Positions 1 to 64,000 of a stretch of DNA of 64,000 bases are shown piece by piece. The notes beneath the pieces were generated by a model that did not search any database, was not told where the DNA came from, and saw only the letters and a list, made by a program, of their open reading frames with translations. The stretch's first letter is position 1; the number at the start of each line of letters is the position of its first letter. The position numbers and the translations under genes were made by a program. Source of the stretch: Lutjanus erythropterus (taxonomy: Eukaryota; Chordata; Actinopteri; Lutjaniformes; Lutjanidae); the NCBI GenBank assembly GCA_020091685.1, contig CM034603.1, positions 8,476,683-8,540,682 on the forward strand. Direction: 5' to 3'.

Positions 1-1035
1 TTGTCAGACGACGTTACCTAACCTCTTCCTTCTATTACAAAACTGCACCAGGCCCCCTTTGTTTTTTTTCATAAAAATAAATCTGTCATGACACACCAAC
101 GTTGATACAGTTTTTCTCTATATTTACATGTTACAGTAATATGACAGAAGTGTGTTTGGTAAGCTTTGGCCGCAGGCTTCATTTGAGTGCAGGAGTGACA
201 ACAGTTAAACAACACAGAATGGATGATTTGCTGTCTGTTTGTGTGTCTGATTGAGAGCTTAAAGTAGTTTATGCTAAGGACGCCACTCCTCCAAACAGCA
301 AGAGCACTTGATCCCAAAAGATCCGGCTCTCATTTCATTCTGTAAATAAGCCTGCTGTTGTGTGTTTACCCCAGATCACTACGCTGGGCCTAAACATGGC
401 TCCCCTGCTCTAAGGTCCCTTAATAGTTCCCCTAAATAGGCATATCTGAGCAATAAGCACCATTATTGCTCTCCCAAATTATTATGTATGACTTAACAGG
501 TATATTTCAATGCACTGGTTCACTGAGCAGGCTGTGGATAACAAGCATCCTTAATATGACCCTAAATTATTTTTATGAGTCCTGAATTATGTTTTTGTTT
601 GTTTGCTCTGAATCACCACATAGGCCTCGATATGACTACCATACTTCCTTATTAGTAGGAATAATAAGGTCCATTAAATTACTGTTTAAATACATGCACA
701 TGACAGCTATTAGTAAAACATTAAAACATGGGTTTCACTGTTCAAAGCCAAGATGAACAATTTAATACCAAGGTCTTTATACAAACCTATAACACACAAC
801 CTTCTAAACTCGGTGCTGTTATTTTGCAGAAAAAACATAATTAGCTGCACAACACAACACAGAAATCATATCGTTAAAATTATTAGTTTTGTCAATGGAA
901 TTCTGAATTAAAATTAGACACAATGTAAACAGCTTTTCTGTTTGATTATGCATTCATGTTGTTCTACCTGCATCTACAATTTAACTTTTGATCAGAAGCA
1001 AAATTCTGCTTCAACTGAGTGTCACATGTCACCAT

Positions 1036-1567
1036 CACGCTGTAAAAATAAACTCTTTGTTTAACTTAAAAATTAGTTAGTGTCCAGGCTGCCTTCAAAT
1101 TTTAGGTAATGATTCAAAGCAATAAACTTTTCAAGTCAAATATAAAGTTGATATTAATTCAGTTGTGTATGAACAGCTCTTCAGTCACATTGACAGACAT
1201 TTATGACCTTTAACAATTATTATGGTTTATTAAATTTTAAGCGTTAGGGGTAGGGACTGAATACATCATGGTTCTCAGTGTTTTCATTATTGTGAAAACA
1301 TTGCGAACCACAAAGAAACCTTGACTTATCTTAAAGTGAACTGAAGACGCACAGCAAGTTTTCATCATGTTTTCTTCAAGCTATAAAAGAGAAAGGTCTC
1401 AGGAGAATTTTAACTCTCAAAAAATGCATGATGGGAAGTCTGCTGATCTGCTGATCATATTTCATTAGAAACTTCATGACTTAAATGAAACTTTAATGAG
1501 CTGATTGGACTCTGTACAGTACATTTATTCAACTCATCATTTCAAGTCAAATGAGTTTTTCACAGTG
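1036..1567 (+). mobile_element. Non-autonomous repeat family 1, copy 1
   Basis: The left end reads CACGCTGTAAAAATAAA and the right end TTTTCACAGTG, so the copy is bounded by short inverted ends of the CACTGTAAA/TTTACAGTG type. Related copies lie at 4796-5312 (same strand) and 15525-16103 (opposite strand). They share the segments around 'GGCTGCCTTCAAATTTTA', 'TCAGTCACATTGACAGACAT' and 'GGTCTCAGGAGA'. There is no coding capacity. It is probably a DNA-transposon-derived MITE of teleosts; I cannot name the superfamily. Confidence 0.65.
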
Positions 1568-2150
1568 GTGTATTCATGCCAGTGGGAATAATATAGTGTT
1601 TCTATCCACAGCCTGCATGTCTGATGACACCACACGTTGAGACTGTTTACTGAATAAGAGGCCTTCCAGTGTGCTTAAGGCAACATTTTCATATCTAGTG
1701 ATCTCGTCAATATGCTCTTATTTGTGTATTGAAAGAGTACACAACCGATCAGCTTGTTACTCTCTTGCTCTGCCTGCTCGCGCTCTGTAATGGAAATGAG
1801 ACACAGTTGAAAGTCCCAGTTCTGTGGCAGTGCAAAGTGCTGTGCCTGAGGTGTGTGTGTATATTTGTGAGTGGGTGGATATGTAAAATACAAATATCTG
1901 CATCTCTTTTTGTGTGTGTGAGGCTGACTGTGTGCATTTTTTTTTTTTTTTTGCTTAAACTGGCTTTATGTGGGTACGTGTTTATGTCTGTTCGCCTACC
2001 AACAACAGACACCCACAGACACACAGGCCTGTCACATCCTGTGTGTACGATAAGCTCTAATGACGACACCTTGTGATTGATTGAATTTTTGATTTGTCTG
2101 CTGACGTCTAGCTGGCATCCTTTTCATCTTGGATAAAAAAATGGTGTCTC

Positions 2151-2152
<2 letters not shown>

Positions 2153-2193
<41 letters not shown>
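2153..2193 (+). repeat. (GT)n microsatellite
   Basis: About 20 uninterrupted GT units. Confidence 0.98.
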
Positions 2194-2194
<1 letters not shown>

Positions 2195-4304
2195 AGGAGC
2201 CTGTCTGCCTCTGTACACAGCAGGTGATATTTGCCAATTTAACTCTGCAAGAAGAGGTGAGTAGAGCTGTATTTGGGTTAGCGGTGTGTATTTAAAGAAA
2301 ATTGTATGTGAGTAAGGGTTATTATACTTAAATTAAAAGATCAGGCTTGTCCACGACTGTTTTTCCCCCTTCACAAATATATTTTAACCTCCCCTGACTC
2401 AACTCGAGTGAAATGCTAGGTCCAAATCGGTGCTAACTGCTAAATCTTCAGTTGTGTTAACCATTATTCACTGCAGTGGTTAACTTTTATATATATGCAT
2501 TGCATCTAAATTCACTTGCATGTTCTTTACCAAAGTACAAACACCACATTTTTTTTATTGTTTTCATTTTTCACACCAGTATGAGTAAAATTCATATCAT
2601 TCAAATACAAGCTTTACAGGTTGAAAACTTGGCTGCAGCCCTGCAGGCTAACGTATATAGCTAACTCTGCTAGCTAACAGCCTGCATTCTAATCGTAATT
2701 TTTACACTGTTACTCTGACTACATAAAACACTGCTTATAGGTCATAGTAAAAAATATATTAAATAAACAATGGCACTGATTTACATTAGCCAAATCTTCT
2801 ACCAGGCTTTAGCGACTGTAAATGACTGTTAATGCTAAGTGTATAATATTATAATAAGTATGATAGTTACGTCAGTTAATTTACGTGCGTAGGTTCAGAG
2901 CAGTGGAAATTTATTTTCAAACTAATTGGCCACCAGAACAATGGCATGGCACCATCTCTAACAGTGCTAATTATTATGTGTTTTTTGTTAGCATTAGCTA
3001 ACACTGATACTAATTGCCAACATTCCCTGCATATATACACACATACACATATATAGCCCAGCTTTGCATGTACTCTACTCATCTTCACTAGGATTTACTG
3101 GTATTTGTGAACCAAACAAATCTTCTGTACATTTACTGTAAATGGGACAACAGTCCAGAACAGAACATATTTAGCAACGTCATTCATATCATTGTCTGGC
3201 TTTAACTCGATATGAATCAGCTATTTTAGTGCTCTTGACTGTGAACTCAGTCCCCCATTTCTTCAGTTACAGTAACACTAAAAGGACAGTGTCTTCCTGC
3301 ATGTCTACATCTATGTCCTCTGATCTCACAGGCAGCTCTCTGTCCAGATCCACCCTCTTGCCCCCACTGTCCTCTAATCTTGTTTGTCAGAACTAAATGA
3401 GCTGCCCCAGCGAGGTGTGTTAGCCACTAATGAATTTATTGCTTGATAAGAAGGGGGGCCCATGCAGTTACAACTTACTGCAGTCATAAAGCGGTGGAAA
3501 AAACTACGTAATTAACCTTTACTAGCTGTGTGCATAGGTGGTGCTGCTTGATGTGGTGCGTGTGTGCCAGCAGGGGAGACGTGTGTGTGCTTTCATTTTG
3601 TGCTTGTTTGCATGTTTGCGTCAGTATGTTTGCATGTCTGCCCGCTGTGTTATGAGTGTGTGTGTGTGTGTGTGAGTTGTGCATTAATGGGGGAAGAGGC
3701 AATGCTATTGATAACGCTGCAGCTATCAATTAATCGTTAATCGTGTTCGGCCAGATTAGGGCGTCATCCGATAGACTCCAGACTGACTGGAGACAATAAA
3801 TACATATAGTCAATAAAACAGCAAAGCATGATGGGAGAACAGGGAGATACATGGGGCGGTGTTGGAGGTTGACATGTGCCAGGGTGCCAACATCACGACC
3901 ATAAACCTGATGATGGTTATAGCTTTACACTCTCTTGTCTTATCTGCATGTACTCAATTAAATGAGGACGAGAAGAAGAAGAGAAGAGAAGACATCATTA
4001 AGACTGATGTCCACACTTTCCCTCACCATTCATTCACTCACAGGAAACCGCTTGTCATCCAGCAAGACATACAGTATAAGACCTGCTATTCTTCTTCTTC
4101 TTCTTGTACCACTGAGCCATTTCCTCTATTGTCAAAGACACATACACACTCTAATGGGCAATAGATGCAGGACTAATGCCTGGGCTGAGGAATAAAGATA
4201 GATGGGTAGGGAGGGAGGGAAGAGAAGGAGAGAGGAAAGAAAGAGAGGAGTGAGTTATGAAGCGGTACCCAGGGGGTTAATTTCTCACAGGCAGTTTTCA
4301 TACG

Positions 4305-4305
<1 letters not shown>

Positions 4306-4335
<30 letters not shown>
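4306..4335 (+). repeat. (CA)n microsatellite
   Basis: About 15 CA units. Confidence 0.97.
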
Positions 4336-4336
<1 letters not shown>

Positions 4337-4795
4337 CAAAGGTGATGTCTGGCCGTGCCAAGCCGGTAGCATGCTAGTTAAAAGTGAATAAGTTTATGGC
4401 CGGTGTAGGCCCTCATACATCAAGGAGCAGTTTGTTTAGCCAGCAGTGTGACAGGGTACAGTAACATGGGCAGGGCCACAGAGTGGCTACAGCTGTGATA
4501 AATGGGAGATTGCAGGAGGAATGGTGTCTCAGTCTGAGAGAGCGGGAGAGAAAGAGACATCAAAGCATGTTTTTAGCTCTCAGATTAATGGCGATTCCAC
4601 TATTTGATCTAAGTGATTTTTTTCCTATTTGAGGAATCTCTTTTTGAAGCTGTAAATATTGAAAACGCCCTTCTTGAATCATCTCACAGGAGCCGGTGTG
4701 AAAGGATATTTCTCTGCAGTATTGACGAAAGCTTATGGGTTGCAGGATAATGTTTCAAATTGCAGAAGATTATTTTTTCCCAAACAGAACTCATA

Positions 4796-5312
4796 CACTG
4801 TAAAATAAAGTATTTGTTTTAGCTTAAAAAAGTAAGTGTCCAGGCTTCCTTAAAAATTTAAGTTGACTAAATTTGTAAAGATGTTGAGGTAATTTCACAA
4901 TGATTCAAACACAAATTAACTTTGATTAATTATTTAAGACATTAACTTTACTAGTCAAATAAACTTGATATTAAGTCACGTGTACTTGCAAAAAAATAAG
5001 CTTAAGATATTAAGTTGAACCAACAACACTCCAGTCATACTGATAAACATTATGTAAAAAAAAAAGTGTTTCCTTAATTTAATGAGTTGATTGAATGTTG
5101 TGCAGTACATTCATTCAATTCATCATTTCAAGTCAGAAGAATTCAAGCAAGAAGAGCCCATGTTTATAAGTTCTGTTTATAAGTGTTCTTAAATATATAC
5201 TAGAAATTTTAAGTTTAATTAACTTGAATGTATAAAATGTGTATATTTGTGTTATGTTAATGAGAAAAGTTTAGTTGATTCCACTAAATTCCTGTATGAT
5301 TTTTCTACAGTG
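4796..5312 (+). mobile_element. Non-autonomous repeat family 1, copy 2
   Basis: It begins CACTGTAAAATAAAG and ends TTTTTCTACAGTG, giving inverted terminal motifs like those of the 1036-1567 copy. Its 3' part (CATGTTTATAAGTT onward) matches the reverse complement of 15525-15680 closely. No open frame is present. Confidence 0.65.
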
Positions 5313-6199
5313 TAAGAGTTAGATAGTTTAAAAAAAGAAAAAGTTAAGGTTTTTATTTGGTTGTAAAGTGCGTAATCCCATGTGGTCAAATTATTGCATT
5401 TTTGAAACACTGTAGCGCATAATTTTCTTCCTCTTACACTCAAGAATTGGAAGATGGCTAATTCCAAAGATGGATCTATGTTCAACTGTTATTAGTTTAT
5501 AATTTAATGTTTCATATTTGGCCCACAGTCCCTACTTCCATCTCCAAGTGCAACAATCGCAAGCCTCCAACTTTTTGGAATAAATTACTGGAGAAACCTT
5601 CTAAAATGCTGTTTATGTAGCATATTGATTTATCAGAAATAATAATACAATAATCTAAGACTCTGATGGGAGTCATTCTGCATAATGAGTACTTTTGTAC
5701 TCATTTTTTCTTATGTGGTATTTACAGTAGTGCAAAGTAACTAAGTACATTTAATCAAGTACTGTGCTTTTGCTACACTCCCCCTCCTTTGTTTTCCTTT
5801 ATTTCATCTATTCATTCCACTCTTACCCATCTCTCTTTCCACCATCCTTCAGTCCTCTTTCCTGTCCACCAAACATGTGCACCCTCTCCTCCTCTCCTTT
5901 CATTCTTCCTCTCCTAACTCCTCACCTCCTTCTCATCCTCACCCCACCCTTGTCCCCGTCTCTGCCCTGCACCGATCCAGCTGTGGATCCGTCTGTACCA
6001 CGGTACCAGTCAGTCTGTGGAAGGGTGTGTGCGTCTGCAAACAATAGGTTCATTATCACTTGTCTACAATGAAAACAAGAACTTCTTCTGTCCTCCTGTG
6101 CCTTCGTTCAGTGTGGCCCTCTCACTACAGCCAGTTAGTTAGACACTGGGACAGACAGATGGAGAGGAAGACAGCGCAGATCCAGGACGATAAATAGCC

Positions 6200-6520
6200 A
6201 CGGGAGACAGACAGACAGGTAGATGAGGCAGCGAAAGGAGTGAGCCGCGCCACCCAGCCAGCCGCCATTTCTCCCCCAATAACTCACTTTTCTCCCCCTT
6301 GGAGAGGGAAAACAATAAGATATAACAATTGGCAAATGGCTGAGGCAGGCGGAGCATTACAAATGAAATGTAATGTTGTTACAGTTTGGAAATAATGAAT
6401 TATGAGGATAAGCGGGGATCTGTAAAATCGCTGTAGCGATTTACCGGGGTTTCATTTTTCAACTGTATTGAATTATGGGGAATTGGCCTCAGTCAACTGC
6501 AAAATACAAAATGGGGAAAA
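6200..6520. promoter_or_regulatory. Candidate conserved non-coding element
   Basis: This is a unique-looking, low-repeat block between purine-rich and CA-rich sequence. It has homeodomain-type cores (GAATTATG twice, AATAATGAATTATG) and a hairpin at 6422-6444 in which GTAAAATCGC pairs with GCGATTTAC across a 4-base loop. Such blocks in introns of vertebrate developmental genes are often enhancers, but conservation cannot be tested here. Confidence 0.35.
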
Positions 6521-7617
6521 GGATGATTCACCGTTTCACTGTGTGTGTGCATGTGTGTCTGGCTGTGTGTGTGGATGTGTAAGCATCTGACTGTTTATTT
6601 ATCTGTCTGTGTTTATGTGCATAAATGTGCATGGGTGCTTGCACATTTGCGTGCATGCAGTGCGTGTGTGTCTGGACATTTCTGTGTGTGCATGTGTGTG
6701 TGTGTGTGTGTGTTCCTCCCCCTAGACCTGTTGAGGGCTTTCTCTGGCTCACCCCGCCGCACATGTGATAAATGTCCCTTATCGCCTCTGTCATTGTAAT
6801 AGCCCCACAACAGGCCCAGAGAGGGAGACAGAGAGGGGGAGAGAAGGATGGAAAGAGGGATGAGAGAGGGGAGAAGGAGGGGGTCAGGCATAGGGGTGTG
6901 TTGAGAGAGTCACAGCGACAAAGGGAAAAAAAAAAGATGGTGAGAGTGGGAGAAAGAAGAGAGCAGAGAGAGGGAGGGATGGCAGCGTGGAATGGGATAG
7001 CTGGAGTTATCAGCCGGTCTTGTAGGGGAAGAATACGCATCAAGCTGCCAATCATCCGGCCTGAAAATTGCTCTGAGATTTGAGTCCCCAGACGGTGTGT
7101 GTGTACATGTGTGTGTGTGTCCAGAGAGAATCCAAAGCCCCTGTCGTCTCTGTGCTATTACTGCCCCCATCCTTCCATCCACCCGTCCCTTCATCCGACC
7201 ATCTCACCCTCTCGCCTGGTTTTAAAGCTCAAACTCAAAAAAACACATCTCTCCTCTCCCTGTCACTAAAACCTATACTCAAGCTGTTTGAAACACTGCT
7301 GTCGTCAGTGGCACCGGCTATTAGGGGAGGGCGAGAGACACCGAGAGACAGAGAGAGAAAGAGAGAGGGCGGGATGATAGGAAAGATGGCAAAGAAGAAT
7401 GAGAGGAGAAGAGAGGCAAAAAGAGAAGAAGGGTTAATATGTGAGCAGAAACCATTTCAGTCTCTTTAATTTTCTATTGATCTGAGCTGCAGACCTGTAC
7501 CCTCAACCCTGTGTGTGTGTGTGTGTGTGTCTGTGTGTGTATTTGGAGTTGAAAGCCTCCAAGCTGTCTCCATCCAGAATCTGAGAGTATCTGAGGCTGC
7601 CATGTCGCTGTCTAGTG

Positions 7618-8161
7618 TCGTGGTTCTCAAATTGGGGGTCTGGGGAGTCCCTAGGGGCCTTGAGGGGGCACCAGGGTGTTCCCAGCAAAAAGGAGAATCA
7701 TTTATTTTCATTGTAACTATATCCATAAGTAACATGATGACGTGTATGGGTATTTGGTTATGGGTTTCATAAATCATGGTTTCCTGTGTATTCATTTAGC
7801 AGCAGCCACAGCAAGGAAATAACCACCACTGCGAATAGCCTCAATGTTACCTGTAATTAAACTAAGTGTAATCCAGATGCTCAGAAGTAATGATTATATA
7901 ATAATTTGTAACATTTGAACCTCAACTTTAAGCATCATAAAGGCCCGAACAGCAACAGATATAAGACAAAACTAAAATGAATGCACAAAGCACCACACTG
8001 TATTAAAAATACAAAGGAAACTGTACACTTTGCATTATAAAACACTTGTCTAAAACCTAAAACTTTGGGACCTTGGGACAAAATCTTATCAAATGTGGGT
8101 ATGTTGTCTGATTTATGTCAGTTTAGAGGTCCTCGATGTGAAAAGGTTTGAGAACCACTAT
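7618..8161. mobile_element. hAT-like non-autonomous element
   Basis: The left end is GTGGTTCTCAAATTGGGGG and the right end TTTGAGAACCACTA, which is its inverted repeat (GTGGTTCTCAAA shared). Flanks TCTAGTGT and TCTAATGA could be a diverged 8-bp target duplication (6 of 8 identical). There is no transposase frame between the ends. The GTGGTTCTCAAA terminus is typical of hAT-derived repeats. Confidence 0.65.
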
Positions 8162-8397
8162 TCTAATGAATGTATCTCCAGATATTTACACTTTTTCAGA
8201 TGAAATAAAGGTTTTAATGTTCCTTAAACGTTCTTATCATGAATATCAAGCTGAAAAAACATCTCCAGTTTTGTCCCAAAACATTTTATGTAATGCAATG
8301 ACATTTTTTAATTCATTTATTCAGCTAAAGAACGAGGAGACTTCTCTCAGCTCTTGGGGAATTTAATCATTCAGTTTATCTGAAAAATTCTAACTCA

Positions 8398-8725
8398 CTA
8401 GAGCTAATCAATTAGTTGATTAGATGTCAACTATTAAATTAATTGCTTACTATTTTTAAAATCAATTAATCACCAGTTGAGTCATTTCTTAAGAACAATT
8501 TTCCAAATATTCTTAATTCAGCTTCTCACATGTGAATATTATGTTTATTTTTAGTCCTCTATGACAGTGAAGTGAATATTTTTGGGCTGTGGACAAAACA
8601 AGACATTTGAGGATGTCAAACAGTGATCAACATTTTTCATCATTTCCTGGCATGTTATGAACCAAACAACTGACTGATTAATCAAGAAAATGGTCGTCTG
8701 ATAACTGATAATGATCAGATCTTTA
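8398..8725 (+). repeat. Teleost interspersed repeat of the AGAGCT...ATTAATCGATTA type
   Basis: It contains the diagnostic series AGAGCTAATCAATTAGTTGATTA, then GTCCTCTATGACAGT, GGGCTGTGGACAAAACAAG and CATTTCCTGGCATGTTATG in the usual order of this family. Diverged copies occur at 45940-46260, 48150-48460, 50495-50740 and 51183-51435. It is probably derived from a DNA transposon and is non-coding. Confidence 0.7.
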
Positions 8726-10435
8726 AATCACTAAATTTGGATGTAAATGAATTTTGCAGGAGAACAGCAATTTGAAAGAGAGAAAGTGAGAATGTGCAGG
8801 TACATCAAGTTCAACTTGTTAATTTTCCTGAGTTTATGTTAATGTTCCTGACATTAGTGGACCAAAACATTTAAATACCGTGGAAGTGGAAATTCTTTGG
8901 TGAAAAAAACCCCAGATATTCATATAATTGATTGTTCACTGGACTTCTTTTTTTTTATTTGCTTTTAGGCTATAAAGATTAATTTAAAACTGAAGTTGGA
9001 GATGAAATGATGGACATTTTATGGAATGTTACTTCTTCAGAGAATAATACCGAAGGCCCTACAAGAGTAAAGTGTAGAGAAACATCCCCCTCTATTGGAC
9101 AATACGATATCACCAGGCAGAGAGAGTGGGAGATGGAGAGGACATAAGTGAAAGGAAAGGAAAAGGAAGTGAGGAGACCAGGATAGGAAATGAGAGGGAA
9201 AGGATGGAGGAAGAGATGATAGGCCTGTAGAGCAGAGAGATAGCCAATTCATAAACATCACAATGATGTCCAATTGGAGCTGTGTGATGCAATCGCTCCG
9301 TATCTGATTGCCACAAATGCACAAACTCGCCCACACACACACTCATACAGAGAATAGCCTCAGGTGCGACCTGAGCAATACCCACTCCAGCAGATAGACA
9401 TCTTTACTCTGCTCCTATCAAACTTAGATATATTTTTTCCACAGATTTTTCCCCATTTCTGGCTTGTATTATTATACAGGGAATGAGAGACAGACAGGCA
9501 GACACACAGACAGACAGGAGCGGCAGAGTGAGGCATTATAAAGAATGCCATGTGGGTATAGAGTATTCATGTATTTTAGGCTAAACCAAAATAAGACAAC
9601 ATGATTTTTCCATCTGGAACGGGTCTTTTCTCAAGTGGTACAAGTCAGTGTGGGTAACAATTTGTTCTAATGTTTTCCTTTTAATTTATTTTTATTTTTA
9701 TTGCTCTCTAAAAGCTCATTTTAGAACAAAAGTGCTCATATAAATTATATTATGTGAGCGGTATATAAATGATTCTGTGTGACATTACGAAATGCTGTGT
9801 GAAAGTCATGTTTTCACAAGCAGACCCTTGTAGTCTGGTCCAATTCGGTGCCAGGGAACGCTACAATTCTTGGAAGTCAGGGTGACCCGCAGCACCCACT
9901 GTCATGAGGACGTGGCAAGCACCCAAACCACAACACAGCACCCCAAGGCGTAGGCCTGACCAGGAACTTAGGGAAAGTTTTCATTATTTGGGTTGCACTC
10001 ATTTTCCAAAGGGTCCTGTGGTGCGTTTTTATTCCAGCTGGGACACATGACACCCAAGAAAAACACAGAATTCCCATCAATAAAATCTCAACTTAAGTGT
10101 TTATAGTCAGTGAAAGTAATGACACCATATCTGCAGTAAACTTTGCACAATCTCACCGAACTCTGTACGAAAAAACTGTGACTTTTATTCTCATCAAACT
10201 TGCCATCTATGTTGAGATTACCAACATGCAGGAAGTTTGCTTTGTGTCCGTTTGATTTCTATTCCGGTGACACTCCGGTGAGAGGGGTAATATAGCAGAC
10301 AGCTAGACAGACAGCTAGATAGATGGAAGGCCAGACTGCTCCCCTTGTATGAAGGATTATCCCCTATCCTCTGTTTGTGACAAGAGCTGATAAGGGCCTG
10401 AGAGGAGAGGCTGCAAGAGGCTGAGAGGGCTACTG

Positions 10436-10478
10436 ACACACACACACACACACACACATACACACACACACACACACA
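10436..10478 (+). repeat. (CA)n microsatellite
   Basis: About 21 CA units, interrupted twice by ATA. Confidence 0.95.
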
Positions 10479-10894
10479 TATGCACATATAATCCACAGCG
10501 AGAGAGATATCAATCCATCATTTAGAGCCGGGGATTCAGCAAGAGGAAATAGGTTCTTCTCAATCGCTGACAACCCCAACACACACTTGCGCTAACACAC
10601 ACACACACACCCCTACAATAGCATCTGCTGTACAAAGGGCTCATGAGGTTTGTGAGTTGAATGGGGCTGTTTGAATGACTGTTCAATTTCATCTATTTAT
10701 CTGATTTACATTTGGCTATTGTTGTCACCACGGCTGTATACCCGTGTGCGTTTAGAGCTGTTATTGTGTCCGAATGACATCAGTGTCACTAATAGAAACC
10801 ATAAATCTAAATGTTCTATCGTTAGCTTTCACAATCACTTTTTTCATATGCATTGTTAAAGTAAAAAACAAGGGTTTGTCTGTATGGATGTAGT

Positions 10895-11325
10895 GTGTTA
10901 AAGCTATAATATGTAACATTTCCTGATGAAAAAAATGTCTAAAAATGACCAAAAAAAAGGGGGAAATTGGTAATTTATTCAAGGTAATGCTGCGTTTCCT
11001 ACTAGCTGCTAGTTGCAATCACATCCAGGAAAACATGGGATATGTCAAAGAGTGAGGAAGGAAGTTAGCAAACACGAATAAACATAATGTAAATAAAACT
11101 TGAATATTACCTTGTCAAGAACTTTATTTCTGCCGGCGACGTGCTAGGACAATAACTCCCATGATACCACGCTACCTCACGGTATAATAAAACTGTCTTT
11201 TGCTATTGCTTTGATGTGAGAGAGACCCCTATTGGAAGATATTATGTTGCAAATTATTTATCGTATCGTATTGTCTCGTCTCGTATTGTGTCGTATCATA
11301 TCGTATCGTATTATGTTTTGTGTGT
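10895..11325. mobile_element. MITE-like insertion in copy 1 of the tandem duplication
   Basis: The segment TTAAAGCTATAATATGTAACATTTCC through GATATTATGTTGCAAATT and an ATCGT microsatellite is absent from the second duplicate, so it behaves as an insertion. The TTAAAGCTATAATATGTAAC end is a common terminus of short teleost interspersed elements. There is no coding content. Confidence 0.55.
11260..11316 (+). repeat. (ATCGT)n pentanucleotide microsatellite
   Basis: Repeated ATCGT/GTATC/GTCTC units lie at the right edge of the MITE-like insertion. The units are imperfect. Confidence 0.85.
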
Positions 11326-12879
11326 TTAAATCCTTTCATTTAGATTTTATTCACAAATATCTTACTTTTCCTAAGAAAGTAGGTGTCATTTAAAAAGTGC
11401 AAAAACACAGAGTGAAATAATCTCAATTTATTGTCAAGTTCTTCTTTATTTTATATTAGCATGATTTTTAAGGTAAAATTTAATGTTTGGATGAACATTT
11501 TTGTAGTGTGAAATATTCTGTCATCGGGACAGCAAAAGAAAATTAGAGAAAGGATGAACAGTGGGAGAACTGCAGAAGGCGGTAAAGTAAAGAAAAAGGG
11601 TGGCACAGCAGTCAAAGTGTGTGTGTGCCTCTATCTAGTATAGATTTTTTTGTCTGAATGACATCAGTGACACTCGTAAAGAAACCATAAATCTAATGAT
11701 GAAATATTAGCTAATGTTTTTGTTAATTTCATATGCGTTTCTAAAATTAAAAAAGAGGGGAGGCTAACCAGTGGTTTCCATATAGAATGAACCAGATAAC
11801 ATGGGTACATACAACACAATCTATGTTAAATCCTTGCATGTAGATTGTATGAAAAAAAAAAAACAGAATTCTAATCAGTCTCTTGCATGATTCTTAGGGT
11901 GAAATATGATGTTCAGATGAGCCTTTTGCAGTGTGCAATATCATTCTGCCGTAGAGTGAGAAAAAGAAAATTAGGGAAAGGTGGGATGAACTGCAGAAGG
12001 TGATAAAATAATGAAAAAAAGGTGGTACAGCACTGCAGAGATTCAGCCTCTTCAGACTGTGTGCATGTGCATGAGTGTGCCACCGTTTGACAGGAACATG
12101 AAAATCCTTCGCTCCTCTCCTCAACAAGACCACATCTCTTGAGGGATGTGTGTGTAACTGAGGGTGTTAACATGGACTTGATATGTGTGTTCTCCTCATG
12201 AGGGACCCTCAGCACTCAGAGCACGTGACAGGCAGAGAAAAGGGCGGTTTCGTTCATTTATTCCTTCTTTTTGCTTTTGTCCTTTATTTTCCTTCTTTGT
12301 CACTGTAACCTTGAACGTAGAACACATGCACTGACATCTGAGTGTGTAAGAGAAGCAGGGGGACTTGTGCTATTGATTACAGTTTGCAACAACAGGTCAA
12401 AGGGTTAACATGTGTAAGAGGAACCTTATTCCAAGGTGTGGGGGTGCTGCAGTGGGAAGTGGTTAAGGGGTCTACAGGGGGCTTTAAGACAATATAATAC
12501 ACTCTCGCACAATCTTGCAACGGCTGTAAAGAGCTCAGCTTGATTTCTTGAGATATTAAGCACTATGTCACAATTGCAATGAAAATTTGTGATTTGGATT
12601 TCTCTGTTAAGAGATTGTTCTGGATATTATTGAAGGTAAACTTAGTTAAAGTCTCCCGTTTCTCCACTCTTTCTAGTTACTTTGGAAAAGAAAAAAAGGC
12701 TGCAAGAGAAAAGAAAACTGATGAAAAATAGAAGGTGACCCAGAGAAGGTGGAAGATATACAAAGAGTAAGGAAAGAAATAATCTAGTCTAAGTCAGACA
12801 AAGACAAAATGTGTAAGAGAGACGGAGAGGGAAGGAGGGAGGGTGTTTGGCACTGCATTGCTGAGCGCCAGGTTAGGTG

Positions 12880-13030
12880 GCAGGGCCATTTGGCGAAGGC
12901 GCCGGTGCTAGACTTGATGGATGAGACAAACTGCAGGCTCTTCTCTCTTGTAACTTTAAAATCATTAAGCCTTTTACACGGCCATGCAGATTTTTATGGC
13001 CACCTCAGACAATCTGCCGCTTGTTCATGT
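12880..13030. promoter_or_regulatory. Candidate conserved non-coding element
   Basis: This is a unique block with higher GC (GGCGAAGGCGCCGG) followed by TTTTATGGCC and AATCATTAA-type homeobox cores. It is flanked by purine-rich and AT-rich filler. Regulatory function is inferred from composition only. Confidence 0.25.
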
Positions 13031-14689
13031 CTTTAGATCAGCAGGATGGGAGACGACACACAGAGGGAGGACATGGATAATGTCATAACTTTATCTAATG
13101 TGGTTCACATCTCTTTATAGGTATATTGTTGATTTACAGTCTTATATTACTTTGAATTTGTAGTATGTAATAATATTTCATATTTGAATATTAGATGGAA
13201 CTGTTATGTCCTGTTCATGTTTGTGTCAATCAAGTGTATAAAGTTTTTGTTTTATTATTTTTGTAAAGGAACACAATAGAGAAATGGTACAAAGTAGAAA
13301 AAAGGCAGATCCAGAAAACTGTGTAACAAATATCAAAAGTTTGTAATTCTTTAATTTTATACTGTCATAGTTCAGAATAAAATGTATATAGTGTGTGTGT
13401 CCACAGCGGGTGGGTCATTATCAGTGAATTAAGACCCCTCCTGTTTGCATCAGGATCCTCAATCGCCCTGTTGGGGTTTATTTCACAATAATGACCTGCT
13501 CTGTGTACATTATACCATTTATTACACAGCTGCTTACCAAAAAATCCAACAATTTGACACAAAACATTGATTTAAAATGTATTTTATTGATCTGATCTGT
13601 GATCAGAACTGCATTCATAGCAATGGTCTGCTAGAATACCATTAATGGGCCAATCAGAATCAAGTATTTAACCTAGCTGTGTAATTAATATATGCTGAAA
13701 TGAATGTATCAATCATCATACATTTAAATATGTGATTTGAAGGTAGCTACAACAGACAGAAGGTATTTTACTGCTTCCTTGTTAAGCTGAGTTTGGCCAT
13801 AGCTTTCTCTCTGGCTAGCATTTACTCGATTTTCTCTCTTGCTTCAGCTGTCTAGTTAACTGTCTCTGTTAAAGAGTACAGCAGGACAAGCCAGAACACA
13901 GACTAACAGCCAGAGTCAAGTTATGAAAGTTGTAGGTGTAGGTGCTTTGTTTTAGCTTTGAAGGGCCTTATTGAATTTTTCTTAAATTACACTGTGGTTT
14001 ATGTTCACTTTGATGCGGTTTCATTTTTGAAACTATCCAAAGGATTTGGTGTGGTTTTGAGTCAGGAAAATTACAAAATATGTAAAGGAAAAATAGGCCC
14101 ATTCAGTTCACCAAAATCTGAAACACAACTTTCAGAACACACGGTGCTGGATAAAAAGATTCACACCTTCTAAACGACATAATGTGGGTTTTAGCTTTAT
14201 GCATAGGACCTTTCAGATATGCATACATTTCACATCTCATCTCTCATGATCCTGCCATCACGAGGCAGGTGAAAATGAAGTTGAGGTACGCAGCAGGTAA
14301 TCCGGCGCTGGGAGGACAGCATGACATTGATCTAAGATTTTAATCTGCTGCTCCTCTTTGCCGGGCACGTTTTGCAATAACAAATACAGCTCGGTATAAC
14401 CAGCAGATACATGGTGAGGATATGAGTTCTATTAAGAAAACTCGGTTAGCTAAGACAAACTTTTACCCAGCAAATAACAGTGACATAACATAATCATATT
14501 GTTCTTTATAGTATCCTATTTCTTCCTTCCTATGAGCGTATGTGTGTGTGTTTAATACATAAGGTGTCTTGTACGACAGGCCAATAATGTTAATGATAAA
14601 CCAGCAGCAACAACAGGGTGGGTGTTCCTGCGACGCGCTCTAAATATTGTCAATAACAGCTTGTGTGTGTATGTAAGTGTGCACATGCC

Positions 14690-14730
14690 TCCATCTATCC
14701 ATCCATCTATCCATCCATCCATCCATCCCT
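14690..14730 (+). repeat. (ATCC)n microsatellite
   Basis: A run of CCATCTATCCATCCAT-type tetranucleotides. Confidence 0.93.
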
Positions 14731-14734
14731 CTCA

Positions 14735-14895
14735 TTTCGCCTCCACAGGCCGCCTCCTCCGCTGTTAGGATTCAATTAACACAGTGCAGGCAGCCATGGC
14801 ACCCTCATTAAAGCTAATTAGTTAAAACATCAGCCAATCTAGCGTTAATTGGCTTTGGTAATTAATTCAGCTGCTAGACCATATGAAAGCAGCGG
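14735..14895. promoter_or_regulatory. Candidate homeodomain-site-rich enhancer
   Basis: Within about 130 bases there are TCAATTAA, GCTAATTAGTTAA, CGTTAATTGG and GTAATTAATT, all TAATTA-type homeodomain cores, plus AGCCAATC and CAGCTGC. The block is unique sequence bounded by an ATCC repeat and a purine tract. Clustered cores like this are typical of developmental enhancers; rnf220 acts in neural-tube patterning, which fits. Confidence 0.4.
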
Positions 14896-15083
14896 GGAGA
14901 GAGATAATGAGAGGGAGCGAGAGGTAGAGACAGGACGGAGGAGAGTGGGATCATGGGAGAGGGGATGAGCGAAAGGAGAGATGAAAGAAGACGGAATGAA
15001 AGAAAAAATGAGATTAAATGAGGGCGATAAAGAGAGATGACTAATAGAGAAGTGATGTGTAGGGCGGCCTCATTTCTGTAGGT

Positions 15084-15085
<2 letters not shown>

Positions 15086-15147
<62 letters not shown>
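15086..15147 (+). repeat. (GT)n microsatellite
   Basis: About 31 uninterrupted GT units. Confidence 0.98.
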
Positions 15148-15149
<2 letters not shown>

Positions 15150-15524
15150 GCGTTTAGGGCTGACTCAGGGCGTCTATTTCAAACTTGCTGATGTCCCTCT
15201 TTGCCCACTGACACGGCATGTTCCTGTCGTGATGAGGCCCTTTGGGATGGAAATGAGTGCCGACAGGCCTCACGCCCACACCTCTCTGCTAGGTATCCCT
15301 CCTCCTCTTCCTCCTCCTCCGCACAGCTGAGGAAGGAGAAATGGAACAGAGACAGTCAGCAGAGACAGGAGGAGAGAGGGGCATAGGTCAGTGACAGCAA
15401 AAATGTCTCTTTTAGTCATTGTGTCTCTTTTTAAATAGCATTATTACACACCTGCAAAAATAGCAATATAGAGAAAAGAGTTGACAGTGCAGTAACAGCA
15501 TATTGAATGTACAGCAATAACAGT

Positions 15525-16103
15525 CAGTGTGAAATAGAATTTAGTGGCATAAACTAAATTTTCTCACTAACTTAACATAAGTATATAAGTTTAATTTATT
15601 CAAGTTAATCAAACTCAAAATCTCTATTTATATTTAGAACACTTGAAAACTTATAAACATAGGTTCTTCTAACTTGAGGTCTTAATAATAAAAATAAAGT
15701 TTCTAAAGAAATATGATGAACATATTAGCAGACTTCCCAGCATGCATTGTTTGAGAGTCAAAACTCTCCTGAGACCCTTTCTTGTTGTTTGGAAAAAAAC
15801 ATATTTAATGAAAACTTGCTTGTTTTCACAATAATAAAAACACTGTGAGCCATGATGAAGGTTAGTAGTGAATTAGTTAATTAAATCTTTATAAATTAAA
15901 TGTTTAATGTTATAAATGTCCCTCAGTGTGACTGAGGAGTTTCTGGTTCATCTTAATACATTAAGCTTATTGATTACACTTTCTCAAGTACAACTGAATA
16001 AACTCATAACATATTTATCTCAACTTGTCTTTTCAGATTCAGTCAATTTAAAATTTGAAGGCAGCCTTTTGTAAGTTAAAACAAATAGTTTGTATTTACA
16101 GTG
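15525..16103 (-). mobile_element. Non-autonomous repeat family 1, copy 3 (reverse)
   Basis: It starts CAGTGTGAAATAG and ends GTATTTACAGTG on the + strand. Its reverse complement aligns with 1036-1567 through GGCTGCCTTCAAATTTTA, CTCAGTCACACTGA and GGGTCTCAGGAGAGTTTTGA, and with 4796-5312 through CTATGTTTATAAGTT. It is non-coding. A fourth, more diverged member may lie at 23430-23825. Confidence 0.65.
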
Positions 16104-16545
16104 AAGTCTTTTCTACTCATACCAAAGTCTGAATATTTTAATTTGTCTGCCTTTACGGTTTAAAATGCACAATGTGCAAGTTTGCAAAATCATTAAATAT
16201 TCATGTTTAATCATGATAATTAATTATTCAAGTTTGGATTATGGTAATGATATGGTCAAAAATCATTTTATAAAGTTGCACAAGAGAAAAATTGAGTACA
16301 AGAATTTCTTATGATTTTTATTTTCTACGTTTGTCACCTTTTAACTAAAAACTGAATCTCATTGTTTTGTTTATCTACCTTTAAATTTTTTCCTATATCA
16401 GTGAGTACAGTAGCTACAATGATTAAATATTAAATGCTCATCCTTTAATTCCCTTTCTGACACATAAACTCACACAGCAGGTTACAGAAACTTACACTTT
16501 TATCTTTATTGAATAAATTTGGTATTTTTCTGAAAAATGCTAGAA

Positions 16546-16571
16546 TGTGTGTGTGTGTGTGTGTGTGTGTG
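16546..16571 (+). repeat. (GT)n microsatellite
   Basis: About 13 GT units. Confidence 0.95.
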
Positions 16572-16686
16572 CGTGATAGGGGTCTTGAATTGAGATTTAC
16601 CCTATAGCGGCTAGTTGTGCCTCTGCTTTGTGGGTCAGTGCTTGGTTAATGCTCCATTAATTTACTCCTTCCTCCCTCGCCACTGA

Positions 16687-16691
<5 letters not shown>

Positions 16692-16726
<35 letters not shown>
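16692..16726 (+). repeat. (CA)n microsatellite
   Basis: About 17 CA units. Confidence 0.97.
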
Positions 16727-16728
<2 letters not shown>

Positions 16729-16977
16729 GGCAAGGTGATTGATTGAATAAACAGCTGTCAGTAGTTGGAGATAACCTCACTAGCATCACACCGCTGTCTT
16801 TCAGACAGACACACACGCGCGTGCAGGGTCCCAGGAGGAAAACCCACATTACACATGCTGACACACACTTGTAAACTGACGCACACACACACTCACAGGG
16901 ATCATCAGATGACCATCTATCAGTGTGTGTTCAAAACCAGGCAGCTGTGGATTTATGACTTGTTAATATATTGGTCC

Positions 16978-17395
16978 TTTGCTTTTGGTTTCCCAAATCC
17001 ACCAAATTCCATGTATATTTCTTTCGATTTTAGATTCTATGTAAGAGCTGTCCACTGACGCCAAAAAATAACACATGTACTAAGAGTCACAGTGTTCCCA
17101 TGTCACCAAAATGTTCTGATTTTGTAAAATACATGTATTCTCTGATTTACATTTCACTCTTTCTCAAAAGGCAACATGCATTTTGGTTTCTCAAATTCAC
17201 CAAATTTCATGTATATTTCTTTTGATTTTAGTTTTTCTTTAACAGCCTTGAAAATGCTGTCCACTGATGCCAAACCTTTTCCCAATGACAGAATGAAAGA
17301 ATATCCAACATGTAGTAACAGTCAGTGTTCCCATGTTGCCTGTCCATTTAAAATAAATGCATCTTCTGATTTAAATTTCACTCTTCCTCACAGTG
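16978..17395 (+). repeat. Diverged tandem duplication, unit about 200-220 bp
   Basis: Copy 1 starts at about 16978 and copy 2 at about 17178. Both read TTTTGGTTTC(C/T)CAAAT(C/T)CACCAAATT, then CATGTATATTTCTTT and TGCTGTCCACTGA(C/T)GCCAAA, then CAGTGTTCCCATGT and TTCTGATTT...ATTTCACTCTT. Neither copy looks coding. Confidence 0.8.
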
Positions 17396-17692
17396 TAACA
17401 TGTACATTTACACATAGAAATAGGTTGATTCCCTTGACTTTGGCAGCAAACACATCCGCTCTTCTACAACACACACACACCTTTCCCCTCTCTATCCCTC
17501 TATCCGGCCATCTCTTCATCCCTCCTCTCCACCGTGCCGACATTTCATTTGCTTTTCTAAAAGTGACAACCCCAGGGAGCGCAGCGGGGAGGGAGGGAGG
17601 GATAGTGAAAGAGCCTGGTGATGAGTTTTGAGCAGGGCGTGGAGGAGTGCTATTTAAAAGCGCCATGCATCATTGTCAGGCTGAGAGAACGC

Positions 17693-17696
<4 letters not shown>

Positions 17697-17726
<30 letters not shown>
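17697..17726 (+). repeat. (CA)n microsatellite
   Basis: About 15 CA units. Confidence 0.95.
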
Positions 17727-17728
<2 letters not shown>

Positions 17729-17989
17729 TCAGACAGACACAAGAAAACACACACACATATGCACGGAGTAGCGCGACGCAGCCCGGGTGGCAAACTGAAG
17801 TTGACCCCCGTTCCATTTCATCAAATGTCCTCTGAATGAGCCGCACAGCCTCATCTATTTTGCGCACACACACACACACACACCGAGCTAGTGATCAGCC
17901 TAGTGTCTAGCCTGCTTAAATCACAGCTCACTTAAGAGAAAAACCATCTCACCTCAGTGGGAGACGCACACGCACACCTTGCTGCTCCC

Positions 17990-18515
17990 ATTTGTGTTAA
18001 TATGGCCCCTGGTTTTGGGCTTTAGGGCTCATATTTGCCATTATGGAGATGATGGCTTTACTGGGGCCCCTCACCTCACCTTGCATTGGTCGGGGGAGAA
18101 GAGAGGGGAGAGTCAAAATGAAGGCTGACACCTCGGCGGGATTTATTTGATTGTGGATGCGAGGCGGTGTCATTCTGGGGAAGGGGTAGAATAAGGGGGG
18201 GATGAGATGCAAGGAGGAGGAGGCCCGGACCCTCGGGCTAAGTGAAAAGAAGAAGAGGAGACGACGGCAGGGTTGAAGGGAGAGGGGAAAGGGAGCGTAG
18301 GAGAGAGAAAGAAATAAAGGAAAGGAAAAGGAAGAGATTGAGGGGGAGCAGAAGTGGCCCCTCTTTCCCTTTCCGTGAATCAAATCAAATTCCCCTTATC
18401 GCACATTATTTGAAGAGGTTATCGGGCGCGGTAATGCGGTTACACGCCGGGCCGCGGCTGAGAGATTTCCTTGTTTACCGATGTTGGCGGGTGTTATAGC
18501 TAACCGGCCGGGTGA
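17990..18515. promoter_or_regulatory. Candidate conserved non-coding block, CpG-rich at its end
   Basis: Two unique segments, 17990-18190 and 18370-18515, flank a purine-rich filler. The second has unusual CpG density for an intron (GCGCGG, ACGCCGGGCCGCGG, AACCGGCCGG) and includes CCCTTATCGC and CCTTGTTTACCG (a forkhead-like core). No open frame or splice-bounded exon was found, so I read it as a regulatory candidate rather than an exon. Confidence 0.35.
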
Positions 18516-18554
18516 GCGGTGAGGGGAGGGGAGGAAGGTAGGAGGAAGGGGAGG

Positions 18555-18583
18555 AGGAGGAGGAGGAGGAGGAGGGGAAGAGG
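18555..18583 (+). repeat. (GGA)n microsatellite
   Basis: About eight GGA/AGG units inside a purine-rich stretch. Confidence 0.9.
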
Positions 18584-19066
18584 AGAAAAGAGGGGTAGCG
18601 GGCATAAACACTTGATGCATGTCAGAAAACTCATTTAGGGGAACAACAAGGAGGGGGAATGGAAGTGTGTGTGTGGACGCACACACAAGGAGAAGACAGT
18701 TGTTCAAGGACAGAAAAACAGCCTCTACATGTAGACACTTTGTAATTCCATTTGGGAAATGTGCTTGTGTGTTTTGCAAGTGTGCATGTTGCAGCCTCTG
18801 CGTGTGTGTGTATATGTGTGTCGCCCACCAACATACTGTATATGTGCCAACTCATAAATCCGGCCCTGCTCTTTTTCTGACTCTTATTGTTGTGCTTAAA
18901 TCCAGTTTACATGCGCAGCGCTCATTAGCTGATTGTGTGTATAATTTATACAAGTGGATTCAAGCCCTGGCAAAAGATATAAAAGATAGAAAATGGTCAA
19001 GTTCATGGTGAGTCAAACATTTCTGTGGGTTTCTTTGTAAATGTTCAATCCAACTGTTTTTAAAAG

Positions 19067-19463
19067 AGAACAAATTTAAATCCACTACAAGGAGTTTTTA
19101 AACTGGTTATGAAACAGTCTCAGTTTATTACTGAAGCCTCTGTATTACATACAGATAGATAACAAGAGCATCCAGAAAAAGATTTGTTGTTTCTCTTTAG
19201 TTGTTCTTAATGTCTGCCACCAGGTCAGAGTCCCCTTGAAATCAGATAAAACAAGCCTCTGTCTACATTTTCCCAGAGAAGGTCAGATTGGGTAATACAT
19301 TAACCAGTTAAAAAGAGGCAGGAGGAGATTTTTATGAAGATCATTTTGTTTTGATGTTATAATTTGTGTTATTTTTGCGGTTCCTGTGAACAAAAAGCTT
19401 TTGTTCACAGGAGCCTCCAAAATCAACAAAATGTGAAAGTTCCTTGTAGTAGATTTAAAGTTA
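19067..19463. mobile_element. MITE with about 25-bp inverted ends
   Basis: The left end AATTTAAATCCACTACAAGGA and the right end TCCTTGTAGTAGATTTAAA are inverted repeats. Internally, TCCTGTGAACAAAA at 19381 and TTTTGTTCACAGGA at 19398 form a near-perfect 14-bp stem hairpin. There is no transposase frame. It abuts the foldback element at 19521-20297. Confidence 0.65.
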
Positions 19464-19520
19464 CTGATTGCTGGGTAACTTTGGTATATTTAGCCTTTCC
19501 CATGTTTTTTTTAAACTTTT

Positions 19521-20297
19521 GCAGACAGCAATTTTTGAAATTGGTCCAGGATGAGGGAGACCGCTGCAGCTGTCAGAATTGAGACTAAGCTACAACATAA
19601 TCCCTTCAGGCGAAAATGCTTGTTTTTGCTACTGACAGGTTCAGATTGGTATTGTAAGTGTCTGACAACATTATGGAAAGGATCACTACAGAAAGAGACA
19701 TTGTTTTAAAGACAAAATATGTTTTGTTGAATCAGAAACAGCTCTTTTATGACTGTTGCCAAACTAACCAGACTCCCTTCAAAAAGGTGTAATCTTAACG
19801 TTGTCATTATCCTCTTCATTCAAACTCGACAGAAACAAGATAAAACTTGCAAAAAGCATTGTCGCTCGTCTTTTCACTGTTCCAACAAACACAGACTCTA
19901 TTTTGGTTGAAATAAACCCTTGATTCAGAGTTAGATGTGAATATGTTCTACATGCCGTTTCTCCACGCTGCTTCTCTAATGTTTGACCTCCCTCTCACTT
20001 CTCTCCAAATATTTTCACATCTAAAACAGTTAATTGATGGTTTATTTCCACTAAACAATCAGAGGTGATGATTGTTGGAACAGTGGCAAGACGAAGTTTG
20101 AATGAAGATGACAATGTTAAAATTCCAGTTTTGCAAAGTGAGTCTGGTTTGCCTTGTGAGACAAGCAAAACATGTTTTACTCTTAAAAAAAGGTGTCTCT
20201 GTGTGGGTATCCTTTCCATAATGTTCTCAGACACTTAGCCTGTCAGCTGCAGCATTCTCCCTCAATTCTGAGCCAATTTCAAAAATTGTTGTCCCCA
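19521..20297. mobile_element. Long foldback (palindromic) element
   Basis: Two inverted arms of roughly 350-420 bp meet near 19946. Pairs include TGTCTGACAACATTATGGAAAG (19659) with CTTTCCATAATGTTCTCAGACA (20212), CTGTTCCAACAA (19880) with TTGTTGGAACAG (20074), and CAATTTTTGAAATTGG (19529) with CCAATTTCAAAAATTG (20273). The arms differ by many substitutions and small indels, so the copy is old. There is no coding capacity. Confidence 0.75.
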
Positions 20298-20404
20298 TTA
20301 GTCACTCAGACACAAAGACATGGGACCAGGTTGAAAAATACATAAGAACCATTTAATCTGTACGTGTAGGATTTTTTGGTATTTGGTTTCAGGAACAGTC
20401 CTAC

Positions 20405-20556
20405 ACACAATCTCCCGTTTCCTGAGAGGTAGGAATGATGGGCGAGATAAAAGCGAAGGGATGACACGCAATACAGGTCATTAAATGGGATTTGGACCCA
20501 CAGTGTTGTGAGTACATGGTTTGCCTCTTAGCCCAGTGAGCCATGAGGACACCCCA
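20405..20556 (-). mobile_element. tRNA-derived SINE
   Basis: On the minus strand the element begins near 20556 with GTCCTCATGGCTCACTGGG, which contains a pol III A box (TGGCTCACTGG). The B box GGGTCCAAATCCC follows about 45 bases later (20487-20499), then GCGTGTCATCCC. A tRNA-like head with this tail is common in teleost genomes. No poly-A or clear target duplication was resolved. Confidence 0.6.
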
Positions 20557-20959
20557 AATGGTTTTTTATCTCTGGCCCCATTGAGAGCGAGTATTGAGCT
20601 GACAATCCCTGTCCTCTCTGGAGGTGGCCTTTTACCTCAGCTCATTGTAGTCTGTGACTGGGAGCCTGCGCTATCTAGCATCTATTGATTCCCACTTCAT
20701 CTGGACCAAAGCAACACCGGAGAGGGGCGAGAGACACTGAGAGACAGAGAGAGAGTGAAGGTGTGTGTATGTGCAGCAGAGGAGAAAAAAGTTAACAAAA
20801 AAAAAAGAAGAAGAAGAAGAAGGATGCTGCTTCAAGTGTTAAAAAGGATTAAACTTGCTTCATGATGACTGACATTTGATAAATGTTCATCAACTATTGG
20901 CTAAAGCTATTTTGCTCAAATTTCTTACAGTGAACATACATGCATACATATTAATGCAC

Positions 20960-21235
20960 AAAGAAGGACATAAAGAAGGTTTAAGGGAGTAAGACCAGAA
21001 AAATATGTATGAGAAGAAAAAGGGACAAAAAAGAAAAAAACAGAGACTAAAACAGGTTGAAAAAGGAAAAGACAGGAAAGGACAGGACAGGACAGGACCA
21101 GACAGAAGAGGAGAGGGCACAAAGACCAAACCATGGAGGAAGTAAAAATGCAAAGGAAGGAAAGCAGGAAGGAAAGGAAGAAAATTAGGATTAGCATGAA
21201 AGCAAGGGCAAATGTGAAACAAAGCAGAGATGGAA
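20960..21235 (+). repeat. Purine-rich tract with (GGACA)n
   Basis: About 275 bases, overwhelmingly A and G, including GGACAGGACAGGACAGGAC near 21079-21099. The long reverse-strand frame across it is a composition artefact. Confidence 0.8.
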
Positions 21236-21399
21236 AAAAGAGGAAGATCCCTCCTCTTTGCTCTCCACTCTTCCGTGTGATCTAACTCTCCCCGCCTCAC
21301 CATCTGCTGTCCATAATTACCTGTCTAGTTGTGTGTGTTACTCCTCTCATTATTTAAAACATATAGGGACATAAAAGTCCCATCCATAACTCCATAACT

Positions 21400-21797
21400 T
21401 TTTTCATGAAATATACATGAGCTTTGTTTTCTTTTTTTTATAATTATTAGGATTTTATAAGCTGTTTTTGTTCTAGTTGATGCTGTCAAGCTGATTTATT
21501 TATAGAGTATCAGTGTTTCCTAATGTATTTTTACCTAAAAATAAGAATCCTTGTGTTTTCATTATCGTTGAATGAGCCCTTTATATCTACAAATGGCTCT
21601 GGTTCTCTCTGACAGAGGCCATGCTGTACAGCCACATTTCTATAGAAGCTGAAAACTGTCAAACAAAACACTGGCTATTAAGAGAGAGTTTCGCGGCCAC
21701 CGTAATTTCTCTTACATTCATGGAAGGGGAGGGTGAGGCAAGCAGTATTCAGTTGATTATGTGAGTACACTAAATCCTACACAATGGTCCTTTAAGT
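21400..21797 (-). mobile_element. Percomorph AGGACCATTGTGTAGGATTTAGTG repeat (reverse)
   Basis: The reverse complement begins CTTAAAGGACCATTGTGTAG and contains CACCCTCCCCTTCC, TACGGTGGCC, AGCCAGTGTTTTGTTTG and ATATAAAGGGCTCATTCAACG in the order known for an abundant percomorph interspersed repeat. A second copy lies at 55176-55515 on the + strand. It is non-coding and probably derived from a DNA transposon. Confidence 0.75.
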
Positions 21798-22439
21798 CTA
21801 CTTCCATAGTGATGGGAATTAGAAATCAGATCAACAATCCACAAGCAGGCAACGGTCCAAGTCACCTTGTGGTTACCTAAAATGACATCTGTCAATTTGA
21901 TGCAAATGAGTTACTTTAACAACGTTTAAATTAAATATCCAATAGGAGACAATGAAAATAAATACACAAATGAGTTAACAAGTAAGTGTAATACACGCAA
22001 TACAAATGAATCGGTCATGATAATAACTATGAAAACTCAAAAACAGTTGTGCAAATGTGTCACAAAATGTATAGACTCAAAAAACTCATATTTAGTGACG
22101 TACACATAACAGAAGAACATGTTGTATTGAAACCATCAGTCTTGTAGGACTGATTTGCCACTTTGTAAATTGAATTTTATTTTATATTTTAATGTCAAAT
22201 AGAGGATATATAAATGATGTGTGGCTGTGATTGTCATATACATCCAGCTGACAAAGTTGCTCAGCTAAAATAGGAATTAGGGAGCCTCTGGATTGAGTTA
22301 GACCAGACAAAGTGTACATGTCAGTGCTAAAGCAGCCAGTAAATAAATCAGACAGAAGATAAAAAAAAAAGTCAGTGGATATGTTTCCTGCCAGTTGGGT
22401 GACTTATTGTTTTGTGACATGAACAAAACACCAGTGAGA

Positions 22440-22690
22440 GCCATTAAGTGGATCAAGTGTCAGAGATGAAAAGGACAGAAGATAGTGAAAGAAGAGAGAG
22501 TGATAGAGGGGTGGTGGGGCTGAATTAAAAAGAGAAACAGAGACAGAGATATGAAAAGAGAAACAAAAGGGTCAAATCAGGAAAATGGGAGATAGAAGGA
22601 GTGAGAAATAGACAGATGGAAGGATTGAGAGAGGGAGGTAGGATGGGAAAGATAGTCAGAGAGAAAGAGAGATGAGACGATCCATCTTGG
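22440..22690 (+). repeat. Purine-rich tract
   Basis: About 250 bases of mostly GA-type sequence with few pyrimidines. Confidence 0.8.
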
Positions 22691-22964
22691 CACATTAGGG
22701 GGGGATCAAGCCTACACTCCATCATGGCTGTCAGAGAGATGCACACCTCCTCCATCCGTGCATCCATCCATCCCTCGTTCGCTCCGCCAGCCGGCATTTC
22801 ACTGAAGAATCTCAGCACTAAAAAGTCCTGTCAGGCCTATTTCCTTGTTATTGTCCGGCCCTCTCCTCTCCTTCTTCCTCCTCTCCCCTCCTCTCTCTCC
22901 TCTGGATCTGATACCTTCCCTCTGCTCTCTGAGATTAAACGCACCCTTGTTGCGCCGCAGGCTT

Positions 22965-22989
22965 TGTGTGTGTGTGTGTGTGTGTGTGT
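22965..22989 (+). repeat. (GT)n microsatellite
   Basis: About 12 GT units. Confidence 0.93.
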
Positions 22990-23429
22990 TTGAGCTGTGA
23001 GGTCCAAAGCAGGACATGTGGGAAACACGTAGGTGTTTGTGTGTGTGTGTTGCCCCAACATTAATCATCTTTAAGGCGCTGACAAGCCTGGTGTGCGACA
23101 TCACATCACATCAACACCCCCCGCACATACGCACACCCCTTTCCCCCCTTTCTCCTCTCCTCCTCTTCTTCTTCTTCTCCTCCCCTGGATTTATCTGTCC
23201 GTTCCCCTCTCCACATCACTCACTTCCCTCAGGGAGCTTTTGACAGAGAGAGGGAAAGGAAAGAAACATGAGGGGTGAGAATGACAGAAAAGTGTGAGAG
23301 ATGGTGACAAACAAGTTGTAAAAACCCATGAAGAAGAAAGGAGAGAACTGGGAAGAAATTAAGACAGTTGAGAGAAAAAAGATAAGAGTGAAAGTTTGAC
23401 AGGTCTTTTGATTTTGCAAGATTTTGAGT

Positions 23430-23825
23430 CACAAGTATTGCAAAATTTTGGCAGACAGATAATTCATTTGAAATTAAATTAACTAATTGGAGTAAGTAGT
23501 GAAAACTTCAAATTTGTTTAGAAGATCTACTAACTTAAAATGTTGAGTGCCAGTAGAAATATATTTCATTTTTGTTCATTCATTCATGAACTCTGTGGAA
23601 TGTGAAACAATTGTTTTTTTAATATTTAAAATGATTCAGTTCTCTTAACTTATTGCGATAACAGAGGTGATTAAGTCACATTTACTGATATAATAATCAA
23701 AGAACACATACACCACCAACTCCAAATATTTAAGCGCTGATAACTTCCAACTTTTTAGTTTATGAATTCAAAATAGATTGCCTCAATTCTTTTGAGTATT
23801 GCTAACTTATTTGGGTTTACGGTGT
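23430..23825. mobile_element. Diverged non-autonomous repeat, perhaps family 1
   Basis: It shares the style of the 1036-1567 family (TCTACTAACTTAAAATGTTGAGT, TCACATTTACTGAT) and ends in GGGTTTACGGTGTA, resembling the TTTACAGTG terminus. The left boundary is not resolved. Confidence 0.4.
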
Positions 23826-24149
23826 AGGTTGTATATAGTTTTGGGGTTTTGTCATAATGTTTTGTTCTATATTTGACATGTTTTTGTGTTACTTTCATGA
23901 GCTAAACACAGTTTCCCATTCTCCTGGACGATAAACTTCTATTCTGTTTCATTCCAGAACTTTTTCGTGTCAGGAACCCCCACAGTAAATGCACAGTAGA
24001 CCACGGACCACAAATCTGGAAGGATTTTTTCTTATAGAATCACCTCTAAGTTATTTTTTAAATTTTTAGTTCCCTTCCCTTGTTGTTCCAACTTCCAAAA
24101 ACATGTAATAAAGGTTAAGTTCTTCTATTCCTCCCTTTGCTTGGGACCC

Positions 24150-24215
24150 CCCACAACCCACTCAAGAACCCCTTTTGGTCCCCAGATCCCAGTTTGAAAA
24201 CCACTGTTCTATTTA
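24150..24215. mobile_element. hAT-like element end
   Basis: CCCCAGATCCCAGTTTGAAAACCACTGTTC is the inverse of a CAGTGGTTTTCAAACTGGG terminus, the type seen in full at 7618-8161. The opposite end is not clearly present; it may lie near 23909. Confidence 0.5.
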
Positions 24216-24814
24216 ATTCTATTCCGTTGCTTGACTCTGCTGTCCAATTTCCACCTGTTCCATCACATCAGAGCAGGTTAAATCTGAGTGTGTGTAGTAG
24301 GAGTTTGTGTTTAACAGCTTGGTTTTGACCCTATTGTCAGACAGCTGAATTCAAATAGATTCAAATCAATTCACACAACACAAAACTCCTCCACTTTAGT
24401 CTTTTCCTTTTGTTGATTGTTGCTGTTCTGTTGTCACACTCGTGCATTTACATTTCCTTTTCATCAGTTTTTTAATAATGCAAATAAAAGTCACACATCC
24501 ATACAGAAAATTTCACAATTGAAAAGAAAATCACTGCACATTGAAATGCTAAAACTCACACTGTGCAAAATAAGTATTTACTTTTTTAAAAAGAATACAT
24601 TTTTGACATTACAAAAGCCGAGAAATAATCAAGCGCCGGCATATGTTTGTGTGCATGCCTGTGTGTGTATGTGCGTCCATGTCCTCTAGGTGTGTGTGTT
24701 TGTCTGCGGAATAGAAAGAGCCCCATCAGCTGCAGACAGGGATTGGATCTTTCTTTGTTTGCTGTGGCGGATGGCGACGGCTTCAGCATGACTCAAATTA
24801 TCTTGTCAAAGCAA

Positions 24815-25160
24815 TAAAGGGGAGAAGGAGGAGGGGTGGAGAAAGAGAGATGGAGAAACAAGGAGAAAAAGAAAGGGAAATATACTGAAGGGAGTGAGCT
24901 TGGTGTAGGAGACATGATGGCAGAGAAGAGGAGAGGGAAAGAGAGAAAGAGAGAAAGAAAGGGAGGTGAACATTGAAATAATCAAATAGGAGATGAGAGA
25001 TAGAAGAAAGGAGGAGAAAGAGATGAAACAAATAAATGGATGGTTGGGAGCAGAAAATTAGAAATGGATGAGGCCAGAGAGAAAGAGCACGGAAGGGATA
25101 GGTGTGTAAAAAGAAAAGAAAAGAGGTAGAGAAAGAGAGGCAGAGGGAGAGACAGAGAGT
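24815..25160 (+). repeat. Long purine-rich tract
   Basis: About 345 bases dominated by A and G, with mirror-like stretches such as GAGAGAAAGAGAGAAAGAAAG. The reverse-strand frame (Ser/Leu/Pro-rich) is a shadow of this composition. Confidence 0.8.
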
Positions 25161-25437
25161 AATCGATTACCTATTTTTCAAAGTCACTTAACGTGTCCAG
25201 TGCTGTGGCTCTGTTAAGTAGCAGTTGAGGGGAATGGGAGGCCGGTATGCGCATACACGCTCTGAAAAAGGGAAGGGTCGGGTGGGGGTGTGTGTGTATG
25301 TGTGTCAGCGTGTGTGTAGACGTGTGTGTTCCCCACTAGTTGTCTCATGATGAGTTCCCTCGCAAGAAACTGTTCTGACAGACCAATATGTGAGCAAGGA
25401 TACGTGTCCCCCCAGAGGGCTGCATGTATGTATATGT

Positions 25438-25444
<7 letters not shown>

Positions 25445-25468
<24 letters not shown>
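25445..25468 (+). repeat. (GT)n microsatellite
   Basis: About 12 GT units. Confidence 0.93.
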
Positions 25469-25514
25469 CCACCAAAGACAAGACAAATCAGGAGTCCCCC
25501 TACCTGGTCCCCTT

Positions 25515-25528
25515 GTTGCCGTGGTGAC
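25515..25528 (+). promoter_or_regulatory. RFX X-box-like site
   Basis: GTTGCCGTGGTGAC matches the X-box form GTNRCC-N(0-3)-RGYAAC except for one base in the second half. It sits in the wider inverted repeat CTTGTTGCC-GT-GGTGACAAG. The surrounding 25500-25640 is unique sequence. Confidence 0.35.
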
Positions 25529-26179
25529 AAGCAGTCTAAACGGGATATCCTGGCTGAGGCGGAGCCTATTGTTCCCGGTCTAAAAAAAGCCCATTTGATT
25601 GGCTAAATACAGGAAATCAGGAAGTGTCCTCCAGCATTAAGCACTGAGACACTTTCAATAGAGGATATATTTATAGCCGACGCAGACAGACTCAAAGGTA
25701 AACTTGAAAAAGTAGGATGTATACCACTTGTACTGTACTTACACACACGTAAACACAAAGGAGACTGCAACATGCAAAAGGTACACACACTGTCCACATA
25801 TACCCCCCAGAGACACACTAACCCAGACACACAAACAGGTGGGGCCCCACCCTGTGCCCTGCTGATCAAGGACAATGAAGTGAGGTAGTGTTGGCAGACT
25901 CTATACAGCATTATCTCATCCATGGCCGACACTTCTTTAAATCTGCTTTGACCTGAGAGGACACAATGGAGACTGTACAGCACTCTATTCCCCTTTTCCT
26001 GTGTGTGTGTGTAACTCAGAATTATAATGCTCATGTACTTAATGTGTGTGTGATTTTTAGAGTAAAACCAAGGTTCCGGCCTTGGTACTAGCAAGAATAC
26101 ACAATGCTGAAGTTTCCTTGAGTGTCCTTGCTGAATTGAAGGGCTGCCCAGTCAACTTTGTAGAAAGTGTGCGTCACGA

Positions 26180-26636
26180 CCATTGACATAGATAAAAATC
26201 CTGCTGTACAAAAATAAAAGCCAAATATGAGTGCTGCCATCTTGCACTGATGACGTCATTTGGAGCCAGGGTTCCCGCCATGGCATTGAGTTCCCGCATG
26301 TAAACCTGGCAGACTCAATCATTGTCAATCATGACCCCGCTTTTTATAGCATCAAATAACTACTTAAAACTGATCAAATACCTAAAATGACATAAATCAT
26401 GTTGGAGAAAAAATTATTTGACTTTTCGTCTGATGTTTTAGTTAGTGGCCATTTTTCCTATCTACTAAAATTTAAGATTTATGACCGTGTTAAGTAGGTA
26501 CCTCGCTACCTCAGTTTTCCTCGTGTTTTGAGTCTTTTAAATCATATATACTGCAACCAACCACCAGGGGGCAATTGAGATGTTTTGGCTTCACTTTTGG
26601 AGAGCTGCTATGTTGTCCATCTCTATGTGTCAATGG
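26180..26636. mobile_element. Percomorph MITE with CCATTGACATAGA ends
   Basis: The left end CCATTGACATAGATAAAAATCC and the right end CCATCTCTATGTGTCAATGG are inverted repeats. The interior CACCAGGGGGCAATTGAGATGTTTTGGCTTCACTTTTGG is diagnostic of a common percomorph element. It ends about 280 bases before exon A and carries no gene. Confidence 0.75.
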
Positions 26637-26916
26637 GCAAGACAGAGTTGTGAAACAATTTGGACTCTGCCTAAAGCACTATAATATATTTGCTATTTGT
26701 GTCACTGGGAGAAAATATTCATTTCTTATGCATTTATGTGGCATTAGTGGCCCTTCCCATCAGATAAAACAGTTAAAAAGTGAAATCTGATCAATATTGC
26801 TATCAATATTGATGCAATGTATCCAAACACAAGAACTGTTAGGGTGTCTGGGTCTTGTTTGTCCTATACAAATCCTAATGTTCCTTTCTTTGTCTTGCTT
26901 CCTATCTCGTCTCCAG

Positions 26917-27046
26917 GTAAAAAGAAGATGTCCCTGTATGACAGCCAGGCTCCAATCTGTCCCATCTGCCAGGTGCTGCTCAGGCCTGGAGAGCTCCAGG
27001 AACACATGGAGACAGAGATTGAGAGGCTAGCTACCATATGCCTCAG
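26917..27046 (+). CDS. rnf220: rnf220 exon A: first zinc-binding motif of E3 ligase RNF220
   Basis: RNF220 is a RING-type E3 ubiquitin ligase acting in nucleus and cytoplasm; published roles include SIN3B turnover, beta-catenin stabilisation and, with ZC4H2, ventral neural patterning. This 130-bp exon has acceptor tcgtctccag and donor CAG|GTAGGC. It starts in phase 1 (one base comes from the previous exon), encodes KKKMSLYDSQAPICPICQVL and then LRPGELQEHMETEIERLATICL, and ends with two bases of a Ser codon. The stretch DSQAPICPICQVLLRP plus ELQEHM is identical to human RNF220 except for one residue. It provides a CPIC...H motif, probably zinc-binding. The upstream N-terminal exon is outside the window. 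The ATG at codon 4 of the exon is in frame but nothing marks it as a start. Confidence 0.96.
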
Positions 27047-28914
27047 GTAGGCCTTACACATGCAGTATGTTTCCTGCTCACGCATACACTCACGCACACA
27101 TCATGTACAGTAAGTTCAGTTAAATTGAGGTTGAAATAAAAAATGGCTCCAAAAATGTGTGACATAAAAACGACATAAAGAAGAAGACATGGCTGAACAG
27201 TTAGCTTGCGCAGGGGGTCTGTTAGCTTACACAGTAACAGCATGCAGCAAATTCCAACTTAAACAACAAAACGTAACTCTAAATGAAACCTAGCTGACTT
27301 TTGAATTAATTGCAGACTAGTTTGCTAGCTAGGCAGATAAAAAATGTAACTAGGAGTTTTTTAGTGGCTGAAAGGCTTGATTTTACTTTTGACAGACGCT
27401 AGCTCTCTTTTCCCTTGTTTTCAGTCTTTCTGCTAAGCTAAGCTTAACACACCGTCTAAATCATGTTCGCAGAGAAATCAAACTGGTAGCAGTCCTCTCC
27501 AAACTGTGAAACAGCAAATTTTCCAAAATGTACACAGAGGTATTTCTTTAATATCCCTCAAGGCTGGATGTCTCGAAAGTCTGATATATTCATTTAACAT
27601 ATAGCATCATTAGTTTGCACTCAAGTGACATTATCTAGATACTAATGGAGCAGAAAAGGTAAACAAAATTTTTAAGACAGATGCTCCACTGTCTCATAAA
27701 GAGGAATATTTTTTGGCACGGTGTGAAGGCTGAGCTTTAACTCAGCTATTATGTCAGCCTCACTGACTGCTATTCTGTGCGGGCACAGATTTTGGTGCCA
27801 TAAATCTGCATAAAAGGCAGAGGCATGCCGTCGACGTAACGCTAAGTGTTTCCTACAGGGATTAGGATTCAAACCTGTGACCTCAAGTTCACTGCCGCCC
27901 CCTTCTTCTCCTCATGGCAGTTGCACGAGCTGTTTTACGGTGGATAAATCAACTCCAAGCCCTTTTAACGATGGGACACAACCATTAGGATCCATATTTC
28001 ACCTTGACCGCACGTCTGGCTGTGTGTATGTGTGTGTGTGTGTTTGTGTACATAAGTGTTAGGCTGTGTTTGTGTGTGACCTGGTGTCCACCTAAGCGGC
28101 CCAGCTTTATGATAGCACCCATTAACCCGAAGGAACAGGGCAACAGATAGCGTCACCCCACGTGGAAATCATACTTCATTTACCCCCGTTTACACCTCTT
28201 ACACCCCTCCTCCTGTCTGTCTGTGTCTGTATACTGTACCAGTCCTCCTCATTCCTCCTTTCCCTCTCCATTTTTTGCCACAATCAGTCTGTTCTCCTCT
28301 TCTGCCTGCTTGTTCCCCTGTCCTTCTTTCCTCTCTAATCCTTTCTTTTCTATGCCACACTTCTGTCCTCTGCAGTCTTCCCTCTTCTCTTGTTCTTCTC
28401 TTCATAGTTATGCCAGGTTCCACCCCCAACTCTCTTTTCCTTCCATCTTCTCCTTGTCTTCTAACCCATTCTTGTCCCTTTTTTTTCATTTTATTTTACT
28501 ATCTTTAGAAATTGCAAGCCAGCATCAGACAAAAGCAGTGACCTGGGATAAACCCATTGTCCTCAGTGTGAGCCGGTCAACATGTTTATTTCTTCCTGGC
28601 TTTGTGAGGAGGAAGAAAATATGAAGAGACAGCAAGAGAGTTAGAGAGAAAGTTCATATGAGTAATGGAGAAAGATTATGTTTTTATGTGCCATTGAAGT
28701 CAGGGGACATAGTATATAGGGCAAGCAAGTCAGCTTATGGAGGAGGTGTGGTGGATATAGGCTATGGGTCAAGCAAATGCCGGATTTTCACCCAGGAGAC
28801 CAGGCTCTGTGTCCTGTGTGAAACCAACAGCCAAGTCATATAAGCCACTTGTCATATAAAGCAGGATTTGGCTGTACTCTTTAGAAAACTAAGTCAGAAA
28901 CCTTGAGTGGAAGC

Positions 28915-28985
28915 AAACTCTATGGTGGGCTGCTATCCACTGCTTTGGATGAGATTGGCGTGCTTAGGGTGGTATGGCCATAAGC
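28915..28985 (-). pseudogene. 5S-rRNA-derived fragment (5S pseudogene or SINE3-like head)
   Basis: Read on the minus strand from 28985, the sequence GCTTATGGCCATACCACCCT followed by AAGCACGCCAATCTCATC closely matches the first ~40 bases of vertebrate 5S rRNA (GCTTACGGCCATACCACCCT...). The match fades after about 45 bases, where the internal pol III promoter of 5S should be, so it is not a working 5S gene. A second GCTTATGGC in the opposite orientation at 29030 gives a short hairpin with 28977. Confidence 0.65.
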
Positions 28986-29803
28986 ATAGTCAGTCTTGAG
29001 AAGTCCGCACTGACTCGGGCTTATGGCTTTCTTTTTAAGAAGTTGTGGTCACATAAGACATTACGTTACATTATGATTTATCCAAAATTCCAACAACTCA
29101 GCTATCAGCATGACAGCTGAGGGTTCTCCATCCTTTGATGAAGACCAGGAGATGTGGCTGAAAGCCCTGGGGAAAAACTAATGGATCTTGAGATAGAGAT
29201 AGAGAAAATAGAAAATAGAGAGAGTTGAGTAAGGGTCATCATCCATTGTCTGAGATAGTGAGGTGTGTGTCTCCATAATTAATAAAGGTTAGTAGTCTGC
29301 CCTTCCCTCTGTGGGTCTGAGATACTCTGTAAGCTCAAAACCCACACACACAGCCATTTAAGGAAATAGCGCAGGTGAGATGGGATGGTGGCTAACGTCA
29401 CAGCTGGCCGGTTCAGCTACTTGCCACTGACACAGACCAAGGAAGGAAGAATGCAAGAATTGAATTTTTAGATTTTTTTTTGATAGAAATGTTCCTTTAC
29501 ATGCAAACACACAAGAAGTCTGCATGCGTGTCGGAGGTAATAGAAGCAGGAGATAAAATAAAAGCAGAAAGTATGTGCGTGTGTGTCTGTTTTATCTCAA
29601 AAACAACCTCATTCTATATCACACATACACTCACACACATGCACACACACACACACGCACACCATCTCTCTCTCTCCCCGGCTCTCTGCATGGTAGCAGC
29701 CATCATTGAAAGTGACAGTGGGAATTTGGTCCAATTTGTAGTAAATCTGCCTTTAATGACGACCAGCGCTTGCTGAATGAAAGAGCTGTGGGTATGGAAA
29801 CGA

Positions 29804-29805
<2 letters not shown>

Positions 29806-29848
<43 letters not shown>
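29806..29848 (+). repeat. (GT)n(GA)n compound microsatellite
   Basis: About 14 GT units followed directly by about 7 GA units. Confidence 0.95.
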
Positions 29849-29952
29849 TATGTTGGTGTGAAAAACGTGTGTGTCCCATATCTGCCTGGTCTCCTCAATA
29901 TTCTATATTCTGTTCGTTTTCTGTTTCTCCTCTCTTTTCTCTTCTGTCCTCG

Positions 29953-29953
<1 letters not shown>

Positions 29954-30007
<54 letters not shown>

Positions 30008-30045
30008 TCTGTGCGCATGTGTGTGCATGTGTGTGTGTGTGTGTG
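29954..30045 (+). repeat. Interrupted (GT)n microsatellite
   Basis: A 50-base pure GT run is followed by GT with TTTGTC, GCGCA and GCA interruptions. Confidence 0.97.
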
Positions 30046-31285
30046 ATTACAACTGCCAACCTGTCCTCTCCTGCGACTGTGAGCTCCATCGCTTGTTCAT
30101 GGGCCACAGCTTCTCGTGTAAGAACATGGAAATCACACACAAACACACACACAGTTGAGCAAATGGAAATCTATCATGCCCTGTACATGTCAGATGGCTC
30201 GTGGGGGCAAAGTAATCTACATACCCCATCACCCCCCTTCCTCCTCATACCCCTGCTCTTCTTCCTCCTCCTCTTCCTCCATAATCAATTTGCCTCCACC
30301 AGAGCGAGCTCCCTCTTCTCCAGCGGACGACACAAAAAGGCAAAAAGCAATCAGTATCTCGAGGTTAGCAGCATCCCTCCATCCCTCCTTCCATCCATTC
30401 CACCAAACTCCCACTGAAAAAAAGACTTATTCATCTTTCTCTCCCTCTCTCTGTCCTCATTTGGTCGGGAGCGGAGGTGGGAGGGGCAGAGGTCCATGCT
30501 ATCTGTCAGTCAAACTCAGACCGTGTCTACTTGTGGAGGACTGATGCAGATTTAACCAGGTGTAGGGAGAGGTGGCAGTTTTACTGAGTGGAGCTGCTTC
30601 TGACTGACATAGGAATAAGACCTGTAGCTGACATAATTTGGCTGTTTTAAAACTTCTTTTGGGTTACTTTCCCTTTGATTATTTTTTGCGGTTGCAATAA
30701 TTTGAAAAAGATTATTTTAAAAGTTTTAGGTCTCTGGTAGACTGTCTCATTTATCAGTTTTTGACATGTTTAGGTGGAGGGAGCTTACAACACAAGTGTA
30801 TAATTGAATCTGCAAACAATGAGCAGTAATTAAAAGAAAACCAGAGAGATCCTTCATCTTATTCAAAAGATTTTCTGAAATCACAAAAAAAAATATTACA
30901 TTAACATCTGAAATGAAGCCTATGATGATTCCTCACTACCGTGACATAGTAATGTGAGTAATGGAAAGTAGTACAGATTAATATAACAGCACTCCACAGG
31001 AGTTCTGCAGCTCTGTACGCAGACATCTTTAACTTTCCTAAAAGCTTAATAGCTGTTTAATAATAAGGAGATGGAAATGAAATAGAAGTTGGAAATAAAA
31101 CTTAATACTGTAGCTTTAATTGAAAAATGAAAAACATGCCTTTTTCTACTTTTTGCTAATTTAAGGGGGCACAATTTACTCATCAGGTTGAGTGCTACTC
31201 GGCCTGTAAGACCGGAAATCTTGCATTACAAACTACGTGAATGGAGTGTGAAAAACTACCAAGCAGGGACGGACTAATGAAAAGC

Positions 31286-31345
31286 ACTGCTGATTTGCTT
31301 CATGGGAAATGTAGGATCGAGTTTTTAAAAAGTCTGGATATATGA
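31286..31345 (-). mobile_element. Fragment of percomorph repeat (reverse)
   Basis: TTCATGGGAAATGTAGGATCGAGTTTTTAAAAA is the reverse complement of the CTCCAAAAACACTTGGTCCTACATTTCCCATGATG part of the element at 33290-33640. Boundaries are uncertain. Confidence 0.45.
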
Positions 31346-32179
31346 ACTCCTGCTGTTTCTTTTGCAAGTCCCTCAACTTAAGGGAACTGTGATACTGAGT
31401 CTTACTTTACCTTTAATTATTTTACAGTTCCTTAATTATCATAAATTCTAATTCTGCCTTTAAATTCAATACTCACATACTTTGCTACTGTCTAAACAGT
31501 AATTTAATTCATTCTCAAGAGGTTGTTATGATTACATGATATTTTGTGTAGCACGAGGGTTTACACAAGCAGAAGGTGGAACATGGTGAAGTTTTTAGAT
31601 CAGTCACAGTCAAGTACGATAATGGTCTTAACAGAAATACATTATTTGCAGTCAGTTGATATCAAAGACTATCTCTTACTTCCAGACTCGTTTTAGTTGG
31701 TGGACACAAATTCCATCTCTCCTGCTTTTTCTTCTCTTTTACTTAACATTCACAGATGGCAGACAAACGAAAAAAAAAAGGCACATTTGACCCACAACCT
31801 GATCCGTGTTTATGATCTCACAGGTTCTCGTCCCTCCATTAGGTTTAACAAGTCCAGAGAAGAGACTGTGTGACTCTGTGTTGTGAGACTTGTTTGAAGC
31901 ACCCACATGTCCTCACCTGTCTCCCCCTGTTCACACACACATGCCTCATTACCACAACACATTTAAATTGCTTTGTCTCCCGTCTTTTCTTCCTTTTCCT
32001 GTCTGTCTGTCTGTCTGTGTGTTTGTTTCGCTTTGCTGTGCCGCTCATTTCCACACTCCTCTCCTTGCTTTGACATGGCAGGCAGCTGGAATTTCCAGGC
32101 CCATAACCCTCGCCATCAAAAATTCATAGAACCGGGCAAACAGACGTGTGAATGTGTGAGAAGAGGCGGCGACACACCA

Positions 32180-32440
32180 ACTCTCCCATCACTCCCTTCT
32201 CTTCCTTTCTCTCGTTTTCTGTCTTCTTTCATCTTCCCCTCGCTCGATCTCTCTCTTCATGTTACCAGTTCTTCCCCCCCTCTCTCACCTCACATTTCAT
32301 CTCCTTCTACCTCTTTTCTGTTTTCACCCCTTTTTTTCGCTCCCTTTCATCTCTCTATCACCCCCTCTGTCATTGTGGCAATTTTCTCCCATCGTGGCAG
32401 GCATGCAACTTGCTGTCCCCTTCTCCCTCTCCCTCCTTCT
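32180..32440 (+). repeat. Pyrimidine-rich tract
   Basis: About 260 bases dominated by C and T. The overlapping open frames are Ser/Pro/Leu-rich composition artefacts. Confidence 0.8.
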
Positions 32441-32696
32441 CTTGTCGCTGTTTGACACTGTCAACAAGCAGGTGGAGGTGGCTGTTATTGTTGATGCCTC
32501 TGCACAGGTTCCAGGTAATGAATAAAAGAGAGATAGAGGGGGAAGGAGAGAGAGATGACAGAGACAGAGATAGAAAAGAGAGGCGGTGGAGGTGGTGGGG
32601 TGGTGTTGGCAGATTCCCCTGCATTACACAGCAGCTTGACTGTGTCACCCATGTTTATTCTCTTTGTTGGTGGAGGTGAGGCCCGCTTCTCAGCTT

Positions 32697-32698
<2 letters not shown>

Positions 32699-32737
<39 letters not shown>
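32699..32737 (+). repeat. (CA)n microsatellite
   Basis: About 19 CA units. Confidence 0.97.
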
Positions 32738-32738
<1 letters not shown>

Positions 32739-33289
32739 CAGCCAGACAATATACAGATGCAAACGCACATCCACACAGCACAGAAACAGTAATGACACGT
32801 TTTCACAGTCATGTTCACCATGCACAAACACATTTAATACATACATGCACAGACACCTCTACATACTACACACTCACCTCTGATCATAAAGGAATCAGTC
32901 ACATCAGATGAGGACTAATGAAAATCAATATGATGACTAATAACTAATAAAACTTTTTTCAATGGTTTTATTTACAAATCTGTGTTAATCAGGGATCTAA
33001 CATGCCAAAAACTCAAAGTATGTTAACACCACAATGAAAAGTCACTGATGTGATTTTTATTGCGATATGAAAAATGATGACTTGGGCTGGATTAGCTGCC
33101 AACAGAGCAATATCATGGCAGCATTGTTAACAATGCTGACAATGTGGCTGAAGGCTAACCATCTAATACAGCTCGGTATCTCAAAACAAACAATCCAGTC
33201 AAATCCCTCTTGTAATTATACCACCTCCAACATATTCCATTTCAGTCTTTAGAGAAGCTAAATATGTTCCAACTACAATTTCATTGGGC

Positions 33290-33640
33290 CTTTTAAGAGG
33301 TACTCCAGCAGCTTAGTGTTGTACTTCCATAAAGTTGAAGGGCTAAAAAGAGTCAGATCAAAAAATGGTCAAAATTGATTCAGTGGAGACCAATAAATCC
33401 TGACTTTGAGCTCCAAAAACACTTGGTCCTACATTTCCCATGATGAAACCACTTTCTTTTCATCAGACCCTTTGCATCTTTCAAACTCCACATGTGCACT
33501 TTGGAACATAGGCTCTAACATAGACGAAAACGTGAAAGTATAGATTCACACTTTTTCAGGTCTTAAAACAATAATCAAGTGGCCGTACAAACACTGAAGC
33601 ACTTTGTGCCACAATCCTTCGATCCTTCCAGCTGATTTGT
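33290..33640 (+). mobile_element. Percomorph interspersed repeat (GAGGTACTCCAGC type)
   Basis: It contains TTTTAAGAGGTACTCCAGCAGCTTAGTGTTGTACTTCCATAAAGTT, then AGTGGAGACCAATA and CATTTCCCATGATG, a series I recognise from many percomorph genomes. It is non-coding. The right boundary is approximate. Confidence 0.6.
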
Positions 33641-34110
33641 CAAGATGACACAGCCAAAGCCTCTAACTGTAACTACAGAGAAAGTTTAGAATATTTTTTG
33701 CATGGAACAAGGACTGTGGAATGGCAGCGCTTTAGGATGGATCTCTTAATGACCAGTGCACAAACAGCAGAGATGAGACAAAACACACTCCACATCACAG
33801 AATGTGCACAAGGAAAAATACATTCATAGTACTTCCATACATCCATTTCATCATGCATTCCTTCCCTTCTCTGTGTGCAGCTATGCATTATATTTCACTC
33901 TTATATTTTCCTTGTCTTGCTCTCATGCCTTCTTGTGCACTAGTTTGTAAATTCTTCTCTCAGATAAGTGACATATAAATAAGGCTTCTTATTCTTATTA
34001 TCCACCCATCCATCCATTGAAAAAGGAAATCCCTTGTCTACCAAGGCATACTGTCAGATTAGAGGTCGTGCTCAATTCAGTTTCAGAAACATTCCTTTCC
34101 ATGGTTTGCC

Positions 34111-34112
34111 AC

Positions 34113-34148
<36 letters not shown>

Positions 34149-34160
34149 AGTCAGTCTGTG
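34111..34160 (+). repeat. (CTGT)n microsatellite
   Basis: About ten CTGT units with two CAGT variants near the end. Confidence 0.95.
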
Positions 34161-35132
34161 TGTGTTTGTGTGTGTGTGTGTCCGAGGGGGTCTGGAGTGC
34201 TAACAGGGTCTCAAAGCAAACATGACAACCCTGTCTCGCTTTGTCAACGTCAAGCCTGTCGCAACGCTTCGAGAAGCTCAGAGAAATTTATCTCTGTGTT
34301 CGGGTGAAAGTCAGAGATAGAAGGGGAGAAAAGGGAGAGAAGAGAAGGAGGGGAGGGCGACAAAAAAAAAATGAAAGAAGAACAGATCAGTTGAGACTGA
34401 TGATGAAAGTAGGGGGAGTAAATGAAAAGAATCAGACAGTAGAAGTGTCAGAAAATGTAACGTGAATTGAATTGTCTTTTATTTGCAGAATAGAGGCTAG
34501 TTGATTGTCAGTGTGTTTCTTTCTGTCTTTCTTTCGTTCTTCTTGCTTCCTTCCATCTACCATCTTAAAACATCTTCTCTTTCCTCTCTTTTGGCCCCCG
34601 TCTCTCCCTTTTTCCCCTATAATGTTTACAAGTTAGCCGATTGTCCTCCACATATTGCAGAGTCAAAGTCACCATGGGCTAACTGCACTGACAAATCAAA
34701 TCATTGTGATCATTTTTATGATGAGAATGAATGCTTCAGTAAAGAATATCCAGCCAATGTTCTCAACATCCTACTATTTACAGTAGTAGTTCAATTACCA
34801 TCAAGTAGAATAGCAGGAGATACACAGATGGATGGATAAATGGTAAAAGACCAATGAATGAAAGTGAATAAATGTGTAAACAAGTTGCAAACCCTGTAGT
34901 GTTAGAGTCAACCTTTTTGTAAAAGTCCATGATATTCTGTGATTTCCTCCAAAAATTCAGAAGTTTTAGGGGTTACTGAACACACCTTCCAAAAATACAC
35001 AATATCTTAAAAATGAATGAGCTGTCAGACACATGTCTGGAGGCTTAAAAACAAGCAGAAAGACCAGATTCAACACACCACTACACAACATGACAAACTC
35101 ACTCAATTCTATTTTGTCTTCTTTCTGTCCAG

Positions 35133-35184
35133 CAGTAAGAACCCTTCACCCAAGGATGGAGCAGCCACTCCAGGAACCCCCAAG
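35133..35184 (+). CDS. rnf220: rnf220 exon B: short linker exon
   Basis: This is a 52-bp exon with donor AAG|GTGAGA. Its first base completes the Ser codon left open by exon A, then it encodes SKNPSPKDGAATPGTPK and ends at a codon boundary. Human RNF220 has the related SSKNSLLKDAMAPGTPK here. The SSKN and PGTPK ends are conserved and the middle is divergent, as expected of a flexible linker. The acceptor is a tandem CAGCAG: using the first CAG (chosen, because it restores SSKN as in human) gives 52 bp, and using the second gives 49 bp and one serine fewer. No domain lies in this exon. Confidence 0.92.
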
Positions 35185-35616
35185 GTGAGATAACCCTCTT
35201 AACATGTAATAGGAGGTCTGTATTTGGAGTATTCATTTGGGCTGAAATCAAATAGATCTCTCATTATTTTCACTTATATTTGGAACACGTTAAATGTTTT
35301 TGTACTTTGTGACTTTGCATTTAGTGAAGGGCAAAAATGTCAAATTCTGCCAGAAGTGATCGTTACCTTCATTATAGATCAAATGGTTTTTATTCACATT
35401 GATATGGTGCAAAGAGAAGTAAGTGATTGAATACTAAGTGAGATGTGTGCGCCATAAACCTTGTTCGATTTAAAAACATGACACTTTTTCAATGATACTG
35501 TGTAATGTACAGTTGTAGTTCTTTACTGTCTAACTCAGAGATGTTGCTCTGAACTCTCCGTTCCTCTCTGCTGCGTTAAGAGGAAATAAGCTGTACTGTA
35601 GGCCTCTGTCTTATAT

Positions 35617-35618
<2 letters not shown>

Positions 35619-35647
<29 letters not shown>
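35619..35647 (+). repeat. (CA)n microsatellite
   Basis: About 14 CA units. Confidence 0.96.
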
Positions 35648-35649
<2 letters not shown>

Positions 35650-37419
35650 TGTAGTACCAGTCTCCTGTGGTCCAACAGGCAGCAGAGCCAAGAGGCACTG
35701 TACTGCGATTGTTCCAATTAGAGACACTGAGATGCAGACAGATAGAAAAGGAAGAAAAAAAAGAGACGAAAAAGACAGATAACGTCAAATTGTAGGAAGA
35801 GTGATTCATGATTCCATCAAGTAGACGTTCCCTTATAGTGTCTGTCTGTGTCCACTGACTCATCTGAACACATCACTAGCTGCCAGACTAAGACCGGTTT
35901 TAAAAGAAAAGAAGACCTTTCTATATCCTTATAATTATCTCTATGGAAAGAAAAAAAATCAGAGGACTCGGAACAAGTGGTATGGGGCTATGGGTGGACT
36001 TGATAGCTTGGTGATTTAATGGATTAGTAAAATAAAGGAGAAAGATAAGAAAGGAAATAAAAAAGAAGGTGAGATAGCAGATTTTTTATGATGGGAATCA
36101 ACTTATTTTTCGAGAAATTACTTCATGTCACTCTCAGACAGATTTTGAAAACCTATTTTCAGGAAATTCAAATAATCTTACATTTTATGGTTGTTGTTTT
36201 TTTTAATTTTCAGGAGGATACATTACTTCCATACGTCCAACATACATCAAATGTGCTTATTTATGAACCATTCCTTCCTTTTCCCGGAGATCTTATTTTT
36301 TTGACTGTTACAAGGAAAAAGGGTGTCAGAGAGTATATTGTACAGATTGTGACAACCCTCATGCAAATTTACAATTTGCAGTTATTCAAATAAAAGTGAC
36401 TTTTCTTAGAGCTAGCCAGTGTCATATATTAGCACAACAAAATCATTTTAGGCTCAAACATGAACTGCTAAAGTATGAACATTACTTGTCCTGTTTTCTA
36501 CTGATAAAAAAACACAGGTAAAGTTCCATAAATGTGGATATTAGTGTTTTGGAACTTTATAATACAGTTAACCAGTTAACATGTTGACAGACAACATATT
36601 TCATTTGATTATCATCAAAAAAGGCACTCTTGCAAAACACTTTACAACCATTGTGACTACAGTATAAAAGTCTATTGCAAAAGTCTGCAGTGACATGAGG
36701 TCTGATATTTATGTATTGATATTAAACCAAAATGACGACCTGTACTTTATCTTAACCAAAGTGCTTTTGTTTGTCAAAGTCACCCAAAGTCGCAATCTAT
36801 CCTTACTTTATCCAAAGCAGTTTTGTTGCGGGAGTCTGGACATGAAACCCGGACTATGGTCCTACACTTAGTCCACCATCCTCACCAACCACCTTCTTGC
36901 AGATCCAGTCCCTTACATAAATGTGTTATTTCAAATAAACGTCTTTGAACATGATCCAGGCAGGAGTTACAGTGTCATCACAACAAAATAATGAAAACAA
37001 TTTAGTAATAGTAGTAGTAATAGTAGTAAAAATGTAATTTCAAGGAGGCAGATAGGGTTGGAATAGTATATATATCTACAGTGCTTCGTTATTGGTGAGA
37101 CACGTACCACCTAAAGCAATCAGGCTTCATTATTTCCATGTTTGTCTTCATTTCTAACTAAGTCCCATGTGAAAGTCAAATGCCCTAACCCAGAAAAAGT
37201 TCATTCGATGTGCACATGAATGCAGCATAAGAGCTCTAAAATAATTCACGGGATCCATTTTCATTCCCACACACCTTTGGGTGCTGACCCGGGCTTAGAG
37301 CAGCACTCACAGCACTGTGGGTGGGCTTGTACTTGAGGGTGGCAGACAGAGCAGGCGTTAGCGCTGGCCTCCCTCTCCGGCCGTGACTGCGCATCTCACC
37401 ACTGTTGTTTAGTATTCAG

Positions 37420-37488
37420 CAGGACGCCATGAAGAATGGAGAGGGCCATTCTGAAGCACATGGGTCTGTTGTCGTCGTCTCCTCCCCG
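37420..37488 (+). CDS. rnf220: Candidate in-frame cassette exon of rnf220
   Basis: This 69-bp open segment lies between acceptor TGTTGTTTAGTATTCAG and donor CCG|GTATGC. It is in phase 0 at both ends, exactly what is needed between exon B (ending at a codon boundary) and exon C (starting at one). It would insert 23 residues, QDAMKNGEGHSEAHGSVVVV then SSP, between TPGTPK and SMLLSVHIK. The preceding 37240-37420 is unusually GC-rich unique sequence for this intron. Human RNF220, as I remember it, has no counterpart, so this may be a lineage-specific exon or a chance open segment. The acceptor is again CAGCAG. Only RNA data can decide. Confidence 0.4.
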
Positions 37489-37767
37489 GTATGCACCACC
37501 CGGCCCTGTTAGACCGGAGATTAACCCCGATGCACCTCCTTATGGGGTGTTTGGCTCACTCTGTATAGTCGTTGCCAAGCTAAGGTGATTGGGTCAGCCT
37601 GAAAACATGGGATATCTGTAGGGCCACATACTCCGTGGCATACACACATACACATTGACTGTGAAAAGATTCTGACATGTACTTGTCCTGTCGCTTTGCC
37701 TCTATTTATGTCAAATTTAGACATACAAACACAGATTTAAACACAGTTTACAGTCTTTACAGTCAAA

Positions 37768-38466
37768 CAGAGGTGACAAAACTACACATTCTTTACTCAA
37801 CCAGAAGTACAGATAGTTGTTTTTTAAAAAAGTAAAAGTAGAAGTACTATTCAACTTCAACTTCTTTCCTCAAGTAAAAGTAAAAAAGTACAGGCTCTGA
37901 GGGTGTACTCAGAGTATGAAAGTATGTTTTTGTGCAAAGCTAACTGAACCTCACGTTTTCTCCACCCAGTCTTGCCTGGTTACATCATTTTTGTCATGTT
38001 ACATCTTTTCTTCTTGCTCCACATTTTTTGTCTTTATACAACTTTTTTATTTTGCTGTCTTTTATGTTGTTTTTCTGTAGCTACATCTTGTCTTTTACAT
38101 CATTTTTGTCTTATGTCGTTTTTACCTTGTGATGTCTTTTATGTTGTTCTTGTCTCGTTACGTCTTTAATGTCGTTTTCATCTTGTGACATCTTTTACAT
38201 AGGTTTTACCTTGTTAGGTCTGTCATGTGTGATGTCCACTGATGGACGCACCAAGGAATCGTCCTTTCCTGTCCTATCCTTCATTGATGCAATGATGTAA
38301 AGTAAAAATAATTAATTTATTCTCCTCAAATGTAGTAAAACTAAAGTAACAAGTAGTAGTACAACATGCATACTGTGTAATTTTGTTAAAAATGTAGGGA
38401 GTGAAAGTAAAAAACTCTTCTTAAATACAGTACAAAGTATTTGTACCCAGATATTTCCTCCCTCTG
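37768..38466. mobile_element. hAT-type non-autonomous element with perfect 8-bp target duplication
   Basis: The left end is CAGAGGTGACAAAACTACAC, and the right end read inward on the other strand is CAGAGGGAGGAAATATCTGG. The element is flanked by identical 8-mers CAGTCAAA at 37760-37767 and 38467-38474, the target duplication length typical of hAT transposons. Internal AAGTAAAAGTA sequences are typical of an abundant teleost hAT-derived repeat. There is no transposase. The centre is a degenerate minisatellite (37975-38215). Confidence 0.85.
37975..38215 (+). repeat. Degenerate minisatellite inside the hAT-like element
   Basis: Loose repeats of about 24-27 bp of the form CTTGTTACGTCTTTTATGTCGTTTTTGT, roughly eight to nine copies with many variants. 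Confidence 0.75.
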
Positions 38467-38731
38467 CAGTCAAATTTAGGGTTAAAATTTGAGGTGCAAA
38501 CCCTGTTATGTATCTTTAAATGCAACCTTTTTGTAGCTGATCCTTTTACATGTTGACTTAATTGGTTGGTTTTAAAAGACCAAAATTTCAATGGAAGATC
38601 TTCATGTATAATCTCTGCGTAGAATACCGTTAAATGTCATATTCTAATGATAAAACTTCAGCATATTCCCAGAACGCCCCCAGGTAAATGATTCCTGACC
38701 TTTTTAAACCTGAGTAAAAGAGAAAAAAAGA

Positions 38732-38792
38732 CCACACACACAGACACACACACACACACACACACACTCACACACACACACACACACACACA
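38732..38792 (+). repeat. Interrupted (CA)n microsatellite
   Basis: About 28 CA units with GA and CT interruptions. Confidence 0.96.
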
Positions 38793-39594
38793 GAGGCATA
38801 AAAGCATCATGCATAATGTCCAATTTACTGTGGCAGCACTGGAGGTTGGTCATTTCTCACATATTATTATTAGATTACTGCTGTCGAGCACTTAAGCCTC
38901 TGCTCTGCCCCTTTCCACTTGATTAATAGGAGACGACTGTAAATACAAATATTTCATAGCTGCCTTGTAAAAAAAAAAAAAAAAACGCAGTAGCACAGGC
39001 ACACATGAAAATATAAGCACACACACACACACAGCCAGAGCTCTGTCAGGACTAAGCCTTGTAAAAAAGTGATATTGCTCCTCTTTTCTTCTCTTCCTCT
39101 CTTTCTTTCACATCATTATCTGCTTGCTTCTTGTTCACTTGAGGAATTCCCGGGATTGTCTTTGTCACAGAGTGGGTTAGAAGAGTCTTATATATGTGTG
39201 TCTATGAGAGAGAGAGAAAGAGTGAGTGCATGTGTGTGTGCAGAGTGTTGTGAGACAGATTTATGGACAGGCAGTGTCCCATAATGTCAGACAGTTACGC
39301 TCCCCCTTTTCAGATGTTTACCCTTCTTCCTCCTCCTCCTCTTCTCCCTCTCTTTTCAATCACTCGTTCTTCCCTAACTCCTCTTAACGTCCCATAAACA
39401 TTAACTCTAATCAGTGGAAGGGACTTTATAGACAAAGTCAGGCAGGTTACAGTCATCATCAATGACGTGTCGCTCTCAGCATCTCTGGCAGTAACACTCT
39501 GGAAATTCTCCAAGGGTAAAGATTCCCCATTTCTGTTTTTATCTTTTCTGTTTAAGACATCTGTATATGTATCAGTTTGTACGAAGGAGTATTA

Positions 39595-39845
39595 GGGCCA
39601 GGCATGAGGGGGGCAAATGAAAGGACGATCATTTTTCTCTAACTTGAGCATTTTGAGTATGAAGTACAAATCTTGAGAATGAAGTCAAAATGTCAAGAAT
39701 AAGGTTGCAATACCATTCATTCTCTACAGGATATTTCAACTTTATTCTTGACATTTTGATTTTATTCTCATAATATGAAAAATAAATAAATAAAAATCCT
39801 CCACAGATTTTTTTCCTTATACCTGACACTATAGTGATAGTTTGA
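39595..39845. mobile_element. Palindromic MITE
   Basis: TGAGAATGAAGTCAAAATGTCAAGAATAAGGTTG (39674-39707) pairs with CAACTTTATTCTTGACATTTTGATTTTATTCTCA (39737-39770) with few mismatches. Outer segments TTAGGGCCAGGCATGAGG and TTATACCTGACACTA suggest the ends. It is non-coding. Confidence 0.6.
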
Positions 39846-40054
39846 CTGACACCAAAAGAAATCTAGATGGATAAATAGCAGTGCCGGCCAGAGGAAAAAT
39901 ATTTATTTTTGATTTGGCGATGAACTGTCCCTTTAATGTGGCCCTAATATGCCATTGAATATTTGATACTTACAGCAAAGTAAAATAATATTTTACTTTC
40001 ATTTTGTTGCAGTTTTAGTTCACAATCTAAAGTAATTTTAATTTTTACTTGAAA

Positions 40055-40620
40055 TTTGGCACCTGCACGTCAACTAAAGTTTCAACTACTGTAATAATAA
40101 TCCAAGTACTTTAAGTGGTACTCTTCAACTACTTACATGTTTTACTCTTCAACTGCTTTCATCTGTTATTCTTTAAAGGACTATCCAACTACCTCCAGTC
40201 GTTTCTCTTCACTTGACATTTCTGTGACTTGACTTTTTCGTCTTTAACTCTTCAACTACTTTCATCTCTTGTTCTTTAAGACTATGCAACTGCTTTCAGT
40301 TGTTACCCCTCAACTTCTTTGACCAGTTAGACATCAACTGACATTTTGACTGCTTTCATCTCTCTTCCTTTCACTTCCGCTTCAAATCCTTTCATGTCTT
40401 ATAGCTTCAGCTTTCATTTTATAATAATGCACTAATAACTTTCAGAATTTTGAACAGGATCAGCACTTCAACTGACATTTCATCTCCTTTCAGCACTTGA
40501 ATTTCAACTAATACTAATACACTTAAACATCAGCCTTAACTTCTTCTAGGACTTCAGTTTTGCCTGCTAGTTTATAGTCCTTTATTATTTGTATTTTGAT
40601 TTCCACTTCAACAATGCCTC
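40055..40620 (+). repeat. Degenerate tandem-like repeat (CAACTACTTTCATCT type)
   Basis: Many variants of CTTCAACTACTTTCATCTGTTATTCTTTAA recur over about 550 bases (for example 40129, 40152, 40250, 40289, 40370). The units are highly diverged. No open frame spans it. Confidence 0.65.
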
Positions 40621-40725
40621 AAAATTTCAGCAGCCAAAATGATTCAAATGATCTTACTGTCAAGCCAATCTGCAGTGGTCTCATCTCTCCAACAGTGAAA
40701 TGGTATCTGTTTTCGTTACATGTTC

Positions 40726-40862
40726 TTTTTTTTTTTTTTTTTGCTTTCCATCTTTATTGATTGTTCCCATGCGACAGCTGTCAAGTGAGAACAGCTTCTG
40801 CTGTAACCGTTGCTGCAGAGGTGATAATATAAGAAGATCGTCTGCATATAGAAGACATTTTA
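40726..40862 (-). mobile_element. LINE reverse-transcriptase fragment with poly-A tail
   Basis: Read on the minus strand from 40862, it encodes KCLLYADDLLILSPLQQRLQ followed by QKLFSLDS. This holds the YADD catalytic motif of the reverse-transcriptase palm and its usual LINE-type context (LLYADDL-LLSP). It then runs into CAATAAAGATGGAAAGC and 17 A residues (40742 to 40726), as a 3' end with an AATAAA signal would. Only about 135 bp survive. The fragment ends 23 bases before exon C, so it lies where the branch point of that exon's acceptor should be. The LINE clade cannot be set from so little sequence. Confidence 0.75.
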
Positions 40863-40885
40863 TTTCCCTCTCTCTCTTTCTACAG

Positions 40886-40981
40886 TCGATGCTGTTGTCG
40901 GTGCACATCAAGCGTGAGGGAGAGTCTCCTGTGGTCTCGCCCCTGTCCTCTGAAGACATCCACCACTCCGACAGATACCAG
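40886..40981 (+). CDS. rnf220: rnf220 exon C: IKREGES segment
   Basis: This is a 96-bp exon, phase 0 at both ends, with acceptor ctctctctttctacag. It encodes SMLLSVHIKREGESPVVSPL and SSEDIHHSDRYQ. Human RNF220 has SLLLSASIKREGESPTASPH...DLHHSDRYQ, so the identity is secure. IKREGESP resembles a sumoylation-type psi-K-x-E site (I-K-R-E) followed by phosphorylatable Ser-Pro; that reading is inference. The donor CAG|GTCACA is weak: it lacks the usual A/G at +3 and G at +5 and is followed at once by CA-rich sequence. A LINE fragment ends 23 bases upstream of the exon. Confidence 0.95.
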
Positions 40982-42620
40982 GTCACACTCACGGACACAC
41001 ACACACACAAACAAACACACACAAAATGGTTGAAAACAGTCAGTCAGTCAGTTTGCTCTCTTTTCAGTTATAGTCAGATTTATCCTGTATGTTCACAGCA
41101 TACAGAACTAAACAAAACAAAAGCATTGCAATCATCCATTTCAACTGGAGAATGTACACATTGTCAGGTATTATCACTTGCCAGCCAATCAGGGGCAAGA
41201 ATTTAGGAGTCTGTCATTTCAAAATGTTTTAAAAATATATGGCTTCCACACTCACACCAACAGGCTGATAGACTCTATGATGACGGGTAACTACTAACTC
41301 CACCTACAGTATGGAGAAAAAAATATGTGCAGCATGCTTTGTTAGTAGAGTTTATTGGCGAGCTACGTTTTATTATTCAGTGCTGTGGATTCTCATATGT
41401 GCTGATGGTGCTGGAGTTGACAACACACACATGATGCCCTCCTCTAATGTTATATTCTCATATCAGATAAGTTGAAAATGGAAAAGTAAGGCACATTCAC
41501 AGCACTGCAGCTTTTGAGCCGTATTACTGTGTAGCAAATCATGAGACCTCCGTAATGTATTGAATCAAATTGTGAATTTCTGTAATTATGACAGATGTAT
41601 AACAGCACAGCAGAGGATCATGGTAGATTTAGTTTTTTTTATGCCCTCTCAGCAGTTACGTTGACCAACAGGCCAATCTCCTTAAATCTCAGCTGTCTTT
41701 AAAGCCACCCTGACTGCTTTTATCTCTTAAATTCATCAAAGTTTGTTCGGGTAATTCTTCTGGCCATGATGTATCTCCGGGTTAAGTGGGTTTCCTCCCT
41801 TACACCATAAAATAAGAACTATTAAGTCCATGCAGACGTTACATCCATACGTTCAGGATGACACAGCTCATAAAGACCTTATAGCGATAAAGTAGATTTT
41901 CTCATTAAGTGAAACTGCTGAAATCACCTTATATTATACAAATGATTAAGTCAATGGTGACTCTTTTTACCACCCTGAAAATGAAGCATAATGGCAGACT
42001 TTGCCACCTTCTCCCTGCCTGTCAGCCCGTCTCAGTGCTCTTTCCCTCTTTACCTCTTCCCTTCCTCTAAAAACCTGACCTATCCGCAGCCATTCAGCGA
42101 GTGTATCATAATGATACGGTAGTAGTGGCGATGCGAGGCAAGTGGGCCTATAACTCAAGTGATGGCAGGGAGGGGAGGGGACAGAGGGAAGGAGTGAGGA
42201 TGTAGGGCGAGAACAGAAGGGGAAGGCCTGACTGCTTGTCGGCTCTCGCTGATGGACGATGGGCCGACGGTGAGAGGACGGAACCGCTGCCTACTCACTG
42301 TTGCCGTGTCAAAGAGAGGGCATCCATAACTGTGACTGGGGATGCTTTAGTCAGCATACAGCTAAAGATGTACAGGCCTCTGGGTTTGAATCCCACAGGA
42401 CCTTAGGTGCACATTCTGCAAGAGACAGAAGTGAGAGGACAAAGAAATCTGACCTCACTTAATTTATTTCTCAGTGCTATACTTTTAATGGTAAGATTCT
42501 CTGTATCATTAAGGTATTCTTAATGACACTGAGAATTCACCCCAGGCTGAACTACCCAAGACCCCAAATGTTCCACATTCATTTAGATAAATGTAGAATT
42601 TAATTGCATGCCACAGTTGC

Positions 42621-43159
42621 CAGTGGTGAAACCTAACAGACTACATTAACTCAAGTAGTGTACTTAAGTACAATTGTGAGGTTCTTTTACACACTTTATA
42701 CTTAGTATACTACAGATTTTACAAAGTAAAACATATGAAAAGATAAAAATATGTGTTACTAAACATTAAATCAGTTGTTCTCAACCTTTTTGGCCTGTGA
42801 CCCCTTACAAAAAAGGGAAGGGACCCCCTGTGACATTTGATCATTTGACATATGGTGAAATTCAAAAAGTAAAGATTATTTTAAAAAAAAGAATATGAAT
42901 GTGTGAATGTGAATAGGCATTTCTTTCTTTCTTACCATACAATTCATACATTCCATCATGTAAGAAATAAACAATTCAGCATACCTTTTCATATGGATTT
43001 TATGGAATATGGAGTTTTCATAGCCTATACTTTTGGATATTTTACATAATACCTCTGCAGGATTTTAAATGCAGGCCCTTTACTTGTAATGGAGAAAATT
43101 TACATTGTTGTGTTGGTACTCTTACTTAATTAAGGGTTTGAGTACTTCTTCCACTACTG
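42621..43159. mobile_element. hAT-type non-autonomous element with perfect 8-bp target duplication
   Basis: The left end is CAGTGGTGAAACC and the right end, read inward, is CAGTAGTGGAAGAAGTACTC. Identical 8-mers ACAGTTGC flank it at 42613-42620 and 43160-43167. Inside, at about 42773, CAGTTGTTCTCAACCTTTTTGG looks like the end of a second hAT-derived repeat nested within it. No transposase frame is present. Confidence 0.85.
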
Positions 43160-43667
43160 ACAGTTGCATAAAAAGAACTTAAGCTGTTTTTTTAACAGCT
43201 GCAAATCTGTAAATAATCTTCTGCACACAGAAAATGCTCTATAGACTTGATTTTCAATGCAGCCATATTGATATGAAATAGGGTAAACACAGGTGTTACC
43301 AATGATAATAATCAAGGTCCTGTTTGGTCCACTTTCCTCACTTAATTAGTATCACTGGAAATAGTGTTTATGTCACTATTTCATGTCAAAAGGGCTGCTA
43401 TGAACTGAGTCTGTACCTATGGAAACCACCAGAAACCAAGAACTTCACTTTAAGAGTAAAAAGTAGAGATGTAAAGTTCACAAACACCCTTAGTAACATC
43501 TTTGACAGACTTCACTGAGTAAAATCTTCTAAAACTTATTTTTAGTAATACCCTGCATAAACAGAGGTAGTTAGAGGAGCAGTACAGTGGCTGTGTGTCT
43601 AGTTTAGTCTGTTTGTACAACACTAGACCCCCTTATTAAAAAGGAGACCGTCTAATGAAACCCGCTG

Positions 43668-43942
43668 CTTCCCTCTAGCGGCCGACATCCCGAACAGCAC
43701 GTGACTTTTCCTCACTTCCGTCCCCAGCGCGTCACATGACCAAAACAAGCCAACATGGCGTCGGACATGAGTAGTTTTTGTCGATACGGGCGCCACTTTC
43801 AATCCTTTTCCATCCGTATTAAATAGCAGACAGAAGCTTCAGTTCGCGGTGATGTTTAGTATCTGGAGGCACAGCCGGACAGTTTACAGCAGTGAGTTTT
43901 GGCGGCTGTACTATGAGCTGTGAATGAACACTGCTGGCAGTC
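43668..43942 (+). promoter_or_regulatory. rnf220: Internal CpG-rich promoter and 5' leader of a short rnf220 transcript
   Basis: The 190 bases from 43670 hold roughly 15-20 CpGs by eye, against almost none in neighbouring intron. Promoter-type motifs are CACGTGAC (43698-43705), ACTTCCG (ETS type, 43714-43720), TCACATGAC (43732-43740) and CAACATGGCG (YY1 type, 43751-43760). YY1-type ATGGCG motifs usually sit just downstream of transcription starts, so I infer initiation near 43720-43755. The leader would carry a 23-codon upstream frame (43755-43826) and an in-frame stop (43925) before the start codon at 43943. It lies 145-450 bases upstream of exon D. Confidence 0.7.
43755..43826 (+). other. 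Upstream open reading frame in the alternative leader
   Basis: ATGGCGTCGGACATG opens a 23-codon frame (MASDMSSFCRYGRHFQSFSI, then RIK and stop TAG). Its ATG overlaps the YY1-type motif, so it is in the transcript only if initiation is upstream of 43755. It could reduce translation from 43943 if present; that is inference. Confidence 0.35.
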
Positions 43943-43969
43943 ATGGAGGAGGTGCAAAACAATCGACAA
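43943..43969 (+). CDS. rnf220: Alternative first coding exon of rnf220 (MEEVQNNRQ)
   Basis: ATG at 43943 has G at -3 and G at +4, the preferred initiation context. It opens nine codons, MEEVQNNRQ, ending exactly at the donor CAA|GTAGGT in phase 0. Exon D, 145 bases further on, also begins in phase 0, so splicing gives MEEVQNNRQ-TFLRVRANRQ. The nearest in-frame codon upstream that matters is a stop at 43925, so this ATG cannot be an extension of anything upstream. The product would be an N-terminally truncated RNF220 lacking the region before TFLRV and the CPIC motif of exon A, but keeping the second zinc finger and, if the rest is spliced in, the coiled coil and RING. I cannot confirm an annotated orthologue from memory. 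Confidence 0.65.
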
Positions 43970-44114
43970 GTAGGTTTGTTTACAGTGCAGACAAGCCTTC
44001 AGCATCCAAAGCAATCTCACTCTGAAAAGTTATATTTGTACTTGTAAACATATTATAATGTTTCTATATTATGTAATGTTTGTTTTACCCCTCTTCTTTC
44101 CCCTCTGCTTGCAG

Positions 44115-44157
44115 ACATTTTTACGAGTTCGAGCAAACAGGCAAACAAGATTGAATG
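44115..44157 (+). CDS. rnf220: rnf220 exon D: TFLRVRANRQ segment
   Basis: This is a 43-bp exon with a strong acceptor (ctttcccctctgcttgcag) and donor ATG|GTATGT. It encodes TFLRVRANRQTRLN plus the first base of an Ala codon. The 14 residues are identical to human RNF220 (about residues 277-290). The exon is entered from exon C in the full-length form and, in the predicted short form, from the alternative first exon at 43943-43969; both leave it in phase 0. Its basic character continues into exon E (ARIGKMKRRK), which could act in nuclear import or nucleic-acid contact; that is inference. Confidence 0.95.
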
Positions 44158-45939
44158 GTATGTACACATAACGTTTCATCTCCTGAGTGATATTTAATAA
44201 TGCTTATTAGTGTACAATGTAAGGCTCCAACGAATGCATTTCATTTAAATGTCCTTTATTATTATTTATTACTGTGTTCAAGCTTGTTAGTCTTGACATT
44301 TGGGGGAAAACATTATACAGATTGACCTAATTTCTATATTTATGTTTTTGGCTGAGATAACATATAATTAAGTGGAACATAAAATAGAATTTAAAATATG
44401 TTGCGTTATAGAAAAATTAGATATTATACATGCAGCAGTAAATTTCCATATGCTAACAATGAAATGACTACAGATATGAATGATGAAATGAAAAGAATAT
44501 CGTCACATGACTAATAATGTCACCAGTATCAAGATACAGGTGAGAAAATAGTTTTGCTGTGCAATGTGTCAATGTGATGGTCATCTATTTATTACCTGAT
44601 GTCATTTCTGAAACATGTGTGTTTTGATGGAGTATATTTTATGACTGTACATTTGCTGGAGTGTTGCTGATGTCATGTGACAGACACCTGTGGCTCCTAC
44701 AGAGCGTTTTTGTTCTGTCAGTCTGAAGAAGAGCAATGTGACTGAAACTTAATTTATGGTGATAACAAATATTTTGAGTGTTCAGTGTGAGGCTGTTTGA
44801 CATTGTGCATTTCATATGTTTTGTTTTTTATATTTATATATAAAAAAAACACCCTATTGCATAGCTCAAGCACATCTTGTGTTTACCATGACATTGGAGT
44901 AACAGAGCTAACTGTGTTTTCTGTAAAATAAATTCCTAAGCAATCTTTCAAAAACCCAGATGACTGGTAAACAGCACTTATTGCTTGTTATGAAGGTATT
45001 TTCAGAATCCTCAGACTTTTTCAACCATCTGCATATAAAAAAATTCCAGCAGTTACACAAGCAAAAAAGATTTTTACCCAGTTTCCCAAGTGGCATCTGC
45101 ATCAACTAAGGTAAAAAGAAATTCTCTTTTGCCTCTTTTTGTAAAACATGAGCAAAATACATTAAACCAATGAACTTAATTACTATCTAATGTTCTTCTA
45201 ATTGTACAAATTGAGCATGAATGTTTGACTATTCTTGCATCTTTGTTTGGATATGTAAAAAAAGGCACAGTTTGGGAAACAGGTTAAATGTCTTGTGTTA
45301 TTGGACAGAGTAGATATTTTCCAACCTGATAGTTAGAAGAGTCTGAGAATTCTGGAATTAAACTCAACAGCAGTAGGGGTTGTTAAACTGCATGTAGGGT
45401 TTATTTTTGAGAAAATGGATTCTTATCTTAGTGACTCAAATGTAATCTTATAATATTTGGCAAAAATGGGGCTAAGCTCTGAGAAAAGGCTTATGAGCTT
45501 TTAGCTAGCTTTCTTGGTCAGCAAATACCAGGGCTAACTTGAGGAATACCTTGAGTTACACCACAGTTCACACACCAGTTTTTAATGCAGGATTTGGTCA
45601 CTGGACATGGGCATTGTTGTGGACTTCATAAATGGTGGCACTATAAGAGAATATATTCCTGTTAGCACTTTGTATTTACCAACATCAGAAGATGCCCACT
45701 CTTCGTGACTGCAAAGTTTGTCAAGACAAGAAATGTCTTGTGTTTTCATGAGCCTGCATCCACAGTACTGAATTTCTAGGATGGTCCTCAGGCTGAACAG
45801 AGATCAGAAGTGCTGCCACAATGAAAGCTCATGATATTAAACGCAAATATCAGTTGACAGTGCTGTTTTTTTAATTAAGCTGTATGATTTCAGCTTTTGT
45901 CAGTCACCCCTGTCGACCTATACTGAAAATATTATTGGG

Positions 45940-46260
45940 CTGCAACTAATAATTTGTTTAATTGTCAATTATTTCTAAAATGTGCATCATTTTTTTGATT
46001 TATCACATAGTTGTTTGGTCCAGAAAATGGTGACAAATGTTGCTCAGTGGTTCCCAAAGTCCAAGGTCATGTCATCAAATGTCTTATTATGTGAAGATGT
46101 GAAGCTTATTGTCATGGAGGAGTAAAGAAACCAGAAAAAAATCACATCTTGACATTTCTTCTTAAAAAATATTTAAAATGGTTCATCATTTATCAAAATA
46201 GTTTCTCATTAATTTAATAATTAACAACAAATTGACTTATCTCTGCAACTCTAAAATACT
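45940..46260 (-). repeat. Teleost ATTAATCGATTA-type interspersed repeat (reverse)
   Basis: ATTGGGCTGCAACTAATAATTTG at the left and ACTTATCTCTGCAACTCTAAA at the right, with AAATGTCTTATTATGTGAAG inside, match the family seen at 8398-8725. The ends are inverted around a diverged interior. Confidence 0.65.
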
Positions 46261-46589
46261 CATCCTTTTTAAGGGATACTGAAATGTTGTAAACCAAGAA
46301 ATGCTAATAAAGTCAATATTTTTGTATCTGTAACAGCTGACTCTTACCACTTTTAGTGTTGTCTCAATTGTGACACATTTATTGTGTCCAGTCTTGAGGC
46401 GACACTTGGATAACTCAGCCTTTTTCAGTCAGAGCCCATGACAAGACCCAATGAAGACTTAGTTTAAACTTCGCCCTCCATTACTTTCCTCCTGCCCTCA
46501 TGTGGAACCAGGACTCATTCTCATGTGGGGTATAACAGCTGAGGGGGGGCAGAGATCCCTGCCGGACCTAATTAGCAGCCCCTTCCCTT

Positions 46590-46895
46590 CTCTATTTAAC
46601 AACGCTCCCCTCGATTAGCGTCAGGGGGGAATTGGCGAGGAGGAGGAGGAGGCCGTTTCTCTCTTTAACCCTCCCAGCCTCGCTCCCTCCCATCATCTTC
46701 CCCTGCAGTTACGGCGTATAGCCTTATGTCCTCCTCCACCTCCTCTCCCTCCATCCCTTGCCACGGTCCCTCTTGGCCCCCTCTGCTTTCCCAGCCAGCT
46801 AAAAATTAATGTCCCCGCGCGCCATTTGCAGTTAAGAAAAAACGACAGAGACTCGGGGCGCGATGACGGCTGTTCTGCTCTGTTAAATTTCTAAT
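46590..46895. promoter_or_regulatory. Candidate conserved non-coding element
   Basis: GC-rich unique sequence (CTCGATTAGCGTCAGGGGGG, GTTACGGCGTATAGCC, CCGCGCGCCATTTGC, GACTCGGGGCGCGATGACGG) ends in TTTCTAATTAAAT just before a GT run. Several CpGs and homeodomain cores stand out from the AT-rich intron around it. Function is inferred from composition. Confidence 0.3.
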
Positions 46896-46898
46896 TAA

Positions 46899-46900
<2 letters not shown>

Positions 46901-46957
<57 letters not shown>
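46901..46957 (+). repeat. (GT)n microsatellite
   Basis: About 28 uninterrupted GT units. Confidence 0.98.
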
Positions 46958-46958
<1 letters not shown>

Positions 46959-47297
46959 AGGGGAGCTGTGACAGGAGGGCAGGGGAGGGAAGGGAGGAGA
47001 AACAGAGGGAGAGAAATGGCCTGAATGGGTGTAGAAAGGGGATTGAGATTGTCACGTCCGGCAGTGTCTTGTCATTTCTCTCCTGACACATTTCAGAAGT
47101 TTAGCCAGCTCAGCCTCCTCTCACATGCTTCTAGGCCTGTAAAGTATTTAGCTCTATTACACACTGAATATGATCCAATCAGAGAAGATTCATCTGACAA
47201 ATGTTCCTCCTTGAAACCAGTGATATCATCGTCCAACGCAGACAATGACTTTAATCATTTCTCTCTTTCTGTCTTTCTCTTTTCCATCCGTCTCCAG

Positions 47298-47422
47298 CCC
47301 GTATAGGGAAGATGAAGAGGAGGAAGCCTGAGGAGGGGGGCCAGGTATGTCCGCTGTGCAGCGCCCCATTGGCTGGGAGCGAGGAGGAGATGAGTAGACA
47401 TGTGGAACAATGCCTGATCCAG
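47298..47422 (+). CDS. rnf220: rnf220 exon E: C2HC zinc finger
   Basis: This is a 125-bp exon with acceptor ctttttccatccgtctccag type and donor CAG|GTAGTA. After completing an Ala codon it encodes RIGKMKRRKPEEGGQ, then VCPLCSAPLAGSEEEMSRHV and EQCLIQ, and ends in phase 0. C-P-L-C and H-x3-C form a C2HC zinc finger; human RNF220 has GQVCPLCNRPLAGSEQEMSRHVEHCLSK, so the finger is well conserved. Inside the exon, CAG|GTATGT at 47342-47350 is a strong donor also in phase 0. Its use (exon 47298-47344) removes 78 bp, exactly the 26 residues from VCPLC to LIQ, and joins GGQ to REG of exon F. Confidence 0.95.
47345..47350 (+). promoter_or_regulatory. rnf220: Alternative 5' splice site inside exon E
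   Basis: GTATGT preceded by CAG fits the donor consensus better than the downstream donor CAG|GTAGTA. Both are phase 0. Use of this site gives KRRKPEEGGQ-REGALGDDD, an RNF220 form without its C2HC finger. Confidence 0.6.
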
Positions 47423-49038
47423 GTAGTACAATCCGGGCCCTGAACCCCGCCTACCTCCAGTTGGACAGCCTGTTGACCTCTTCTCTTCCTGTAGATGCTG
47501 TCCAGTCACCTCTTTACTTCCTTGTAGCTGCTGTCCAATCACCTCTGTAGTTAGTGCAGATACCAAACAATAGCAACCGTAGTTTCTTTAGATTTAACTT
47601 CCTTTACATGGTGGTACTGCATTCACATCATATGGGAATAACTGTCTGAAATTAAAATTAAAGACATTTGCCCCTGCAAAGCTGAAATAAACATTATTTT
47701 GAAATAGAAGGCTTAGATCCGCGGTTTATCCCATATGACTTGGTTGCATCTAATTCATTGGCATGCAGCTCCCTTGGGAGCATAACAGTTAGATTTGGTA
47801 TTCGTAGATTAGGGTGAATGTGGCTTTGCTTGCTGTAGATTTAGCCCAAACAGAAAAAGAAATCGTTAGTTTTTCTTGTCAGAGTTAGTCACCAGTCCTT
47901 CTTTCCTGTAGATGTAAAACAATTACATTCTTTCCTAGAATAGACAACAAATCATCACCACTCCTCCTGTATCTCTCCTCACTGACTGCTGTCCATTACA
48001 CTAGTTATAGAGACACTAATACCTCTTTTCCATTAGCACACTTCAGGCTTTTCATTGCTGTACCGTACCATGTGAGCGGTGTTTTCATTGCATATTTGCA
48101 GCATGAGATGTTTCGATGCAAGCGGTGCCAAAGCTTCTTTCTTCTTGTTCTAAGTGATCAATTGGTAGGGGTGGTAGTTATTTCTACCATTGATTAATCT
48201 GGCCTTTATTTTCGCAAATAATCATTGAAGTCTTTAAAATGTAGGAAAAAAATGAAAAATGCTTTCCTTGAGCCCTTCAGATTGCATTGTTTGTCCAACC
48301 ACCAGTCCAAAACCCAAAAGACTCTTGATTTACTTCATAAATGACAAAAACGCAGCCAATCCTCACATTTAGTCATTTACAAATGACTGAAACAATTCAT
48401 TGGTCATCAAAAGAGCTGGCAGTTAATTTTCTTTCAATCAATCAATTGATTAATGGAGGCATTTTTGCAGCTTTATCAAATGGACAGAAGATTCTCTGTT
48501 TTTTAGACTAGAGTTAGACATTTTTGGCAGACTGTGAAAAACGTATAATAAAGGCATTTCTGTCAAAAATGAATCTATTTGAAACAGTTACCAAGTGGAA
48601 TAGACTTCATTGTAACAACAACAAACAGCAAAACAAAACCACTGAGAAAGCTGAGCCAACCATCTATTAGAAACATTAAATATAGGAACAAAAAGGTATA
48701 ACACACAAGTTTAATGGTTTTGCTGTTGAATTTTGTGAAGAAAAAAAATACAGAAGGAGAAAATAGTTTGAGCCTCCAGCTAAATAACCGGGGTGGTTAG
48801 TGCTGTTTGTGTCATGTTGGCCTTTTTGCGAACGATACATGAACTTGCACAGCTGGTCATGGTATGGTACAGACAGATAGAGGGTGTGATAGAGATCTGG
48901 CCTGTCTTCCACCAAAACATTATTTAAAACATTTAAAAGTAGCTGAAATATGCATGACAAAAATGCCTCACTGAAACTCTGAGAGTGTTTTTTTTTTGCT
49001 CTAATTAACATATCCCTTTGTGTGTATGTGTGTGTCAG
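47423..49038 (+). other. rnf220: rnf220 intron E-F
   Basis: The intron is 1.6 kb. Besides the repeat at 48150-48460, TTTTCCATTAGCAC...TACCGTACCATGTG at 48022-48075 resembles the end of a common fish repeat. I see nothing else definable. Confidence 0.85.
48150..48460 (-). repeat. Teleost ATTAATCGATTA-type interspersed repeat (reverse)
   Basis: GATTAATCTGGCCTTTATTTTCGC, GTCCAAAACCCAAAAG and CAATCAATTGATTAATGGAGGCATTTTTGCAGCT give the family signature in reverse. Confidence 0.65.
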
Positions 49039-49168
49039 CGTGAGGGTGCGTTAGGCGATGACGACTCTGCAGACATGGATGGAGAGAATGGGCGGGGCTT
49101 TGAGGAGTACGAGTGGGCGGGGCAGAAGAGGATCAGAGCCACAGCTTTGCTGGAGGGAGGCTTCAGAG
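49039..49168 (+). CDS. rnf220: rnf220 exon F: FEEYEW / KRIRATALLEGGFR segment
   Basis: This is a 130-bp exon beginning in phase 0 and ending one base into a Gly codon (donor GAG|GTACAA). It encodes REGALGDDDSADMDGENGRG and FEEYEWAGQKRIRATALLEG, then GFR. The FEEYEW, GQKRIRAT and LLEGGFR blocks match human RNF220 almost exactly; the acidic leader differs. The two arginines of KRIR (codons 49129-49131 and 49135-49137) correspond to human Arg363 and Arg365, whose Gln substitutions I recall from a recessive leukodystrophy; counting back from the 566-residue human C-terminus places the second Arg at 365. The acceptor tract is UG-rich and the donor is followed within 20 bases by a 60-base CA repeat. 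Confidence 0.95.
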
Positions 49169-49185
49169 GTACAAACACACCCCCT

Positions 49186-49188
<3 letters not shown>

Positions 49189-49248
<60 letters not shown>
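49189..49248 (+). repeat. (CA)n microsatellite just after exon F
   Basis: About 30 CA units starting 20 bases downstream of the exon F donor. Confidence 0.98.
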
Positions 49249-49249
<1 letters not shown>

Positions 49250-50494
49250 ACATCTCATACAACACTATGCTGGTTTTATTTCACATCCGTTTCAGTCTCA
49301 CCCGTCACAGCTCCATGGTCGTGTCCAGTCACAGCAGAGTCAGCTGTATCCCTGTTTGTTCTCTCCTTCCTTTTCTCTGTCTTTCTGTCTCCGTCTGTGT
49401 TTCTCTGCTCATCCATCACTCCCTCTGCTCTCGTTTAGTGTGAGCAGCGTTAGATGCGTGAGACCCGTGTTGAAAGTGACCAGGGAGCTGTAATGGTGCC
49501 ACTGGTCTGGTGGCAGTTTGGGTCGGCCCGGGGTCGGCCCAGCTCGGGCCTGGCTCGGCCCTATACAACCTTCTTAGCAAGGGGAAGGAAAACACATTTA
49601 GCTGGGCAATTGACCCACTGGTCACTGCTGCGCATGTGTGTGTGTGTGTGTCTGCCCAGAAATGCAATTATAGAAGTGGATGGGAGAGCTGGTCACTGGG
49701 GAACACAGCTGCTCTGTGACACAAACACACCTGCAGTGCTCCCACTTAGCTCTCTGCTCTTTATTCTCACATTCTTCAAACTTGTGTTATTATGTTCAAC
49801 TAGTTTGTCTTTCTGTTTTTCTTGTGGCGAGAGCTTATTTAGATTTGTTTAGTAACAATTTTCTGTAATGCTTTCATCATCACACACTAGGGATGGACAT
49901 TTCAAGCCAAAATGATCTTCAGTATTCACTGGGCACTATTCAGCAATTATTTGAAGATTGTTTTTGTTTTTATTCTATCAACTCTTGTGTCCTCTGTGGC
50001 TGATGTCATGATTTCGTGTTGCTTTTCTGACACAGTGTCAGGTAGTTTGGAACCAGTAAATTTTCGGTGTCCCTTTGGCAGTACTACCTGGGCCTGTAAT
50101 AACATGCGATCTGGTAGTACTGCGTTATTTTCAGGTGCTAGTAAAATAAGGGAAACTAACCAGAGAAAATAGGTTTTAAAAGAAAAAACAACAATCACAT
50201 GAACTATTTTATTTTAACTATTTTATTTCTTTACACAACTATTCATATATTTGAAAATTATGACCCTTCGCTATCACACACGTCCAAATATTGAATAAAC
50301 ATTCAGTGAAGTTGGTTATTATCCAGGAATTATCTTTATCTGCTCATTTCTACCTTTTAGTTAGATGACTCTTTCTTTTAGTTTATATGAGGTCTGAGCA
50401 AGATCAATTAATACGAAATGACAGTTTAAAGTTCACTGTATTAACACAAAATATCTATTATTTTATTATTTTTTATCAGCAATTAATGTAGATG

Positions 50495-50740
50495 AATTAT
50501 TAATTTTTATCATTGATTTATTGGTGTTTTAATCCATTGTTGCCTCTATAAAATGTCATCAAAAAGTGAAAAATGCCAGCCATATGTTCCCAGAGCCCAA
50601 ACTGACAACAGTCCAAAAGATGTTTTGTTTTTTTGGAATTACACTGTATGACTGAATTTTCAAATAGGACTGCAACCAATAATTGTCTTCATTATTTATT
50701 AATGTGCTGATTATATACCTGACTAATCTATGAATTGATT
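50495..50740 (-). repeat. Teleost ATTAATCGATTA-type interspersed repeat (reverse)
   Basis: TGCCTCTATAAAATGTCATC, CCCAGAGCCCAAACTGACAACAGTCCAAAAG and AGGACTGCAACCAATAATTG show the family in reverse orientation. Confidence 0.6.
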
Positions 50741-51182
50741 CAGCTCTGCTCCCTGTCTGTTTGTGGCAGCAGTGCTCTAAACCCCATTGAACACCCTTTG
50801 GTTCCAGTTCCTGGAACACATGCTGTTCCTTATTAACAGTGTTTCAGTGTTAGAGTTCACTAATGCTCCTCTGGCTGAATGTGGCCAAATCTCTGCAGCC
50901 AGGTTTCAAAATCTGATGGAAAGTCCTCACAGGAGAAGGGAGGCTGTGTGTGAGTGTCTGCATGGTTTTGGGCCATATCATCTATGTAAAACAAATGCCC
51001 AAAATAATGAATTGTTTGTCAAAATCATTGACTAATTGTTGCAGCATTATATACAAGGATGCATTTGTGATTTTTCCAAGTACAAGCAAACTAATGCAAC
51101 ATTAAGAGTCGTATCTGCCTCTAATATACACTTTGAGGTTTGTCTCTAACACCACTTTGAAAATCATGAATGACTAAAGTAG

Positions 51183-51435
51183 AGCTACAGCAGTTAGTCA
51201 GTTAATCGATTAAATGTCAACATTAATTGATCACCAACTATTGTTGATAATAGATTAATTGTTTTCAGTCTTTTCAAAGAAAAACATGATTATCTTTGCT
51301 TTGTTGTGGACATCAATTTGGGCTTTGGGAAACATTTTTCACCATTTCATGACACTTTGTAGATAAAAAAAAATATTTGATTTATCTAGAAAATTAATCC
51401 ATAATCAAAATAATTGTTAGTTGCTGTCTTAGACT
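51183..51435 (+). repeat. Teleost ATTAATCGATTA-type interspersed repeat
   Basis: AGAGCTACAGCAGTTAGTCAGTTAATCGATTA, TTTGGGCTTTGGGAAACATTTTTC and ATAATTGTTAGTTGCTGTCTTAG are the family start, middle and inverted end. Confidence 0.7.
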
Positions 51436-53994
51436 AAAGAGCACATCTTCAGTAAAAACGTAACACTGTCTGCTCACTCTTTACTTGAAGAACCTTTCCT
51501 CTAAGTCCAAAAAATGTCTTTAAACGAGACAGATGCTCTTTCTGTTGACGTAATGGTTGGAATACATGTAGTTTGATGATTTGAACTGCACTGTGCTCCT
51601 TGATGGTCTCCCGTTGTGTTTGGGTGTAAAATGTGGAGAGAAATAAAGATGGAGGCAAACCATCAAGAGTGCACAGATGGAGGTAAAGAGTTGCTGTCAT
51701 CTCTGAGAGGCTCTTTCAAACTCTGTCCCCGCTTTCATGTGTCCCTCCTCCTGCTCGCCTCCTTCTCTCCCTGTTCGATCCGTTGTTAAACACACACATG
51801 CTGAGTCTCACCTGCCTCCCTCTCTCCCCCTCATCCTTCCCTCCACGCCAGAGAGAGAGGAGACAAGACAGATCAATGTTGAAATCTCAACTAAACCGAG
51901 CCAAAGAGCAGCTCGTGGGGTGGGAGGTGGCTTCCCCACCCGTCCATCCATCTCCCACGATGCTCCTTCCATCCGCCCGTCTCTCTTTCACGTCGTTAAA
52001 CGAGCAGACACAGGACCCTTCTGCCGCGCTCTAATAGGGCACCTTGTGATGTGACACAGATAACTGAGGTGGCCTGGGGAGAGTGACTTGAAACATGCGC
52101 GCACACACACACACTCGGCAGTAGGCTCAGAAGGTGGATTTTGTCTTGAAAGCTCCTCAGTGGTTCTAACACTCGCCTCTGAATCCTGCAGGCTCTCAAG
52201 AGCCAGCCAGACGGATATAGAGATGTTGCAGGGGGCCTCCTCAGCTGGCGGGATGAAGAGAGGGCCTATCCCTCTGTGAAGTGCCACCATCCTTCCCTCC
52301 CTTTGAGAGCGCGAGGAAGAAAGGCAGAGGGAACGAGGCCCTTTCAAGGGGGAGGCGAGTGTGGGAGGTAGGGAGGGAGCAAAAAATCGAACAAGATCAG
52401 TTTATGATTCAACTCTGTGTGAAGGAAGACTTCCCTGTGTCTCGCACCGGCTCAGCCAGGTTGAAAGGACCTGCAGCACAGACACACAGCTGTCTTTATC
52501 TGTCTTAGTGGACTGTCTGTCAAGTCTGTTTCATGAGCTGGAGAGCAACTAGATTTTACTTGTTAACTTTGTAGGGTACGTGAAGAAGCCTATATTTAAA
52601 GGGGGAAAAATGTTCGCTACAACAAGTTTTCATAATAATTTCATTGCTTATCCTTATATTATAGGCTCGGGGTTTTCATACTAGTGGCAATATGACACCT
52701 GAATCGTGGTGCTAATACCAAGATTATGCTGTTTTGATACCTCACTTTAAGATATTTACATGTTTTTGTGCAAACCCCTTCTTTTCATTTAACAGAAGTA
52801 GCCTAAGTTTTCAAATGTTGAATGTTGTCAAGCAGCACCAAATGTAAATTTGGCAAAATCTGATCTGAATCAGAAACTGTCCAGTCCAACAGTAAGTAAA
52901 CACAATTGCAAATCCAATCTGACATCCTGGGAGATCTAGGAATGCATCGTAACAAAGTCCAAAGCAGAGAGGAACCAGTAAGACAGATTGAAGCAAGAGT
53001 GACTTGAAATCACTTTATTCAAAGATAAAATTATTCAAATAACTAACATTCCAGACCCCATGGTGCAATGGTAAAAAAGCAGCGAATCCTCACACTGAAA
53101 CTATCAGTTATCTGCCATTCTTGTTAAGTTTATTGCTTTCAGTCCAGTGTTTAAGATTTGAAAATAAGAATTGTTGTGTTTTCATGAGAAATTTGTAAGA
53201 ATGGTGGCCAAAACTATTAAATAAAGTTATATGATAGTAGAATTTCCTTTCAGTCAGTAAGGTTTGAACAATTGCATTCCTAAACAGTACCTGTAAAAAC
53301 AATAAGTAATGAAAATGTCATGATTTCCAGGTTTTTGCTTGGTATTTAAAGGTATGTATGGTCCCGCTACGTCAGAAGTCAGCCAATCAGAACCACAGAA
53401 TTATTTGTGAAGGTTCCTATTCATTATTCAGTAAGAGAGTGTAAAGGTTTAATATAGCAGTATCCTTTCAGTCAATTATGTGATTGCTTATGCAGTTCAG
53501 ACCATGAGCCTGAAGTTAGTAATAAAAATCAACACCAAAGTCTAATGCACTTCTCAGTATCTCTTAAAAGAATTAAATTCTATTTAAATATAACATATTC
53601 TATTTAATCCTGTTACTTATCTGATCTTGTTACTCAAGTTATTACTCCTGCTTTATTGTGTTATTTCATAGTGCCATCATTACATATCTTGGAACAACAT
53701 AGTTTATCTGTGAGTTTAGCCACAGACAGATGGAAAGGCAGACAGGGAGGCAGACAGACAGATCCTGAGGTTTGATATGAGGCCGTCCTGAGAGAGCGAG
53801 GAGTAGAAGAGGGGGATTATTGCAGGTTGAGATGGCCCAGAGGGATTGAGAAGAGGAGAAATCTGTGCTTTGTAAATGGACTTCAAAGATGGCTGTCTCA
53901 TGTCTTTGTGTCTGTGTTCCTTTTCCCATCTCTCTTGCTCTCTCTCTCTGACCTGTAAATGGCAGAAAGATAGTGCGATGACCTTTGACACCCC

Positions 53995-54165
53995 TCCTCT
54001 CTGCTTCTTAGAGGGTCCTGATAATTGCTATGGTAACGGGATGTCGCCGAGGTCGGTCGATTGGTTGATCTGGGCTGTCAGTCAGCCTGATGAGTCCTTT
54101 GATCCCGCCTGCCTCTTCAGATCTGTACTTGTAGTGTTGTCGTGGTGACATGTATGTAGATTGAG
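53995..54165. promoter_or_regulatory. Candidate element with two RFX X-box-like sites
   Basis: ATTGCTATGGTAAC (54024-54037) differs from the palindromic X-box GTTGCYATGGYAAC at one base. GTTGTCGTGGTGAC (54136-54149) is a weaker match. Between them lie CGATTGGTTGATC (PBX-like), GCTGTCAGTC (MEIS-like) and CCTTTGATC (TCF/LEF-like). The block is unique and flanked by purine-rich filler. Confidence 0.4.
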
Positions 54166-54697
54166 TGTCTCCTGCGCTGCTGTCATGAAGCGTGTTAACA
54201 CAGAGGATAAAATGTGTAGTTAGTGATGTTAAGAGTCAACGATATTCAGGAGATGGTTATGATAATGAGACCGACCAGCATGGCTCTGCTGGAGTCAGTG
54301 TGTGTGTATTGATCATGGCTGTCAAGCAGAAGAGAGGGGAAACAGTTTGTTGAGCAGGACTGGTACAGAACAGAGGGAGAAAACAAGTGATACATGAGCG
54401 ATAAGGGGTGGTGGGAGAGAAGTAACAAAGCAGAATGTCAAGAAAAGAGTGGAAAGAGGACAGTTCAGGGGACTTTGAAGGAATAAAGGTAAGAAAGAAG
54501 GAGTGATGACACAAAAAGGAGGGAAGGAAAGGTGAGGAAAGGAGGAATGAGAAGGAGGAGAGGTGAAGAAAAAAGAGTGGAAGGGGGGCGTCGGTGCATA
54601 ATGTGAGTGAAAGGCAGTTAGAGTGGGGCTGACCTTTCCCTGGCCAGATTAGATTGGCCTGCCAAGACTGCTTAGAGGGACAGATAGAAGGAGTGGC

Positions 54698-54698
<1 letters not shown>

Positions 54699-54733
<35 letters not shown>
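54699..54733 (+). repeat. (CA)n microsatellite
   Basis: About 17 CA units. Confidence 0.97.
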
Positions 54734-54736
<3 letters not shown>

Positions 54737-55175
54737 CAAACAGGCCACACATACACTCACAGTTAACACACCTAAGACATGTTCAGTGTGTACATACACA
54801 AATTAAGCCACGTGAAATCTAGTTTTCCAGTAGGTGTGCATGTGTATCAATAAGAAACTACAGCATTACATCCATCGTTAAGGGGATCATTTAAAAAAAA
54901 AAAACGTCCCAGAGCTCATCCTGTTTTGCATTTTGTACTGCAACATGTTGTATTGTGTTGTAGACACTTAATCGATAGACCCACCATCGGAATAAGATCA
55001 AAGAAATGATCACCGTTTTTAAATTTAAATAATCTTGTTACTCTTCAAGGCTTTGGATTTTTCCCTTGTTGTGGATCAGGTTTAATTACTGTATTTTTGG
55101 TCTTCTGGTTTTTGAGTCTGACCGTCTTTGGGTGACAATTGGATCGATTTTTTATTTTTTTTCCCCTGAAGTATT

Positions 55176-55515
55176 TTAAAGGACCATTTTGTAAGATTTA
55201 CTGGCAAGAAGCGGTGAGCTTGCAGATTGCAACCACCTTGTCTCACTCTCCCTTTCCAAGCATGTGTGAAGACATATGATGGTTGTGACATTTGTACAAA
55301 ATGCAGAAGGCCATTTCCAGAGCCAGTGTCGTCTGTTCTGGGCTACTGTAGAAACATGGTGGACCTTTAAGCACACTGTTTCACATATATGAAAGCCTCT
55401 ACCATGGACAGTATCCAGTCCTCCAAGCCTATATGTCCGTGTCCCACATCTTGTAACCAGTTGTTGTGGCCACAAGATCAATAGTTTGATGAGTTGATTA
55501 GATTTTGCCCCGACC
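55176..55515 (+). mobile_element. Percomorph AGGACCATTTTGTAAGATTTACTGG repeat
   Basis: AAAGGACCATTTTGTAAGATTTACTGG, GTGAGCTTGCAGATTGCAACC, CCCTTTCCAAGC, AGAGCCAGTGTCGTCTGTTCTGGGCTACTGTAGAAACATGGTGG appear in the canonical order of this abundant percomorph repeat; it is the same family as 21400-21797. Non-coding; the right end is not clear. Confidence 0.8.
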
Positions 55516-56389
55516 ACCACTGCCACCACCTCTACAACACACACATTACAGCACTCTTAGTGCATTAGTGGTTTGGAGGCAAAGCTATCTGTTTTACTTT
55601 CATCTAGTTGGTCACTCATTCACAGCTGATGGATGAGAAGCTCACCGCCACTCAAAGGCTTAGTGCCTTCCCTGGCTTTGGCGGACTGGGCATTGTGGGT
55701 AGGATGGCAGAAATCAGAACTGCTTGTCCTACTTTTATGTATGGACTTAAATATGGAAGATTAATGTTTGTAATTTACACAGTGAACAAGGTGTTTGATG
55801 GTTGATCTTTCCACTAAATTACCCAAAGTAGCAAGGAGGATGTCTTGCAGTGAAGATAGGAAAAATCCATGAAGTCTAGACATTTCACCATGTCAGTACT
55901 TTGTCTGTATAATGTAACATGCGCTCTGCTCGCCTCCTGCCATGCCCTGAAAAACTATCACCCTAGTAGCCGAGCAGAGCCAGCAGGCTGCTGGATTTAC
56001 ACTGCGTGGCCATTGTTCCCATATGTTCCCCTCTGCCGCCGAGACCAAATAAAAGTTAAAAGGTCCTTTTTATTTGATCACTAAAAACCATGGCCCTGCT
56101 GTAAAACGGCTTAGCATTGGTGGCGCGTTTTATCACAGCGGCTTTCAGTTCCTTCCACGCTCCCATTCTCTCTCCTCCCTCCTCATTTCTTTATTTTTTT
56201 TTTTTGCTAGAGTAAGAAATGAATTACAGGGTCAGGTGGGAGGAGAGGCAGTGGCGGCAGATGTTTAAATCCCAGAAGATCCGTGGTAGACGAGCCCTAG
56301 TGCCTGATTTGCACTTTGACAAAGACACCGCAGTGCCATGAGACACTGTAGTGCACCGAGACCGACTGTTATAGGAAGTCAAGTATCGA

Positions 56390-56396
56390 GACTCGT

Positions 56397-56440
<44 letters not shown>

Positions 56441-56930
56441 GGACTGGAGGTTAAATAAGATGGCTGTCAGCTCTGTCTAGCTTGTATCTGGTCGCCACAC
56501 ACACACACACACACACTCTCTTGTCACATACACACAGAGCACACTAGTCCAGCTGAGAGCTTGTAGAAATTGGGATAGGTGTAAATAAGATGGCTGTCAG
56601 GCCTGTCACAGGTAGACGCACACAGACACCTTCAGAGTCACATCTTAAGTGAAACACACACACACACACACCTACCTTCAAGTGCTCCAATAGTCAGGGT
56701 GTAAGTGACATACACACTCCTGCACACACACACACCTCCCTTACCTTTGCGTAGTAGATAGACATGGTGTAAGTGACAGTTAGACAGAGTCACACACTCT
56801 TGTGTGTGTGTGCGCGCACACACACACACACACACCCCTTCAAGGGGTTGGAGAGACGGGGCCTAAGTGACAGAGGGACAGACAGTCTCAAACAAACACT
56901 GAGGAGACGCCTCTAAGTGACGGACACACA
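56390..56930 (+). repeat. CA-rich degenerate minisatellite
   Basis: Alternating CA runs and longer units recur: TAAATAAGATGGCTGTCAG at 56451 and 56583, and TGTAAGTGACA or CTAAGTGACA/G at 56700, 56769, 56863 and 56912. CA runs at 56397-56438, 56497-56516, 56654-56671 and 56817-56834 separate them. Spacing is roughly 50-130 bases and units are diverged. Confidence 0.7.
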
Positions 56931-57354
56931 CACACAGGCGGCTCGGTAGCTAAGTGGAGCTGAAGGGAGCAGTCAGGCAGCGGTAAGGGTTTGTCTGAGC
57001 GTTCATCACTGGGTTTATAGAAGTGCCACTCACAAACACACACACACACACGCACTCCCACTCTCCCTCTCTTTCTCTCCCTCTCCCTCAAAGATTGATG
57101 GGTGATGCGTCAGTCTTCATCAGTTCAGCCCATGTCTAAACGCTGTTTCTCTGTCTTCACCGTCTCCTCTCTGACCAAATCTTCATCTCGTCTGCCACCA
57201 TCTGCAAGTCTGTAATTGGTCAGGTAAAAGTAAAGTTTTAAAAGAGAAAAATCTTCAAGTTTGTCTCAAAAACAGTTAAAGCTATAACATTCCTGCATTA
57301 AACTGTCTAAAACAGCTAGACCCATGTTACATACTTATTTGGTACGTCAGATGT

Positions 57355-57450
57355 AAGCAGATTCACTGAAGTCACACAGTTATGCAAACAAACTAACAAA
57401 TCGTGGCAGAGGCAGACCAGCAACCTCATCACCAAAGTGATTTGGAAGAT
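57355..57450 (-). mobile_element. Fragment of the 58705-59544 foldback family
   Basis: CAAACAAACTAACAAATCGTGGCAGAGGCAGACCAGCAAC resembles AACAAACAAACTTAACAGATCATGGCAGCAGTAGACTAGGAAC in the foldback element at 59149-59191. Orientation is nominal because the parent element is palindromic. Confidence 0.5.
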
Positions 57451-57642
57451 AATAAGTGGTGAGGCCAAGGGTTGTTTTGTGATTGTATGTCAGAACAGTC
57501 CATTGAGGGTTCCAAATATCACTATGCCATTAGCAGATCTTACTCTCTACACACAAAATCCAACGTTCTCTTATTCCTTGTGTCGCACTTAGTACTTAAA
57601 ATAATAGTTATGCTAAAAATGGTCTGTCTGTTATTTTCACAG

Positions 57643-57835
57643 GAACAGGTTTTGCCACGTGTAGCATTAAGGAGAGCGCAGCAGACAGTGACGCTGACCT
57701 TGACGTGGACGGAGATGACACCTTGGAGTACGGCAAGGCCCAGTACACTGAGGCCGATATCATCCCCTGCTCCGGAGCTGGAGAGGACCAAGGAGAGGCC
57801 AGGGAGAGGGAGGCGCTACGGGGAGCCGTGCTCAA
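57643..57835 (+). CDS. rnf220: rnf220 exon G: DSDADLDVDGDDTLEYGK segment
   Basis: This is a 193-bp exon with acceptor ctgttattttcacag and donor CAA|GTATGA. It completes Gly, then encodes TGFATCSIKESAADSDADLD, VDGDDTLEYGKAQYTEADII, PCSGAGEDQGEAREREALRG and AVL plus two bases of an Asn codon. Human RNF220 has GSGFIMCSGKENPDSDADLDVDGDDTLEYGKPQYTEADVIPCTG..., so this strongly acidic DSDADLDVDGDD block and the YTEAD motif are conserved. No enzymatic domain lies here; it is the linker before the coiled coil and RING. A second AG at 57648 could serve as an acceptor two codons downstream but would remove residues conserved with human. Confidence 0.96.
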
Positions 57836-57960
57836 GTATGAAGCCTTAAACACTACATAGTCAAACTAGCACAAGACAAACTTGCATTAACTACTGTAAG
57901 TGAAATGGTATGCATCCCTAAGGCTCTGTTCATCCCAATGTTTGTGTGTTTGTGTCGCAG
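57836..57960 (+). other. rnf220: rnf220 intron G-H (125 bp)
   Basis: A short GT-AG intron ending TGTTTGTGTGTTTGTGTCGCAG, with a UG-rich rather than C-rich acceptor tract. Confidence 0.95.
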
Positions 57961-58016
57961 CGGTGGGATGCCTTCTAACAGAATAACGCCTGAATTCTCC
58001 AAATGGGCCAGCGACG
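57961..58016 (+). CDS. rnf220: rnf220 exon H: NGG-RITPEFSKWASD segment
   Basis: This is a 56-bp exon with donor ACG|GTAAGT (full consensus). It completes Asn, then encodes GGMPSNRITPEFSKWASD and the first base of a Glu codon. Human RNF220 reads NGGPPSTRITPEFSKWASDEM, so identity is near complete. The exon joins exon G in phase 2 and exon I in phase 1, giving an uninterrupted frame. Confidence 0.96.
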
Positions 58017-58155
58017 GTAAGTAGAGACAAAAACAGGTTTATTAGCTTCTCATTGTGGTTCATGTTTTTTAATTTTGCAGCAAGTTGTATAAAGTCTTAT
58101 TGCACGCTGAAAAGTGACAGTGTTAACCATGTCACCTGTGTGTGTGTGTTTACAG
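58017..58155 (+). other. rnf220: rnf220 intron H-I (139 bp)
   Basis: A short intron, GTAAGT to ACCTGTGTGTGTGTGTTTACAG, again with UG repeats in the acceptor tract. Confidence 0.95.
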
Positions 58156-58267
58156 AGATGCCTTCAACGAGCAACGGAGAAAGCAGCAAGACAGACCCCA
58201 GCACTCCTTCGTCCTCCTCCTCTTCCTCCTGTGCGCCACGCACCTGTAAAAACAGTGAGATCGAAAA
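58156..58267 (+). CDS. rnf220: rnf220 exon I: Ser-rich segment before the coiled coil
   Basis: This is a 112-bp exon with donor AAA|GTAGGT. It completes Glu, then encodes MPSTSNGESSKTDPSTPSSS, SSSSCAPRTCKNSEIE and two bases of a Lys codon. The MPSTSNGESSK start and TCKNSEIEK end match human RNF220 (MPSTSNGESSK...TCKNSDIEK). Between them human has the short QEAMQK, whereas here a TDPSTP-Ser7-CAPR stretch encoded by TCC/TCT repeats is inserted, a low-complexity expansion. In human the next residues begin the coiled coil (ITEDSAVTTFEALKARVREL) and then the RING finger; no exon for these was found before 64000. Confidence 0.96.
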
Positions 58268-58704
58268 GTAGGTTGCACACATACATACATGGACACACAC
58301 ACACACACGCCATGATCTAGTTGTAAAAGGTGAGAAAATGACTCCCACTGTAGTGTCACACACATACACACGCCAATGGTGATCCTATGACTTTCTGATG
58401 AGTTTTCTTACTTGCGGCAGAGTCGCCTTGTAGATGGCCATTAATGATGCATTTTGTGTGGATTCTGTGTTTGCTGTGTGTGAGTCAGGGAAGGTCTTTT
58501 CAGGCATTGATTTTTTTTCCTTGAGTCATGTTCTCTCAGCACAGAGCTGCCTTAGAATCATTAATAGGCACATAGCAGATACTAGAACACACACACTAGC
58601 TGTGAGGCAGCAGTGCGAAGACACATGCAAATGTTTGTTCACACAAACAAATGCCTTCAAAAACACTTTATACAGTGTGACATGATGCATGGTAAACAGT
58701 TAAA

Positions 58705-59544
58705 GGAATAGTTGGGATTATTTGATGTGGGGTTGTTTGAAGTACTTATTGATAGTCAATATTAGCTACTTTAGGTGTTGCTTGACACATCCCCAGTGTG
58801 GAGAAGCAGAGAGGAGCACCAGCACAGAAGCTGAGCAGTATACTGCTGTCGACGGAGCAACAAAAGGTATTTTAGCCACTTATAAGAAAAATTAGCATGA
58901 TTTTAAGTGTGCGCTATATATAGAATATTTTCACCTCTTTGCCTTGCTGTCAGACAGTCTTTTCCAACGGGAAACTGCCGTTAATCACTCTCTCCAAATC
59001 AACCAAACTCCATAGGTGAAATCAGTCATTTTACTTCAAAGAACACAGGAGTTATTGGTCTACTGCTGCCGCCATCAGTTAGTTTGTTTGTTATTGTGTG
59101 ACTTTGGTGTTTTAAAAGGTTAGTTCAGATTCATTTAAGTCACAAAATAACAAACAAACTTAACAGATCATGGCAGCAGTAGACTAGGAACTCCAGTGTT
59201 CTGCGAGGTAAAGTGACATATTTTGCCTATGGAGTTTGGAGAGAATGATAATTGGCTCATGTAACGTTGGTTTCCTGTCAGAAAGAGCTGTCTGACAGCG
59301 GCTCACAGCATTAAAAATATTCTAAATATGGCATACACTTAAACTTATAATGATTTTTATAAGATGGGCCTTCTTTAAGTGGTGGTGTTGCTCCGTCCAC
59401 AGCAGTTCATTGCTTAGCTTCTGTGCTAGTTCTCCTCTGTGCTTCTCCAAACTGAAGGCGTGATGTCTGCCGTCTACTGTGGGTAATACACTGAATATGT
59501 ATAAGTACCTCATACAACCGTACATCAAATAATTCTAACTATCC
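58705..59544. mobile_element. Foldback (palindromic) element, 840 bp
   Basis: Two inverted arms of about 400 bp meet near 59120. The left end GGAATAGTTGGGATTATTTGATG mirrors the right end CATCAAATAATTCTAACTATCC. Inner pairs include GAGAAGCAGAGAGGAGCACCAGCACAGAAGCT (58800) with AGCTTCTGTGCTAGTTCTCCTCTGTGCTTCTC (59418), and CTGCTGCCGCCATCAGTTAGTTTGTTTG (59062) with CAAACAAACTTAACAGATCATGGCAGCAG (59151). TTAA occurs just outside both ends (58700 and 59548), which could be a target duplication. Arms are diverged; no coding capacity. Confidence 0.8.
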
Positions 59545-59751
59545 TTGTTAAAGTTACTCATTATTTGTTTTTGAGACACTTGGGTGAATGCAAGACCAAA
59601 CATATTACAATAATTAGCCTAACTCTGAGAGTTACATGCAGAGGTAAAGAAGGCAAATAATATTTTTGAGTTCATGTTTAGCAGAAGTACTCTGGAAATG
59701 TTTGTTTCTGAGAATAAGAAGACAGAAAGTTCCCTTCACCAAGTTGTGTTT

Positions 59752-59753
<2 letters not shown>

Positions 59754-59817
<64 letters not shown>
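59754..59817 (+). repeat. (CA)n microsatellite
   Basis: About 31 CA units. Confidence 0.98.
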
Positions 59818-59818
<1 letters not shown>

Positions 59819-59924
59819 GCAGACACACTGGCCTATCCATTAGAACAGCCAGTGTGTGAAAGGCCAGTGCTCTGTAATTCCCTCATTTCCATCTCCTCAT
59901 CCATATTCTGCCACAAGTAAACAA

Positions 59925-59925
<1 letters not shown>

Positions 59926-59978
<53 letters not shown>
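59926..59978 (+). repeat. (CA)n microsatellite
   Basis: About 26 CA units, only 108 bases from the previous run. Confidence 0.98.
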
Positions 59979-59981
<3 letters not shown>

Positions 59982-61434
59982 CGCACACAGACACCCTCAT
60001 ACCCTGTCCCCTGCATGGGTAATAGAGGTCAGCTCATTGCGAGAGCGAGAGAGAGAAACGTCCGTGGGCAAGCGAGCAAAGAGAAAGAGGGATTTGGTTG
60101 ATTGGTTGCTTCTGCATGTCTGGCATATTCTCCTGTCCTTTTGCCCCAAGAGATTACACACACCCATACACACACACTGAGCTGGGGTCAGCCTGCTTGT
60201 TGCCTTCCATCCCAGCCCCTATTTCTTAAAGTGATTTCCTTTGTCCACCTCAAGTGCCTTTAAGAATCCCCTGTAAAAATCACCACTCTCCTTTTGTGTT
60301 TCATAACGTTTCCCTCTTTGCTCATTTCCTCAGGGGAAATGTTAGTATCAATGTTTGGAGTGTTAAAAGCATTGTTTTTCCTGTTATTGGAAACCTCAGT
60401 CAATGCTATATTGGCTCGCAGTCTCGTAAGCTGCTGACAGAATCTGATTAAGGAAAGTCTAAAATGCATATTTACTAAAAATACTTTTGTAAAGAAATAA
60501 TTAACCTGTACGTCTGTGATACTATACATTTTTTCATTCTTTGCACAAGTATTAAACATGTTCCCTGTCACCTCTGGGAAGGCTGCATGCGATAAATGCT
60601 TCATTTAAATGAATCAATGGGCACTCAGCGTGTGTGTTCCCCATATTAAATATCAGCAGAGGGGATAACTGGTGAATAAGCAGAGCGGCTTGAAGTGTAT
60701 TGATCAGAAACAGCACTGCAAGGCAAGAGGTGTGTGCGTGTGTTTGCTGAGCGAGGGGGTGCATTCGATAAGTTGCCTGTAGTGTGAGCGTCCTTGTTTT
60801 ACTTTATGTGTGTGCACACGTTGTTTGTATCTGAGAGAAAGAGATGTAGGCAGGTCAGTGTGGCTGAGTAGAGTGGCAGTGGTCAGACAGAGGTGATTGA
60901 TTCACTCGTGCAGACACACACACACAGGTGGTGTATCATGATGTCAGTGAGGACATGCTCCCCATGCTGCTGTTTGTACAGCACAAACACATACACAACC
61001 CAGTAGGTGTGCTGATTGTAAGACTTTCTGAAGAGATGATCCGGTGAAGCTTTCACCACATTTGAGAAACACTGATAAACTCTGTTGTAGGGTTGCAATT
61101 TTTGTGTATTTTCCCTAACTGAAATTTGTCGTTTAATCATTAACACACACATATTGACATATCTTTTTCTCAGTTTAAGTTGTATTTAATCATTTCTAGC
61201 AGCACGTTAGTTGTGTAAAACATTAGTTTATGAAGCACAAACAATTTAAGGAACAGAATAATAAAACAGTAAGGCTTGAAACAGCTGCTCTTGTGTCCAC
61301 CTGTCCTTATTCAATAAGTGGCTCAGAAATTGTGAGCCCTAATTAAGATTTTTGTCACATTTTCAGGTGAAGATTCCTCATAGTTCTGGTTTCAGAAACC
61401 AGTGGATAGATGGAAATAAAGAATAAAAGTCACT

Positions 61435-61732
61435 ATTGGTGCTTAAAGTGGGAATCCACCAATCCAGTTCATTGGTTCAGTATCAGCGCCGATACTGACC
61501 TATCAGAGTATCAGCCAGACTTGACTGATCCACATATGATGCAGGTTCTTTGTCAGTTTCATAAAAAAAAAAAATCAGTGTTTCTGCTGTCAGCCACATT
61601 CATTCAGTCAAGTTATTCTGCCAGCTGAGTTTATGTGCCACAGAAATCTCTAAAAAAGGATTCTAATATAGTTTACAGATTTTTAAATTTGGGGAAAGAA
61701 GAGCACTGGCAGATTGTGCATCCCTAGTAGAG
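61435..61732. mobile_element. hAT-like remnant (GATGCAC end)
   Basis: CAGTATCAGCGCCGATACTGACC is internal sequence typical of a common fish hAT-derived repeat. ATTGTGCATCCCTAGTAG at 61714-61731 is the inverse of its CTAGGGATGCAC terminus. The left end may be TAGGGTTGCAATTTTTG at 61088. No coding content. Confidence 0.5.
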
Positions 61733-62641
61733 AGTCACTTGATTTAGAAAGCACATTTAAATTCAACAATAAGTACACAGATAGAGAACTGAGACTGGGA
61801 CATAAAAAGAAGTAATGGAAGTCCAAAAATGGTCTCAGTGGAGGAACTTTTAATGCTTTTATTTGTGTGGGTATTATTAACATTGAGAGGGTGAAAGTTG
61901 TACAGTCCAGGGAGCACAACAGTAAAGGACAGATTCCCCCCGTTAGATTTCAGCCAAAGCTCCTTAAAAGCCAACTTTAGGTCTTCCTACAATCTTATGG
62001 TACAATGGCTACTATTGACTACAAACTCTTATGTTAAATAGTAGATTGTATTTGCTTTTACTGAACTGTATTGTACAAACAAAATTAGCCCAAACTTTCT
62101 CTGTCGGTTGCTACAGTTGTCAGCAAATGGTGCTGTAGACAGAGCTGTCACAGGCTGGGATTGAGGACAGATTTTTATTTTCTTGCCACAGACCATAAAT
62201 AACGTCAGACGAATGTTTGGTAAAGGAATCACTTTTGGAAATAAAGTAAATCTCTTAAGATTTCATTTCGTGGGAATCATCACTCTCCCCTAAAGCCAAG
62301 AACTACCTTAGGTTCTAAGAATTTCTGAACAAAATGTGACGTTATGACTTCTTTATGGCCAACATGTAGGTGTGTGTGTCGCAACATGATGTTCTAGCAG
62401 AGGTCTTAGTGAGCACCTGGAGCAGAACATGCCTTAATCTAAGTATCCATTTAGAGGGAGCCAACAAGATGCTGAATGATTGCAGTGGAAGCGGCAGTCA
62501 GCTGGCTGGCTGGAACAATTCCCTGCCTCACTCTTCTCCGCTTGCTATAAATGCACGTATTTGTGGAGCTTCTGTGCCCCTCTGTCCCCAAATGAAAATG
62601 AGATTTGTCTCCTTTCGTTACATTGATACATTGTACCCATG

Positions 62642-62643
<2 letters not shown>

Positions 62644-62712
<69 letters not shown>
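62644..62712 (+). repeat. (GT)n microsatellite
   Basis: About 34 uninterrupted GT units. Confidence 0.98.
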
Positions 62713-62713
<1 letters not shown>

Positions 62714-62779
62714 AGTGTGTGTGTGGGGATCTGCACAGGGCAGCGTTAGTGAAATCTCTCTGTCTCTGATCCCAGATGG

Positions 62780-63050
62780 GTAATGATCTGGTCGCCTCCC
62801 GGGGCGTCCTCGTTCCCTTGCTCATTCCCCTGCAAGATAAATGAGCTCACATACACACACACTGACACACACACATGCACACACGTACGATGCCGGAGAC
62901 GCTCTTTCCCCTCTAAGATAAATGGCCCCTCCAATGCCGCCAATGCGATTGCTGCCAAATTTGGTGCTCCAGCTGGAACAATGCAGAGAGATTTCCATGT
63001 GGTTTCTGCAAATAATTGAATCTGTCCTCAATTTGGAAGTGATGAAGCTA
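62780..63050. promoter_or_regulatory. Candidate conserved non-coding element with repeated GATA cores
   Basis: Unique sequence interrupted by one CA run. CCCCTGCAAGATAAATG (62828) and CCCCTCTAAGATAAATG (62910) are near-identical, each with an AGATAA GATA-type core. The right half contains GCCGCCAATGCG, TTTGCAAATAATTGAATC-type octamer/homeodomain cores (TCTGCAAATAATTGAAT) and GGAACAATG (SOX-like). Function is inferred. Confidence 0.35.
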
Positions 63051-63278
63051 GATTTTTACCCTCCATACCCCCCCTCCATGCACACACACACACACTGGCC
63101 AGTCTCTCGCTGCCTCTTCCTCTCTGGGTCTTCTCTTTTTTGTTGTCGCTGAGCCACATTTCTCTCTCTTTCTCCCTTCTTTCTCCTTTCCATTTCTCTT
63201 TTCTCGCCGTCCTCTGTCTCAATTTTTCTCAGGCACTTACAAAACGCAGCCCTCCCCTTCCTTTTTGCCATCTGAGAC

Positions 63279-63280
<2 letters not shown>

Positions 63281-63324
<44 letters not shown>
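63281..63324 (+). repeat. (CA)n microsatellite
   Basis: About 22 CA units. Confidence 0.98.
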
Positions 63325-63326
<2 letters not shown>

Positions 63327-63840
63327 CGGGCTGAGGCAGGGGAAATCAATAGTGACTTAAATGTTTTATCATGGTGTGTCAGTGTAGTTAAGGCCTCGGT
63401 TAACAGGGTGCAGCAGAGAATGATGCTCTAAAGGGATTTACCGCTGCTATTTTCCCGGCACATACATGAGATTTATTTCCCTACCTGGTGGATACAATGT
63501 TTGCTAGAATATCGTGCCAAAATACTTTTTTGAATTAATTCTTACGTAATGGTATCATCTGTGTGCGCACGTGTTGAGAGAGAAGCTGAGTGAGGCCAAA
63601 ATGTAGGTAGACAGTAGATTAAGACACGGGGCTGATTGAGATGGATGGTGGAGGTCTTCAGCTATACACAGACACACACACACTAATGAAATGAGAAATA
63701 GCCCCACACACATTGGGGACAGAGCGCTAAATAGAGGGGAGGCACAGCCATCTATCTGTCCCTGTCAGGCTTTCTTGCTTGCTTGTCGCCATAGGGATGA
63801 CTGGAGATGGAAATGCACTACAATTTCACTTTCTTTCTCT

Positions 63841-63843
<3 letters not shown>

Positions 63844-63912
<69 letters not shown>
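63844..63912 (+). repeat. (CA)n microsatellite
   Basis: About 34 CA units. Confidence 0.98.
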
Positions 63913-63914
<2 letters not shown>

Positions 63915-64000
63915 TCAAAAAGCCCTGTGGGGCAGTAACTAAGTTGGAGTAGGAGCATGTTGTGTGAATGGAAGTTGTATTTCAGTATTGGTTCCTCAGT

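Follow-up and report, generated by a model that had tools for sequence, protein, structure and literature searches.

A candidate internal CpG-type promoter in a fish rnf220 gene and a predicted short form of RNF220

The intron between exons C and D of the rnf220 gene on C13 contains a short CpG-dense block, likely a promoter or promoter-like element, followed by an open coding segment whose splice donor is in phase with exon D. The best explanation we can offer, and one we hold at about even confidence, is that a CpG promoter at this position yields a 5'-truncated rnf220 mRNA and, from it, a short RNF220. The block would act as a CpG-type promoter within C13 rnf220, firing on the + strand, and a short first exon would be spliced via its GTAGGT donor to exon D to give the truncated message, on which an ATG at 43943 would be reached by leaky scanning, or by transcription starting downstream of 43755. 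If this ATG is used, the product would be a ligase of 288 aa (314 aa with the long form of exon E) that has lost its N-terminal region together with the first zinc motif and the Ser-Pro pair of exon C, but retains the lysines and the RING; the predicted effect is an active RNF220 of longer life. The sequence features, the open frame and the exon content are read directly from the DNA, and from them we infer promoter activity and splicing, as well as translation, ligase activity and stability of the short form. We put the existence of a 5'-truncated rnf220 transcript at about even or a little better, and regard a MEEVQ protein made in useful amount as rather doubtful, if far from negligible. 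An alternative promoter is plausible; its protein product is putative.

The window, by which we mean the whole 64-kb stretch analysed (C13:8476683-8540682), carries rnf220 exons. An earlier note, made from the sequence, had named the gene as RNF220, and this is borne out by PF15926 matches in the spliced model and at window positions 26937-27092, 49048-49176 and 57624-57839; two more matches, on C7, mark a second copy. Exon 2, the first large coding exon, is open at C13 8368714-8369343 (sharing 86% identity with a human N-terminal sequence), ~151 kb upstream of the block, and so the C13 gene can still encode the full-length protein. The reading is open from exon 3 through the stop, with the last coding exon past the window end, and the full-length model, with a presumed exon 2-3 junction, comes to 590 aa when exon E takes its short form. 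Gene structure and protein thus agree with known RNF220 (PF15926) from exon 2 to the RING. The known full-length form uses exon 2; those portions of the RNF220 literature available to us mention no internal start. The exons referred to below are:

26917..27046, + strand: exon 3, with the first CPIC...H zinc motif (profile match, gene model)
40886..40981, + strand: exon C of full-length rnf220, 96 nt, phase 0-0, holding ESPVVSP (gene model)
44115..44157, + strand: exon D, TFLRVRANRQTRLN (gene model; conserved in the C7 paralog)
47298..47422, + strand: exon E, with GKMKRRK (alternative donors at 47345 and 47423)

The two donors of exon E are 78 nt apart, the long form adding 26 residues (47345-47422) that include a second zinc-type motif, VCPLC...H...C. 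For human RNF220, isoforms between 566 and 592 residues long are reported, the accessible part of the source naming no short one (PMC12611666), and this difference of 26 residues equals the exon E extension; the human isoforms would then reflect donor choice at exon E, not a promoter. A long TG repeat occupies window positions 46900-46957, in the intron upstream of exon E.

The CpG-dense block described in the earlier note is present at 43668-43969, where 18 CpG occur in 302 bp (obs/exp 0.93, against 0.35 for the whole 64-kb window). The best four 250-bp windows of the block hold 17 CpG each, at obs/exp 1.07-1.17, and CpG/(TpG+CpA) is 0.38 in the block versus 0.07 in the remainder of intron C-D. 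Such preservation of CpG in a CpG-poor genome (obs/exp 0.37 in a 200-kb sample) suggests that the block is unmethylated in the germ line. The host intron had been called AT-rich, which holds for most of its length but not at 42000-42499, where GC is 0.51; at 42777-42806 it carries gttctcaacctttttggcctgtgacccctt, which we take to resemble a hAT-type interspersed repeat. When blocks were defined by at least 17 CpG per 250 bp and obs/exp of at least 1, in 10-bp steps, the 200 kb of genome sampled (20 stretches of 10 kb) contained three after merging, the window two including the candidate, five stretches of C7 one, and two stretches of C13 downstream none; the candidate's density is thus far above the genome background, as for a CpG-type promoter. 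One of the three sampled blocks overlaps an open zinc-finger ORF of 365 aa, presumably TFIIIA-like, at its 5' end, and serves as a partial positive control, the block being partly coding. A 511-bp query including the candidate block matched itself alone in the 938-Mb genome, with no second copy, leaving a repeat or retrocopy origin unsupported, although the search skips very common words and so does not strictly exclude a high-copy repeat. According to the accessible text of PMC3583005, CpG islands called by computation in cold-blooded vertebrates are often found outside promoters; measured non-methylated islands in zebrafish overlap 55% of TSSs, and some such islands are enhancers or lncRNA starts. 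Like the islands at fish promoters, the present block is a short CpG-dense stretch in a CpG-poor genome; it is recognised here by its CpG content, whereas they are recognised by methylation.

The E-box, ETS and YY1-type motifs that the earlier note placed in the block were all recovered, and the names attached to them here (USF, ETS/GABP, TFE/MITF, YY1) are our own presumptive labels:

43660..43900, + strand: promoter-like CpG-dense core (17 CpG, obs/exp 1.08)
43698..43705, + strand: CACGTGAC, USF-type E-box
43713..43720, - strand: ETS/GABP-type site, CACTTCCG at 43713 reading CGGAAGTG on the opposite strand
43732..43740, + strand: TCACATGAC, TFE/MITF-like E-box
43751..43759, + strand: CAACATGGC, YY1-type site enclosing a strong-context ATG
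43755..43826, + strand: possible upstream ORF MASDMSSFCRYGRHFQSFSIRIK, 23 codons, end including the stop, strong start context
43943..43969, + strand: proposed alternative first coding segment MEEVQNNRQ, with phase-0 donor GTAGGT (score 2.90)
43970..44114, + strand: proposed 145-nt intron, with the normal exon D acceptor at its end

The combination of USF, ETS and YY1 sites is a usual one in core promoters. With a motif list compiled after the block had been read, three kinds of core-promoter motif come together in a 250-bp span twice in 334 kb, in the block itself and at position 962 of sampled stretch L027, which adjoins another of the sampled CpG blocks.

The proposed start, ATG 43943-43945 in GCAGTCATGG, has G at both -3 and +4, a strong context that falls short of the full consensus. 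As the earlier note had it, an in-frame stop (TGA at 43925) lies upstream, a phase-0 GTAGGT donor follows position 43969 at 145 bp ahead of exon D, and exon D itself begins in phase 0; all are read directly. The candidate donor scores 2.90 against 2.98 for the donor of exon D, and ranks above five of the remaining twelve in C13 (one scoring table applied to 13 donors, that of exon 2 left out). Counting as strict pairs those ATGs that have a purine at -3, G at +4 and an open frame to a phase-0 donor of at least the candidate's score within 150 nt, a threshold set by the candidate itself, we found 22 in 400,000 strand-nt, or 0.0165 per 300 nt; requiring the purine at -3 alone raises the background to 0.072 per 300 nt. 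The candidate is the sole strict pair in the 3.1-kb intron C-D. Since these thresholds and the motif list were chosen after the candidate, the chance frequencies are guides and not p-values. From 43650 up to the proposed start there are seven ATGs to which the earlier note does not refer (43655, 43736, 43755, 43767, 43852, 43913 and 43924). In the putative transcript the MEEVQ start, open in frame and strong in context, would thus be preceded by others and have no clear advantage of position over them.

Joined to exon D, the frame stays open to the RING. The 314-aa model matches PF15926 (E 4.6e-53, profile 81-248 of 249) and a RING (E 5.8e-15), and hence combines the PF15926 domain with the C-terminal C3HC4 RING that define the RNF220 family. 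Exons 2, 3, B and C are missing from the short form. As the earlier note predicted, it loses the N-terminal region and, with it, the first CPIC...H motif, both of which the full-length gene has. Among solved structures six sequences matched, all over the RING (RNF4, RING2, TRIM21), with no RNF220 chain among them. That the short form competes with the full form for partners, as had also been proposed, is a guess; a sharper prediction is that the short form no longer docks Smurf1/2 but retains its RING.

According to the accessible text of PMC10400574, RNF220 protein is lowered by Smurf1/2-driven ubiquitination and degradation; in mouse, the docking sites for Smurf1/2 are pS282-P and pS286-P, and lysines 321, 323 and 326, which control stability, are reported ubiquitin acceptors. 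In the full-length fish model ESPVVSP in exon C supplies S293 and S297, and GKMKRRK in exon E supplies K330, K332 and K335; the comparison was made with the mouse residue numbers of that paper, and spacing is equal within each group, the two offsets differing by 2. Because exon C is skipped in the short form, the presumed docking pair would be lost, and the presumed target lysines and the RING kept. The short form could therefore be a Smurf-resistant ligase, and is predicted to be more stable. The presumed docking pair varies between the copies: on C7 its Ser-Pro motifs (SPTSP) lie 3 residues apart instead of 4. Promoters of this kind are well known, and the interesting part is the gene-specific loss of presumed Smurf docking. 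If the reading is true, the RNF220 level would be decoupled from Smurf1/2 control by a promoter yielding a form without the docking site, and the short form would allow the role of the N-terminal half of RNF220 to be tested simply; if the block is merely an enhancer, the case is ordinary.

Several other explanations bear on the same features. The promoter may be real and its transcript may join exon D, yet the product may not be MEEVQ, upstream ORFs capturing the ribosomes; the RNA would then be poorly translated, decay, or be translated from a later start, for example the exon E methionine within GKMKRRK. We think this unlikely on balance, although a genuine contender. The strong-context ATG at 43755, in GCCAACATGG and inside the YY1 motif, opens 23 codons, that at 43852 another 23 and that at 43913 four, and ATG 43924 reads out of frame across the proposed start; against this, transcription may begin downstream of 43755, and 43943 has its G at -3 and +4 with an in-frame stop ahead. 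It is also rather unlikely that the block is an intronic enhancer or a non-methylated island without a stable sense transcript. In the available text of PMC3583005 a further 40% of zebrafish intergenic (not intronic) non-methylated islands match H3K4me1 once ncRNA starts are set aside, but the motif combination seen here is one of core promoters, its three types cluster at just two places in 334 kb, and an ATG-donor pair lies immediately downstream of the block.

It seems to us very unlikely that the block drives an antisense or non-coding RNA, or transcription in both directions, unrelated to the rnf220 protein, even though 45-64% of known mouse and zebrafish lncRNA starts are associated with non-methylated islands (PMC3583005, accessible text). 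A + strand transcript from the block reaches the exon D acceptor within 145 nt, and the interval from 41044 to 47257 holds none of the stop-free stretches listed for the minus strand, the 20 longest, a result that is silent on non-coding RNA. Least credible of all is chance, a CpG-rich remnant beside a fortuitous ATG-donor pair: the thresholds are post hoc and the C7 paralog has no block, but CpG blocks, ATG-donor pairs and motif clusters are all of low background, and CpG has been kept here in a genome with an obs/exp of 0.37.

The host genome is, by our reading, that of a teleost, and the C7 copy probably a duplication paralog; its exon 2 was matched at 74% identity to the same human N-terminal sequence. 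The C7 intron C-D (1.7 kb) has no CpG block, peaking at 9 CpG per 250 bp in 100-bp steps, and no strict ATG-donor pair; relaxed pairs with a donor score of at least 0 number four there and two in the C13 intron. A homologous block in the C7 intron was rejected (Smith-Waterman score 13, shuffle mean 11.7, 41 of 200 shuffles reaching 13). Neither block nor alternative first exon is thus conserved in the same-genome paralog. In C7 exon E the frame past the short donor meets a stop after three codons. It is conceivable, if improbable, that an internal promoter of housekeeping type arose in one rnf220 copy and gives a Smurf-resistant short ligase, the two copies splitting regulated from constitutive RNF220. 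Pointing that way, the exon C donor of C13 (CAG/GTCACA, window 40981) scores -0.49, the weakest of the 13 scored, against 8.68 for its C7 counterpart (CAG/GTGAGT), and exon C, at 96 nt and phase 0-0, can be skipped in frame. The weak donor is less of a clue than it seems, that of exon F being nearly as weak (-0.25).

Databases appear to list N-truncated mammalian RNF220 isoforms. No report of an internal RNF220 promoter was found in the openly available literature searched, and the accessible main text of PMC6349408 gave no RNF220 match. Zebrafish titin and N-terminal p53 isoforms, as presented in the available text of PMC4720518 and PMC2958959, share with our candidate an internal promoter, a shorter product and common C-terminal exons; those cases come from experiments, the rnf220 candidate from sequence. 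Pattern scans for exon D in viral and prokaryote collections (viral_contigs, genome_contigs) returned 0 matches.

A CpG block near position 17,000 of the reverse-complemented C7 stretch (c7rc) was considered as a displaced copy of the candidate and rejected, as it adjoins a stretch aligning instead with the window's second CpG block, at 18261-18511. Within the latter, 106 nt (18378-18483) align with intron sequence upstream of C7 exon 3 (c7rc 16825-16931); the alignment has 72 identities over 107 positions, with E 6e-10 for a 2.2-kb target, and marks a candidate conserved noncoding element.
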